DNA from: Mactra quadrangularis
Taxonomy: Eukaryota > Mollusca > Bivalvia > Venerida > Mactridae
DNA: 64,000 nucleotides
Assembly (NCBI GenBank): GCA_025267735.1
Contig: CM046307.1
Span: 33,161,231 to 33,225,230 of the forward strand
Reading direction: 5' to 3'
A program made the position numbers and the translations under genes. Under the pieces are notes generated by a model that did no database searches, was not told the origin of the DNA, and saw only the letters and a program-made list of their open reading frames with translations. Below are positions 1-64,000 of the stretch, piece by piece. The first letter of the stretch is position 1, and every line of letters begins with the position of its first letter.

Positions 1-237
1 TTCCATCCTTGGAGTGGACAATGGAATTGGCTTACTGGAAGTAGAGGTCACAGACATGGAGTTTGTGGATGGTTGTTTAGACCATGAACTTTCACCAGAG
101 GTTTGTCTAGGAGTGTTTTTATTCAAAGGTAAACATGGTGTTGTGTTGATAGAATATCTAAAAACTGATCTACTGCCTGGTTGTTGAAGATTCTGGAACT
201 GCTGATTACTTGAAACTGGTGTTATGTTTGAATCCAT
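1..237 (-). CDS. N-terminal exon of an unrecognised protein (partial)
   Basis: An open frame of 79 codons starts at an ATG at 237-235 and runs off the left edge, so only the N-terminus is visible. The protein begins MDSNITPVSSNQQFQNLQQP and is rich in Ser, Thr, Asn, Gln and Pro. It has several S/T-P sites (near residues 33, 43 and 75) and no hydrophobic segment, as expected of a disordered N-terminal tail of a nuclear or regulatory protein. There is no donor site before the edge. I do not recognise the family. The coding call rests on amino-acid composition, the clean open frame to the edge and the ATG context ACAATGG. It points away from Jun, so the two genes are divergent with about 5.8 kb between their start codons. 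Confidence 0.5.
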   Translation of the reverse strand, partial: MDSNITPVSSNQQFQNLQQPGSRSVFRYSINTTPCLPLNKNTPRQTSGESSWSKQPSTNSMSVTSTSSKPIPLSTPRME

Positions 238-349
238 TGTGGTTCTTATCATATCACTAAGTATATAATATGAATTCTCTCTGAAAAATATAAATATTTT
301 ATGGTTATTACATCAAAATGTTAAAATACTTCAGTCAAAGTCAACTTCT

Positions 350-590
350 TTAGTTTAAACTGATTAATTTTAGCTTGATTGTGAAACAAATCTGTACAAC
401 TTAGATTAATCACTGTCAAGTCTGCTTCCAGTTCCCCCAGTACTGCGCTAGTACTGAAGTAGGATAAAGTTTCTTGCTCAAGGAACCAATGGGGTAGGTT
501 TTGGATGGGATTCAAACCAACATGGAGCTGGCCATCAAATATCCAGTCCAACATTGTAACCACTTGGCCAAGCCTATCAAATAATTCCTT
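350..590 (-). repeat. tRNA-derived SINE, family 1 copy
   Basis: On the minus strand this reads GGCCAAGTGGTTACAATGTT, a box A-like start, then a box B-like GGTTTGAATCCC. These are followed by CCTTGAGCAAGAAACTTTA and a tail matching TGATTAATCTAAGTT. The same order of blocks recurs at 18900-19095 (plus) and 61410-61556 (minus), which supports a dispersed Pol III-type retroposon. The family name is unknown to me. Confidence 0.6.
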
Positions 591-1354
591 GAAAATTCTA
601 GTGAAGAGTATTGTCACAGATAGTCTGAAGTATATATTGTGCCATTTCTTTCAAGAAGAAAATTACATACAAAACAAATTTTATCACAAGCCATTACAAG
701 ATCTACCATTCAACTAAAAGATTGTCATGAAATACAACATATTATGTAACAAAAACTGAAGTTCTGATGATAGGAATATCAAAGATATTCTTGAGAGAAT
801 CATACACAATGTTATGACAAAACAGGCACTGCATAACATATCATTATGTTTACAGTTAAATTCAAAATTTACAACACCTTTAAGGAAATTTAAACCTTAG
901 TAAAAGATCAGTCAAATCACTCTTTGATTGTTCTCTTCAACTGTTATCATGTTATTCAATAATGATAATAACAGCTTCTTGAAATGAGACAATTGCAAAC
1001 AATCTCAAAGACAGTTTCAGATGACAGGCTTTACATTATTGAGTTTAAACAATTTATAGGCACTGATGCTGTAAGTATTTTAGGAGACAAATTTATGCAG
1101 TAATAAACAAAATTAAAAAAAAATAAAACGTCTTCAACGCATTAGACAGACATAAATAATGCTTATGCTTTGTATAACTAATAACAATATATGATCAAAA
1201 ATATCAATTAATATGTAAACATTATTAATTTTTATTGTTGCTTTATCATAGTCATGGCACTATACATGTACTTAGGACCAATTGAAGCACTTAATTCCTT
1301 TTCATGTTAACTGAACTGAATTGTTAACTAAAAAACGTGTCAAGATCAATTGAT

Positions 1355-1489
1355 GGGCGAGTTGCCGAAGCATATAGCTAGCTAGTGCTTTGCCTTGAGC
1401 CCTTAATTTGATATCACATAATTATTTCTTTTGGTGTAAGAAGGGTACCAAGGCACAAAGCAATACATATATGCTTAGGCAACTCGCCC
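1355..1489. repeat. Foldback MITE with GGGCGAGTTGCC arms
   Basis: The left end reads GGGCGAGTTGCC and the right end GGCAACTCGCCC. The arms stay complementary further in (AAGCATATA against TATATGCTT, and TGCCTTG against CAAGGCA). The whole 135-bp unit can fold into one imperfect hairpin. There is no coding capacity. Confidence 0.65.
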
Positions 1490-4400
1490 TATGTTATTAA
1501 TGATATTTATATCAGGAAGATATTGAATTGTCTTTTCACTTTATAGTATAAGTATTTTGATTTTGCTAAAACAACTAAATCAAAGTGAAAGTATGGACAT
1601 TACGTCAGTAACCATTAATCCAATTATATATCTACTCTTAGCCAAGCATTGTATACAGCACATTGGAGTGACAGCTTGAAGCAGATTGAACAAAAATTAT
1701 ATCAGGTATTCATAATCATTCCCAACCCTAATTTTGTGGTATGTAAAATATTTACCTTTAACTATAATGTATCTCAAATTGAAGGTAAGTACTTTAAGAA
1801 GGAATAATTTTCTTTTTATTAAAAGTTAACAGTGTCTTTACTGCCAGGGCAATTTAGAGCATCACTCAGAATAAGAAAAATCTAAGACTGCCTTTCTCAT
1901 TTGCAGAGACTTTTATGCATAGTGAGGCTTCACTTTGCATTGAATTAATTTCTCTAGAAACATCAGCTAACACAACATTATGGGCTCAAGTATAAATGCA
2001 GACTGATGACCGCCAAAACAAGAGCTGAATTCAATACAACAAAGTAAAACTTCATTTTGTTCTCTTATATGAACACGTTACAGTAATGTTTTTTACGGTA
2101 TTTTTGTCCAATTAAAATATTGACATCTTCATCCTAACTGTAAAATTGCAATCAGGGTAGGTTTGACACCACCTTCAAGGAAGCTTTGCCTTTAGGTTAA
2201 GATTTCAGACATAAAAATGAGTATGTATGCACATTTTAGTGAATTCATACTTAAATCATATGATTGATCCTGTTAATGTAAATGGGGCAGTTACCAGGGG
2301 CAGATACAGAATAGGACTGTCATTGGGGGCTGACATGAAGGGTAGACATAATTTGTTGTAGGTACAGGAGGTGTTGGTGCATGTACAGGGGGCCTCCCCC
2401 ATACTTTGAAAAATGAAGGTCCAAAATGGTGAATTCATGTGCTTTCTGTGGCATTTTTGTAGCATTTATAATAAATAGTACAGATAAACTAACAACAGAC
2501 AACAAGTTTACCCTCAACAAAGCCCCCATACGAGAGATTAACAAGTGGATGATAGCAATTAACTGTTATGGTAAGGCCCATCAAAACATTAAGATATACC
2601 AGCCCAGCTGGAAATAGTATCTTCTGGCTGAGATGGGGGCTGCAGACCTGAAGCCCAGGGCTGAATCCATGGCTGGTTACTAGTTCTTCTTCTTCCCATA
2701 TAGTACAAAACGTTGGTCCAACGTATACTCGTACTGACGCATGAACAGTGCAAGGTGTGTCTTTTAAAAACATATCCAAAATAAAAATAAGAGAGTACTG
2801 AGTAGGTGTGATCAGTTAAAATATTCATAGTTAAGGTCAGTGACTAATTCAATACCATACCTTATTTAACAAAAGAAAACTATTGAAATTATAAAACAAA
2901 ACATTCCATGATAAGACCATTTGCTGATTGGGGATCCAATTTAATGACGCCTGGATTGATTTTACAAAAGCACTCTCTAGTCTACAAAAGCAGGTCGCGA
3001 AATCAAATGACATTTCAAATTTACAGATAAAGAGAATACTCATACGTAAACTAAGTGAATGTGGTAATAGAATATTTACTTCTTCTAGTTAAAATGAGTT
3101 TAGTCTTATCATAACCATTTCACAAACATCATAAACACGATTCTAGCCTAAATTGACTAAGCTATACAGACGCAGTTTCCGATCTAGATTAATGGACGCA
3201 TGGAATGTTTAAAACCCGACAGCACGGTACCGGGTAATGTACTTCATGACATTCTGGAATCCGGATTCAAGTTCTCAAAATGATATCTTTGGCAGTCATA
3301 AATTGACCGGATTCATGATTTCTGCAATAGTTACTCTAAATTGGGCCGGAAATGATCCCCTGCAAATTCACAATCATTGACCTTAGCATATTATATAATA
3401 ACAGTGTGTGACATACAGTACATGGCATAAAATGATTTTATTTTTCCATAAATGTTTAGATTCTAAATGCACTAATTAAGTGTTGTTTCAAGAAATTTTT
3501 TACACCCCTTCAATTTTCATATTTTTTTTATTTATAAGCACGTACTCTATCCAAAATTACGAGAATATATTTTAATTTTTAATCATTTTAATTTTTAATG
3601 ATCAAAATTTTAGCATTTTTGTGATTCGTAATAAGCCTAAAGAAATGAACGCGATTTTCAATAAATTATTAGTAGATCTATGTGGTTTCGAAATTCCAAA
3701 AAAAAATAACGTAATCCAACGTTTGCCAACATGACTAACATGTTCTATTATTGGATTTTTTTGCTTCTAAACATGTCATGAAATATGAAAATTAATTTAA
3801 TTAACTGTACTGTTCAATGTTAACGAGCGCGTATTTAATGTCTGTCAAGATTGAATCGTTACAAATCATGAATGACGAACAAAATATCGGTCTAACGTTA
3901 TAATTTTCCTCCCACGTCGATGACTCATGATCACACACTGTATCGTAAACAGTCAGGCCATACCTATAAATAGATTTATGGAATTCCGCTTACTATTTCT
4001 ACATATTGACTTTATTGTTCGTTCTAAATGTAATGGATGTTATATTCCTTTCAACTAGGTTGAATCACATGAGTAAAATCGTCACGATTTAGTCAAATAG
4101 GTAAATATGTATTACTATTATGTCAGACGACATCATCCAAGAAATGGGTCAAATAAAATAAAACACAAAAAGAGGTTCGGCAAGTGGTGTTGTCCTTGAA
4201 CGCGCCACAAAACTAGCATCATGTATGTACATGTAAATGATGTACATTAATGAATGGTTATCAGTAGATTTCTTTTCGTAAAGTAAACTTCACATCATCT
4301 CTGAAAACTGTTATGCTCATCAAGCAATGAATATTGTAGATATATTTCACAAATAAATGAAATGCATGCATATGTATATATGTGTATCAATTATTAGATA

Positions 4401-5583
4401 GATATGTCACGGATCATTCTCGTACCCAGAGGCTATCAAGATTTTCGATACCAGATCGATATGTTGACGCAGTAATGAATATACTAAATGAATGAAAACA
4501 AACAAATAGCATTCAAAACAGAAAAATCACAAAAATAATGTCACAAAAGCGTGCTCTGACATTAGTTTGAATAAACTTCTGTACATGTACTTCCCTCCAA
4601 AGCAGCATTAATTGATTTCTAAACATTGGTAGAGATCCGACGACCCACACTGAATAATGGTTCATGAAGCTAAATTACTAGCCTACCTGTCGTACATTGG
4701 TATACAAGATAGCTAATAATGAGTTCTCATCCATAAAGAGTCTGAAAAATGATCATATATATGTATCAGATCGTAACTTTTATAATTTAAAAAATTGACT
4801 TTGAAATATCAATTATCATTCTCGTACCCAAATGTTATCAAGATTATCATTCTAATTTTCGCGAAAGCGTTTTGATTGGTCAATATCGGCCGAAATTATG
4901 ACCATTTATTCCTGAAACTCTAGATATTAGATCGAGAATCTTGAAAACTTGTAAGAGTACGAGTGATCAACTATGTTATAATGTACCAACCTAACATCAT
5001 ACTAGTATCTTTAAAACAATTATGTGTCCAGTTAGGGCCTATATAGAATGTACTGATAGTATACTTAGACAAGGATCCTTTATTAGAATCCTAATATAGG
5101 GTCCTTGACTTAGACTAGTGATGCAGTCGATCGCTAGATCGATTTGATAAAAAAAATTTGAACAATTTTAGCTTATCCTCATAAAATTGGAGATAGATCT
5201 ACATGCAACTGTAGGTCACAGTCAGTCAATTAATATACCCCTGGTTGAATCTTAATAAATTCCTAAAACAAGCAATTAGAAATCAGAATGTAATCAGACT
5301 TTCAATGATCCCCGAGTTTTTCATTCGGGCCTCATACGACTGGTAAAAGTAGAACTTCTAAGCGATAATTCTGACTTTTCAAACGGTTAAAGCACTCTCC
5401 ACGTGTCACCGAAGTCAAATTTCTCCAAATTTCGATGTATTTCAATCACAATCAAGCATGCATTCATTAGATTTTCTCGTTAAACACGAAAAGTGTTCAC
5501 AGACATCTATCTAACGGTAACCGAGATGTCAAATCGTCTAGAGCGAATCTATTAGCCTCGTTTTCATGGAAGGGAAATCCGAT

Positions 5584-5591
5584 TTACGTCA
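5584..5591 (+). promoter_or_regulatory. CRE-like site upstream of Jun
   Basis: TTACGTCA matches a CRE/ATF site. A second ACGTCA half site follows at 5596-5601. Both lie about 200 bp upstream of the putative Jun TATA box. Confidence 0.35.
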
Positions 5592-5722
5592 AAAACGTCA
5601 GAGTTAAAAATAGATGTTCTAAATTTAGAAACGAAACTATCCCACAATGCAACACGTTTCTATAACAACTAACGAATCAAAATGGCAAAACAGAATCACG
5701 TGCTTTCTGTTGTCGAAAATAT

Positions 5723-5750
5723 CCAATCAGGTTACAGCAATATGATGTCA
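5723..5750 (+). promoter_or_regulatory. Jun promoter: CCAAT box and jun1-type TRE
   Basis: CCAAT at 5723-5727 is followed by TGATGTCA at 5743-5750. The reverse complement of the latter is TGACATCA, the 8-mer known as the proximal jun1 TRE of vertebrate c-jun, bound by Jun/ATF2 dimers. Human c-jun has the same order of elements. The order and sequence are seen here; binding is inferred. Confidence 0.55.
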
Positions 5751-5767
5751 TTTTATTTTTAGCTACC

Positions 5768-5786
5768 TGAGTCATTTCGTATAAAG
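5768..5786 (+). promoter_or_regulatory. Jun promoter: AP-1 site next to TATA box
   Basis: A perfect AP-1 heptamer, TGAGTCA (5768-5774), lies six bases before TATAAAG (5780-5786). Transcription would then start near 5810, giving a 5' UTR of about 210 bases. The start site itself cannot be seen from sequence. Confidence 0.55.
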
Positions 5787-5859
5787 TTAGCGAGACAGCG
5801 TATTGGGCTTTAGTTTACGTTTTGCATACAAAGACCTCGGACTAACCGGAGAAAATCTG

Positions 5860-5942
5860 TGACTCACATCTCGAATTTTGACTCATCGGATTGAAAATAG
5901 TTTGGAAGAGTGACACTGAAGGTTGGGAAACACTGTGAGTCA
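5860..5942 (+). promoter_or_regulatory. Three further AP-1 heptamers in the presumed Jun 5' UTR
   Basis: TGACTCA occurs at 5860-5866 and 5879-5885, and TGAGTCA at 5936-5942. With the site at 5768 this makes four perfect TGASTCA heptamers in 175 bp. About 0.02 would be expected by chance at equal base frequencies. Direct autoregulation by Jun/Fos dimers is the simplest reading. Confidence 0.5.
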
Positions 5943-6018
5943 GGCGATAGTGGAATAAAAAGTTAAAAATTTTGTGTTTTAAACTAGAAAGGTGGCGGCG
6001 AAATTTAAACATAGAACA

Positions 6019-6825
6019 ATGGATGCGACCATGTATGAGGACGGGGCGGGAAGAGAGAGCTCGTTCGGCAATAAACTGAACAGTATGAAACGAAACATGA
6101 CTTTGGACTTTAATAATACGTGTGGAATTTCAAGCTCCAAAAAGCAGAAACTACAGACTGCTTTGTTACAATCACCAGATCTGAATATGTTAAAACTTGC
6201 TTCACCTGAACTGGAAAAAATGATCATACAAGCTAATGGGTTGGTTACAACCACTCCCACACCTACTCAAATAATGTTTCCTAAATTTGTCACTGATGAA
6301 CAGGAAGCTTATGCACAAGGATTTGTAGCTGCATTAGCTGAGTTACATTCAAAGCCAGAATCAGGAGTACAAGACATTGTCAGTAGTGCTTCAATGAATG
6401 ACGCTTTAAAAAACATTTTCACGACAACAACGTCGTTGCCAGGTGGTCTAGTTCCTAGCTCGTTACCATCTAAGTCATTACTTAATCCAACATCACAATC
6501 TATGGTGACAGTTAAAGAAGAACCTCAAACTGTTCCTTGTGGACTTAATTCTCCGCCAATTTCACCAATTGACATGGGAAGTCAAGAAGTGATCAAACTT
6601 GAACGGAAACGCGCTAGAAATAGAATTGCTGCCCGCAAATGTCGCACTCGGAAACTTGAAAGAATTGCGAGACTTGAAGACAAAGTTGCTGACTTGAAAG
6701 GAGTTAATAATGACTTATCTACACAAGCTTCTAAACTAAGAGACGAAGTGTGTAAACTGAAAAAAACAATTATTGAACATGTTAATAGTGGCTGTCAAAT
6801 AATGTCTCATAATTTGTCGATTTGA
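6019..6825 (+). CDS. jun: Transcription factor AP-1 subunit, c-Jun orthologue, single exon
   Basis: Codes for 268 residues without introns, as in other animals. It is a bZIP transcription factor that binds AP-1 sites as a homodimer or with Fos/ATF partners. Residues about 26-71 resemble the JNK-docking and transactivation region, with Ser-Pro at 52-53 and 62-63 and the block LKLASPELE. Thr-Pro sites at 79 and 81 lie in TTTPTPTQ. The block [20 protein letters not shown] follows. VKEEP at 165-169 is a sumoylation-type motif. SPPISPIDM (178-186) matches the phosphorylated segment before the DNA-binding region. The basic region (about 195-213) reads NRIAARKCR, keeping the NxxAAxxCR contacts, then Leu heptads to about 255 and the Jun signature HVNSGCQ (254-260). 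The ATG at 6019 is used; the frame is open upstream to a GTG at 5992 but has no earlier ATG. The protein is shorter than human Jun (331 residues), mainly in the middle. Confidence 0.97.
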
Positions 6826-7535
6826 TTCGTCAGAAACTACAAATTCTAGGATTTTATTCAATTGGAACTATAACGGGTGAAGGACAAATGCTTGTGTCAG
6901 TATATATGTGATAATGGCAATAATTGGGCTTGCATAATTTTCCATAACTTTTATTGTATATATAATGTATGTGTATTTATGTTATAATTAAATGACATAT
7001 TTCGCTTTGTTTTATCCTGTAAGTGCTTTCTGAGGTTATTACACGAAATAGATCTAATTATGTATGATATTGATAATGCTAAAGAATTAACTGTTGTTAG
7101 TCACCACTAAAATAATGTTCTACTCAAATAAGTATTGTGTAAATCCTTTAACTTTATTGTCTTCTAGGGCTGCTTGTTAATTGATTTTTGTTCAAGAATC
7201 AAACTTTTCATCATTTTAATATCATTAATTTATGTACATATTTAATGGTACTATATGTTTTTTTGGTGAGATATCACTGTCTGCTGAAAGTTAAACTATG
7301 TGTATAAATGTTGATGTATGTTATAGTACATAAAATCATCCAACTTCATTTCACAGGACCAATCTCTGAATCATTCATCACAAAGCCATTTCTTCCATTA
7401 TTTTTTATTCATGAATAATTGTTATGGTGCTTAAATGCCTTATTTTTTGTATTGTTTAAGTTTCTTATTTGCTTATAGATGTTTTTGTACATGAAGTATG
7501 AAAAATACTTCAAAGAATAAAAATTCTGAAACATA
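6826..7535 (+). other. Presumed Jun 3' UTR
   Basis: AT-rich sequence with several ATTTA pentamers (for example near 6975 and 7230-7240) ends shortly after an AATAAA polyadenylation signal at 7516-7521. AU-rich pentamers are typical of unstable immediate-early mRNAs. The assignment is by position and motif only. Confidence 0.5.
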
Positions 7536-8764
7536 AGTAGTTATTGTACTTTTCTATAGTAGCTATCTATATCCAGTAGATTACCCTGTTGGTTTTCTTG
7601 AGCAAGTTTATTGTGAATGGAAATGGTTGACATTTCAGGTGACTAGGCCAGACACCAATGCTAGCTGTGATGCCAGTTTACATGAAATTATAGATGTCAA
7701 CCTGAACTCACGTTCATGAGGTTTCTGCCAGGCACAAATTGATGTTCTAAAATCTATTTTGTCAAAATGACTTCCTTAAGTCAATTCAACGCATAATTTC
7801 TTAGTTATAGTAAAACTTTGATTGTGCTTGGTGAAAAACCTTATAAATTTGAGTTTCAAATTGACTATCTAGTGATTTGTATCAATTCTATTATCAGCAA
7901 GAAACATGCTACTTATGTACATGTTCGATAGTGACCACGTAACTGGCATAAAAAGGTCAATGGACCAGGAGATGTGCAAAGATTGCTTTAAATGGGTTCA
8001 TATTGATTAACAACATCAAGTAGTCGATCATACACAAGACACAGTACAGATCTCTCGTTAACATACTGTAAACATGTACATCTAATAAAAAGTTGCTACA
8101 CTCATGAATCACACAAACTTCCTGGTCCCTACAGTATGTGTAACATAATTGATCAGTGTGTTTCTTGAGGAAACACCATAACTTCTATATAGATACTATA
8201 GTATGAACCATTGAAATGGACTTGTATGTGTAGAAGTGAAGTACTCAAGTTGTAGAGATGGGACAATTGTCTTCTCTTTAATCTACACACATGAATTCAC
8301 CATACCTATGTCAGTAGCTGATCCTGTAGAAAACAATTCTCATCCATATTCACATGAGCTTGACATTCTGTAAAGTACTTAAAAGGATATTTTTCTAACT
8401 ATGTTACAAAATGTCAAACTCCTATGGTAGATCTTTATGGCTAATAGACAAGTTGATAATTGATACAAAGTTCTGGATGGCACATAAGTTCAGCTTTAAA
8501 TGTTAACTTGGTACTAGGAACACAGCAGAAAAAATATTGAAACTTCTAATAATTTGTATTGCATTCCCCTAGTGCCCTTTCTGTGGTATTTCAGTCTACA
8601 AAGTCATAATTGGTATCTTTTTAGACACATCTTAGTACTGAGTTTAGAAAATCAGACCTGTAAAAAGTGAATTTTATGAGTTTGGTTCACTTTCATTCAA
8701 ATGACAACAAAATTCTGACCTAGTGAGAAAGAATACACAAAATTTCACTTTCTATGCATTTGTA

Positions 8765-8953
8765 AAGATAATTTGTGGAAGACACAAAAATTTAAAATCA
8801 GGAAGAATTCATAGGTTCCAAGGTCAGTAATCCCAAGTTAGTTAAGAATTTAACGTTTTCTTCATTAGTAGAGGATAATTAAAAAAATTGTGGTAGACTC
8901 AAAAATTTAAAATCATACAGAATTCATTGGTTCCAAGACCAAGGTCAGTCACA
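8765..8953 (+). repeat. Local tandem duplication, two units of about 70-80 bp
   Basis: Two nearby segments share the order GATAATT, TTGTGG, AGAC.CAAAAATTTAAAATCA, GAATTCAT.GGTTCCAAG and AAGGTCAGT. Divergence suggests an old duplication. No function is seen. Confidence 0.5.
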
Positions 8954-9316
8954 ATTTAAACAGACAAAAACTATCAAAATGTAAACCTGTAGGTTACAGT
9001 GTACTTTTCTCTACAATATCAAAACAACAGAGTTGGTTTATAAACAATAATAATTTATGTTAAGGGATGTAAAGCCTACGTGATTGTGGTTAATTTAATG
9101 TGTCCCACTGTGACGTTGATGTCACATGGAGACAATCTCTAGCGGTTTTACATAGATATTCGTGATGAGAAGTTTCACAGTCGATATACAGAATTGAATA
9201 TATAGGAAATTCCCCTTTTCATTAACCACGTAGATGAGATCATCATTGTTTTCCAGTCTAGTTAAAAATAGAAAACGCGTCATTATTATTCTCGTACAGC
9301 ACGTGTCCATTAGTAC

Positions 9317-9733
9317 ATGTATAATGTATACATGTATAGACTATCATGTATGTGGGACATTATACGTCTTAAAGGTCTATACAGGAGCGGCCTCGTATTT
9401 CGAAACTTTAAGAGACTATTTTTAGAGTACAGATTCTGGGAAGTAAACACATATACACAACATTCTTCAATTCTCCACACTTGCGTACGTAACCTTGTTT
9501 CATTTCACAATACAAATTATTTGTACGAAAGTTGGCAAAATGTCAAAGTTTCAGATAAGAGTTTTGGCAATGTTTCATCTCATAAGCAAAGTGCACGTAA
9601 TGTGAAACATGACATATTGAAAACTCGTAAAACGCATCTGTCAGAATATACGTTATTAATGAAACACAACTTACGGAGAGAATTCTCAAGGAAAATCTTC
9701 CAATTTCTAATGAATCTGACAGAAAATAAATAG
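9317..9733 (+). CDS. Doubtful 138-codon open frame, no recognised family
   Basis: An uninterrupted frame starts MYNVYMYRLSCMWDIIRLKG and ends in FLMNLTENK. The second half is rich in Lys, Arg, His and Ser and could pass for a small basic protein. The region has more CpG than its surroundings. An inverted CRE-like pair, TGACGTTGATGTCA, lies about 200 bp upstream at 9111-9124. A second short frame begins at 9799 with MLRRVTSLVDKYVQDLPPAW. I do not recognise either frame and see no splice sites that join them. This may be a young gene, a first exon, a pseudogene or chance. Confidence 0.15.
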   Translation: MYNVYMYRLSCMWDIIRLKGLYRSGLVFRNFKRLFLEYRFWEVNTYTQHSSILHTCVRNLVSFHNTNYLYESWQNVKVSDKSFGNVSSHKQSARNVKHDILKTRKTHLSEYTLLMKHNLRREFSRKIFQFLMNLTENK

Positions 9734-10703
9734 TCGTTGATCGTAAATGTCTGATTGAAGGGAGACTATTAATTGTAAATTAACCGTAGACAAAAAATAT
9801 GCTAAGAAGAGTTACTTCCCTTGTTGACAAATATGTGCAAGATTTACCTCCAGCTTGGCGAATAATTATATTCTGTGCAACTTTCAATAAATATCTTTCT
9901 ATTTAATCATATATCACTCCTAAGCAGAACTTCTACTCATAGATCCATTCATCAGATCAGAATTAATTAGGAATTGTAGACATGCAATACCTCTTAAATC
10001 AACTTCTTCAAATCATGGTTGGCATGCTCTATCCTCCTAAATATTTCTATTTTCTTATCTTCAAATATCTTAATTAAAGAACAGCTTCCTGAAAGCAAAT
10101 CATGTTTACTGAAATGTGATAAAGTGAACATTACAAGCTCATATTGTAAAACATAAACATATCAATCTAGCATAGAGAAGATATCCATTGACTTTGATGT
10201 AAAATTAACTTTTATTTCACGGAGAAATCTCAGAAAACAAATCACAAGTGGCATAGTAACTAGTAATTGTTATCTGAGCTCACAACATAAGAAATGTTGC
10301 TCCAAAGTTGATGCACATTCTGTTTCTTCTACGTTTAGTTTTGTGTTCATTAGAGGTATTTTACACTAAAATAATCTGACAGTATTTCTTCTCCAAGACG
10401 ATGTCATTTATCTTTTCAGTGATATATTGACAATGAAAATATAAGATTTATAATTTCATTGCATATTTCACCAAATAACACCAGATTTCATCGTAAAGAA
10501 TGAAAGAAATATCTAAAATAGTAATTGGACAGGTCATACAAATCTATTTTAGATCAACTGTTCCATTAAATTTACCAGCTTGGATTCTCTCCCTAGTAAA
10601 ACATTTGAAATGCAAATTCTAGAAACAGATCTTATATAATGAATGAGGTATACAAGCTGTAGTTCTTAACATAATTCAACCAACCATCAAATAGTTCCAG
10701 CCA

Positions 10704-10890
10704 AATAAGGTTTGCTTGTACCAGATGCATCTGTGCAGAATAAAGTTATACCCCATATTATTGCTGAAAGACATGCAACACATTAAACAGTATTATTCTC
10801 TACACACATTTTTATTTCAACTTCGTTCCGCATTGGTAAATCCAGTATCAACTAAGTTTTTTCTGATGGAAAAACCCATCAACTTTAGTT
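10704..10890 (+). repeat. Diverged interspersed repeat, copy 1
   Basis: Shares ordered blocks with 15225-15400: TTGTACCAGATG, CAGAA.TAAGTTAT, GCAACACA, TTTCAACTT, GCAT..GT.AATCCAG and a GATGGAAAAAC/GCTGAAAAAC segment. The identity of the family is unknown. Confidence 0.5.
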
Positions 10891-13428
10891 GACCTTATCA
10901 GATCTTTTGGCTGCCCTAAAATAAAGTCATACCTTCCTAGTAATGTCTGTTGTATATCATGTCGACCATTGAGAGAACAAATTTTAAGTCTCAAAATGCC
11001 TTTGCCACTGATGCACAGAAGACCAAAATTGATTCTAAGACCGAAATCCAAACTGGACCTGTGTAAAGCAGGCCAGTGAGGAAATCAAATAAACATTTGT
11101 CAGAAAAAATCAAGACAGAATATAATTCACATCAGTTTATTATAAATGAATCTTATATAAATTCATATTGTGAAAGAAAAGTGAATGACATTTTAAAGAA
11201 GAAAGAACAGTCTAACAGATGACAACAAAAAGTTCATCAAATCAAATCATGAAATCAAAAGGGAGAAAGGACATGACTGAACTATTGGAAATAAAAATTT
11301 TATGACATGAAAAGAGTGACAGGAAAGTTGGAACAGTATGAAGACAATTGTAACATGAAACAAGAATATATGACAATCACTATACTACTTATATAGAATT
11401 CAAGAGAAAGAAAGTAACACAGAAAGACAAACAATAACAGACATAATAATTATAGTATCTACTTGACTTATCTGATTAACAAATAGAAAAACAAATCTTC
11501 CAAAGATTTATAACATTGATTTTTTTAAAACATTTTGTAAGAAATGAAATATTTATTTATTACATACTTGTACCATATACAGTTTCACCAAAAAATAATC
11601 ATTCACATAAGTAACATCCTAAACTTCATAAAATTTACTTTGCTTTGTAGTTTATTTAGACTATTCAACTTGATTTTGTATGATAGAATGTTTTTGTTTT
11701 AAAGTTAAGTTAAAAGTGTATAAATCTATATCTGCTGACATATTACTTTACAAAAAATGATTCTATAATGAGAAGTTATAGTTCTATTCAAAGGCAAAAA
11801 ATGAAACAAATTTTATAAAAATAGATTATGTGCCTCAATTTTACAACACAAACATATTAAGCAAGAAGCATATTCAATTTTGATAACTTATTCATAGGTC
11901 AGGGGGCATAATCAATTACAGTAGTATTTTTAGCAAAGCTTTAACTTGCAATCATATTCAACTTGGTGAATCATAAAGCACAGACCGACATTTTTCCACT
12001 GTGATCATTAAATGTGAAAGTAATAAAGTGTTGTTCATAATGAAATATATGTTGCACAGTCTGTCAGACATAGCTTTATACACGCTGAGAATAATTGCCA
12101 TAAACTTCTCAAATACACCAATATGAATATAATGCTGATAAAAATTTGGTAAGAATGAATAATGTCATCAAAACTCATACATAACCAATATATACTGTAA
12201 TATATTTAATACAGAAAGTATCTCTTTCATAAGGTAAGAAATATGAATTAATGTACTCCAAATTATTTCTACATTAAGGAAGAACTTCTTTGTTTGATGA
12301 TAAAAAAGCTTTAAACTAAATGAAAATTGTAGCTACCAAATTCTAAAATCTATCTTGATTGTAAGAAAAACATTCCTTCAGCATATATAATCAACATTTA
12401 ATGGTTTAAATATTGTTTAAAAACAAGCTTAATTTTTTTTAAAAATATCACGGGAAGGTTGAAAAAATGAATTCAGGCATGGATTGCAATCAATAAAATG
12501 TATCCATTTTAGAACATTGCTTCATACTTAGATAATGGTTCATTAAAAAGGAACAAAAATGATATTTAAATATGAAGATAAAAATCTCAAGTGATAAGAT
12601 CATTACCAACAACATATATGTACATCTATATAATACACATTTTAAAAATAATGCATCAAAACATACAGTCATAAAGTTACACATTAGATACATTTTCACT
12701 TCTTCAAACATGTTCCTGTAATGCAAAAAAAAAAACCATACTGTTTTTATATCTTATACTAGTATGAGACAGTACCTTTCTTGCATTAGGGGGACAATAT
12801 ATTCATGTACATATACAAATGATACACACAAAATTATGTTATACTCTAGGTAATGTCTGTTCTATGTAAGGTCAATACATCCACACATCCATTGTCCTAG
12901 AAAATCAACACTAATATTATTACTAGTGTCACTACTTCACACTCTTCATCTTTCTAGTACATATACAATTAACTATTAGATTCTCACTTCAATTCAGAAA
13001 AGATGGGTTGGAAGAGCACTTTTTTTCTAATTAAATTTTGAAAAAAAAGGTTTGGGAGGGCAATTCATTTTCAACAAATAAATAAAGACAATTTTAACTT
13101 TTAATACTAATACAGACATGTACCAAAGTTTAAATCACGTGTAACCTTAGCTTTATACTTATAACACAGGAATTCTTCTGTCAGTTTGGTGCTTTTATAA
13201 GGGTAATTAAAATGTCACAAACTTTTATAATTTAGCAAATTAACAGGACAGCAACTTTCTGGAGGAAATGAAAATCTTACAGTTAACTTTCTACGGCTTG
13301 ATAACAGAAGCACTTCCCGTGGTTGGTGATCAGGTGATCTGTGACCTATTAACGTCTGAGTTTATCAGGGAGATAAAAACATGTTAAAATACATATGATG
13401 AGAAAACCACAAGTTTTACATCATATAC

Positions 13429-16400
13429 TTAAGGAGTAAAGCTTATCAATGTAGCTGTAGGTACTTCAACTGTTGGCACTACTTTACGACTTAAATCTGG
13501 TGGAGTTCCTAAGAGACTGACTCTCTGAAATAACAAAAAAACTATTATTTGACAAAACAACAAGTAAATCTGTGAGCTAATGCTCACTAGTGATACCCCC
13601 GCCAAAATCTAAAAATATGCGACAAACAGGAAGTAGATGAGCGAGGAGCATGAAATCGCTTTACACCACATGGGACTATAGGATGAAGCAATATGCAAAG
13701 TTTCAGGCTGCTGCATGGTATAGTTGCTGAGAAAACTGTGACGGAAATTTTGTAACGGACGGACGGACGCACGCACACACGCACGCACGCACGGACAAGG
13801 GTAAAACAGTATACCCCCCTCTTCTTCGAAGCGGGGGTATAATTAGATTTACAAACAAGCATTTACAAATGTACCAATATCATAGCAATACAGAAAAGTC
13901 TAAACTACAACTAAGCCAAAACAAATGAACAAAGATAATTTTTTAGATTTGAAAATCTTGAGTTTTCTTTCTAAAATGTATTAACTTAGTTGGTTTCATA
14001 CAAGGCAGCAAAGTAATAGAATCATAAAAAATGGCAACACTTAATTGACATCATCCAGGTAAGAGATTAAACTACTTTCCAATCAATTTTTAATAACCTT
14101 AACTCTAACATAACTGACCTTAAGAGCCATTCATAGAAGAAGCAGTGGTCTGGTGGTAGGACTAGCTATTAGGGATTAATAGGCCCAAGGTTCAAACCCC
14201 ACAAGAGACACTGTAAGGGGGCACCTGCTCGAAGGCAACTTCAATGACCAGGGGTTATTGTACAAAATTGTAAACTTGGCTGAACATGAGTATGGAAGAA
14301 CCCAAACAAGCACAAACTTTTTTTAACAGCAAAGTTGGAACAAGGTCATTAAATTGCTTTAGAGCAGAATATCTAAGGTCCGATTTTAATGAGATTAAAT
14401 GTCGATCTAAGGGTAACTTTAATAAAAGATATAATTTATTCTTTGGAGAAAATTTTCAACTTACCTGTGAACTGAATGATGGGGGTGGTACATTTTCATC
14501 ATTATCATCATTATTAAAATCAAATATGTCATAAGCTGGTGTGGATCTTGTAGTCCTTTTGTTTTCAACTGAAAGAGTCAAAAGTAAAACAAAAATTCAA
14601 CAACAAAAAATACAAAATCATGTTCACAAGAAGTAAGAAGACACAGTAACTCAGTTACATAGGTACCTGCAGTAACAATCTAGTACATTACATTGAATTG
14701 AAATAGTCAAAATATACAAGCAAGATCAAAGTAAATGTAACATATAGGTATGAGGTTAAAGTTAACGAAATCTATCACTCTACATGATGAAAATAAGTCA
14801 CACACTATATTATGAGATTTACTACAAACATTTATGTCAATTCAGACAAACAGAAAATCAAAACATTGTAAAAGATAAAGGTGATTTTGATTAATTGAAA
14901 TGTAAAGAAAACAAAAGTTTACATTATTTAATGATTAATACTGAATCAAATAAAATTTCCATTATATATGAAAAGTCAGCAAATGGTAGTAATCTTATAA
15001 AACTGATCCCCAGATCAAATGATGTATATGTAGTTAAGTACTTGAAACTACCCATTGTGTGTAGCAGTTGGATTGTACTTGCCTAATGATTGATGGGTAT
15101 TTCAAGAAACATTGACGTTCAATATTTACTTATTTAGGCCCACAAACTATAGGGTGAGGGTACAATAAAATTAAAAATATATCTATTTATAGTTCTTATT
15201 TGGAACTTGAATGTCTTGCAGAAAATTTGTTTGTACCAGATGTATCCAAGCAGAACTAAGTTATTTTACACATTGCTAAAAAGTATGCAACACAGATTGA
15301 ATCCTAATGTTATGTGTACACAAAATTGTGTTTCAACTTTTTTCTGCATGGGTTCATCCAGCAATGTTTTTCAGCTGAAAAACTTATCATCTTGAGTTCC
15401 AAATCAAGTTTATTGTATCAAGCTCACCTAATGAACTCCTGTTATATGGAGTATTAGGAAGTGCACATCGTGGTTTAGCAACAGATTTAGGTGATACAAA
15501 CTGTACACTCCTCTTTCTAGATCTACTTCTTTCTGTTGATTTACAGCCCTTTAAACAAGACTGACGTCTCATAACTCGTACTGGTGTCTCAACTGTCATA
15601 AAAATAAATCAATTGTCAAGTAAGTTTTTCTCCCAGTAGATCTCATTAAAATCAGACTACATAATGTCCCATTACATTTACACTACAGTATTGTTAAATT
15701 TAAAGTTTGATTCTTTTGTCAGTGACACATACATTAACTCCATTGATTTAAATACTCACAACAGGCAGTCAGTGGAGTTAATGAATGCGCAACAGATTGA
15801 ATCATTGCAGCAATATTTTAATGCTTTAGCAAGGTTTTAGAATCTGACATCAGATATAAGAATACAGTGTTAACTGAACATTTTAGAACATATATTGACT
15901 AATAGACCTTAGAACTATGAGGGGGATAAATATGAATTGGAGAAAACTTACTTGACTATCAAGGCTAAAAAGCTTGAATATGGTAAATCCCAATTTAAAC
16001 TAATTGATAACAATTAAGAAAACCTAATAGCAGTACTTCAGAAACATCATCCATTAGGACAACAAAATATTTTGCACATAAAATAAATCAAAACAGTCCA
16101 CGGACAGTGTGCTCGACTATTTCAGGTATTAGTATTTGACCTTCATTCCTAACCCCGTTGACATGTGTGAAGTTTCAAGTAAATCCCTTCAGTAGGTTAA
16201 AAAATAAAATGTTGCACCAAAAATTTTAACCAAAGTAATTCTAAGTATTAGAGGGCCATAATCCAGTCAAAATTCTTGCTAGAGTTATGCAACTTTGTAT
16301 TTGGTGTCAATAAGTAGTAGACATGTGTGAGGTTTCAAGTGAATCCCTCCAGTAGTTGCAAAGATAAAATGTTGCACCTAAAAACTTAACCAAGAAATTT

Positions 16401-19400
16401 CTTAGTATAAAAAGGCCATAATTCAGTCCAAATTAATTCAAGAGTTATGTAACTTAGTATTTGACCTCCAATGGTAACCCCGTAGACATGTGTGAAGTTT
16501 CAAGTGAATCCCTTCAGTAGTTGCAAAGAAAAAATGTTGCACCTAAAAACTTAACCAAGAAATTTTTTTTTAAGTATATAACGGCCATAATTCAGTCCAA
16601 ATTCATCCTAGAGTTATGAAACTTGATATTTGAACTCCAATGGTAACCCCTTAAACACAAATAAAGTTTTAAGTGAATCCCTCCAGTACTTGCAAAGATA
16701 TAAAAGATACAACAAGTAAATCTGTGAGCTAATGCTCACTAGTGATACCCCCGCCAAAATCTAAAAATATGCGACAAACAGGAAGTAGATGAGCGAGGAG
16801 CATGAAATCGCTTTACACCACATGGGACTATAGGATGAAGCAATATGCAAAGTTTCAGGCTGCTGCATGGTATAGTTGCTGAGAAAACTGACGGAAATTT
16901 TGTAACGGACGGACGCACACACGCACGGACAAGGGTAAAACAGTATACCCCCCTCTTCTTCGAAGCGGGGGTATAAAAATGTTGCACCTAAAAACTTAAC
17001 CAAGAAGTGTTAGCAGACACACAGCTGAGTAGGATAGCCCCACTATTCTCTGAATAGTCGAGCTAAAAATGAAAACATGAAATAATCTAACAGGGTTGCC
17101 AACAGTTTTGAAATCAGAAAAAATGTGCCTTTTGGCTCACAATTACTACATGAATTTACATATAGTTCATCATTCAATATAAGTTGTAAACTATAATTGC
17201 AAGTGATTATGGGAGGTTATATTCTGCTTATAAGCTGAAGATTGCATTATTTCCTTATATAACAGGCCCAAATCTGAATTTAATCTTTTGACTTTTCTTT
17301 CCACTATTAATTTGATGGGAATAGAATTTCCCAAAATGTACGATTTAAAGCAATTGGCAACTCAGATTAAAATAATCAAATTTTAAATAAAACAAGTAAA
17401 TCTGTGAGCTAATGCTCACTAGTGATACCCCCGCCAAAATCTAAAAATATGCGACAAACAGGAAGTAGATGAGCAAGGAGCATGAAATCGCTTTACACCA
17501 CATGGGACTATCAGATGAAGCAATATGCAAAGTATTAGGCTGCTGCATGTTATAGTTGCTGAGAAAACTGAGACGGAAATTTTGTAACGGACGGACGGAC
17601 CCACACACGGACAAGGGTAAAACAGTATACCCCCCTCTTCTTCGAAGCGGGGGTATAATAAAATCTAATAAAATTGAAGTTAACTAAAATCAATGAAAAC
17701 CTACTTTTATCATTGGAAGTATCAAGAATACTTGGTTGTAAATATTTGGAGAATGATTCATTAGAGACATTACAATCATCGTCATTTTCATCAGCAACAT
17801 CTGAACTGTTGGATGGTTGTAACAATCTATCAAAATCATCACTTGATACTTCAGGTTTTGGTGAATCTGAGACAGTCTCCGTCATACCTAAAGATTGTCT
17901 TGAACGTAAACTTCTCCTGTAAAATATAAGTAGTTTACAAGGTTAAAGTGATGTTCAGTGTGCTTCCATATACATACACCATATAGTACCATAACCCCTG
18001 ATCATTGTAATCACCTTCAGGCAGCCATCCCTCATAGTACCAATTTACAACTGAATGGAGTGGAACAGTAGCAGGTTAATTTCTTGCTCATGGAAAATGG
18101 CAGTACCCCTGGTGGGGATCAAACCCAGGACCAATTCTTATATAAATTATAAGTAGTGTGACTTTTCAGTTTAGACCAAGGCTCCACATTAATATCAAAA
18201 TACATTGCCTGTTTGGACAAGCAGCTATGTATTTTACTTGCCCTAACTTACTTTTTGTAAACAATACCAAGTTGCCAAGAGGTAGTCAGGGGCAATCTGT
18301 CAACACTTAAAGTCAAGTCCTACAGACAACAAAAACATTAACTTGGTAAAAATTTCTTCATGTGGAAACAACTTTTTCAACAAAAACAAAGATTTGTTAA
18401 TTTTTTCGTCTGTACATGTATACCTTTTTGGATTTTCTTTAGCTCTCTTAGAACTTGGTAATGAAGATTCACTTTCTTCAATTTCATCTACTAGTCGTTT
18501 AGGTATAGGAGTTTTTCTGGTACATTCTCTGGTTGGACGAGGTAAAGGTGTTATGTCCTGTAACAGGGGACTGGGCACAGCTGGGAGATAACTCTTCCTT
18601 GTAGGTGTTTTCATGACCAGTTCGGATGAACCAAGTACATCTTTAAGCACTGTTTTCTTCATATTACCATCTTTGTTTGTTGATGATGGTGACTTGGGTT
18701 TATTAGGAGTACCAGCTTTAAAATGAGAAAATCAGTTAATCAAAAGAATAACAGTTGAGATTATGCTCTAATCTATTTATAATTTTGAACATTAAATAAT
18801 AATTTGCTACATGGTATTTCCTGTAAAATCAATTAAAGGATTAACTTATCATATGTATAGTACAATTACTTAGTCTCAAACAAAGATATGTTCACTTGAT
18901 ATGGCCAAGTGGTCACAAAGTTGGACTGGTAATTGTTAGATAGCCAGCTCAACAATCTCTTGAACTTAATAAAAACTGACCCTGTTGTTTCCTTGAGCAA
19001 GAAACTTTATTCTACAAGCTCAGGGACCATAAAGTGAATATGATTACTCCAAGCTAAAGGAACTTGTTTCAAGATCAAGTTAAAATAAACTAGTATAGTA
19101 TAGTAAAGGATATTAAGTTCCATCTTTGTTAAAAAAGAACACATCTATATTTTATTTCACATTATTTTACCTTTATATGCATAAAGCCCTCTACTTCATC
19201 AAGTCTTTATATCAGTACAGTGTCTGTAGTTAAGGAGTGTTCCTCCCCTAGTCAGCTTCAGTCATATACAATCCTTGGTTTCATTGATAAGTCCATATTA
19301 AGGCATATTTGAATATCTTTCTTTTTTTTTCTTTTTTTGTTGGATTTAACATCCAAGCAACACATTGTATTGGCCATATCAAACTCAAGACCCTTCAATC

Positions 19401-22400
19401 AAGACTTGTGTGCTACCTACTGAGCCAACAGGGTGGTTGATACAGGGTTCCCACTCTTTTCTAAGAAAAAAATTCAAGGACTTTTCAAGGACTTTTCAAG
19501 GAAACTTTCGCAAATTTCAAGGACTGTTCTGGATTAACGCCTATTACTTATTTCAATAATTTACATCAAGCTCCATGGTCAAGTGGTTAAGATTGCTAAT
19601 ACTTCAAATTACTTTTACAAATGCTTGTGCTTCCCAAGAACAACAGATAGATGAATATAAAGGTTGCATAACAAATATATAGCATAGTGAAAATTACATA
19701 ACAGTCAAAAGTTGGAGTCTCATATTTTCTGCATGAGATTTTATACAACATTAATATATATAACAACATTTACATTATAGTTTTTGTCACATTTGACAAA
19801 CAGACCCATGTATAAAAAGCACATTCAGTATGGCAATGCCTTTGTTGTAACTTAAATTTTGTAAAATTCACAGAAAGTCCTGATTTTGTATCAAATAGTA
19901 AACTAAAAATATCTAATTTTCATTTCAATTGACCAGATCTTCTGGTTTAGCATGTTTGCTTGCTGGTATATGTTCATCAACAGAGATTAAAAGGGCCATT
20001 TTAAAAATATGTTATAAATGTCCTAAATTTTGACCTTTCTTTGTTTAAACATTTTCTTTAAAACTACAGTCAGCTATAAACATCATACCTATAGTTAAAT
20101 TATGCTTTTCATGTAGCAATAGATGCTATCTATTGTTTTTAGAGACTAAAACACGATTTTAACAGATAGATTATGTGACGAATATTTTTTGAATTTTTCA
20201 CATTTTTCACTGACGTTTATTCTTGGAATCAAAAAAATGAGGGAATTTCCCCTTACTTATTGCTACATTAAGAAAATCTAAAAATCAAAATGATAAAACA
20301 TTAATTACAACGTAATTTGAACGATGTTTCACTTTATTGGCGATAGCGTCGGTCGCGAAAAATTTCAAATGTATGACAGTATGAAATAAAAAACTTAATT
20401 CGTTGTAAAATGATTAGTATTAATGATTATTTTGATATGGAATTTAACGATTATTATTATCATTTAATCAGAGTTTATTATTGTTGTCAATTTTAATTGT
20501 CTTTATAAAAACATTTGCAAACTGGCTATTACGTCTATTTAAACTGCGTCACAACATGCTCATAATTAAATACAATTATCAATTTAACGGCAAGCATCCA
20601 AAAGCTTATCTACTTTAATCAATGCAATATCACAGTTTGTCAAATGTTTGTTAATTGCAACAGTTTGATTACGTAAACAATCTTATCGGGCCGACATGTA
20701 GCACTATTGATTTTTTTAGCGGACGCCGATTGGTCTTAATAGGCGACAAAATACACAGAGGTGATCGATAAACAAAGAACTTAAGCATATGCGAACGTAG
20801 TCACGCGTGTAAACATAACTTGGCGACTCCTTTGTCGAGTTTATGACATCCTTGCGCATACTTTTGTCGGCGAATTAATCTCCCAGCGTGTGACCGACAA
20901 TTAAGTTTAATCGATATGTAATTAGCATATAATCGCCGTGGGCGGTCTTATTTTTCACAACACATATCTGGATTAACAATCGACGATCAATTAGGGAATT
21001 TAATTTTAGTATACTATGAAAATTTGTTTAACTCTTTTTCGCCGATTTCAAACTTTTTTGTCATACAGTCTAAGAACTTTTAATGCGATTTTTGCCGTTT
21101 TAGTGCGAGAAATCGCGTCCTATGAATATTCCTGGAACGGTTCACATACGAACTCGGCCTGGTATGATTTCGTACCAAAGTATGGGACGAATTATCGGCG
21201 AAAAATGTAAAAATGTCTTGAGAAAAAACGCCGTCTAACTATCTAACGATCTAACTGCGGTCCGGTGCTTTCGCAACCCCTGCGACAAAAAACTCAGGGG
21301 TGATAGATAAACACAGGAGTTACTTGTTATCGGCTTTTGAAGCGTGTTTACTAAGTGCAAACCCCGCGTAGCGCGCATCGCTGATTGGTCGATTACATCA
21401 AATAGGCGGACGTAACATACACTCTACTTGTTGTCGATCCGAGATCTTGATTCAACTATGACTCTTGAAGGCAAAATACCCACGAGTCAAATTGACGCAC
21501 GGACGATTTTGATCGAGGATATTTTGGAATTCCCGCGCGTCAAAACCCGAGGTCTCGGGACTAATTCAAGCCCTGACTGGTACGTGCAAAAATCCCGACT
21601 TTTTCCCGGTTTTCCACCGTTTTTTCGAAATTCAAGGACTTTTCCAGGCCTGGAAAAGCAATTTTGAAATTCAAGGACTTTTCCCGTTTTCAAGGAAGCG
21701 TGGGAACCCTGTTGATAACACTATTAGGTCATGTTCTATTTGTTAAGTAAAATATGTTGACATTATGATAGACTGAATCCTACCTGCACAATGAGGTTTG
21801 GGTGATCTAACAGGAGAGGATACAGTAAAGAATCCTGGTATCTCAAATACTTTTTCTTCAACTTTCTTCTCTGGAGTGCTAGCTGGGTCTGTTTTTTGTT
21901 TCATCATTTGCGCCCTAAAAGCTGCAAACTTAGATTTTACAACTGGCTTGGTTACTGCTGGTTTCGCCTTTTTCTGAAATAAAATTTTAATTTATAAATT
22001 TTCAGGACTATAAAAACATCAATGACACTTGGGCAACATATTAGATATACTATAACCACATGTGTGGAAGTTCAAAATGTTAAAATCCTGCAATAATTTC
22101 ATCAGCTTCTATGTAGATAAAAAACCCTCTCTTTATTTCCCCAATCCCTGAGCTTCAAGAACAGTTAAGGAAACTTTCACCTAAGCAATCACAAAGTGGC
22201 ACTATTATATCTGTTTAAAGTATCAAAAATGAAAACTCAACTTTTACCAGTATGCCAGCTTAAATTCCAGCCCAGTTAACGACTTCACAATTGGATTGGG
22301 TGCTTAAAATTGAGGTTTGCTACTCAGATGGAAAAGTTTTAGGTTGAATGCCAATGGTTAAAAATAAATCAAACTAAAATATGATATTTTACCTTGACCT

Positions 22401-25400
22401 TTTTCACAACAGGTTTTACAGTGTTGTCAATCCAGTTATTTTCTTGTAGTGTCTTCAATTCAGCAAATTTATTATCACAATCCTCAACCTGGTCAAAAAC
22501 AAATGGGATAAATACACAAACAGTTCTTAGTGAATGGAAGTAGAAAATTTGAAAATACTGAAACCGAAATACTAAAATTACTTAAGAGTAGTTCATGCTT
22601 TAATTACTATAAACAGTATAAATACTGAAAACATTCACCCATGAAAACTCTTACATAGAAACTTCAATGGTTTTATTATGGCGATCAAATATTCAAATCT
22701 TTGAGTCTCCTTGCCAGAATTTAACAAGACACGATTGTCGAAGACAAATTTTCTAAAAGCAAGAGTCCTATGGGACCAAAAATGACTTTCAATAGCTAGC
22801 TAACAAGGCTTGTAACAATGAGCAGACTAACTCACAAGCAGATTACAGGAGGTGATACTAGTCAAATATGGTTTAAAATAAGACATAAATGATCCAATTT
22901 ATTTAATTTCGTTACTGTTATAATACAAGCAAGTGGATAATTTAGGGAGCCTAGATATTTTACTGAGAGACAATACTGTGTTTTCTCCAGAGGGCATTTT
23001 AGACACACTTATTGTCAGCTTTAACATGCTGAAACATGAACCTTTCGTGATGCAGTCAACAAATAGCTGTTATTTGGTAGAAGCAGTTGTCTGATCCACA
23101 TTTTCATCACTGGATTATACTAGCCTTTTTCATCAAGTCAAACCAGCATTTGTGAGAGCTAATTCCATAACCTAGTACAGTGTCTAAGTGATGCCGATTG
23201 GATGAACATTGTCATATTTCGTGATATCTGCTCTGGAACAGCAATGTTCAACCATGTTTTTTACACAAGTGTCAAGAAATCATTCTTGATCTTGGTCATG
23301 TGTGACCCCTAAAATTTTGACCCTGGAGAAAACACTGTGAAGTACTAGAGATAATCAAACTTAGGGCTGATTTAAAACTATACAAAAAATATCTGACAAG
23401 GGTGAAACTGTGAAGGTTGAAAGTTTTGAACTTTACCTGAAAAAAGACCATTTCCCAGAAACCATCAAGATCTGTGCATGTTGTCTCTTTCTCTCCTGTC
23501 TTGAATTCACAGTTATCAACTAAACCAGAAAACTGCTTAAATCTTTGAGCTATAAGTAGCTGGGCTTTACCAACAGCAGCACGTATCTGTCCATGAACTA
23601 GAATAAATCAGAAATTTTGTGGTTTTAGTTGGTTTAATTACTTGTGTATCACACAGTCAAAGCTTGTACGATCTCTTAGACTCAGATTATAGCCTTTATG
23701 GTCCAGTGGTGAGGGTTGCTGGCTTCAAATCACTCCTTGATAGAGGGTCATAGCTTAACATCTAGAACAAGAAAATAAGGTTTTCTATGAAAAGTGTGCA
23801 GTTGCATATAGAACGTAAGAGACTGGTACTTGTGAATGATGGTTAAATGTACTTTCAATCTAATGAAACTGAGAGTGATAAAAAGGGGGAAATAAACAAA
23901 ATTTCTCAATTTTAAAGGAAAAGTCTACATACCATCATCAGTAAGTTGTGAAGTTTCATTGATTTCAGTCCAGTGATCACAGATGACTGTTAACCTCTTT
24001 GTCTCAGTACGTAAAAGTTCACGAAAATAAGGTACATCATGGACTCCTTCTGTAATAGAAAATGTACATCTAAAGTACTCTGAAATTACACCTCAAGACC
24101 AATTTGTTTCAAAGCAGAGCCCATTCATTAACTAGTTCAAAAAGTTGAAGTAATTTTCACTGGTCCAAAACAATTTTCAGTGGTATTAAAACCGTATTGT
24201 GTTTTGGACTAGAGGGTTAGAAGGCAAAGAATGCATACACCCATATTTTTTCTAAGACATTGGCAAGTCAAGGTTTATAAGTCCAGTGCCTTCTCAACAT
24301 GTGGGCATACATACATCAGTAAATCTGCACAAGTTATATATAATGTATGAAGACAAGAAATGTACAGTGGAAACCACATTAAAGCAGACTTTCATCCAGA
24401 TCTGACCATAAATTACAGAGATTACTCAGGGAAATAATCCATAATAAAGCCAGGTAGAGATGTGGTTACTTTCTAATTCTGTTCATTACATGGTTTGTTA
24501 TCATTGAATGAAGTTTCATAAAGATCTGACAATAAATGGCAGAAATATATGGTAAAGAAAAAAACTTAAACACAATTGTTAACGACACTGGACAACCACT
24601 CTCCCAACCGAGTTTTGTCAAACTATAGGAGTTAACGAAAAAATTCAGCTATTAGAAGTAAAAAAAACATAACATTAAGACACAAACCATCTTTACTTGT
24701 ATCAGTATTTTCTTTATTTTCATCTGAATCAGTTTTTATTTCAACATCTTTTACATCCTGTGAATTCTGTCCATCATTTTGTTCATTACTTTCTGTGACT
24801 GTATTCTTATCATCTTCATTTGCTTCGCAATCAATTACTGCACACATGTTTAGAACAGGGACATTCTCATGTGAATCTTCAGTAGTATTTGATTCTGGTT
24901 TAGTGTTTTCTTTCTCATTGTTCATTTCATCTAAATCAACATCATCAAAGTTAAGAGTAGGAAGAGATGTGTTACCTATATTTACATAAAAAGAAAATAA
25001 GAATTGACATGTCAGACAAATATAATTTTCCTTCAGTATTGAAGGCAATAATTAACAGTCTCTATAATTAATAATAAAATTTCATAAGGGCAATCAGGGC
25101 TGGCGAAATCTTAAATTACTTGTCTGTATGACCAAATAATATAGAATAAAATTTTTGAAAAATCCAGTAGTCATTATTTGCCTTGGACAACACAGACAAT
25201 TGATTTTGCCAGCCCTGTGCTGATGAAAGTTTGTAGTTAAGACTGTGAAAATATTTTATTTGGCAAAATAATTATTCATATAAGAATCATTTGGATTCAT
25301 TTCAAAAGGTAAAATTTAGAGAAAAACAATTTACTACACACTTTGTACACCAACTTAACAGTACAAACATTTTAAAACTTCGAAGTATATGTGACACAAT

Positions 25401-28400
25401 CCATCAGTTACAGATTGTATACCCTTTAAGAAAACATTAAACATATGAATACATACCAAGTTTGGTTTTCCTTCTTGACATTTCTATCATAGGACTGTTA
25501 CGTAAAACTTCAACCCTGACAAAATATTGAATTGTTTTATTCACAATGTAACTACCTAAACTACATTCCATTTTAAAAGAACAGATCTTTACTGCACAAC
25601 TTGAGAAAATAGATCAAAGATTTCCAAAAGTATTAAATATTTCAATTGTAAAAGCAAGTTTTGAATAGTACAGTGTAACCTCTGCAGAGCGACTTTCGGC
25701 GGACTTTGAAAAAACTGCCGCTCTGCAGAGGTAGACTTTTTCTACCGATCACGAAAACGGGCGTTTTCGGTCCGGAAAACTGGCCTTTATCCGTTCCGAA
25801 ATGTAAATACAGTGCTTATCGACAAAAGTAAAAAAAGTTTTAATAAGATTACAAAGTTTTTTAAATAAATAATTACAACGGTTGACAATTCCTAGCATGA
25901 AGGTTAGTTTTATGATAAAGAAAGCAATACACTAGAGAAATCGATTCTGTTACTGTCAAATGTTTTTATACTTGTCTTATGGCGAATACTATTTAGCATG
26001 AGTTATCGTCGTCTTTTCGGGAGTAAATATCTGATATTGTCTTATACATCAAAAAATCTTAAAACAGAATTCATTTCATCGAAGCTTTTAATAAAAAGAA
26101 CAATAACAAATCAGTTACATTTATTATCGTCAACTAGCTAGACGTACATGTATGTGCATCTGATACTTGATGACGTCAGCCTACCAAACAAAGCGCTCCT
26201 CATCTAAGGTCCGTTCGTTGGTGTCATGGAAACCATATGTCACTTGTTTATTAACCCCTGTTAGTCAAATGATTTAGCAACATGACACTTGAGGGTAGTG
26301 TTAAACGATTAGGGGTTTCGCTTATTGTTTAAATCATCTGGTTATAGATAATTATCGATTTTTGATGTAAACCTTGCTAGACTTAGTGTCGCTGTATAGA
26401 GGTAAAGATTAACTTTGGGAATTTATTTGAACGGCCGTTTACCGCTCTGCAGAGGTGTCGTTCATTAGAGGTAAATTATAGAGTAAAATCGACGGGGGGA
26501 ATTCTAATTACCGCTCGTCGGAGGTTGCCGCTCGTCGGAGGTGCCGTTAGCAGAGGTTATACTGTATGAGAATGCAAGATTTTAGATAATGGTACTTTAT
26601 AATGATTTAATTAAATCAACTCAAGAAATCTCAATATTCATAATATATTCAAAATGCATGTAAAGAAGTCTAAAGTATTAATGAATGAAACAAGAAATGT
26701 TTCATCTTTATAAATCAATGCTGAAGTCATTTAAGGTAAAGATAAGATCATGAAAAACACCTTGTTAATTACTTCCATCAATTAAAACTAATTACAAATG
26801 TCAAAACAAATTGGTGACAATATTAATAGGAAGTATAATTATAAAATAATTATATTAAACAATATTGAACTTTCACTTTTTCATCACTTTTGAATGGTAA
26901 TTACTTTTAAGAATTAAAAAGAGTAAATGTGACAGTGCCAGGGGCATTTTGACAATTGTATGATAATTGTAGAAGGATGTCACACATCAGTTTAACACTT
27001 TAAAAATTACAAAATGATTTTGTAGGACAATACCATTAAAGAAAATTATGTTAGAAAAATAATCCTGACACTTGTACATGAAATCTTTAAACCAAAATGT
27101 TATCGCCAGTCATTTAAGTAAAATATTCATGAACAGTACTACAAATAAAGATAACAGAGAAACATGAACAAATTAAGTGGAGTGATACCACAAAATCAAG
27201 CCTGTCCCACTGTCCCCTTGCTTGAGACAAAGCCTACTTTCATGGAGTTTGGTCATGAAATTATATTACCAGCCATTCTGTCCCTCCTACCAATGATTCT
27301 TAATCATTATCATGTAGGGCAGTTGTCAGTCACTGACAGAAGTATGCACCTAGTAACTAGTCAACAGCTATATTAGCTTCTATTGCACCCCTTGTCGGAC
27401 TCGATATATTGATATATCACTGTTGATATATCACTGATATTTGCCTTTCGATATATTGATACAAAGTTTTCTATCAATGACAGCCCTAGCAGTCACTGGT
27501 CTAATATCAAATTTACAGACTGTTATATATTGAATAAATTTTTACGAATAAACAATGACAAGTCATTATAACAACCTACCATTCTTCAGGACTTTTTGAT
27601 AACATTGTTTTCCTTCTAGCTTTTCTTCCACCAGATAAAACGACAGAATCAGCATCTGGTAACCTGAATATAACATACAATAATTGTAAACAATACATAT
27701 CAATGACAAACAATTGTTTATGATGAACACAGGCATTAAATCAACACCAGACAACAGTATCTTTATAGGAAGAGACATTTGATTTTGAACATGAAAACTA
27801 AAAGAAATTAATAGTATTTGCCTTAGTATTTTTAACAAGCTCAAGTCCAAATTATACAGAGGATAATAAAAAGCATAGGAGGGCCTGATGGCAATTAACT
27901 GCCTGCTGAAATTATTAATGCCTCAAGAGCTTCAGTTCACCCCCCAATAATTGTAATACAATTTGAACTACCTAACCTTATTATTCTAAGGCATTGTAAG
28001 TTAATAAATATCTACTAATCACACACATGAATCAATTATTATCAACATGTATTAAAACATATAAAGCCATAACTAACCTGAATCCACCAAATGATTTATT
28101 TCTCGATTTTTTAGTCTTTTGTCTTTCACTAGGTGTCTTATGTCCATTAACAACATCAAATTTAAAACTGACATTTTTCATTGGTTCATTTCCACTACTG
28201 TTTTCTTTATTGTCTTCACTATCAGCAACAAGTTTGTTATCATTCTTATTTACATTGTCAAACACTTCATCATTATCACCAGATGATTCATCAACAACTT
28301 CAGGGATAGGTTCAGCTTCCACTGGGAGTATAACAGATCTACGACTTCTTCTTAACTCTCTGCTAGGTGAATTCACTATGTCTTTTTTATTATCACTTAT

Positions 28401-31400
28401 AGAAGCAATTGAACGCCTTGTTCTTTTAGCAGGACTATCAGTGATTACTTCTACCTCAGAGCTAGTCGAAGCCACAGATCGTCTTCTAGTTGATCGTCTC
28501 ACACTTGAAGGTTTTTCTTCAGTAGAATTTGTGTCCATATTGTCAGTGGTGTTACTATTAGATGAGAGTAATGATACTCGTAGACTTTTCCTTGGTGTGG
28601 CTTTAGCTACTGGTGTAGATTTATCATTGTTAGTTGTCTTAACAAGAGATATACTTCTTCTTGGAGTAACTTTAGCTGCTGGCTCAGGTTTATCATCGTT
28701 GATTGTTTCATCAACAGATATTTTTAGTTCAGTTGAAGGTAAAACTGAACGTCTTCTTGTAGATCTCCTTAAACACTGGTTAGCTTCAACAATTGTCTCA
28801 TCTTTCTTTGTATTTACTGTATCATCTACTACAGTTTTATCTAAATGAAAAATAAAAAAAAAACAAGTAAATCTGTGAGCTAATGCTCACTAGTGATACC
28901 CCCGCCAAAATCTAAAAATATGAGACAAACAGGAAGTAGATGAGCAAGGAGCATGAAATCGCTTTACACCACATGGGACTATGGGATGAAGCAATATGCA
29001 AAGTATTAGGCTGCTGCATGTTATAGTTGCTGAGAAATCTGCGACGGAAATTTTGTAACGGACGGACAAGGGTAAAACAGTATACCCCCTTCTTCTTCGA
29101 AGCGGGGGTATAACAATTGATTAAAAAGTATTTCGAAATTCACTGTTTATGAAGATTACTTTGCTATTTAAATGTCACGTATATAAATGAATAAGTAACA
29201 TTTTTACAGCCAAGTTTTACTGGACATGCAATATTTTAATTAATTCTTATTAATAAGAAATACCTCAATTACTATTACTTGTATAAGGAAATACAGTAAA
29301 TAACCATCAATGTTTAAATCAGTGCAATATGGTTTTTAACGAAACAACAACTATTGTTAATATTGTAATAACATACTAACTACTACAACAAATCATAAGA
29401 GACAAATTCCAAAATGGGAACCATCTCTTTGAAATTACAAAACTTTACTGAACTTCAATAGAAAATTATTTAATTGCAGACAATAAAACAACTCAGTAGA
29501 ATTTTAGGTAAACATGTATCCTGTATTAAATGATATTTTCATAGGATGGATACTTATATGCAGCGACCATTTTTCTCGATGTTCATCAAAAATGGCCAAA
29601 GAACTTCTCGGTAAGGAAGGATTTTGACATGTACTGCCTGACAAGGAAGCACTGAAGGGGAACCCCCTTGCTTTTCTAACAGGAAGTATTCAGTGTTAAT
29701 CAGTTAACTATAAAACAATGTATACCTTTTTCTAAAACTGTTTGTTCCATCATTGTTGTTTGTATATTTATCACAGGTTCATTTTTTCTAGATTCTTTAA
29801 CTCTCTTAGGCGTAGAGCTGAAATACATATCATCATGTTATATTTCAATGTAATATTATAACTGGCAGAAAATTTTCTAACATGATTTACTATGTATGGA
29901 AGAAAACGAAACAAATATAAAGGTTTTTTAAATAGGAATAATATAAAACAAGCATACACTTCAGTGCCTTCAAGAAAGCATGACTGATTTCTGTTCAAAG
30001 ATGACTAAATACAGACTGCAGATACTTGTTGACAATTAATTAAATAATCAAATTGTATGGCAAATAAACAATAGACTATAACATAAAATATTGAGTCACG
30101 ATAAGTTTTAGTTCAAAACTAGAAATTCTTGAATTCAATATCTAGTACAAAGGAAAAGAACCCTACTATATCTCCAGTCCTAAAATTCCTTAACTTCAGA
30201 ATCAGTCTTGAAAACTATCACCATAAGTTACCTTTTTTCAATGGATTCCACAAATGATTTGCACGATGTTTCTTGGCCAGCTCCAAGAAATCCGGCAGCA
30301 CTAGCTGGACTTAATGGTCTAAACACAAATGATGAGACATCGAAAGTGAAATCTGCTGGAGCAAAGGAATCTGGTAGTTCAGAGGTGTCTCCTCTCTTAG
30401 TTATATAACTGACATTTGTAGCAGGAACTACAGGTGGTGCCTCCTCTATAACAGGCTTAGGTAATGGCTTTGATTTAATACTTGTAGTACCTGTAAAACA
30501 ATACATCAACATTAACAATGAAACATTTTATCAAAATGAGATAGGAATATATCTATAGAAACATGTTTAATGTCAAATTTTAGAATATTCATCTTTAATA
30601 AAAATTGACTAAGACTGATAAATATCTTTGCTAAGTGCAGTACATCACCTTTTCTTATTTAAGATTTGAAGCATTCACCTTTAATTCTGACAAGACACTA
30701 GTCAGATTTATAACACAATGTAGTTAAGAGATAGACTTTTAACTAGCTTGTCTAAGTAAAATATGTTAAGTTCGACTATTAATATTTCCAGACTTCAGTC
30801 ATGTTGGTTAAGACCAAACTGACCAATGCCATATTTGACATTAAAGGTATATCAAAAACTCCAATAGCAAATTCAGAACACAATTCAGAGATAGAATAGA
30901 ACACAAGATTATCACATAAAAAGTTACTTTTATTTGCAGGCTGTTTTGTTTTAGGTTTCTCAACTACTGGCTGTCTGGTAGCACTTCTTAAAGTTCTTGT
31001 AGAGGTTATCACAGGTTTAGTGATATTTTCTTTGCTCTACATAAAATGAAAACAAATAAATTAAATTTACAATAGTTTTGATTAGAAACTAAAGCTGATT
31101 TGAGCCGTTATTTGAGAAAAGGTACCTTAATGTCATTTTCGAACCACGTCAGAAAAATGTTCTGAACGCTGCCGATACATGACATACTCATCATTTTTAT
31201 ACAAATATGTTTTTTCGACATTTTCAGAGATAACTTTTTTGTTTTATTAAGTATCAACTTCAAATTATAACACAATATCATATAATTCGGTCCATGCTTA
31301 ATCAATTTTTAAGTTCAAAAAAGTTAGCACGCAGTTTTGTGCTTCATAAATGGATCTTAAACTCACGAAAAAAATCGCCCAAAAAGGGCGAGCGACATGT

Positions 31401-34400
31401 AAACCTGATGTTTGATTTAGCAGGCTTTGAATCAAATTCTTTATTTAAAAATTTAAAATAACACAATGCACTAAAACATTATATCGTAGACCTTGCAAAA
31501 ACCTTGCCAGAGTAGACATTACATAAAACTGATATGGCTGAATATTGATCAAATACTGTTACTGCTCAGACACATCACCTAGAACCAAAGCCATGCCTAG
31601 GGCTAATAAATAGCTGAATTCCAAACTACTATATAAATATTATACAACACATGGTGAAACATTAAACAAGATCTCTTCGTGCTGAGCAATATATGTATGT
31701 GGGATCATTTTTAGACCATGAACTATCACACCTGGTAAGCCTAGATACATGAACTCTCAACAAGCACTTGTAAACAGAATACCCTAACACAGGGCTCGAC
31801 ATTAACCATTGTCCGACTGTCCAGGACAAGTAAAACCAAGGTCCGGACAAGTCATTTAGAAAGCCGGTTGTCCGACGGGACAAGTAGTTTGGGATATTGA
31901 AAAGCATGTCTTAACCCATTCTGTACGAATGTAACTATTGCGTAACTATTTTTCTGCTCTCTATTACGAGTGCCGCTAATATGCGTCCCCTAAACTTCAA
32001 TCGATTCGCCGACGGACATGTATTTGTGTCGAAAAATATGAACGTCTGATAGCCGCGTGACGCATATATCTGTCATGTGTATGCAGACGATCTTTACATC
32101 GATAAGCGTAGTGATAAGCACAGCGGGTGAAGATAAGATGATTTGGTGTTAGATGGAGCAAGTTGTTATTAACAATTTAAACCAAGGTCACTGCCTGCAA
32201 ATTAATTCGCGCTATTTTAACAGTTAATTTATTCTGCACAAAAATTATTTTAATTTCAAAATGTTTTTTGTTTTTTTAATTTGTAACACTTTCCCATTCA
32301 AGTGCAATTGTTGGTAAATCAAAATTGACAAATTGCAGCGTTTCTTTTATTGAATGTTTCGTTGATAAAAGGTGTTACAAATATTAATAATACAGGGCTT
32401 TTTCAGCCTATCTCACGGGGCCGATATTCGCCCCGTTCCCAATGCCAAATAACGACCATTTTTCCCAATTTCAAGAAAAAAAAATTCCCAATCTCGTTGA
32501 ATAATTCCCCTTTGAATAAGATGCCTTTGGACTTAACAAAAGAAATCACGAAACTTCAACTTTCGCGGATCGTTTGTTTACTTTTGATCGGTGACCCGTG
32601 AAATCTGCTGTACGTGAAAATCATAAGTAAAATTTATCAAACTCCCCGCAGCGGTTATCTCCCTTTATCAAATCAATAACAAGTAGCAAAGCGTGACGTA
32701 AGCACTGTGAGGAGTTTGGAAATTTATTCGTCGCACTGCGGATTATTCAACGTAAAATAACAGTTAAAACTAACAATTTTGTCATCAATTTACCTTTTAA
32801 TAGCCTTTATTAAGTTTATAACGCACAAACTTATGTTCTATTGTTTGAAACGAAATCACACGAACCATTACGATGTATTGTCATATATTTTCGCGACCAC
32901 CGCAAGATCGCAAATTCGTTTGAAACATTTTTGATCCGCGTTTGTTATAAAATAAATATTTGTTTATATTTTTCATCTTGATTAAACAATAGTTGCCTCA
33001 GGGAGCGACACAAACAAAAAATTGATTCTGTTTTCGTATGTGTGCTCTCAAAATAAAACCTAAATAACAGTGATTTTCTTCTTTGTCAACAATATCTTAA
33101 CTTGTTTAGTTTTAAGAATTTTCGTCTGACATATCTGCTTGTGTTTTAAAACAAACAGTTACAAAATTTTTTGATTTAACACCTATACACCTTGGCAGAA
33201 CCCATTGTGAAGTGTAGTTCAATACTGTAACTTTCATTGGTTACCAACTTACCAGGGATGCATAAAAATGTTTTTGATAATTCAAGGTCTCAGACATATT
33301 TCATTATGTTTGAAAATAAAAATAACTAATCAATTTTTCATATTATTTTACTTGTAAAGAGAGCATGGAATTTAAGAAATAAGGAAGTAATCAAGTACAA
33401 TCAAAATAAGAATCATAAAAATAATGGATACATGAGAATTTGCAATGAATACTTTACTGAATTGTCAGAACAAACTCTTGAATGGCACTGAAACACCTTC
33501 AGAGACACCAAAGCAATTGTTTATGCATACTGTATAAAGATTTATTGCAGAAAAATTAAATTATGAAATATCCAAATTGGTTTGATTTGTCAATATTTTT
33601 TCCCAAATCTGACTATTTACCGCGTTAAAAATTCCCAATTTGGGCAGAGGCCTTTTTCCCAAAACCCCCTGAAAAAGCCCTGTAATACAAATAATAATAT
33701 TATAACAACAATTATGTGTTACAAAACGACTTTTTCGTGAAAATAACTTTGTGCTTCCTTTTTTTAAATCTGGTTAAACTTCTCAACACTTTTAAATAAA
33801 TTATTACAAACAATAGTTCATTATGATAAGTCATTGATGCGACAATTACGTGTGAAGAATGCAAATAAATCGCGACTTGAAAAAACGCCGTTAAATTTTA
33901 TTCAAAAAATGATCTAATGAAACTTATGATAAAGAACAATTACGATAAACTTTATGTCCGAAGATTATTTATTGTTTATTTATTTATTTATGTATGCTGT
34001 TAAAAAAAAAGTGTTATAATATCAACGCGGGGAGAGATTAATGGGACATGTCAACACAGACAGTTGTTGATAAGTACCCTTATTAAAATTAATTGCGCAG
34101 ACGAATAAATTTTCTATCATACTTGTGGTCCCAAACTTTATCTTGTATTGCGGTGCGTTTTTGAAGTATTCAATATGGCACGTGGCAAATACGTAATATG
34201 GCGCGGTGCTTTTGTGATCAAAAGAAAATCGTCGCCGCTTATCTTTGTTAATAGTTAGACAGGAAATCAATTGGAGAGGGTGTAGTAATTATCTTGTTAG
34301 GAAGCAATAAGTTGAAATTTTATTAAAGTTAGTTACGTTTGTCGTGGGAAATGATGTCCGTGTTAAAAGTGTGGATAAACTTAAAATACATTAGGTAAAA

Positions 34401-36696
34401 TTGTATTTTTTACCTCGCATTACAAATACACATGTAACTTTTTTTCTGATGCGCCTATTTTAATTCCATTTTCAACATAAGAAAATCAATTAATAAAAGC
34501 GCATTATGTCTGTTTCCGATTTTGGTGTTGCCGCTGATTTTTTCAGAAAAAAAATCGCCAAAAAAACGTTGGATTCTTTTTTGCAATAATTTAATTTCTA
34601 ATTAGTAATGACCTTGCTAGCTATTCTATTGTAAAGGATGATACAAAACTAAAAGTAACATCATTGGATGCATAGTTGAATTTTCTTTCCAAAAATGTTT
34701 ACTTTTGAAAAATATCTGTTTTCCATAAACGATTAAATGAACCAAAAGTGTCAAAACTATGTATATGTTAATTGTTAGTTGTTTATTTTCAGTTAAATAA
34801 ATAGTTCTGTTATTATAAGTAAATGTTTTGTTATTTTAATTAAAACATACAAAATGGTAAACTTAGTTGTTTGAATTTTCATTACCCTTATTGAAACTAC
34901 ATTTGTATTTCAAATCTATTCAGTATGACCGAAGGTCAGGACAAGTTGGATTTTGGTCAGGACAAGTGGTTTTTAAAAGAACTTGTCCGACAGGACAAGT
35001 TGAAAAAAAAGTTAATGTCGAGCCCTGTGAATACAGCTTGTCTGAAAACAGACATATATAAAATTATAATAAAAACTTGACTAGCAAGTTTTAACCACTA
35101 TATACATACTGTATTTCTTGTCTCTTTTCTATTATTTGAAGTTTGTCTTGTTTTTGTTGGTGCAGCAGGTTGAGCTTTCCTTGATCTGTCTGTAGTAGTC
35201 TTTGTTGGTTGTATGGCAGGCTTAACAACCTGTTTACTCTTAGGAACAGGTTGAGGCTTGACTGGATGCTTCTGAAATATATTTAAGGTCTTTCATCATG
35301 AATTTTATTGATGAACAACAAACTAATTTAACTCTGTCACATCACTTCCATAAGTCTTTAAATAATTTAAGGCAAGCAGCTCAGTTTTTTCTTACTTTCA
35401 GCTTCACTTCACCCAAAAACAAACATTTCAAGGCTAGTATCACAAACCAAAAAGTGTAGAAAGAAATATAAAAAATAGCTGACGCAGAGCCTCAAGCTTT
35501 TTAGGCTGATGAATGACACAGACAAATTTATAATTAACACAAAATAACAAATACCTCTCTGTTAAAAATGAAAAGTTTATATCCATTTAGTGTTTCTGTA
35601 AACTTCAAGTTAATCAGTTAAATCACAAACAGAGAAAGAGTTTATATACATGCATTTTTCCATATCTCACCTTCATCTGTGATGCTTCAAACAACTTAGT
35701 ATCTGTTTTGCGATCCATAGCTTTACTGACACGAAATACTGGCATTTTTTTGTTTCCTTCTTCCTTTTTCTTCTTTTCTCGCTCTAATTTCCATTTTTTC
35801 AGTTGTTCTAAGCGATCTGCAGCCTGGTCTTTTTTTCCTGCAAGTTAACAAATTTTAAATATGTAAATGGGAGTCATGTAACTTGTAAGTAAATTATTAA
35901 GAAATAACAGACAATGCAAAACAGAAAAAATCCTCATGCCAAAAAGTGGGTGAAAAATAAAGAAAGAAAAGGTAAAAATTTAAGACTTATTCATACAGGG
36001 CACTTTCAAGAGTTGGGGAAATACTCTCAATACATCACTGCATCATAATATTTCACAGGACAATAGTGAATCACAATAGTGCTTAAACTATTGACACATG
36101 ATAGCAACTTGTTATCATCATCAAATTACAACATATTACAATTTTTGTTCCATGTTATTTTTCAAGAAAGGTGTTCTTATTATTATTAAAGGGCACATTC
36201 ACCATCAAATTTTGGCATAATTGTGGAGTTAGTTTAAGTACAATAATACTACCTATAACATTTTGGAAAATTGCTTGTTGTCTCCATCAAACCATTTATT
36301 CAGTATGAGAAAGTCACATTATATTTATTAACTATCATGATACAAATAATTATAATTGTGATACATTAGTCATTACAATGCTACTACCATGATTATAGAT
36401 ACATCAGTAAGTGTTCCTGTTATAGAAGGAAAAAAGCCCTGGCATAATAATAATCACTATCAGAAACTGTTACCTGTTTTTACTGGTGTTTTATCCTTGT
36501 AACTTTTGTTGCAGGTAATATCAGCTTCATGAAGTGGGGACAAGTCAACAATGTTTCTTCTTTGGTTTTTAATTTTCTCACGAAATTCCTTTTGTTCAAT
36601 AGATCTTCTCTGTCTTCTTTGATCTTTCCTGTCAGTATTTGCCCCAGAGAGTTTGTATGCTGTTGAATACTCACCCCTTGCTCTGTTTTGACTCAT
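13429..36696 (-). CDS. dlgap5: HURP / disks large-associated protein 5-like mitotic spindle protein, 19 exons, complete
   Basis: Complete frame of 3639 nt (1212 residues; human HURP 846). Coding exons in order: 36474-36696, 35671-35837, 35110-35271, 30928-31036, 30232-30490, 29726-29817, 28078-28840, 27580-27663, 25457-25515, 24688-24975, 23933-24049, 23437-23597, 22393-22488, 21784-21973, 18424-18715, 17705-17916, 15428-15592, 14465-14568, 13429-13524. Every junction is GT-AG and in phase. The family binds and stabilises kinetochore microtubules as a Ran-GTP/importin target. Evidence: charged coiled N-terminus (residues 75-105, DRLEQLKKWKLEREKKKKEE); TRTLRSATRQ (about 197-206), as in HURP; DSFAPADF (261-268), like human SFAPKDF; a GKAP domain at 736-860 with HDVPYFRELL, AQRFKQFSGLVDNCEF and TTCTDLDGFW, nearly identical to human; FEIPGFFTVSSPV after it; C-terminal LISFTP, like human LITFSP. 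Exon 7 holds repeated RRSTRRRSV motifs. Five KEN motifs suggest cell-cycle degradation. An unusually large insertion follows the FAPxDF block. Confidence 0.93.
13559..13842 (+). mobile_element. Family M short element, copy 1
   Basis: Starts AACAAGTAAATCTGTGAGC, then ATACCCCCGCC, a variable ACGGACGG/ACGCACGC tract, and ends in a hairpin ATACCCCC...GCGGGGGTAT. It is non-coding and lies 35 bp upstream of the acceptor side of HURP exon 19. Six copies occur in the window, all in this orientation. Confidence 0.85.
14130..14275 (+). repeat. tRNA-derived SINE, family 2 copy
   Basis: A box A-like TGGTCTGGTGGTAGGACTAG and a box B-like GGTTCAAACCCC lie about 50 bp apart, as in Pol III promoters. The 3' part, CGAAGGCAACTTCAATGACC and AGGGGTTATTGTAC, recurs in inverse orientation at 17985-18135 and in diverged form at 45760-45845. 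Confidence 0.65.
15225..15400 (+). repeat. Diverged interspersed repeat, copy 2
   Basis: Partner of the copy at 10704-10890, with the same ordered blocks. It lies just downstream of HURP exon 17 (15428-15592) in the following intron. Confidence 0.5.
16111..17064 (+). mobile_element. Element with GCTCGACTATT ends and internal ~160-bp tandem units
   Basis: The left end reads GCTCGACTATT and the right end AATAGTCGAGC, so the ends are inverted. Between them about four units of roughly 160-165 bp repeat (anchor ACATGTGTGA at 16161, 16321 and 16486, and a degenerate unit near 16650). A family M copy at 16711-16976 interrupts the last unit. It sits in the HURP intron between exons 16 and 17 and is non-coding. 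Confidence 0.75.
16711..16976 (+). mobile_element. Family M short element, copy 2
   Basis: Nested inside the tandem-unit element: the host unit resumes directly after it with AAATGTTGCACC, matching the sequence after TTGCAAAGATA in the other units. ATAAAA appears on both sides and may be the target duplication. Confidence 0.85.
17391..17658 (+). mobile_element. Family M short element, copy 3
   Basis: Same ends and hairpin as copy 1. It ends 46 bp from HURP exon 16 (17705), in the intron just after that exon's donor. Confidence 0.85.
17985..18135 (-). repeat. tRNA-derived SINE, family 2 copy (antisense)
   Basis: The minus strand carries a box B-like GGTTTGATCCCC and CTGAAGGTGATTACAATGATC, which match the blocks of the copy at 14130-14275. 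It lies in the HURP intron between exons 15 and 16. Confidence 0.55.
18900..19095 (+). repeat. tRNA-derived SINE, family 1 copy
   Basis: GGCCAAGTGGTCACAAAGTT is the box A-like start. TTTCCTTGAGCAAGAAACTT and the GGAACTTGTTTCAAGATC tail follow in the order seen at 350-590 and 61410-61556. Confidence 0.55.
19443..21711 (+). mobile_element. TIR DNA transposon with 6-bp target duplication, family A
   Basis: The ends are CAGGGTTCCCAC and GTGGGAACCCTG, flanked by exact TTGATA copies (19437-19442 and 21712-21717). Subterminal TTCAAGGACTTTTC motifs occur at both ends on the same strand. Internal segments of higher GC repeat loosely (GATTGGTC near 20729 and 21384). No transposase frame is visible, so it is non-autonomous or decayed. 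It fills most of the HURP intron between exons 14 and 15. Confidence 0.85.
23437..24049 (-). other. GKAP domain core, exons 11 and 12 of the HURP-like gene
   Basis: Exon 11 (23933-24049) encodes VPYFRELLRTETKRL, and exon 12 (23437-23597) encodes IRAAVGKAQLLIAQRFKQF followed by TCTDLDGFWEMV. These are the most conserved residues of the guanylate-kinase-associated protein family and decide the assignment to DLGAP5 rather than to a general basic protein. The neuronal DLGAP1-4 branch is less likely because the N- and C-terminal motifs fit HURP. Confidence 0.9.
24985..25456. other. HURP intron 9, nothing recognised
   Basis: AT-rich intron between exons 9 and 10. No repeat end, hairpin or reading frame stands out. 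Confidence 0.4.
25671..26564 (+). mobile_element. TA-target element with CAGTGTAACCTCTGC ends
   Basis: The left end CAGTGTAACCTCTGC and the reverse of the right end, CAGTATAACCTCTGC, differ by one base. TA flanks both sides. Near the ends the motif CCGCTCTGCAGAGG and its variant CCGCTCGTCGGAGG repeat several times. The TIR type resembles Tc1/mariner-pogo elements. No transposase is seen. It lies in the HURP intron between exons 8 and 9. Confidence 0.8.
27240..27370 (-). repeat. Interspersed repeat, family 3 copy (antisense)
   Basis: The minus strand reads ACAACTGCCCTACATGAT, then GATTAAGAATCATTGGTAG and TTTCATGACCAA. The same order is found on the plus strand at 45195-45300. It is probably part of a SINE; the 45-kb copy continues into a box B-like antisense AATCAAACCT. 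Confidence 0.5.
28078..28840 (-). other. Exon 7 of the HURP-like gene with iterated basic phospho-motifs
   Basis: This 763-nt exon (residues 338-592) contains RRSTRRRSV twice exactly (362-370 and 452-460). Variants are TPRRSI (396-401), TPRKSL (419-424), TRRSI (478-482) and RRSRRSV (501-507). Each places a Ser after two basic residues, a consensus shared by Aurora and PKA kinases. Acidic stretches separate them. KEN lies at 549-551. Human HURP is an Aurora A substrate; that these Ser are used is inferred. Confidence 0.75.
28862..29113 (+). mobile_element. Family M short element, copy 4
   Basis: Standard ends. Read on the minus strand, the element ends 21 bp before the first base of HURP exon 7, so it abuts the polypyrimidine tract of that acceptor. 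Its ACGGAC tract is short, only about three units. Confidence 0.85.
31790..35027 (+). mobile_element. hAT-like TIR element, family C, carrying a nested element
   Basis: Perfect 17-bp terminal inverted repeats, CAGGGCTCGACATTAAC, lie at 31790-31806 and 35011-35027. Subterminal GGACAAGT motifs occur several times at each end (31824-31886 and 34937-35000), a hAT habit. The 8-bp flanks (CCCTAACA and TGAATACA) agree poorly, so the duplication is decayed. No transposase frame remains. It fills the HURP intron between exons 3 and 4. Confidence 0.8.
32393..33682 (+). mobile_element. hAT-like TIR element nested in family C
   Basis: The ends are CAGGGCTTTTTCAG and CTGAAAAAGCCCTG (14 bp, perfect). The flanking 8-mers TAATAATA and TAATACAA match at 6 of 8. 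Subterminal TTCCCAATTT-type motifs face each other. The internal 1.26 kb has no coding sequence. Confidence 0.8.
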
Positions 36697-38271
36697 GATG
36701 ACGATCTATTCTAAATAAAATATGAAAAAGCTTTCATTATTTACAGAATTACAGATTTTTGCACTCGTTTTTTCACCCATGCGCACTTGAAGTAAATCCC
36801 CCGTATGACAGAAAATTTCATTTTTGTTAACAACATTAGTACTGCTTAAATTTCAAACATTATCGTGTCAAATTCGCATGGAAATCATTGTTTTCAATGT
36901 TTTTGTAACCAAAGAAGGTATCTGGACATAGATACAAAAGATATTATTAAATCACAAAACTTGTTTGAAAAAACAGCTATTCTTAAAGTGTCCGGTTTAT
37001 TGAACCATCCGGCGTAAATGTATGCGGGGAGTATTTAATGTATGACTGTCGTTGATATTTTGTTGGATATCGAAACGTTCCATCTGATATATCTATCCAA
37101 CCTAGAATACTGGTATTTGATATATATAGTATACCCGAGTAGAGCCCTAATAGTAAGCCACCTAATGAATTATTTGGCAGGGAAGAAACAGTTTCTATAA
37201 AAGTCCACACTATGTAACGTAAACTGCAATCTATTCAGAAGATGGCAACAAGTCTAGCCCTAGGAGCATAATGATTGTGTCATGAATATTATAATATAAA
37301 TACAAGGTCAGCAGAACGTGGTCTGATCAAAAATAAAAGAGTGCATTAGCAGATAATTTTAGATCGTGTTAAAATTAGATTGCTCAAGCCAATGTTTACA
37401 ATAATTAAATCTTTCAAACTTATGAAAAAATATTAGTGAACTTGATAGTTCCGGGTCAGTAACGAAACAAACGATGCGTGTCTCTTCAAATCAAAACGAA
37501 AGTTGTGGGAATCAAACCTGTATAAATTGATAAACAAATACTTCCACCTTACCATGCTATAATAAATTAATAGTGTTTATTTGCTTGTTATTTTCTACAA
37601 TTTTCTAAATTGCATGTTGCAAACTCGATAGTTACGGGTCGCACTTGCCAATTCCGGGTCACGTGACAGATGCTTATCTCTTTAATCCGGAGTGGTCTCA
37701 ACAGGGTTAAAATCAATAAAACAGCTGCCTTTTTGTCAATAAAGTTCTCTCATATTTTCTTCCAAGTTAAACAAAAATAAAACTTGTAAATGGAAGATTT
37801 AATCATGTCACTTGCAATTACCTATTGCAAGTAAAAGCAAGTACCATAAATACAATTAGTTGTGTGTAAAAAGAAAAACTCAAAATATCAAACAATAATT
37901 GTATTTAATTTACAAATATCTTACATATGGGATAAAATTATGTATAAAATCAATTTTAAATGTTAAAAAAATACTTTTTAATTAAAATAAATGATATGTA
38001 TATAATATGGGTTGAGTTTGGACCCAAAATTGTCACGTGCTTACCAGGTCAAATCGTCTGCATAATTGTCTAATAGTAATTAGATGAAACAAATCTATGA
38101 GTTAAATCGTGTTCATCGATAAATTTCCAGCAAAATGATGTGCAATAAGGACTTATTTTATCTAAATTGTGGATATAAATCACATGGACGAAACGTTCAC
38201 ATACTTTCGCATTGGTTGTAAAATACGCTGTTAAGTGTTTCAAGACTATGACTTCCGTACCTAGAGAAATG
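36697..38271. other. Upstream of the HURP-like gene
   Basis: Presumed promoter and 5' UTR of the minus-strand HURP-like gene, then intergenic sequence. No clear TATA or CCAAT box precedes the HURP ATG. The open frame at 36983-37210 has no recognisable similarity. Confidence 0.35.
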
Positions 38272-40464
38272 CAGACCTGCCAACTCTCCCGCATTTTGCG
38301 GGAGTCTCCCGGATTCAATGCGGCTTTTTCATCTCCCGCAAACTTATATGAATCTCCCACATTCGGATTTTCCGTAAAATAAAGGTGAAGGTAGAAATTT
38401 CCGTTAATTTCTGTTCCATTCGTCATTATTTTTGTCCATTCAGTAAACCAAATGGAGCCGGTAAAACTGGTTTAAACTAGTTTGCTGGTACCATAGAATA
38501 CGCCCGCGTATATACGCATTGAGTAACCAGATGTATAATTGATCGTTTTCCGCTTTCAGTGAAAAAAAAGAAAACAAACTGAATATCTACGGCTTGTCAA
38601 AATGAAATCTCCGGTAAAGGGTAAAGAGAAAAGAACAAAATACACATCAGTTGATGTTCGTTCATTTCGTGGTCATTTTTCCCCATTCAAAAACCAAATG
38701 GATCCTCTAAGAACTGGTTAAAACTGGATTGCTGATACTGTAGATTACGCATGCGCAAATAAAAGCTAGCAGGGTTTATTCTAAGGCACAGGATACACAC
38801 TAATATCTCGAATACCGTGCGCATTTTCTAGATATATACACGAAAAACACCTTCTGAATCTCTTTATTGATCGTGGATAAAATCGTAAAACGAAATTTCT
38901 TCAATCATTTAGACGCAATGTCATATATTTTCGCGACCCACGCTATCGCAAATTGACGTGAACTGTATGTTAGTATTTTAGGTTAAGCTTAGTTTGTTTA
39001 TTCATTCTTCTAAATCTAGCAAGCAATGCCTTAGGAAACAACAAATTCATACAAACGTTCCCAGTTTCGCTCATATACACAGTTAATAATTCCAAAAAGG
39101 ACGGACATTTTGTACGTTACTGACAACAACATATGTACAGCTTAAATCTCATGTGTAGGGATTCATTTGTTTGAATTTTTTCTTTGCCACTGGCATCTCT
39201 GTTGAAGGTGTATGATCAATTTAAGTAGGATCTACAAAAATTTGATTATGACATAACTTAAAAATTAAGATGATCTAAAATTGTACTGTTTATTGAACCT
39301 TACTTATGTGGCAAGTTCCAGCTATGTGGACTATCAAAAATTGCAATTTCATGTTACCTCTCAATTTTCAAAGGTATGGTCGTAAATCTCTTATTTATCG
39401 ATTTCTGGAGTAAACACTGACCCAGCAATAAAATTGATAGTTAGGAAAAATAGTTTCTCAATTTATCAAGACACAGTTATCAACAATCATACATGGTTTT
39501 TGTAATACTTGAATAAGTATATACATTGTTTATAGTACAGGTCAAATGATATGTAGAAGTGGCTTTAAGGTTCAAGTAAAGTCTTTGTTTGCATTAAAAA
39601 TAGTAAAATGAAAAATGCTCTAACTCTTTCATACTTCCATCAAGAGCAGTGTATTATACATCAAAATGTTCCTTATGAAACCTACAATGTGATGCTGGTA
39701 AATAATTCTGATGAAAACGTTTACCGAAAGATGCATTTGCAATTGATGTTGTAAAACTGAAAATACTAAAAGACATTAAGAATTTATTACAAACTAATTT
39801 AACATTAAATCATTTATAGAACATTATAGTTCATATTCCAATGAAGGTACTCCAATATTTTAAACCTAAATAAATGTTAAAACAAAACTAAGGTAAATGA
39901 AAAACATTTTGACAGATACAAGTGTAATGGCTTTTCACGACACTGTTTCTACTTTCACTTTAGTTTTTCAATTGCCTTAGTTTTGTTTTAATATTTATTG
40001 AGGTTATAAATATTGCAGTACCTTCATTGGAATGTGTACTATAAGGTTCTGTAAAGGAATGAATGTTAAATTTTGTTGTAAGAAAATTTTAATGTAATTT
40101 AGTATTTTTATTTATGCAGCATCAATTTTGCAAATACATCTTTTGCTAAATATTTTTATCGTAATTGATGACCTGCATCACTTTGTATGTTTCATGAGAA
40201 ACATTTTGATGTATAAAACAATACTGTTGGTGGAAATATGACAGAATTAGAGCTATTCCTGTTTTACTATTTTTTAGCAAACCAAGACTTTACATGAACC
40301 TTAACTAGTTAAAATATGAAAACTATATTGGAATGGTAATGGAAAAGTATGTGTTGGGAATATGGAACTATTTGTGTCGCAAAAGTGAATATGTGTCGTG
40401 AATAGTGAAATGTTTGTTGCGAACAAATCTCCCTCGTTGGGATTTGCAAAAGTTGGCAGGTCTG
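38272..40464 (+). mobile_element. TIR DNA transposon with 6-bp target duplication, family E
   Basis: The ends are CAGACCTGCCAACT and AGTTGGCAGGTCTG, flanked by exact GAAATG copies (38266-38271 and 40465-40470). A perfect subterminal hairpin, CTCCCGCATTTTGCGGGAG, follows the left end. It contains a nested TTAA-flanked foldback at 39569-40300. The open frame on the minus strand across its left end is a translation of the terminal repeat, not a gene. Confidence 0.85.
39569..40300. mobile_element. TTAA-flanked palindromic foldback element, copy 1
   Basis: TTAA lies at 39565-39568 and 40301-40304. The ends read GGTTCAAGTAAAGTC and GACTTTACATGAACC. The two halves are inverted copies of each other over the whole 732 bp, at roughly three-quarters identity by eye. 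It matches copy 2 at 48486-49218 from end to end. Confidence 0.88.
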
Positions 40465-41038
40465 GAAATGTCAACATGGAAAGTTTGTGTAACGGCAGCT
40501 AAGTGGTTAGTGTACATGACTTAACTATCATATGATTAAAATATTACATTATTATGGAATCATCTGTACTATTATAAAAAATTGACCCAGAATTGTCGAT
40601 GACCCGGAACTGTCGAGTTCACTGTAGAAGTGTAGTGAAAATAATCATCAAAAATTCTTCTCCCAAGGGAATTTACAAAAATCTCACTGACGCATACTCG
40701 TATATCTAATTTAAAAACTTGACTGTCAAAAAGATTATTTCAATAAATATTTTGATCTTGCTGCCAATGTAGTAAATAGCCAGTTGCAGTGCCCAAATAA
40801 ATTCTGCCGATACTGGTAGGGACACTTTGGTATTATTTTTGTGTATTTTCATCATTTTATCAATCATGAAAAGGTTGAATTCTGGTTCAAACTTGGGTAT
40901 TGATAGTCATTCAAATAAAATGCACAAATAGAAGAACTCACCACAGCTTTAAATCAATCAGAACATTAAAATAATATTTTCAATGTGCCAATTTCTTTCC
41001 ACTTCGAACTTGGCTCCGATTTCGAATAGTGTGTTTTG

Positions 41039-41066
41039 ATTGGCTATTTAAAAGATAGATATAAAA
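41039..41066 (+). promoter_or_regulatory. Candidate promoter of opine dehydrogenase 1
   Basis: ATTGG (inverted CCAAT, 41039-41043) precedes TATAAAA at 41060-41066. A donor-like AG|GTATGT at 41212/41213 would close a short non-coding first exon of about 120 bases. This joins to the acceptor before the coding exon at 42210. Confidence 0.4.
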
Positions 41067-42229
41067 TCCCAGTAAACCGGACTGTAATTCCGTTAAAATT
41101 TAGCAGTTGTCTCCCTTGTCAACATTTTCAATGTCACGGTCGACATAAATGTGAAGGCCGTGTTGCCGGCTGACCTACGATTGTGTTTGATACTGTTTAT
41201 ATAGTGAATTAGGTATGTTTGATTTAATATATTGATCAAGTCAATTACATACAGAACTTTATTGCAATTTCATTGTGTTAAAGGGTTTAGTTAAAATCCA
41301 TTCATATAATATTCAATGTATTTTGCATTGTGTATGTTAAGATTACTGTGTACTTTTTTTGCTTGTATACTCATAATCTTTACATAATATATTGGCACTT
41401 CAAAAATACTTATACAAGTCGGTGATTATGTACATATAGCTATTGCTTTCACCAAGGACCCTTTTTAACATTTATAGCATATATAATATAGGGTCCTTGC
41501 GTTCACTGAATATGATTTTATTATCAATTAAATTTATGTAAATTGTATATTGGATTATTTGTTTGTATATGGAATCTAAACAACTTATTATATTATTTAT
41601 CAAGTTGACTTTACTTTTTTCTATATTTTTGCCCAGAATTATAATTGTAACCCCATTGTAATAATTAGTGCAAATATATGCCACATCTGATTTATTTCCA
41701 TTTTGATTTTTACCCATGAATTGTTTAACTTAATAGCATCTCAGTTTTCTCTGGTACATGTATGTTAACACTTACACTTTTTCAAACCAAATGAAAGTAG
41801 TAATTAAGGTTTACAGTCCCTTATATTATTCACAGTCAATATTAATTTTGTAAAAATATGATCAAAAGTTACATAACATGATAAATTATATTACCTCCCT
41901 TTCATATGAAAATGTAATAGTTTTAATTGCCCTTATAATGTCTACTTCGTTGTTTTTTTCACATCAAACATGTTGAAAAGTTATGAAAAACTAAGTTCAA
42001 AGAAGAAAAACTTCGTCTAGAATTTTTAACTGCCATAAAACATAGTTTTTTTAGTAAGGGGTTTTACACCATAATTAATATAGTAACCTACTCATGAATT
42101 ATGATGAAAATTATTTTTTAGTCCATATGTATTTTGAACTTATTAATAAGCTCATATAGAACATATCATGAACATAGCTTAAATATTTTTTTCCATCTCT
42201 ATATTTCAGAGCTAGACTATTAGATAGTT

Positions 42230-43459
42230 ATGTCAAGAAAGTTAGAGAAGAGTTGTAATATCACTATATTTGGTGGAGGTAATGGAGCCCATGTGTTATC
42301 TGGCCTGTCTTCTGATGTAGTCAATGCCAATGTTACTGTTGTTGACACATTTCAAGATGAGGCTGAAAGATGGACAAAAGCTATGGCTGAAAATGGTTTT
42401 ACAGTAAAATATGGCCAAGGAAATGATCTTGTTCAGCCTGCAGGAAAACCCAAGTTTACTGTCACCAAAGAAATAGAGAAGAATGTAGTGAATGCCGATG
42501 TTGTTATACTTTGTATGCCAGCTTTCTTACATGAGATGGTTCTTACGTCAGTGGCTCCTCATGTATCTGAAACCTGTCCAATTGTGGGCCTGCCAGGACA
42601 ACCAGGGTTTGAGTATCAAGCATTATATCATCTTAGAGAAAATGGCAAAAAAGGAAGTGTTATGTCAATTGAAACTCTTCCTTGGGCTTGTAGAATCGCC
42701 AAGTATGGTCAGGAGGTTGATGTTATTGGTACAAAAGAATGTATATATTTCTCTCTGGTTGATCAACAAGCCAGTGGCTATGTTGGCGAAGGTTTGGTTA
42801 ACCTCATTCAAACCTTACTTGGCGCAAAACCAGTCCTTAAACGTGAAGAAAATATCATCAAATACACATTTTTGTACCGACCCACTGTTCATCCTCCGCT
42901 CATGTATGCTAAATGGAAGAATTGGGATGGTAAGCCTTTGGATGAAGCACCCTTGTTTTACCAAGGTGCCGATGAGGAGGCTGTGAAGTACTTGGATGGG
43001 GCTACAAATGAAATGATCAAGATAGCCGACTTTCTTCAAACTAAGTACCCAGACATGGACTTTTCTGGCATATCTTCAATGCAAGACTGTTTTATTGGTG
43101 AATATCCGGATCAAATTAAAGATAAGAGCACCTTACTTACATGTTTGAAAACAAACCAAGCTTATGATGGCTTAGTTCACCCTATGAAGAAAACCGAGGA
43201 TGGTAAATTTGTACCAGATTTCAAATATCGCTACTTGATGGAAGACGTTCCGTATGGTTTGTTGATCATCAAGCAGATCGCTGAAATGGCCGATTTCCCA
43301 ACACCCATTATAGATGAAATCATTCTTTGGGCTCAGACTAAACTGGATGCTGAATACCTCAAAGATGGCAAGCTTTGTTTTGTTGACAGAAAGCATGGAA
43401 GAATACCCATGGCATTTGGCATTAAAACCTTGGATGAATATGTTAACTACTGCAAATAA
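42230..43459 (+). CDS. Opine dehydrogenase 1
   Basis: Codes for 409 residues in one exon. Opine dehydrogenases condense pyruvate with an amino acid (arginine, alanine, glycine, taurine or another) and NADH in the cytosol, regenerating NAD+ during anaerobic glycolysis. Seen: a Rossmann motif FGGGNGAH at residues 14-21, the family block LPGQPGFEYQAL (121-132), SIETLPWACR (146-155), and the catalytic-domain block RPTVHPPLMYAKW (217-229). By alignment with the scallop octopine enzyme, whose catalytic residues are His212, Arg324 and Asp329, I assign His221, Arg334 and Asp339, with the same Arg-to-Asp spacing. A clean acceptor TATATTTCAG ends at 42209, so the exon starts at 42210, 20 bases before the ATG. 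The upstream intron lies in the 5' UTR. Amino-acid specificity cannot be read from sequence. Confidence 0.95.
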   Translation: MSRKLEKSCNITIFGGGNGAHVLSGLSSDVVNANVTVVDTFQDEAERWTKAMAENGFTVKYGQGNDLVQPAGKPKFTVTKEIEKNVVNADVVILCMPAFLHEMVLTSVAPHVSETCPIVGLPGQPGFEYQALYHLRENGKKGSVMSIETLPWACRIAKYGQEVDVIGTKECIYFSLVDQQASGYVGEGLVNLIQTLLGAKPVLKREENIIKYTFLYRPTVHPPLMYAKWKNWDGKPLDEAPLFYQGADEEAVKYLDGATNEMIKIADFLQTKYPDMDFSGISSMQDCFIGEYPDQIKDKSTLLTCLKTNQAYDGLVHPMKKTEDGKFVPDFKYRYLMEDVPYGLLIIKQIAEMADFPTPIIDEIILWAQTKLDAEYLKDGKLCFVDRKHGRIPMAFGIKTLDEYVNYCK

Positions 43460-45194
43460 ATTAAGTAATTTTTTCAAATAGCTTTCCATTTAGAATGAGA
43501 TTGTTGGAAATTTATCACCATTGATTGATGTTTAAAGAAACAAAATCTGCAGACATCATTTGAGATCATCATAATTTAACAAATAATTCACAAATCAAAG
43601 GAAGATAATATTATATTAAGTTATGTAATGCTTAAATAATACAATTAGCTTCCTTTGAATTGACATATGCTGATAAAATTTTCAAAAACTGAATACTGAT
43701 GGAATATGTTATGAAACCTTTTTGCTTTAGCATGTGATGTGTCAATATTTATCTTTCTTTTTTCTTCTTGATATTTTAGGATCTCAAACAATTTATTGTA
43801 TGTATAATGCCAAAAACATACAGGGTATCCATTCGATAAAGAAATTCCTTTTATTTTGTAGATGATGCAAATGTGACTTTACAGGTACGATGTATATGAT
43901 GTTGTGAAAATTCAGTATTATTATAATTTTTTTGCATTTTAAGAGAGGATGTGACAGTTTTTTCTCATACTCAACTAAGCATTTATAACTAATATCTATT
44001 TACTTTGAGTACAAATACTTGTACATAGAATATACTACTTAGGTCATAATTCTTAAGTATAACACTATAATTACTGTACAGAATTTACATAAGAAGTAAG
44101 TAATTTCCTGCATTCTAACAAACTGAGTGTAAAATGTAACAAGTATCTTCTGGTTTAGCCTATTTATAACAACTTGACACAGTGTGAAATACTTATATTT
44201 GTATACATCTTTTAATCCAATTACTAGTTTCTTTTTTGACACTTGTTTTACAATAGCTTGATTTTCCTTACTTTATGCTTTCTTTTTTTGATTTTCTGGC
44301 TTACTTACACTTGTTAAATGCATTAACCTCAGCGTTAATCAAATTTTACCTTTGTCTACCTCCAGGTTTCATTTTCTAAGTCATTTAATACTTTGGCAAA
44401 CTATTATTTTGAATGTGATAATTTAATCATATTGTTTTACCATGAAATGGTTGCCATAGCAAGGATTGTTGTGTTGACATGAAGATTTTAGTTTTTGTGT
44501 TCAAGTAAAACTGTGCTATATAAAACAGAATAATAAACTATGTCTGATATACACAGTCATATTGTGTGATATTTTGTGTTGTGGAATTTTACTAAGTTGC
44601 AATGCTTAAATGAGTGAACTAACTCAGAGTGAACAAACATGTTTTGATGTCCATGATGCAGTGCAATTGATATATATTTTTAAACTTTTTGTTTTAGCGA
44701 GGCCTAATTCTGTAAGATTTATGTTGGTACTAAATGTATTTGAAAAATTGCAATGTATAATTTTGTTGTAAAAAGTCATAATTTTTATACATAACTCATC
44801 TGTGATGAATTGTACATCCCTTTAATTTGAATAATGTACCAAAGTTGTGACCAAAGGGAGATAATATTGAATGGAACTATTATATTATGCAGTATACACA
44901 ACTATATAATTAACTCCCCTTATTTGAGATTAATTGCATAGACTTATTTTACATTTACTATCTAAATGAAGAATCTACTTTAGTCATTGTACTTGCTTAT
45001 TTATAAATTATGTTGTTTTATAGGTTTGTTAAATAAATCAAATAAAGAAAGATTACAACTTATTTTTCATTGTAAGGTCATTTGGACTGCTAGACAAGAT
45101 CAGTTGGTTGTACACAAGTTTGAGTCAACCTACTCACCATTCATAGAAAGGCTAAATTTCTGGAGTTAGTTGTTAACAAGTAACTAGGCATATT

Positions 45195-45330
45195 CTTCCA
45201 TGACCGACAACTGCCCTATGTGATTAAGAATCAGTGGTAGAAGGGAGAATGGCAATAGAAATCATTTCATGACCAAGCGCCACTAAAGTATACCCTGTCT
45301 GGTAATCAAACCTATGATCCATTGATCAGT
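45195..45330 (+). repeat. Interspersed repeat, family 3 copy
   Basis: Contains ACAACTGCCCTATGTGAT, GATTAAGAATCAGTGGTAG and ATTTCATGACCAA in the same order as the antisense copy at 27240-27370. It is followed by an antisense box B-like TAATCAAACCTATGATCC. Confidence 0.5.
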
Positions 45331-45649
45331 AGACTTGAACACTGCTGACTGTGATAGCAGGGGAGCTTTGAATAGTTGTAAACAAAGATGAGACCACAAG
45401 TGTTCAACACAATCTTAGTCAAAAGCTGAATGTACATTTTTAATATAATCTCAAATACAAATACATGTACATCTTTACCATCACCGAAATGGATATATTC
45501 ACATACCTAATTCTCATAACTTAACAAGTATTTTAATGATTCATGTTTATGAATATCTTGTACCCTAAGAAGTAAACCACATACTACAGTAAAACTCCCA
45601 TCATTTTAAAGTTTGTTTTATAAGTACCTCAGGAGAGAATACAGTCCTA

Positions 45650-45845
45650 AAAAGAACATAGGTCCAGAAGTATGTCTCTTGCTTAAGGATCTAGAGGTCA
45701 TAAGCTTGACTAGGGGCACTGCTAATTTCCTTAAGAAATAAATTTGAATAGTTTTTCCAATCCACTTAGGAAGGGTACTGTGAGGAATCACCAGCCTGAA
45801 GGTGATTTTAATGATCAAAGGTAATTGAATGAAATTGTAACGTCG
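45650..45845 (+). repeat. Decayed SINE, family 2
   Basis: CCAGCCTGAAGGTGATTTTA and AATGATCAAAGGTAATTGAA match the 3' part of the copies near 14230 and 18010. TCTTGCTTAAGG appears upstream, as in family 1. Confidence 0.4.
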
Positions 45846-47392
45846 ACTAAAATGGATGTAGAAGAACACCTTAAACTGAACTTCCACTTTTTTAAGAAAA
45901 AAAACCATAAATGCCCAGCACAGTTCTGAATAAAAATCAAAGCACTGAAGTGCTGGAGGAACGATGTCCTGAACTGATTTAATAAAAAAAGATTATAATT
46001 ATGTAAAAAATCAAACTTGTGCAGCAATATTATCTATAAAATAATGTATGAAGTAACAATTAATAGAATTTAACAAGAGCAGTCCAAGGATAGAACTAGA
46101 CTTTTCGAGTAATTTGCTAATTGCAAGGTTTATCTTACTTTATCAAACAAATATATCAGTCAAAGAATAATAAATCAATTCATATAAATATAAAAGAGGC
46201 AGAACTGCCATAACATTAGTCCATAGTAACGTCCCTTCAAATTTAAGAAGACGTACCATCAATGAATTAGCACATCTATTTTCATTTTGATATCTTAATT
46301 GACTTAAAGTATGCACATGTTAACTAGACACTTTATGATTATGTCATTGCAACAATTGTTCCATTTTGAGAAAGAAGTCTAGGCTAAAACCAAACTCATG
46401 CCGTTTTACGGAAAAAACTCACGGCAAACCAAGGAAATTTATGATAGTGATCAAATGATTTGTCTTAGACCACTGTGAGAGAGGCTAGTGACATTAAATA
46501 ATATTTTCTCTGTTTTAGTTCTTTTTTAACGGAGTTCCACTTGCACAATTATGTGTTACGTTTGGGAAGGAAACAGGTTTTTGGTAGATCAGGTAGGGTG
46601 CGATTAAACTTTTTTCCTGTTTAACGTCAGATAACTTTCTTCATTTGCTTTTCATTAATAAGCTTTTATATGCAATCGACAAATTAAGCATTTGTTGGAT
46701 AAATAAGACCAAGTTTTTGAAAATCGACCAAGAAATAAAACACAAGAGCCCATTGAATAAGATCAGTCATTTTTTTCTTGGTTTCTGAGTTGACCAGTAG
46801 CATACCATTACTATAAATATGTGTGTATGTATAAAAAAGATTTTTTTGGGGTGGGGGACTGTTTTGTGACGACAGCCTGTGAATTGTATGCGAGAGAACT
46901 TATCTTCTTAAATTAATCGGACACCTGCAGTCTGCATCGCGTAATCTTTGGAACTTTACTATCGAATCTATTATTTTGTAAACTAGTCAGTCGCTGTGGT
47001 CGTTTACTGCCATTCCATCGATTGGAAAACCATCGATTTTGAAATATTGCATATGTACAGTATTCAATGTCAAATGAACATTTTTGTCTTCAATATCTGT
47101 ACAGTCGATCAAACAATGTGAACTTTAATTATGTTTGTTTCTAACACAACTAGAACTATTTCTTCTTCTTTCTAGAACTATTTAACGAAATGGGTTTAAA
47201 AAGACGGACGGGCACAGAATAAACAAAAAGTCGTCAAAAGCCTGATCGATTAGAGACACGAACATAAAGTCCCTGGTCTGATATAGGGCCCAATAGACGT
47301 TTGACATTGTGTCATTTGCGTACATAAGGGTGCATTTGCGCAATGGTGCGATTTAGATTGAACACTGGATTTATACAGTTAAATCTCCGATT

Positions 47393-47703
47393 CGCCAATG
47401 TCTGTTCCATTTCGTCCATTTGCGCAGAATTCTCCATTGCGTATTTAAGTCATATTCTGTTGTTTTATTGCTGATAATATATTAACGCCCCAAAAAGTTA
47501 TTTAACAATTAAAGCTTCATTTCGCTACTGACTGCTTTCGTCCATTTTGCCCCTAATTCTCTATTGCGTGATTTAGTCATACCTGCAGTAAACCCTATCA
47601 TGTTGCTCTATTCGCTACTGACTGCATTTTGTCCATTTTGCCCCTAATTCTCTATTGTGTGTTTTAGTCATACCAGCAGTAAACCGTATCATGTTGCTCT
47701 ATT
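47393..47703 (+). repeat. Tandem repeat, about 90-bp units
   Basis: Two close copies (47524-47612 and 47613-47703) share CGCTACTGACTGC, CATTTTGCCCCTAATTCTCT, TTTAGTCATACC and ATCATGTTGCTCTATT. A diverged third unit precedes them from about 47393. It is non-coding. Confidence 0.75.
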
Positions 47704-48142
47704 GCCGGATGAAAAATCAAATCTATGGAAATAAGTAGCAAGCGATTATCAGGATAATAAACTAGCCGAAAACATCCGAATCAAATTTTGCAGTAATGAT
47801 ATGTGGAGTGGATCGGGGTTTTAGCTTAGATTCAATGATTGGAGCTGAAATTACGGTTTGTTAACTCTGGAACGATGTTCAGAACATTGTTCCAAAAACA
47901 CACGAGGTATATTACTTCAAAAATAATATTCAGTGTATGCAAAAGATGCTGTTGTCATTTAATAAGAGTATAAGTGTATGTGTATGTATAAACTAGTGTA
48001 ATAGAATAACTTATGATGGAAAAACTGGCCACCTATTGAACTTGGATAAAAATCTATAAGTTTTTAAGTGATGTACCTTATATGGTATATACAGGGTTTT
48101 TTACTCACAAGTCACAACCATGCCACTATGGTTGCAAATATA

Positions 48143-48393
48143 CTAGGACGAAAAAGAAACGCCGGGTACATAAAATATGCAACACATGTCCGGCCGTGTT
48201 TTGCAAAACAAGAAGGGTCATCGTTAAAAGGGGGTATTTTTTCACAAAATCAGCATCGGAAATCGATTGAAACTTCAACAGCTGGTTCCATACAGATGAC
48301 ATTTCATACAAAAATAAATATAATAATCCAATAATACAATTTATCCCTTAAAACAAGCATTATAGGTTACCCGGCGTTTCTTTTTCGTCCTAG
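48143..48393 (+). mobile_element. TA-target MITE with 26-bp perfect TIR
   Basis: The left end CTAGGACGAAAAAGAAACGC continues to a perfect 26-bp inverted match at 48368-48393. TA flanks both ends (48141-48142 and 48394-48395). At 251 bp and non-coding, it is probably a Tc1/mariner-type derivative. The reading frames across it are not genes. Confidence 0.88.
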
Positions 48394-48485
48394 TATAGTA
48401 TGCATCAGATCTGTGGTCTTACCGAAGGGTAAAAGAGAACAAGCTGTTTCAAAAACAATTGAGTTGTCAGTGGTGTATACATTAA

Positions 48486-49218
48486 GGTTCATGTAAAGTC
48501 TTGGATTGCTAAAAAATAGTAAAACAGAAATAGCTCTAATTCTGTCATATTTCCACCAACAGTATTGTTTTATACATCAAAATGTTTCTTATGAAACATA
48601 CAAAGTGATGCCGATCATCAATTTCAATAAAAATATTTAGCAAAAGATGTATTTGCAAAATTGATGCTGCATAAATAAAATACTAAATTACATTAAAATT
48701 TTCTTACAACAAAATTTAACATTAATTCCTTTACAGAACCTTATAGTACATATTCCAATGAAGGTACTGCAATATTTATAACCTCAAAAAATATTAAAAC
48801 AAAACTAAGACAATTGAAAAACTAAAGTGAAAGTAGACACAGGGTCGTGAAAACCCATTACATTTGTATCTGTCAAAATGTCTTTCATTTACCTTAGTTT
48901 TGTTGTAACATTTTTTTAGGTTATAAATATTGGAGTACCTTTATTGGAATATGAACTATAATGTTCTATAAATGATTTAATGTTAAATAAGTTTGTAAAA
49001 AAATCTTAATGTCTTTTAGTATTTTCAGTTTTACAGCATCAATCTTGCAAATGCATCTTTTGGTAAACATTTTCATCTTAATTAATTACCAGCATCACAT
49101 TGTATGTTTCATAAGGAACATTTCGATGTATAAAACATCGCTCTTGATGGAAGTATGAAACAGTTAGAGCATTTTTCATTTTACTATTTTTAATGCAAAC
49201 AAAGACTTTACTTGAACC
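48486..49218. mobile_element. TTAA-flanked palindromic foldback element, copy 2
   Basis: TTAA lies at 48482-48485 and 49219-49222, with ends GGTTCATGTAAAGTC and GACTTTACTTGAACC. It is 733 bp against 732 bp for the copy at 39569, and the halves are inverted copies of each other. Its left half corresponds to the reverse of the right half of copy 1. TTAA targets are used by piggyBac and Kolobok transposases; which one mobilised it cannot be decided here. Confidence 0.88.
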
Positions 49219-49295
49219 TTAACTTAACTGATTTGAAATTTGTCACAGTACTTCTGTACTCACAATATGTTTAAATCAACAGAGTTAACATATGC

Positions 49296-49767
49296 TAGGG
49301 GTGTAACAATACGGTAAAAACCGTATTGCAATATATTGCAATATGCAGAACCCGTATTGCAATATATTGCAATACGTACCGGTTTTTCGCTTAGACATGC
49401 AAAGCATTAATTAATGCATGCACCTCGTCCTAATTGGATCAGCGTAACATGCATATGGGTATTTTCAAATGATCTCTTATCAAAATATTTGAATGACAAA
49501 TGTAAAATGGTCTATAAAATTATGTTAGAAAAATGCGTTGTTTGAAACAGAATTTTTTCTTTCAATTGACTAAATGTTTAACCTTTAAAAGAACATTACG
49601 AGTATTTCAAGTATTCAATTCATTTTAACATTTGTTTAAACATTTAACTATCAGATTCTGATACACTTAACTACAAAAACCGGTTTAAGGAAAAATGAAC
49701 CGGTTAAAAACCGTTAGAACTCGTATTGCAATATTAACCGGTATATCGGTTAACCGTTACACCCCTA
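49296..49767 (+). mobile_element. Short hAT-like element with TAGGGGTGTAAC ends
   Basis: The left end TAGGGGTGTAAC and right end GTTACACCCCTA are inverted. Flanking 8-mers ACATATGC and ACATATAT agree at 6 of 8. Internally, the palindrome CGTATTGCAATATATTGCAA repeats near the left end, and ACCGGTT-rich sequence lies near the right. It is non-coding, 472 bp. Confidence 0.8.
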
Positions 49768-49858
49768 ACATATATGCCCTATAAACAGTTGAATGAAATT
49801 TAACAACACAAAGTAACAGTAGTTTTAGTTCTCAAGATCTACACAAACTTTAGATTAT

Positions 49859-51631
49859 TACGGAGCCCCTAAAGTGACATTTTGCAATACTTTTTTTATT
49901 TTCACAACTATTTCGTTTAAATGTAATATTATTTCGTTTTTACGAAATATTATTTCGTTTTAACGAAATATCATTTCGTTTATTCGAAATATTATTTCGA
50001 TTAAACGAAATAATATTACGTTTTTTCGAAATAATTATTTCGATTTAACGAAATAATATTATTTCGTTAAATCGAAATAATTATTACGTTTTTTCGAAAT
50101 AATTATTTCGTTTTATCGAAATATTATTTCGTTTAAACGAAATATTATTTCGTTCAAACGTAATATTATTTCGTTTAAACGTAATATTATTTCGTTAAAT
50201 CGAAATAATTATTTCGATTTTTCGAAATAATTATTTCGTTTTTTCGAAATAATATTATTTCGTTTTTTCGAAATAATTATTTCGTTTTTTCGAAATAATT
50301 ATTTCGAAAAAACGAAATAATCATTTCGAAAATTCGAAATATTATTTCGTAAAAACGAAATAATATTTCGATAAAACGAAATAATTATATCGAAAAAACG
50401 TAATAATTATTTCGAAAAATCGAAATAATATTATTTAGAAACAAGAGCTCCGCTGGGCGGGGCATTATACGCCCGTGTGCAGTCCATGCTGTGTTCTATC
50501 TCATATGAATTCCCTGTGACCTTGACCAATGACCCCGGGATCTCAGAATAGGTCCCACCCTTAACTGGAGGGCTATCCAAAGCAAAGATTTTGAGAACCT
50601 AGGTACAAACATGGTTGAGTTATCACCGGACAATGTTTTTCAATATGATGCCCCTGTGACCTTGACCTTTGACCCAGGGGTCCCAAAATCAATAGGGCAT
50701 ATCCTTGACACATGGGCTACTCTCACATAAAATTTCGTGAACCTAGGTACATTGGTGGTTCAGTTATTGTCCGGACAAAGTTTTTCAAAATGATGCCACT
50801 GTGACCTTGACCTTTGAACTTGGGGCCCAAAAACATATAGGGCACATCCTTGACGCATGGGCTACCTTCACATAAAATTTGGTGAACCTGGGTACAGTCG
50901 TTGTTGAGTTATCATCCGGACAAGGTTTTTCAATATGATGCCCCTGTGACCTTGACCTTTGACCCAGGGGCCCCAAAACCATTTGGGAACATCCTTGATA
51001 CAAGGGCTACTCTTACATAAAATTTGGTGAACCTAGGTACATTGGTGGTTCAGTTATTGTCCGGACAAGTTTTACCTATTTTAAGTCCCAGTGACCTTGA
51101 CCTTTGACCCTGGGGTCTCAAAATCATTAGGGAACCTCCTCCACCCAAGGGCTATCCACACATAAAATTTGAGGAACCTAGGTGCATCCTTTCTTGAGTT
51201 ATCATCCGGACAAGCAATTGTCCACGGACAGACGGACAGACGGACAACAGCATAACATAATACGACCGTTTTTTCAAAACGGGCGTATAAAAACGAAATA
51301 ATTATTTCGAAAAATCGAAATAATATTACGTTTTAACGAAATAATATTTCGTTTAAATGCAATAATATTTTAATAAAACGAAATAATTATTTCGAAAAAA
51401 CGCAATAATATTTTGATAAAACGAAATAATTATTTCGAAAAAAACGTAATAATTATTTCGATAAAACGAAATAATATTATTTCGTTAAATCGAAATAATT
51501 ATTTCGAAAAAACGTAATATTATTTCGTTAAATCGAAATAATATTTCGAATAAACGAAATAATATTACGTTTAAACGAAATATTTGTGATAATAAAAAAG
51601 TATTTCAAAATGTCACTTTAGGGGCTCCGTA
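49859..51631. mobile_element. TIR element filled with a CpG-phased palindromic A/T array
   Basis: The ends TACGGAGCCCCTAAAGTGAC (49859) and its inverse (ending 51631) continue for roughly 35 bp of inverted match. GATTAT flanks both sides (49853-49858 and 51632-51637). The interior (49908-50434 and 51291-51583) is built of TTTCG, 5-6 A/T bases, CGAAA, then AT-only spacers such as TAATTAT. A second element (50440-51290) is inserted in the middle. A decayed relative lies at 56526-57088. Confidence 0.85.
50440..51290 (+). mobile_element. Element with ATACGCCCG ends and five ~145-bp internal units
   Basis: Starts AACAAGAGCTCC and ATACGCCCG. It ends with ACGGACAGACGGACAGACGG and a terminal hairpin, ACCGTTTTTTCAAAACGGG. 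Five tandem units anchor on TGACCTTGACC at 50517, 50657, 50802, 50947 and 51092 (spacing 140, 145, 145 and 145). Its architecture matches family M. It is non-coding and nested in the CpG-phased element. Confidence 0.85.
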
Positions 51632-51831
51632 GATTATACAATCAGTGCCAGTTCATTACTTTTTATACTATACATATATTTATTTGATATATTGTATTAA
51701 ATAAACAGAGTTGGTATGAAGTAGGGTTATACAGTATTATCAACTTTATCTTATAACTACTAGGTCAGAACAATTTCAAGTTGTTACACTTAAGTTGACT
51801 TGTGATTTCATGTACATTCAATCATGTCAAC

Positions 51832-52574
51832 AACACAAGAGAGTCCTTATAAGCCTGAATTGCTCACCTAAGACCATATGGCTAAAGAACCTAAGAAAAC
51901 CCAAACATGTAGGCATCACTCAAGAGGCAGGAAATTTGAAAAAAGCTACATGATCACTAGATAAACCCCTTTTTATAAACCAAATTAAAGCTGATTCAAC
52001 ACATTTAGAATATTTGACATAGGCCAGCACACCTAATCTAGCTTTCATGAACTCTTGTCTATAACCAGGCATTTAACTTACCCTTCCACAAGGCTGGCAA
52101 CATTTCTGTAAACCTTGTTAACAAAGGAAAATTAACAATATTTGCAAATATTTTGGGAGGGTATTACCACTTGTGATAATACTACAAGTACGGTAGTTCA
52201 AGGCCCTATAACTTCAGATTTATAACAATCCATGAAAAAATCAAATTAAAATTTATCTGGTTGCCATAGTGATCATTTCACATTTTTTTTCAAATAACTA
52301 TTGAGACAACCCTGCACAATGTGCTAAATGAGTGATGTAGGAAAAAAGTTGTTGACAATAAATTTGCTGACAATGACTGACCATAATAGTCAACAATATG
52401 ACATTGATAAATTTCATTCAACTGTCAGAAACACATACATTATCCTGCTGAATTAAATACTCACAACAGAATTTCTGTACTCAATATTGGTAATAGAGTA
52501 TTTAAATCAGCTTTGTTAAAGTATGCCCCGCTGAAAATTAAATAAATTTACCATTACACACAGGTGAGCTAAAA
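51832..52574 (+). mobile_element. Element with GCTCACCT ... AGGTGAGC ends
   Basis: Starts near AACACAAGAGAGTCC, with GCTCACCT at 51861, and ends AGGTGAGCTAAAA near 52574. The ACAAGAG start and inverted internal end resemble the other ACAAG-type elements. A hairpin MITE relative (52425-52540) lies in its right part. It is non-coding. Confidence 0.6.
52425..52540. repeat. Hairpin MITE relative (ACTCACAACAG type), copy 1
   Basis: CTGTCAGAAACACATACATT and AAATACTCACAACAGAATTT match the arms of the MITE at 57277-57399. A half copy lies at 15718-15775. Confidence 0.5.
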
Positions 52575-53180
52575 GAACATCTCTCTAACTTGAGTTGATA
52601 AGTTTTCTTACATAATCATTGTTCGAGGTAAGTTGTGTTTTTACTTTTCAGCAACTTTTTCTGGATTTTGTATTAAAAATAGTTTATTTATGATAGTGTT
52701 TTATTTATGAACATACATACATTTACGCATGTATGTAGAGATTGTATCGATGATAAAAAACAGTTAAATAAGTTATGTCACTAAATACAGTAACACAATT
52801 CAAGCACTTTATAGTCATTAGGACGGTCAGATAACTATTGTTTTCTTTTCTACCTTGTCTAAAAATGATTATTATTAATGCATATTACATTTCTGAATGA
52901 AACAGAGTCTAAAAAAGACATCATGACTCTATTCATGCTGGATAAAATGACTGAAAACAACTTTTTCTGAAAAAATAATTTGTGAAATACCTATAGCACA
53001 AACTCATTGTACCATGTGTTAAAATAGTTACAGCAAGAAGTAAGATCATTTCTGTCAGTAATTAACTAATTATAACTGTTAATGCGCACTTCACAAAACA
53101 CACTTTAACATTATTCAATCCACAGTGAATTGTCATGTTACCTCCCTTTGAATTTCAAACATACCATTTATATATATTAT

Positions 53181-56100
53181 CAGGCTTCCCAGCAGTGCCA
53201 AGTAAAAAACTAGGAAAAAAACTAAGAAAGCCAGCTTAAAAAACTAGGAGAAAACTAGGAAGATAATGCAAAAAAACTAGGACTTCTTTTAGGAAAGAGT
53301 TTACCATTTCAACCTGGAACTAAACATAATTACCATAGAAGACAGGCATAGAAGCTGCGAAGTTGACATTTTCTTTGCTCAGGCATAGACATCATGGTGT
53401 CATAGAGCCCAAAATGTTTTTTTCAATGATTAACAAGCAATAAAACATCAACAAACCAAAACAGTGTTCTTTATTATACAAAGCAAATGCTAGTTATATG
53501 TTCGCTGCAATTCAGTTACATTGTACAATTTTGCAAAAAAATTATGGAACTTGTGCTAGTTCTTAGGAAACACTAAGTAAATTAAATGCTTGATAATTGT
53601 TGTTAATCAAAAAAACAGTGCTATTATTCATGTTTGATCAATACTATTAGATATTAATTTAGTAAAGAAGGACATATTATCAACATGATTGTTAATATCA
53701 CATCTATATTCTTCTACATTAGTTCCTTTGAACACTCCAGATCATTGAATAATGATCTATAAACAACAAAAACAAGACTTTTGTATAACGTGTATTTTAG
53801 CACTTGGGCTAGTGGCTATACTAAACTATATATACATTACAAACTATTATATAAGTTGATAATTCCATGTGTTCAACAATATACTTCGTACAATACTTCA
53901 AATTGATAAGACGTATGGTAAACCGTTCAAATTAGACATATACATCTCTTTCAATTAACACCTCACGACAAATTTGAAACCTTGTGTCTTAAAACAAAAA
54001 TAAAAAATTTGTGAGTGTTCAGTACAGCCGCCCAAAGCTGAATGTCCTTTCAAATACTTTAGAATCGCACGATAATTTGTGCGATGAAACACGATGTTTC
54101 ATTGGTTTATACTCTACATAACAACTTTGAATTAACCAATCAAAGATCTTAACATGATATCAAAGGAAAATATTTTCTGCCTAATTCGCTTCGCTTAACC
54201 GGCAGAAAATACATTACATATAAATGATATAGTATACAAACACAAACATATAAAAAGCTACAAGAAAACATACACTGGGGCCCAAAAGTTTTTGAATTTT
54301 CATTCTTTCTTTGTGTTTTTACTGTCAGCATGGCCAACTAGCTGCACAATCCAGTATTTGAACAAGATGTACTATTGCAACAAACAGTACCATAAGCAGA
54401 AAAGCTATTGCCAGAATCTTGCTTACACCACACTGATAGACAATGTCCATGGTTGTCTAACTTGTCAAGCCAAGCAGGGTTGAATTTAGTCTTTCCACCA
54501 GGCATGGTTAGCAGGGTTAGTTATATGTTAGTAATATAAGACTAGCTAAAGCTATCTGAAAAGAGAGGTAGATCTGGCATGCATCTAGAACTACAGACAA
54601 CATGCATGCAATGCAACTTCTATTAAGATCGATTAGAAAGATACCATTATAGCATAGCTTGCAAAAATATAATAGTTCTTCAAAAATGTCATAGGTTTAA
54701 ATAGGTCATACAGGTTAAAGGATTTTTCTAGCAGCCAGACACTGATCAAACCAAAGCATTAACATGGTTGTTACCAAAGATATCAAAATAAACAATAACT
54801 GTCAATTAAAGGTATGTACAGGCAAGTGACAATGTCTTAAAATTTTATATTATCCATTCTAATTATTCCAGCATAAAGAAAACCCATTTCTAAATAGCAT
54901 TGGTGACATATAACTGAACAAATTAAAACAGACGACATACACTTTTTGAAAACCAAAGTAGAATACAGGGGGAATCACAAAGCTTTTTATAGATCTGTTA
55001 TTTGTTGTACTTTTTGAACATAGACATTTCAGTTGATCGTTTTTTGCCTTTTTTTTTAACATTCTGAGAAGATTTGGGTATCTTTGTGATAGAATTATAT
55101 TAATGTTGCTCCAATAAAAGTGCTAGTAACTTCTCATCAGTAAATGCTTATTTTAACACATAATCTATTTTTAGCTAACCTGACCCAAGTGGGTCTAGTA
55201 AGAAAACACCATAACTACAGTACCCACCAAAAGTTTGGAGACATTTTCAGATTGTATGCCTATTAAATAGCTTTAAGCAAACATTTAATAACTGTTTATT
55301 TTGAAATGCTTTGCAGTTGTGCATTATTTTTTGGTGATCATTATTATTATGACAGAGACAACAAAAATAGCATTAAAACTTTGTTACGGAAAATTATTAC
55401 AATAATCATGGTTTTGGAAGCTTTATGATTTCAGATGCTGAATCTTATAAAGTGTTGCATTCATGAAAATTGTTGTCATTTTATAACAAAACATACTTAA
55501 ATACATAAAAAATAATGTTTCTACAAAAATAAATCATCAAAATTCAAGAACTGTAGTAAATTTCTTTTGTCTCCAAACTTTTGGTGGGTACTGTATAAAA
55601 AAAACTAATATAAATATTTCGACAAGCAATGCATAACTGTGCCTGTTTCAACCACAATTATAATAATATAATGGGATTTTGCAAAATCAGGAAATGCGGA
55701 AGTCACAAATTTTGCCTGTATCTCCCTTTAATGCCAACTTAGTTGAAATGAAGCATTTTTATAAATAACATACAGTATATTGTATTTATGTCTAATGACA
55801 TGATTTTTTTCTGAAATTTCTTTGGTAACAACCTAGTACCCTCAGCATAAGCATCACTGGGGTAGACAAAGACAATCAACACACACCATGATCAAATGGC
55901 ACTGTTTCTTGATCACTAATAAAGAATATTTTATCAATACTGTCAATAAAGTTTATTTTAGTTAAAAGCTTTTGTTTGCCTTAGTTTCCACAGGTGGGTA
56001 TAACATGCAGCTTGGTAAGGCAACACTGACACCAGACACAATACCAGCATTGGAACATGTCAATTCAACAACTTTTGGCCATTATCTGCAAATATATCTT

Positions 56101-56268
56101 ACAGAATAACAAATGAGGTATCAGTATTTTGCAAAAAAAAAACCTTAAAATATAAAAACTAGGAATACTAGGAGCCTTTTGGCAAATACTAGGAAAAAGT
56201 AGGAACCCACTAAAAAAACTAGGAAAAAGTAGGAAAACTAGGAAAAACTAGGAACGCCGGGAAGCCTG
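53181..56268 (+). mobile_element. TIR DNA transposon with 6-bp target duplication, family J
   Basis: The ends are CAGGCTTCCC and GGGAAGCCTG, with TATTAT exactly on both sides (53175-53180 and 56269-56274). Many AACTAGGAAAAA-type subterminal repeats occur at both ends on the same strand. The 3.1-kb interior has no transposase frame and carries a nested TA element at 55218-55593. Confidence 0.85.
55218..55593 (+). mobile_element. Tc1/mariner-type MITE with 26-bp perfect TIR
   Basis: The left end CAGTACCCACCAAAAGTTTG continues to a perfect 26-bp inverted match at 55568-55593. TA flanks both ends (55216-55217 and 55594-55595). It is 376 bp and non-coding. The terminal sequence type, CAGT...AAAAGTTTGGA, is that of Tc1-like elements. 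Confidence 0.9.
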
Positions 56269-56525
56269 TATTATGTATATAAACGGTATGTTTGAAAATC
56301 AAAGGGAGGTAACATGACAATTCCCAGTGATTCAATCACAATCAGTACCATAACCACAAGACATTAAATGACTTAAGAAGTGTTCAGCTAAGGAGAAGAT
56401 GCCTAACAGTAGTATAGCCAACATATGTTGTGGTACCCAGCTGTTTTGTCTATTCTATTGATAGTAATTTTACCATTCTTACTGCAATCTAAGTCCCACT
56501 GCAGCAGCTTTTAACAACTTCTAAG

Positions 56526-57088
56526 TAGCCCCTAAAGTGACATTTTGAAATACTTTTTTTTATTTTCACAAATATTTCATTAAAAATTATTACATTGTAT
56601 TTGTTTTTTTTTCAAAATGATAATTAAATTTTTTTGAATTTACGAAATATTATTTCATTTTTCCAATTATAATTTCATTTTTACAAAATAATTTTACATT
56701 TTTTTAAACATATTTTTTTGTTCTTAGTTTTTAGAAATATCATTTGGAATAAATGTAAAAATCATTTTGATTAAATGTAAAAAAATGTAAAAATATGCGA
56801 CAAACAGGAAGTAGATGAGCAAGGAGCATGAAATCGCTTTACACCACATGGGACTATGAGATGAAGCAATATGCAAAGTATTAGGCTGCTGCATGTTATA
56901 GTTGCTGAGAAAACTGCAACGGAAATTTTGTAACGGACGGACAGACAGACAAGGGTAAAACAGTATACCCCCCTCTTCTTCGAAGCGGGGTATAATTACT
57001 TTATTTAAACAAAATAATATTTCCTTTAAACAAAATAATTGTGAAAATAAAAAAAATATTTCAAAATGTCACTTTAAGGAGCTCCATA
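56526..57088. mobile_element. Decayed relative of the CpG-phased palindromic element
   Basis: The left end TAGCCCCTAAAGTGACATTT and the right end AAATGTCACTTTAAGGAGCT match the ends at 49859 and 51631. Flanking 6-mers TCTAAG and CCTAAG differ by one base. The interior still shows ATTATTTCATTTTT-like units, but the CpGs have become CA or TG. A 5'-truncated family M copy (56787-56995) is inserted. Confidence 0.75.
56787..56995 (+). mobile_element. Family M short element, copy 5 (5' truncated)
   Basis: Lacks the first ~50 bases, including AACAAGTAAATC and ATACCCCCGCC, and begins at AAAAATATGCGAC. The 3' hairpin is present but has one G fewer (GCGGGGTAT). Confidence 0.8.
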
Positions 57089-57276
57089 CCTAAGCATATA
57101 CCTTCAACAGTGGCTGACAATTTCCTTATGTTATATTTTGATGGCGACTGACTACAGAAAGTACGAGGTACATGAATAATAATGACCAAACTGTAAATTT
57201 TGGTAGTATATCCTGTCCAGGAATCAAACCTTGGACTAATGTAAAAATACAAGCATTGTCAAATTTATTTCAACAG

Positions 57277-57399
57277 TCAGTGGTGCATACATTCACCCTG
57301 TTGATTTGAATACTCACTACAGTATTTCTATACTCAGTATCGATGTACATGTAATTAGATTTAAATCTGGGAGTTGATGTATGTGCCACTGACAGTTGA
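57277..57399. repeat. Hairpin MITE directly before opine dehydrogenase 2
   Basis: CAGTCAGTGGTGCATACATT on the left faces GATGTATGTGCCACTGACAG on the right, with further pairing of TTGATTTGAATAC against GATTTAAATC. It ends about 33 bp before the splice acceptor of the coding exon. Confidence 0.7.
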
Positions 57400-57452
57400 A
57401 CAATATAATTTCTAATTCACTCTCTTTTCAAGGAAGAGTACTAGACAGAGAG

Positions 57453-58685
57453 ATGAGAAGCTTGATTGAGAAACTAAATATCACGATATGTGGTGGAGGA
57501 AATGGTGCTCATACTATTGCTGGTATATCATCATTAGTTAAGAATGCAAATGTAACTGTGGTAACAATATATGAAGATGAGGCAGAGAGATGGGCGGAGT
57601 CAATTGGCAGGAATGGATTTGAAGTAAAGTTTAAAGGTGATAAAAAGATAACGGTAGCTCCTGAAGATGTAAAATTTAAAGTTACCAAGGATGTTAGATC
57701 TGTCATACCAGAATCTGATCTTGTGATTATTTGTGTTCCAGCTTATACACATAGTATATACATGAATTTGATATCATCTTATTTGAACAATAATTGTCCA
57801 GTTGTTGGAATGCCAGGACAACCTGGCTTCGAGTATGAAGCTTTGACCATTCTCAAGGAACATGGTAAGACCAACGCAATCATGTCCATAGAAACTATGC
57901 CATGGGCATGTCGTATTATCAAGTATGGTGAAGTGGTAGAAGTCCTTGGAACCAAAGATGAAGTATGTTATACATTGGTGGATAAGCTAGGAGGTGGGAC
58001 TAACGTTGGCCAATCAAAGATTGAAGAAGTAATGCAGACTTTGTTAGGACCAAAGCCAGTTCTTTCAAGAATGGAGAATATTCTGAAGTATACATTTCTG
58101 TGCAGACCAACTATTCATCCACCAATAATGTATGCAAAGTGGAAATCATGGGATGGTGTACCCTTGGACACACCGCCCCTTTTTTATCAAGGTGTTGACG
58201 AAGAAGCAGTCAGGTACCTAGATGGGTTAACAGATGAAGTGTCCCAGACAGCTGTAGCTCTTGACAACATCTTTCCAGGGTTAGGGTTCTCTGGTATTTC
58301 TACAATGAAGGAATGGTTAATAGATCATTACTCAGACCAGATCACTGATAAGAGTTCATTACTAACTTGCCTAAAAACTAACAGTGCCTATGATGGCCTA
58401 GTTCATCCAATGACCAAAACATTGGATGGAAAGTTTATCCCAGATTTTCAATATCGTTACACCCGTGAAGATGTACCCTATGGTCTGATAGTACTAAGAC
58501 AAATAGCAAGTATGGTAGATGTTTCCACACCCATCATAGACGAGATTATTAAATGGGCTGAGACTAAACTTGGTACACAATATTTGAAGGATGGTAAACT
58601 GTGTAAAATAGATAGAAGTCAGGGAAGACTGCCATTAACTTATGGTATCTCAACAATACAACAATTCTTTGATTTTTTCAAATAG
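57453..58685 (+). CDS. Opine dehydrogenase 2
   Basis: Codes for 410 residues in one exon, clearly paralogous to the enzyme at 42230 and similar along its full length, with about one-residue offset. Seen: CGGGNGAH (13-20), MPGQPGFEYEAL (120-131), SIETMPWACR (145-154), RPTIHPPIMYAKW (218-230) with presumed catalytic His222, then Arg335 and Asp340. The frame is open upstream to a TTG at 57396, but those codons belong to the intron: the pyrimidine-rich acceptor CTCTTTTCAAG ends at 57432, and the ATG at 57453 gives a length equal to the paralogue. Both genes therefore share a 5' UTR intron ending ~20 bases before the ATG. After the second Rossmann strand, gene 1 has VVDTFQDEAE and gene 2 has VVTIYEDEAE, so cofactor or substrate preference may differ. 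Substrate is unknown. Confidence 0.95.
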   Translation: MRSLIEKLNITICGGGNGAHTIAGISSLVKNANVTVVTIYEDEAERWAESIGRNGFEVKFKGDKKITVAPEDVKFKVTKDVRSVIPESDLVIICVPAYTHSIYMNLISSYLNNNCPVVGMPGQPGFEYEALTILKEHGKTNAIMSIETMPWACRIIKYGEVVEVLGTKDEVCYTLVDKLGGGTNVGQSKIEEVMQTLLGPKPVLSRMENILKYTFLCRPTIHPPIMYAKWKSWDGVPLDTPPLFYQGVDEEAVRYLDGLTDEVSQTAVALDNIFPGLGFSGISTMKEWLIDHYSDQITDKSSLLTCLKTNSAYDGLVHPMTKTLDGKFIPDFQYRYTREDVPYGLIVLRQIASMVDVSTPIIDEIIKWAETKLGTQYLKDGKLCKIDRSQGRLPLTYGISTIQQFFDFFK

Positions 58686-59190
58686 TAAACTGGTTGGAAA
58701 AGCAAAAAACTTTGAGTGCAAAGTGGTTGGAAAACATAATCATGTGTCGTATATACATGTACATGTAGTACATAACTAATTAACCCATCTCTTTGAAATC
58801 AGCACACCTTTTCACAAAATATTTTTACGAAAATAGTAATCGTAAGTCAATTTATTAAATTTTTCAATTTAGCGTCAGAAGGATATGATATTGAAAAAGT
58901 ATACTATGTTGAACAGAATTAATAAGCTAAAAAATGACCATAATGTTTCCTGCTTTTGACTCATAATGATTTTCATTGTAAGATTTTTTTTCGTGAAAAG
59001 CGCCACAGACTACTTAATTCACTTTAAAATACCCCCTGTAGAAGATCTGAAGATTTTCATCTACATGTCATATGTTTGAGTGAACATTAATTGTGGTATC
59101 ATAAGTCTATATTCTACTATGGGTTGAAATTCAAAATAACAGCATCAATAAAGTCCCATCAGATCACACAACAATTTACATTGGTGTACA

Positions 59191-59988
59191 GAAGAGCTGA
59201 CTTTAACAAGCTTGGCATTATACGAACATGTAAATGCGTATCATAGAAATAAAATATTCAGACTGTAATACAATCTTCAGTTTTCATGGAAAAGTAAGGA
59301 GGATGTTCCAAATATCACGTATACTATACATGTATTCAGGTCTTTATCACCATAACAATATGAAGCAATTAAACTAATTTGATAGAAAGTTCAAAACAAA
59401 AACCCTCAATTTTTATCAAAAATATAATTTTTTCATAAAAAACTCTGTGTAACTATTTGGTTACATGAAAATACAGTAATGAATTAAAATATAACTTATA
59501 GCAACAAGTAAATCTGTGAGCTAATGCTCACTAGTGATACCCCCGCCAAAATCTAAAAATATGCGACAAACAGGAAGTAGATGAGCAAGGAGCATGAAAT
59601 CGCTATACACCATAATTATGGGACTATGGGATGAAGCAATATGCAAAGTATTAGGCTGCTGCATGATATAGTTGCTGAGAAAACTGCGACGGAAATTTCG
59701 TAACGGACGGACGGACGGATGGACGGACGCACGGACAAGGGTAAAACAGTATACCCCCCTCTTCTTCGAAGCGGGGGTATAATAATTCTTTCATACTTTA
59801 CAGTGAAAGGTCTTGATATTCTATGAAAATATATGATGAAAATATTAATCTTGTTCTTTCATTGCAATGAAAATAAAATGTTATATTTTCATTGTCAATG
59901 AAAATATGTTACTGTACATAGGAGCTGATTTTAACACGCTTGTAAATATACAAACATGTACATGTATATCATAGAAATAAAATATTCA
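59191..59988 (+). repeat. Pair of ~70-bp direct repeats about 730 bp apart
   Basis: Segments 59191-59261 and 59921-59988 share GAGCTGA.TTTAACA.GCTT, CAAACATGT-like blocks and TATCATAGAAATAAAATATT. Both carry the same AATAAA, so the duplication may include a polyadenylation region. Confidence 0.6.
59503..59782 (+). mobile_element. Family M short element, copy 6
   Basis: Full-length, with a longer ACGGACGGACGG tract and a small ATAATT insertion near 59612. The 3' hairpin is intact. Confidence 0.85.
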
Positions 59989-60548
59989 ATGACGTCAACT
60001 AAGAAGATAAATGATGTCATCTAGGAGAAGAAATGATGTCAAATTATAATTAGTGTAAAATACCTCTAACAAAACACAGAATTAAGCATGAAAGAAACAG
60101 AATATTTGTTAACTTGATGTAAGATCTTTTTATTTCAATTTCATGATCTCATAAAATGACATTTTCACTTGTGGTATTGCCACTCATAAAAATAAGTTTT
60201 CTTAGCTCTCAAGGTGAAATAAAAATCTACCTTACACCAAAATTGACCAGTATCCTCTATTTCTTCAAAGTTAAAATTATTACTTCATCTTTAACTCAGT
60301 TTTCTAGACTGGACAGCACACGTATATTAACTCCCTTTGTGTGGCTAAGTTTTAAAATTAATGGAACATGAACACAAGTAAGATAAACAAGATGAATAAT
60401 ATCACAGTGTAAAAGGATTTGAATAGCTTGTTCTGCCACTTTCTGACTACCCCTGTTGTGAGATGCCGGCAGCAGTTGACAAATAAAACCCCCGATATAC
60501 TCAGTATTGCACTCAGATATTAAAACTTCACTGTATCAATGTATTATA

Positions 60549-63500
60549 TCAATATATCCATGGTATCAAAGCTCTTCTATTACTAGGATAATGTTCAAAC
60601 TTTTGTTGATACCTGAAACATAGGAAACATTACTCTCACTAACAGTGAATCAAAATATGTATAGGTTAATTCACTGAAAGTCTCCAACGAAGCCCTTTAA
60701 GTTCAATCTGTTTAAAGTCCAATCTAAAAATTTTCCGCTCACCTACTCGCTAATTTAGATCTGGCCGTTTTCTAACGCAGGTCACATACAGGTGACCTTT
60801 TTCTCATTATAATATTCATGATAAAATCGTTATTTAGTTACTTTTTTACATCGTCCACGTCACGCAATTTTAAATGAGCCGTCAAATCGCAGACTGTGAA
60901 TAAAACCACAGTCATATTAGCTTGCAAACATTGCTCTAAATATAGAAATTACGAAATCAAAATGCTATTATTAGTGTTTCGTCTAGATGAAAGCTACTCA
61001 TTGATTGGTCTACATAAAGGTCATCTCGACATGACACTTTATTGAGATCTTAGAGGTCCTCTACAGGATATCTGTTCATGGAGATTGCTGTAAGTTTTTG
61101 ATAACTAGCAACCCATCAAGCAACACTTCAAAAACTAAGAAAAAGTTAAAGTTCTAAATACCCATCTTGGAAACTGGGAGATAGTATAAATTAAAATAAT
61201 CTGCAGGAAAAAAAGAAAAAGCTTTTCTTGAAAACCAGGAACAATTAGGTTCAATAAGGGATACTGGATGACTAGTTCTCACTTAATAAAGAATCTTTTT
61301 TGGTTATATCTTTAACAAATAGGACATGCTTTTTATGCATCATACAGTAAGCTTTATGCAGTAAGCTTCAATTTGATATTGTAATGTATCTATTAATTAT
61401 GAACTGTTTTTTTTATACTAATTAATTTTAGCTTGTGAAACAAGTTCTTAAACTTAGATTAATCACTTTTAAGTTTACTTCCTGGTGGGATTAAAGTTTC
61501 TTGCTTAAGGAAACAAGGTAGGTTATCCAACATCCTAACCACTTGGCCAAGCCCAAAAGATTTTTTTGCTTAAGAAAACATCGAAGTAGGATATATAACT
61601 TCATAACCACTGGGAAATGCATAATCCTTGTGGCGACTGCACTGGAGCCTCCTGATATGGATTTTCCCAGGAAATATTATTAGATTGATTTATTTATAGA
61701 ATTTTGCACACTTACCATTTATGATTATGCCATGACCTGGGTATAAATGTAGCAGCACCAAACAGAGTCCATACCAGACCAGCTAGAGACCATGTTGCTA
61801 TAGACCAGCCAAGCCACTCAACTAGCTCACCAAAATAGTTTGGACATGATATCAACTCAAAGAATCCACCATATGGTATATAGTAACCAGAACTACCTGT
61901 AATACAAAATGTACTGGTATATGGCTTTTGTATACAATAGTGAGGGTCCAAAGACTACTTGACACAATAGTGTACCATGGGTCTCATGGCTGTAGTACAC
62001 AAGAGTGAATCATGGGTCGCAAGGACCCAAGAATGCTCAGTCAGACAATAAACATTTTAAAAACTTCCTCTATTTGAACTCAAGGACATACAAACTATAC
62101 TTTCCACAGAAATATTACATAAATCAAATACATCAAAATTGATCTAATTAACCCTTAACATTTTTACACATGTTTTGACACTTTTGATCCAAACTCCCTT
62201 TCAAACGCCTGTTCCAGGATTGAACATACAGCTGTAAAATAGATTCTTTTTGTCAAGTAAAATCATTGAAAGGCTAAGCACTTCTTACATACAGCAGCAT
62301 GTTCATTAGAAACAAGAAGTACAAGAAACACAGGGGACCGTGCTGGTCCCGAGTCAAAAGTACTATATATACATGTAAAGTATAATACTAAAAAAATGGT
62401 AGGTTTTCAACCAAATTCAATCAGAGGCCATTTCTCCATCATTAATTTTTTATTTCATAGATTTATACACCCGCGCAAAGCTGAGACTTTGCTCTTTCAA
62501 ATGACACCAAAATATTTTGCATTCACCGAATAATAAGGTCTTAGGCAGATTTCAAACATCACGATTAAACAGACCTAGTTTTTTTTTACAAAAGTCGCAA
62601 GAACTACATACTACAGTACACTATAGACGTTACATCACATGATTAATAATGACTGTACTATAGATGTTATAATGAAGAAAAATATATGTGCTTGTTAATG
62701 ACTAGTTCAACTTCTTGAATACTCATACAGTTTGACTGCATGAAAAACATTTGATGATCTATTGCATGCGTAAACAACCTTGTTTATTCAATTTAACGGT
62801 ACAACATTTGCCATCATTATGGTATTTTGTTCTTGCGACTTTTGTTCCAACTAAACTAGTTCTAATTGATCGAGTTATTTGAAACTGGCCCATTACTTTA
62901 TTACTCAGTGTATGCAAAAGATGTTGGTGTCGATTGAAAGAGCAAAGTCTTAGCTACACACGCAGAACTAAATAAGTGAAATATATATATTTCTGGCTAT
63001 AACTGGCCTCTAAGTATATATAGTGTTTTTGATTAGGGACCGTGGCAGCCGCCTGTGACAAGAAACATGAGATACTTCAAAACAGAATATTTTGAAACAT
63101 AAATATTTTCTTTGTGCGAAGTATAAATCTCATTTATTCTGTAATTATTGTTTACTATAAGCCATACCAAATCAGTATTATGTTCAGCATCAAAGACCTT
63201 TTAAACAAAACCTTACAATATCTAAATAACTTACTGAGGGACCTTCTGAACAAAAAAAAACAAAATGAAAGAGCATATTATATATAAATGTGCTCTTAAA
63301 CCAGGGCTGACCCCAAATTGGATATTACATGACTTATTATAGGGTGGTTGATTACAATGACTACAGTAAACTGTAAGGGTAGACAAGTTTTACTATTTAC
63401 AGAGGTGTTGAGCTTTAGAATGTATGCATTTCAGAGCTTGTTATTTTTTCAAATAAAACCTAAGATGGGAATGCAGAACATAAATTCATTTGGTATGGCC

Positions 63501-63629
63501 TAATAGAAAAATAAAAAATTACCATTTTCACCTTTGATTTCTCTAAGACTTCGTAATTTACTGTCAGCCCATCTGTTGATGACATATCCAAATAAATATA
63601 TAATAACACCAATTATAAACCTGGGGTCA
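60549..63629 (-). CDS. Steroid 5-alpha-reductase-like protein, last three exons (5' part outside window)
   Basis: Exons 63523-63629, 61716-61896 and 60549-60612 join in phase with GT-AG borders and end in TGA at 60551-60549. Family members are multi-pass ER membrane enzymes that use NADPH to reduce the delta-4 bond of 3-oxo-steroids. Seen: DPRFIIGVIIYLFGYVINRW with LRSLRE (human SRD5A1 has DPRFLIG at this place), then SGYYIPYGGFFELISCPNYF and GELVEWLGWSIATWSLAGL, the NADPH/active-site end shared by SRD5A1/2. The C-terminus is WYQQKFEHYPSNRRALIPWIY, with split writing here as WYQQKFEHYP and SNRRALIPWIY; the family ends W/FYLxxFExYPKxRxxxIPFxF. Exon sizes fit exons 3-5 of vertebrate SRD5A1/2. 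The related TECR and SRD5A3 groups are less likely because of the IPxGGxFE and YP..R..IP motifs. Steroid substrate in this animal is inferred. Confidence 0.88.
61410..61556 (-). repeat. tRNA-derived SINE, family 1 copy
   Basis: The minus strand begins GGCTTGGCCAAGTGGTTAGG and includes TTTCCTTAAGCAAGAAACTT and the TGATTAATCTAAGTT tail, as in the copy at 350-590. It lies in the reductase intron between the last two exons. Confidence 0.6.
62306..63062. repeat. Foldback repeat in a reductase intron
   Basis: Arms at 62479-62541 and 62893-62955 are inverted copies, sharing GACTTTGCTCTTTCAA, GACACCAA and TTTTGCAT..AC. The left edge begins AAACAAGAAGTACAAGAAAC with a GGGACCGTGCTGGTCCC hairpin. The right edge has AGGGACCGTGGCAG. 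A relic of one arm occurs near 47932. Confidence 0.6.
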
Positions 63630-63773
63630 CTGAATATAGAGACATACATCAACATGTATAAGTAATAGTACTAAAACTCAGAAATTCAAGAAAAACAGAG
63701 ATACATTAATAAGTTATTGATTTTTTCTGTTGTCTTTTTTTAAATTGGGTTTTAACATCATATTCAACACATA

Positions 63774-64000
63774 CAGTTGAATTACGATAATTCGAAATAG
63801 CTTCAGAGCGTCAAAAAATGTCGAGTTTTCGCGATTTCCAGTTATCCTTAAACTGTGATTTTCGGTATTGTCCGTAATATAATTGCATCGTGATAATTAC
63901 TTTAACATATTCTCGCAGAGTTGTCTTTCGTGAGTTGATGCTTACTATACGACGATCATTTTTTGTTGATGTACATGTGTGTATAGTTTTGATAAGTTAA
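63774..64000 (+). mobile_element. Left end of a probable pogo/Tigger-type element, cut by the window edge
   Basis: CAGTTGAATTACGATAATTC, preceded by TA, followed by CGAAATAGC and GTCGAGTTTTCGCG, looks like the terminal repeat of Tc1/mariner-superfamily (pogo-type) elements. The other end lies outside the window. Confidence 0.4.

What the first reader, a model, noticed from the sequence alone, without database searches (positions are those of the whole stretch)
49908..51583. A/T-only palindromic array with CpGs at fixed phase
Two blocks (49908-50434 and 51291-51583) consist almost only of A and T, except for CpG dinucleotides placed in a repeating TTTCG-(5-6 A/T)-CGAAA frame separated by AT-only spacers. 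The array is neither a simple satellite nor a microsatellite: spacers vary freely (TAAT, TAATAT, TAATTAT), but symmetry and CpG spacing are kept. Nearly every unit is itself a hairpin. This looks like selection or copying of structure rather than of sequence. Possible roles are a transposase-binding array, a methylation-sensitive platform or a replication-slippage product.
Basis: partly seen in the sequence, partly recalled or inferred. Interest (0 to 1): 0.75.

Follow-up and report, generated by a model that had tools for sequence, protein, structure and literature searches.

The report
Palindromic clam transposon with CpG lattice
The odd A/T-and-CpG stretch is the body of a small clam "jumping gene" built almost wholly of repeated palindromes, later split by a second mobile element; its fixed CpG spacing may be a landing array for the enzyme that moves it.

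Summary
The pattern is real. Its two blocks are one array, split by an 849-bp insert (50442-51290) built like a bivalve HINE (non-autonomous Helentron). With the flanks joined, the lattice has 38 CG-W6-CG units (37 of 38 cores 6 nt; the joint is set within a run of A), spacers of 11, 12 or 14 nt, and 71 of 76 sites still CG. The array fills a 924-bp element with ends TACGG...CCGTA and an exact 6-bp target duplication, GATTAT; TA..TA ends plus 6-bp duplications are the published marks of IS3EU/GingerRoot. The element is one imperfect giant palindrome with its dyad near 50341. A second copy about 5 kb downstream has the same ends and a CpG-decayed interior. One gene points to a mactrid clam. Best reading: a non-autonomous foldback transposon whose units spread by palindrome-driven amplification, with the CG-6-CG module kept as a repeated transposase-binding site. 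The anatomy is shown; the binding role is inferred. The own-genome search did not complete (8 tries), so copy number and autonomous partner are unknown. New variant of a known kind.

The parts
49853..49858 (+). left target site duplication GATTAT
   Evidence: exact 6-bp match to 51632-51637; 0.0006 for one random pair of 6-mers in the window
49859..49910 (+). left terminal inverted repeat, unique end sequence starting TACGGAGCCCCTAAAGTGAC
49911..50441 (+). left part of the CG lattice array: TTTCG-W6-CGAAA units with 11/12/14-nt A/T spacers
   Evidence: lattice parse, TRF period 21
50335..50349 (.). approximate dyad centre of the whole element (about 50341)
   Evidence: centres of pairs spanning over 400 nt in the fold of the joined element, median 482.5 of 924; mirror of the spacer series at offset -2
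50442..51290 (+). 849-bp HINE/Helentron-like insertion inside an A6 core; no target duplication needed; edges uncertain by up to 2 A
   Evidence: empty site; tandem repeats; subterminal inverted repeats
50465..50476 (+). left subterminal inverted repeat TTATACGCCCGT of the insert
50588..51214 (+). 145-bp tandem repeats of the insert (GTGACCTTGACCTTTGACC motif)
51279..51290 (+). right subterminal inverted repeat ACGGGCGTATAA of the insert; overlaps a 3' hairpin CCGTTTT-TTC-AAAACGG
   Evidence: hairpin read directly from the sequence
51291..51580 (+). right part of the CG lattice array
51581..51631 (-). right terminal inverted repeat, ends GGGGCTCCGTA
51632..51637 (+). right target site duplication GATTAT
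56522..57088 (+). second copy: same ends, CpG-decayed array, its own HINE-like insert (about 56797-56995, edges set by eye, left edge unclear)

Best explanation
A non-autonomous, foldback-type DNA transposon with IS3EU/GingerRoot-type ends, in a mactrid-like clam. Shown: the two blocks are one 38-unit array between terminal inverted repeats of about 50 bp, the element is a giant imperfect palindrome, it has a 6-bp target duplication, and a HINE-like element later landed in one A6 core. Inferred: units were multiplied and mirrored by template switching, unequal exchange or conversion between palindromic units. While the family was mobile, purifying selection kept the rigid CG-W6-CG module (8-bp CG step) as a repeated dimeric binding site for a transposase supplied in trans; W6 and spacers could change almost only between A and T. 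After insertion the CpGs of a stranded copy decay by deamination, as in the second copy.
For: Ends and TSD; superfamily marks as printed in PMC10045372 (passages seen). One array: both half-units are present at the insert's edges and, with the joint set in the A run, CG steps of 16 and 8 result. Mirror order: spacer-length series matches its reverse in 29 of 35 positions (permutation p 0.0044, 5000); self-complementarity 820 matches in 924 (0.887) against unit-order shuffles, mean 0.826, maximum 0.851 of 200; mirrored cores identical in 8 of 18 pairs (0 of 3000 permutations reach this). Constraint: of the minority core letters 78 are A/T and 1 is G/C (37 six-nt cores), yet 71 of 76 sites keep CG, in a window with CpG o/e 0.558 and next to a copy whose left array has 1 CG, 11 TG and 11 CA. 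Core length 6 in 37 of 38, spacers in three lengths. Precedents: Galileo tandem repeats in long TIRs bind the THAP domain (PMC3688188, passages); maize Ac subterminal AAACGG repeats bind transposase cooperatively (PMC3260210, passages).
Against: No transposase was found or tested; the autonomous partner is unknown. Units are related by amplification, so the 38 are not independent, and a recently amplified array also keeps its CpGs. 15 of 38 units have imperfect arms. Unit centres are not phase-locked to 10.5 bp (resultant 0.09; 0.74 at 10.9 bp, about half the mean pitch of 21.76 bp). The lattice path favours these steps by its scoring. In the second copy's left array lags 8, 13, 14, 16 and 21 are not above chance (p 0.26, 0.25, 0.94, 0.94, 0.46); only lag 22 is (p 0.02, one of six tested). 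Its TSD is doubtful (5 of 6, and needs a 4-bp loss in the TIR).
Confidence: 0.6

Rival explanations
1. The array is a passive by-product. A palindromic unit inside a MITE was amplified by replication template switching, unequal exchange and arm-to-arm conversion; CpGs are intact only because the amplification is recent. No protein reads the lattice.
For: Mirror unit order and an 8-9-unit higher-order period (best match 0.68 at lag 9, permutation p 0.029; TRF 174-bp period) point to recombination-driven copying. A stem-loop route from MITEs to tandem repeats is described in PMC8268682 (passage seen). Inversion of a palindromic unit turns T-rich cores into A-rich ones without touching CG.
Against: Core variants differ by more than inversion (11 six-nt core classes up to reverse complement). 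The excess of A/T over G/C variants (78 to 1) with CpGs intact does not look like a point-mutation spectrum. Poly-A/T cores hardly change length while spacers do.
Confidence: 0.35
2. The array works through DNA structure: a palindromic AT-rich repeat that extrudes cruciforms, favouring strand breaks, rearrangement and landing of other elements. (Not exclusive of the others.)
For: Strong fold (z -22.45); the joined element folds largely as one long hairpin, 230 of 417 pairs spanning over 400 nt; both of the 2 copies seen carry a HINE-like insert. Human PATRRs as precedent (PMC4940405, PMC3197554; abstracts in the listing).
Against: Structure alone does not require CG at fixed 8-bp steps. HINEs prefer T-rich sites anyway (PMC7492417, passages), so insertion needs no cruciform. 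Only two copies; no in vivo data.
Confidence: 0.15
3. The CpG lattice is a methylation-sensitive switch: methylation of the dense CpGs blocks the transposase and silences the element. (Not exclusive of the best explanation.)
For: CpG o/e 10.2 in the left block against 0.558 in the window; the second copy has mostly TG and CA where CpGs are expected, as after germline methylation. [quoted passage not shown]
Against: No methylation data. Only 3 of 76 sites of copy 1 are TG. Decay in the second copy shows CpG loss after, not during, its active life.
Confidence: 0.12

Closest known systems
IS3EU/GingerRoot DNA transposons (PMC10045372, passages seen)
   Same: TA..TA termini and a 6-bp target duplication in copy 1.
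   Different: No transposase in the element (924 bp, array and ends only); placement rests on ends and TSD. A palindromic CpG lattice is not mentioned in the passages seen.
Foldback-like elements: Galileo (PMC3688188) and Tetris (PMC4079207); passages seen
   Same: Long inverted repeats made of tandem units; Galileo's repeats hold extra transposase-binding sites.
   Different: Galileo belongs to the P superfamily; Tetris was placed in Mutator by 8-10 bp TSDs. Here the units are 21-24 bp palindromes that fill the element, with no middle domain apart from the later insert.
Maize Ac/Ds subterminal AAACGG repeats (PMC3260210, passages seen)
   Same: Works-like comparison only: several short CpG-bearing sites near the ends, bound cooperatively by transposase.
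   Different: A different family (hAT, recalled) with 11-bp TIRs; hexamers near the ends, not a rigid palindromic lattice.
Cg_HINE non-autonomous Helentrons of oyster (PMC7492417, passages seen)
   Same: For the insert: subterminal inverted repeats, satellite-like tandem array, GTCC/GGAC-type microsatellite, 3' palindrome, TT/AA site without TSD.
   Different: 145-bp repeat not compared with theirs. Their passage puts the microsatellite in the left flank; here it lies beside the hairpin end.
C. gigas satellites annotated DNA/IS3EU: CgiSat35 (690 bp) and CgiSat47 (129 bp) (PMC8268682, table passage seen)
   Same: Tandem repeats tied to IS3EU elements in a bivalve.
   Different: Their sequences were not seen; no lattice comparison possible.
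Palindromic AT-rich repeats (PATRR) of the human t(11;22) (PMC3197554, PMC4940405; listing abstracts)
   Same: Works-like: A/T-rich palindromes with cruciform-forming potential.
   Different: No transposon or CpG lattice is mentioned in the parts of the abstracts seen.

Membership tests
IS3EU/GingerRoot superfamily | TA..TA termini | tested here: met
   TACGG...CCGTA in copy 1
IS3EU/GingerRoot superfamily | 6-bp target site duplication | tested here: met
   GATTAT on both sides of copy 1. A 7-bp reading (AGATTAT, with the right end one base shorter) is not excluded. Copy 2: TCTAAG/CCTAAG, 5 of 6, inconclusive
IS3EU/GingerRoot superfamily | IS3-like DDE transposase in the autonomous partner | not testable with these tools
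   longest stop-to-stop frame over the element is 83 aa; own-genome search unanswered
Foldback-type element (structural class) | long inverted repeats composed of tandem subunits, able to fold back | tested here: met
Foldback-type element (structural class) | mobility shown by TSD or by several copies | tested here: met
   exact TSD of copy 1; second copy
HINE/Helentron non-autonomous (insert) | subterminal inverted repeats and 3' palindrome | tested here: met
   12-nt TTATACGCCCGT / ACGGGCGTATAA; 3' hairpin read from the sequence printed
HINE/Helentron non-autonomous (insert) | insertion at TT without TSD | tested here: inconclusive
   consistent with AAA^AAA and no TSD, but the joint lies in a run of A; a 1-2 bp duplication cannot be excluded
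HINE/Helentron non-autonomous (insert) | microsatellite in the left flank, as reported for several Cg_HINEs (common, not defining) | tested here: not met
   here the GGACAGAC repeat is near the right (hairpin) end
HINE/Helentron non-autonomous (insert) | shared ends with an autonomous Rep/helicase element | not testable with these tools
Ordinary microsatellite or satellite | one unit repeated, without element borders | tested here: not met
   TIRs and TSD, mirrored unit order

The most novel reading that the evidence does not exclude
An IS3EU-type transposon family in clams that has turned its whole body into a 38-site palindromic operator array. A rigid CG-6-CG dimer site is kept by selection while nearly everything between is free to drift only as A or T; the CpGs make binding, and so mobility, sensitive to host methylation.
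Probability: 0.25. Interest if true: 0.62.

Novelty: new variant of a known kind. Interest (0 to 1): 0.42.

Why it matters
Why some transposons grow long, internally repeated inverted arms is unsettled; among the foldback-type elements in the papers I looked into, only Galileo came with binding data. Here the repeat unit shows which positions vary (A/T core and spacers) and which hardly do (CG and the 8-bp step), so a predicted binding site can be tested directly. A fresh and a decayed copy lie side by side, a natural record of CpG loss. If the superfamily holds, foldback forms arose in one more lineage.

Tried and rejected
Rejected: plain satellite or microsatellite (element borders and mirror order); two separate arrays (empty site); Polinton as owner of the 6-bp TSD (its ends start AG, recalled, not TA); protein-coding function (longest frame 83 aa; its 82-aa translation had no Pfam match); known RNA (0 Rfam matches at gathering score in the window).

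Led nowhere: exact pattern scans for the TIR and for a two-unit lattice in viral contigs and genome contigs gave 0 each, no surprise for an animal element since genome contigs holds only bacteria and archaea. Text searches of papers for end or array letters listed 15 and 3 papers, unrelated by title. Paper searches on foldback/bivalve (37 papers, 20 listed), IS3EU with TSD (9), IS3EU with bivalve (3), GingerRoot (4) and foldback/palindromic/CpG/mollusc (1) showed no description of this array in the listings or in the passages I opened; no paper was read whole and supplements were not open to me. IS3EU is not named in the main text of PMC10294476 (find). Strict 10.5-bp phasing over the array: not supported.

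Full report
Observation. The two A/T-only blocks with CpGs at fixed phase are present where stated. In block 1 successive CpG distances are 8 (23 times), 13 (10), 14 (10), 16 (2) and 21 (1). In block 2 they are 8 (9), 13 (5), 14 (5), and one each of 9, 16, 21 and 29. Autocorrelation exceeds all 2000 shuffles in both blocks, widely in block 1 (0.441 against 0.232) and narrowly in block 2 (0.371 against 0.366).

Element borders. A third place, 56522-56541, has 2 mismatches. The 100 shuffles give none. The flanks share GATTAT exactly, directly outside TA...TA. [quoted passage not shown] The element is placed there by ends and TSD only.

The gap is an insertion. 50442-51290 carries 145-bp tandem repeats, a GGACAGAC-type microsatellite, 12-nt subterminal inverted repeats (50465-50476 with 51279-51290) and a 3' hairpin read from the sequence. 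Subterminal inverted repeats, an embedded tandem array and a 3' palindrome are the parts named for HINE elements in PMC7492417 (passages seen), which also reports TT insertion sites and no TSD; it puts the microsatellite in the left flank, whereas here it is near the right end. Joining the flanks gives TTTAG-AAAAAA-CGAAA, a normal unit but for one changed base (CG to AG), with CG steps of 16 before and 8 across the joint. The joint lies in a run of A: 3 on the left and 5 on the right. I gave two of these to the insert, which makes the core 6; other choices make it 7 or 8. Two things favour this choice: the 12-nt subterminal repeat includes both As, and the second copy's insert also ends GTATAA (seen by eye). 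A duplication of 1-2 A cannot be excluded.

Lattice. In the joined 924-bp element a path of alternating core and spacer steps has 76 sites: 71 CG, 3 TG, 1 AG, 1 TA. There are 38 cores (37 of 6 nt, the joint core among them, and one of 7) and 37 spacers (18 of 11, 15 of 12, 4 of 14 nt). G or C occurs in 1 of 229 core letters and 4 of 434 spacer letters. The path was found by dynamic programming that favours these steps, so the step counts lean towards the lattice; the raw CpG distances do not depend on it. By column, 78 minority core letters are A/T and 1 is G/C; spacers differ from their nearest form by 11 A/T and 4 G/C letters.

Symmetry. A gapped alignment of the element to its reverse complement has 820 matches over 924 bp. 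Any array of such units would score high, so the control shuffles unit order: mean 0.826, maximum 0.851 of 200, against 0.887. The series of spacer lengths matches its own reverse at 29 of 35 places (p 0.0044 by 5000 permutations, best offset taken in each). Mirrored cores are identical in 8 of 18 pairs at the best centre (0 of 3000 permutations reached it). A DNA fold of the joined element puts 230 of 417 pairs at spans over 400 nt, median centre near 50341; 38 pairs span under 60. The higher-order period of 8-9 units is weaker (p 0.029).

Second copy. 56522-57088, about 5 kb downstream, has the same ends. Its left part aligns to the element with 217 matches in 270 aligned positions and its right end with 80 in 98; beyond the first 60 bases or so the left alignment needs many gaps. 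Its left array (56570-56797, borders set by eye, 228 bp) holds 29 C/G letters, and CG+TG+CA dinucleotides number 23 (1, 11, 11) against 13.7 in letter shuffles (p 0.0004). The short right part (56996-57042) holds 6 C/G letters with 0 CG, 1 TG and 2 CA. Lags 8, 13, 14, 16 and 21 are not above chance in the left part; lag 22 is weakly so (p 0.02, one of six). This fits a CpG lattice blurred by deamination and indels, but the lattice itself is not proven there. Its insert has a GGACGGACAGAC microsatellite and a 3' hairpin (TATACCCC at 56964 with its complement at 56987); no tandem array was seen in it. Two of the two copies seen thus carry a HINE-like insert, too few to call a hot spot.

Host. 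A frame at 57450-58682 is 89% identical over its whole length to a Mactra antiquata protein; next come an unnamed source at 77% and a Ruditapes philippinarum opine dehydrogenase at 66%. Pfam names Octopine_DH in two frames and Jun in another. A mactrid clam is likely from this one gene; the species is not established.

Mechanism. Shown: a mobile palindromic element, an insertion within one unit, and a decayed sister copy. Inferred: why the lattice exists. The sharpest clue is the contrast between CpGs that are kept and A/T positions that change almost only between A and T, and between a rigid 8-bp step and flexible spacers. In a transposon this fits a repeated dimeric binding site. Galileo (PMC3688188) and Ac (PMC3260210) give precedents for repeated transposase sites in or near the ends (passages). 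Recent amplification of an already diverse set of units is the main rival: it explains intact CpGs without selection, and the units are not independent witnesses. More copies would decide, and the tool that could fetch them did not answer.

Verdict. Real, well ordered, and mostly explained as transposon anatomy; the function of the CpG lattice is open but directly testable.

Noticed in passing
49296-49767: A neighbouring MITE-like element with ends TAGGGGTGTAAC...GTTACACCCCTA, flanked by similar ACATATGC / ACATATATGC; hAT-like by recalled motif only.
   Followed up: partly
42224-43456 and 57393-58682: Two opine (octopine) dehydrogenase genes in the same orientation, about 14 kb between them, with both palindromic elements in that interval.
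   Followed up: partly
5983-6822: Single-frame Jun transcription factor gene (Pfam Jun and bZIP).
   Followed up: no
16129-16700: Tandem repeat of about 160 bp, 3.5 copies, perhaps another HINE-type core.
   Followed up: no
56184-56254: AAAAACTAGG-type short tandem repeat just upstream of the second copy.
   Followed up: no
50442-51290 and about 56797-56995: Both copies of the element carry a HINE-like insert in the array; possible preferred landing site, n = 2.
   Followed up: partly
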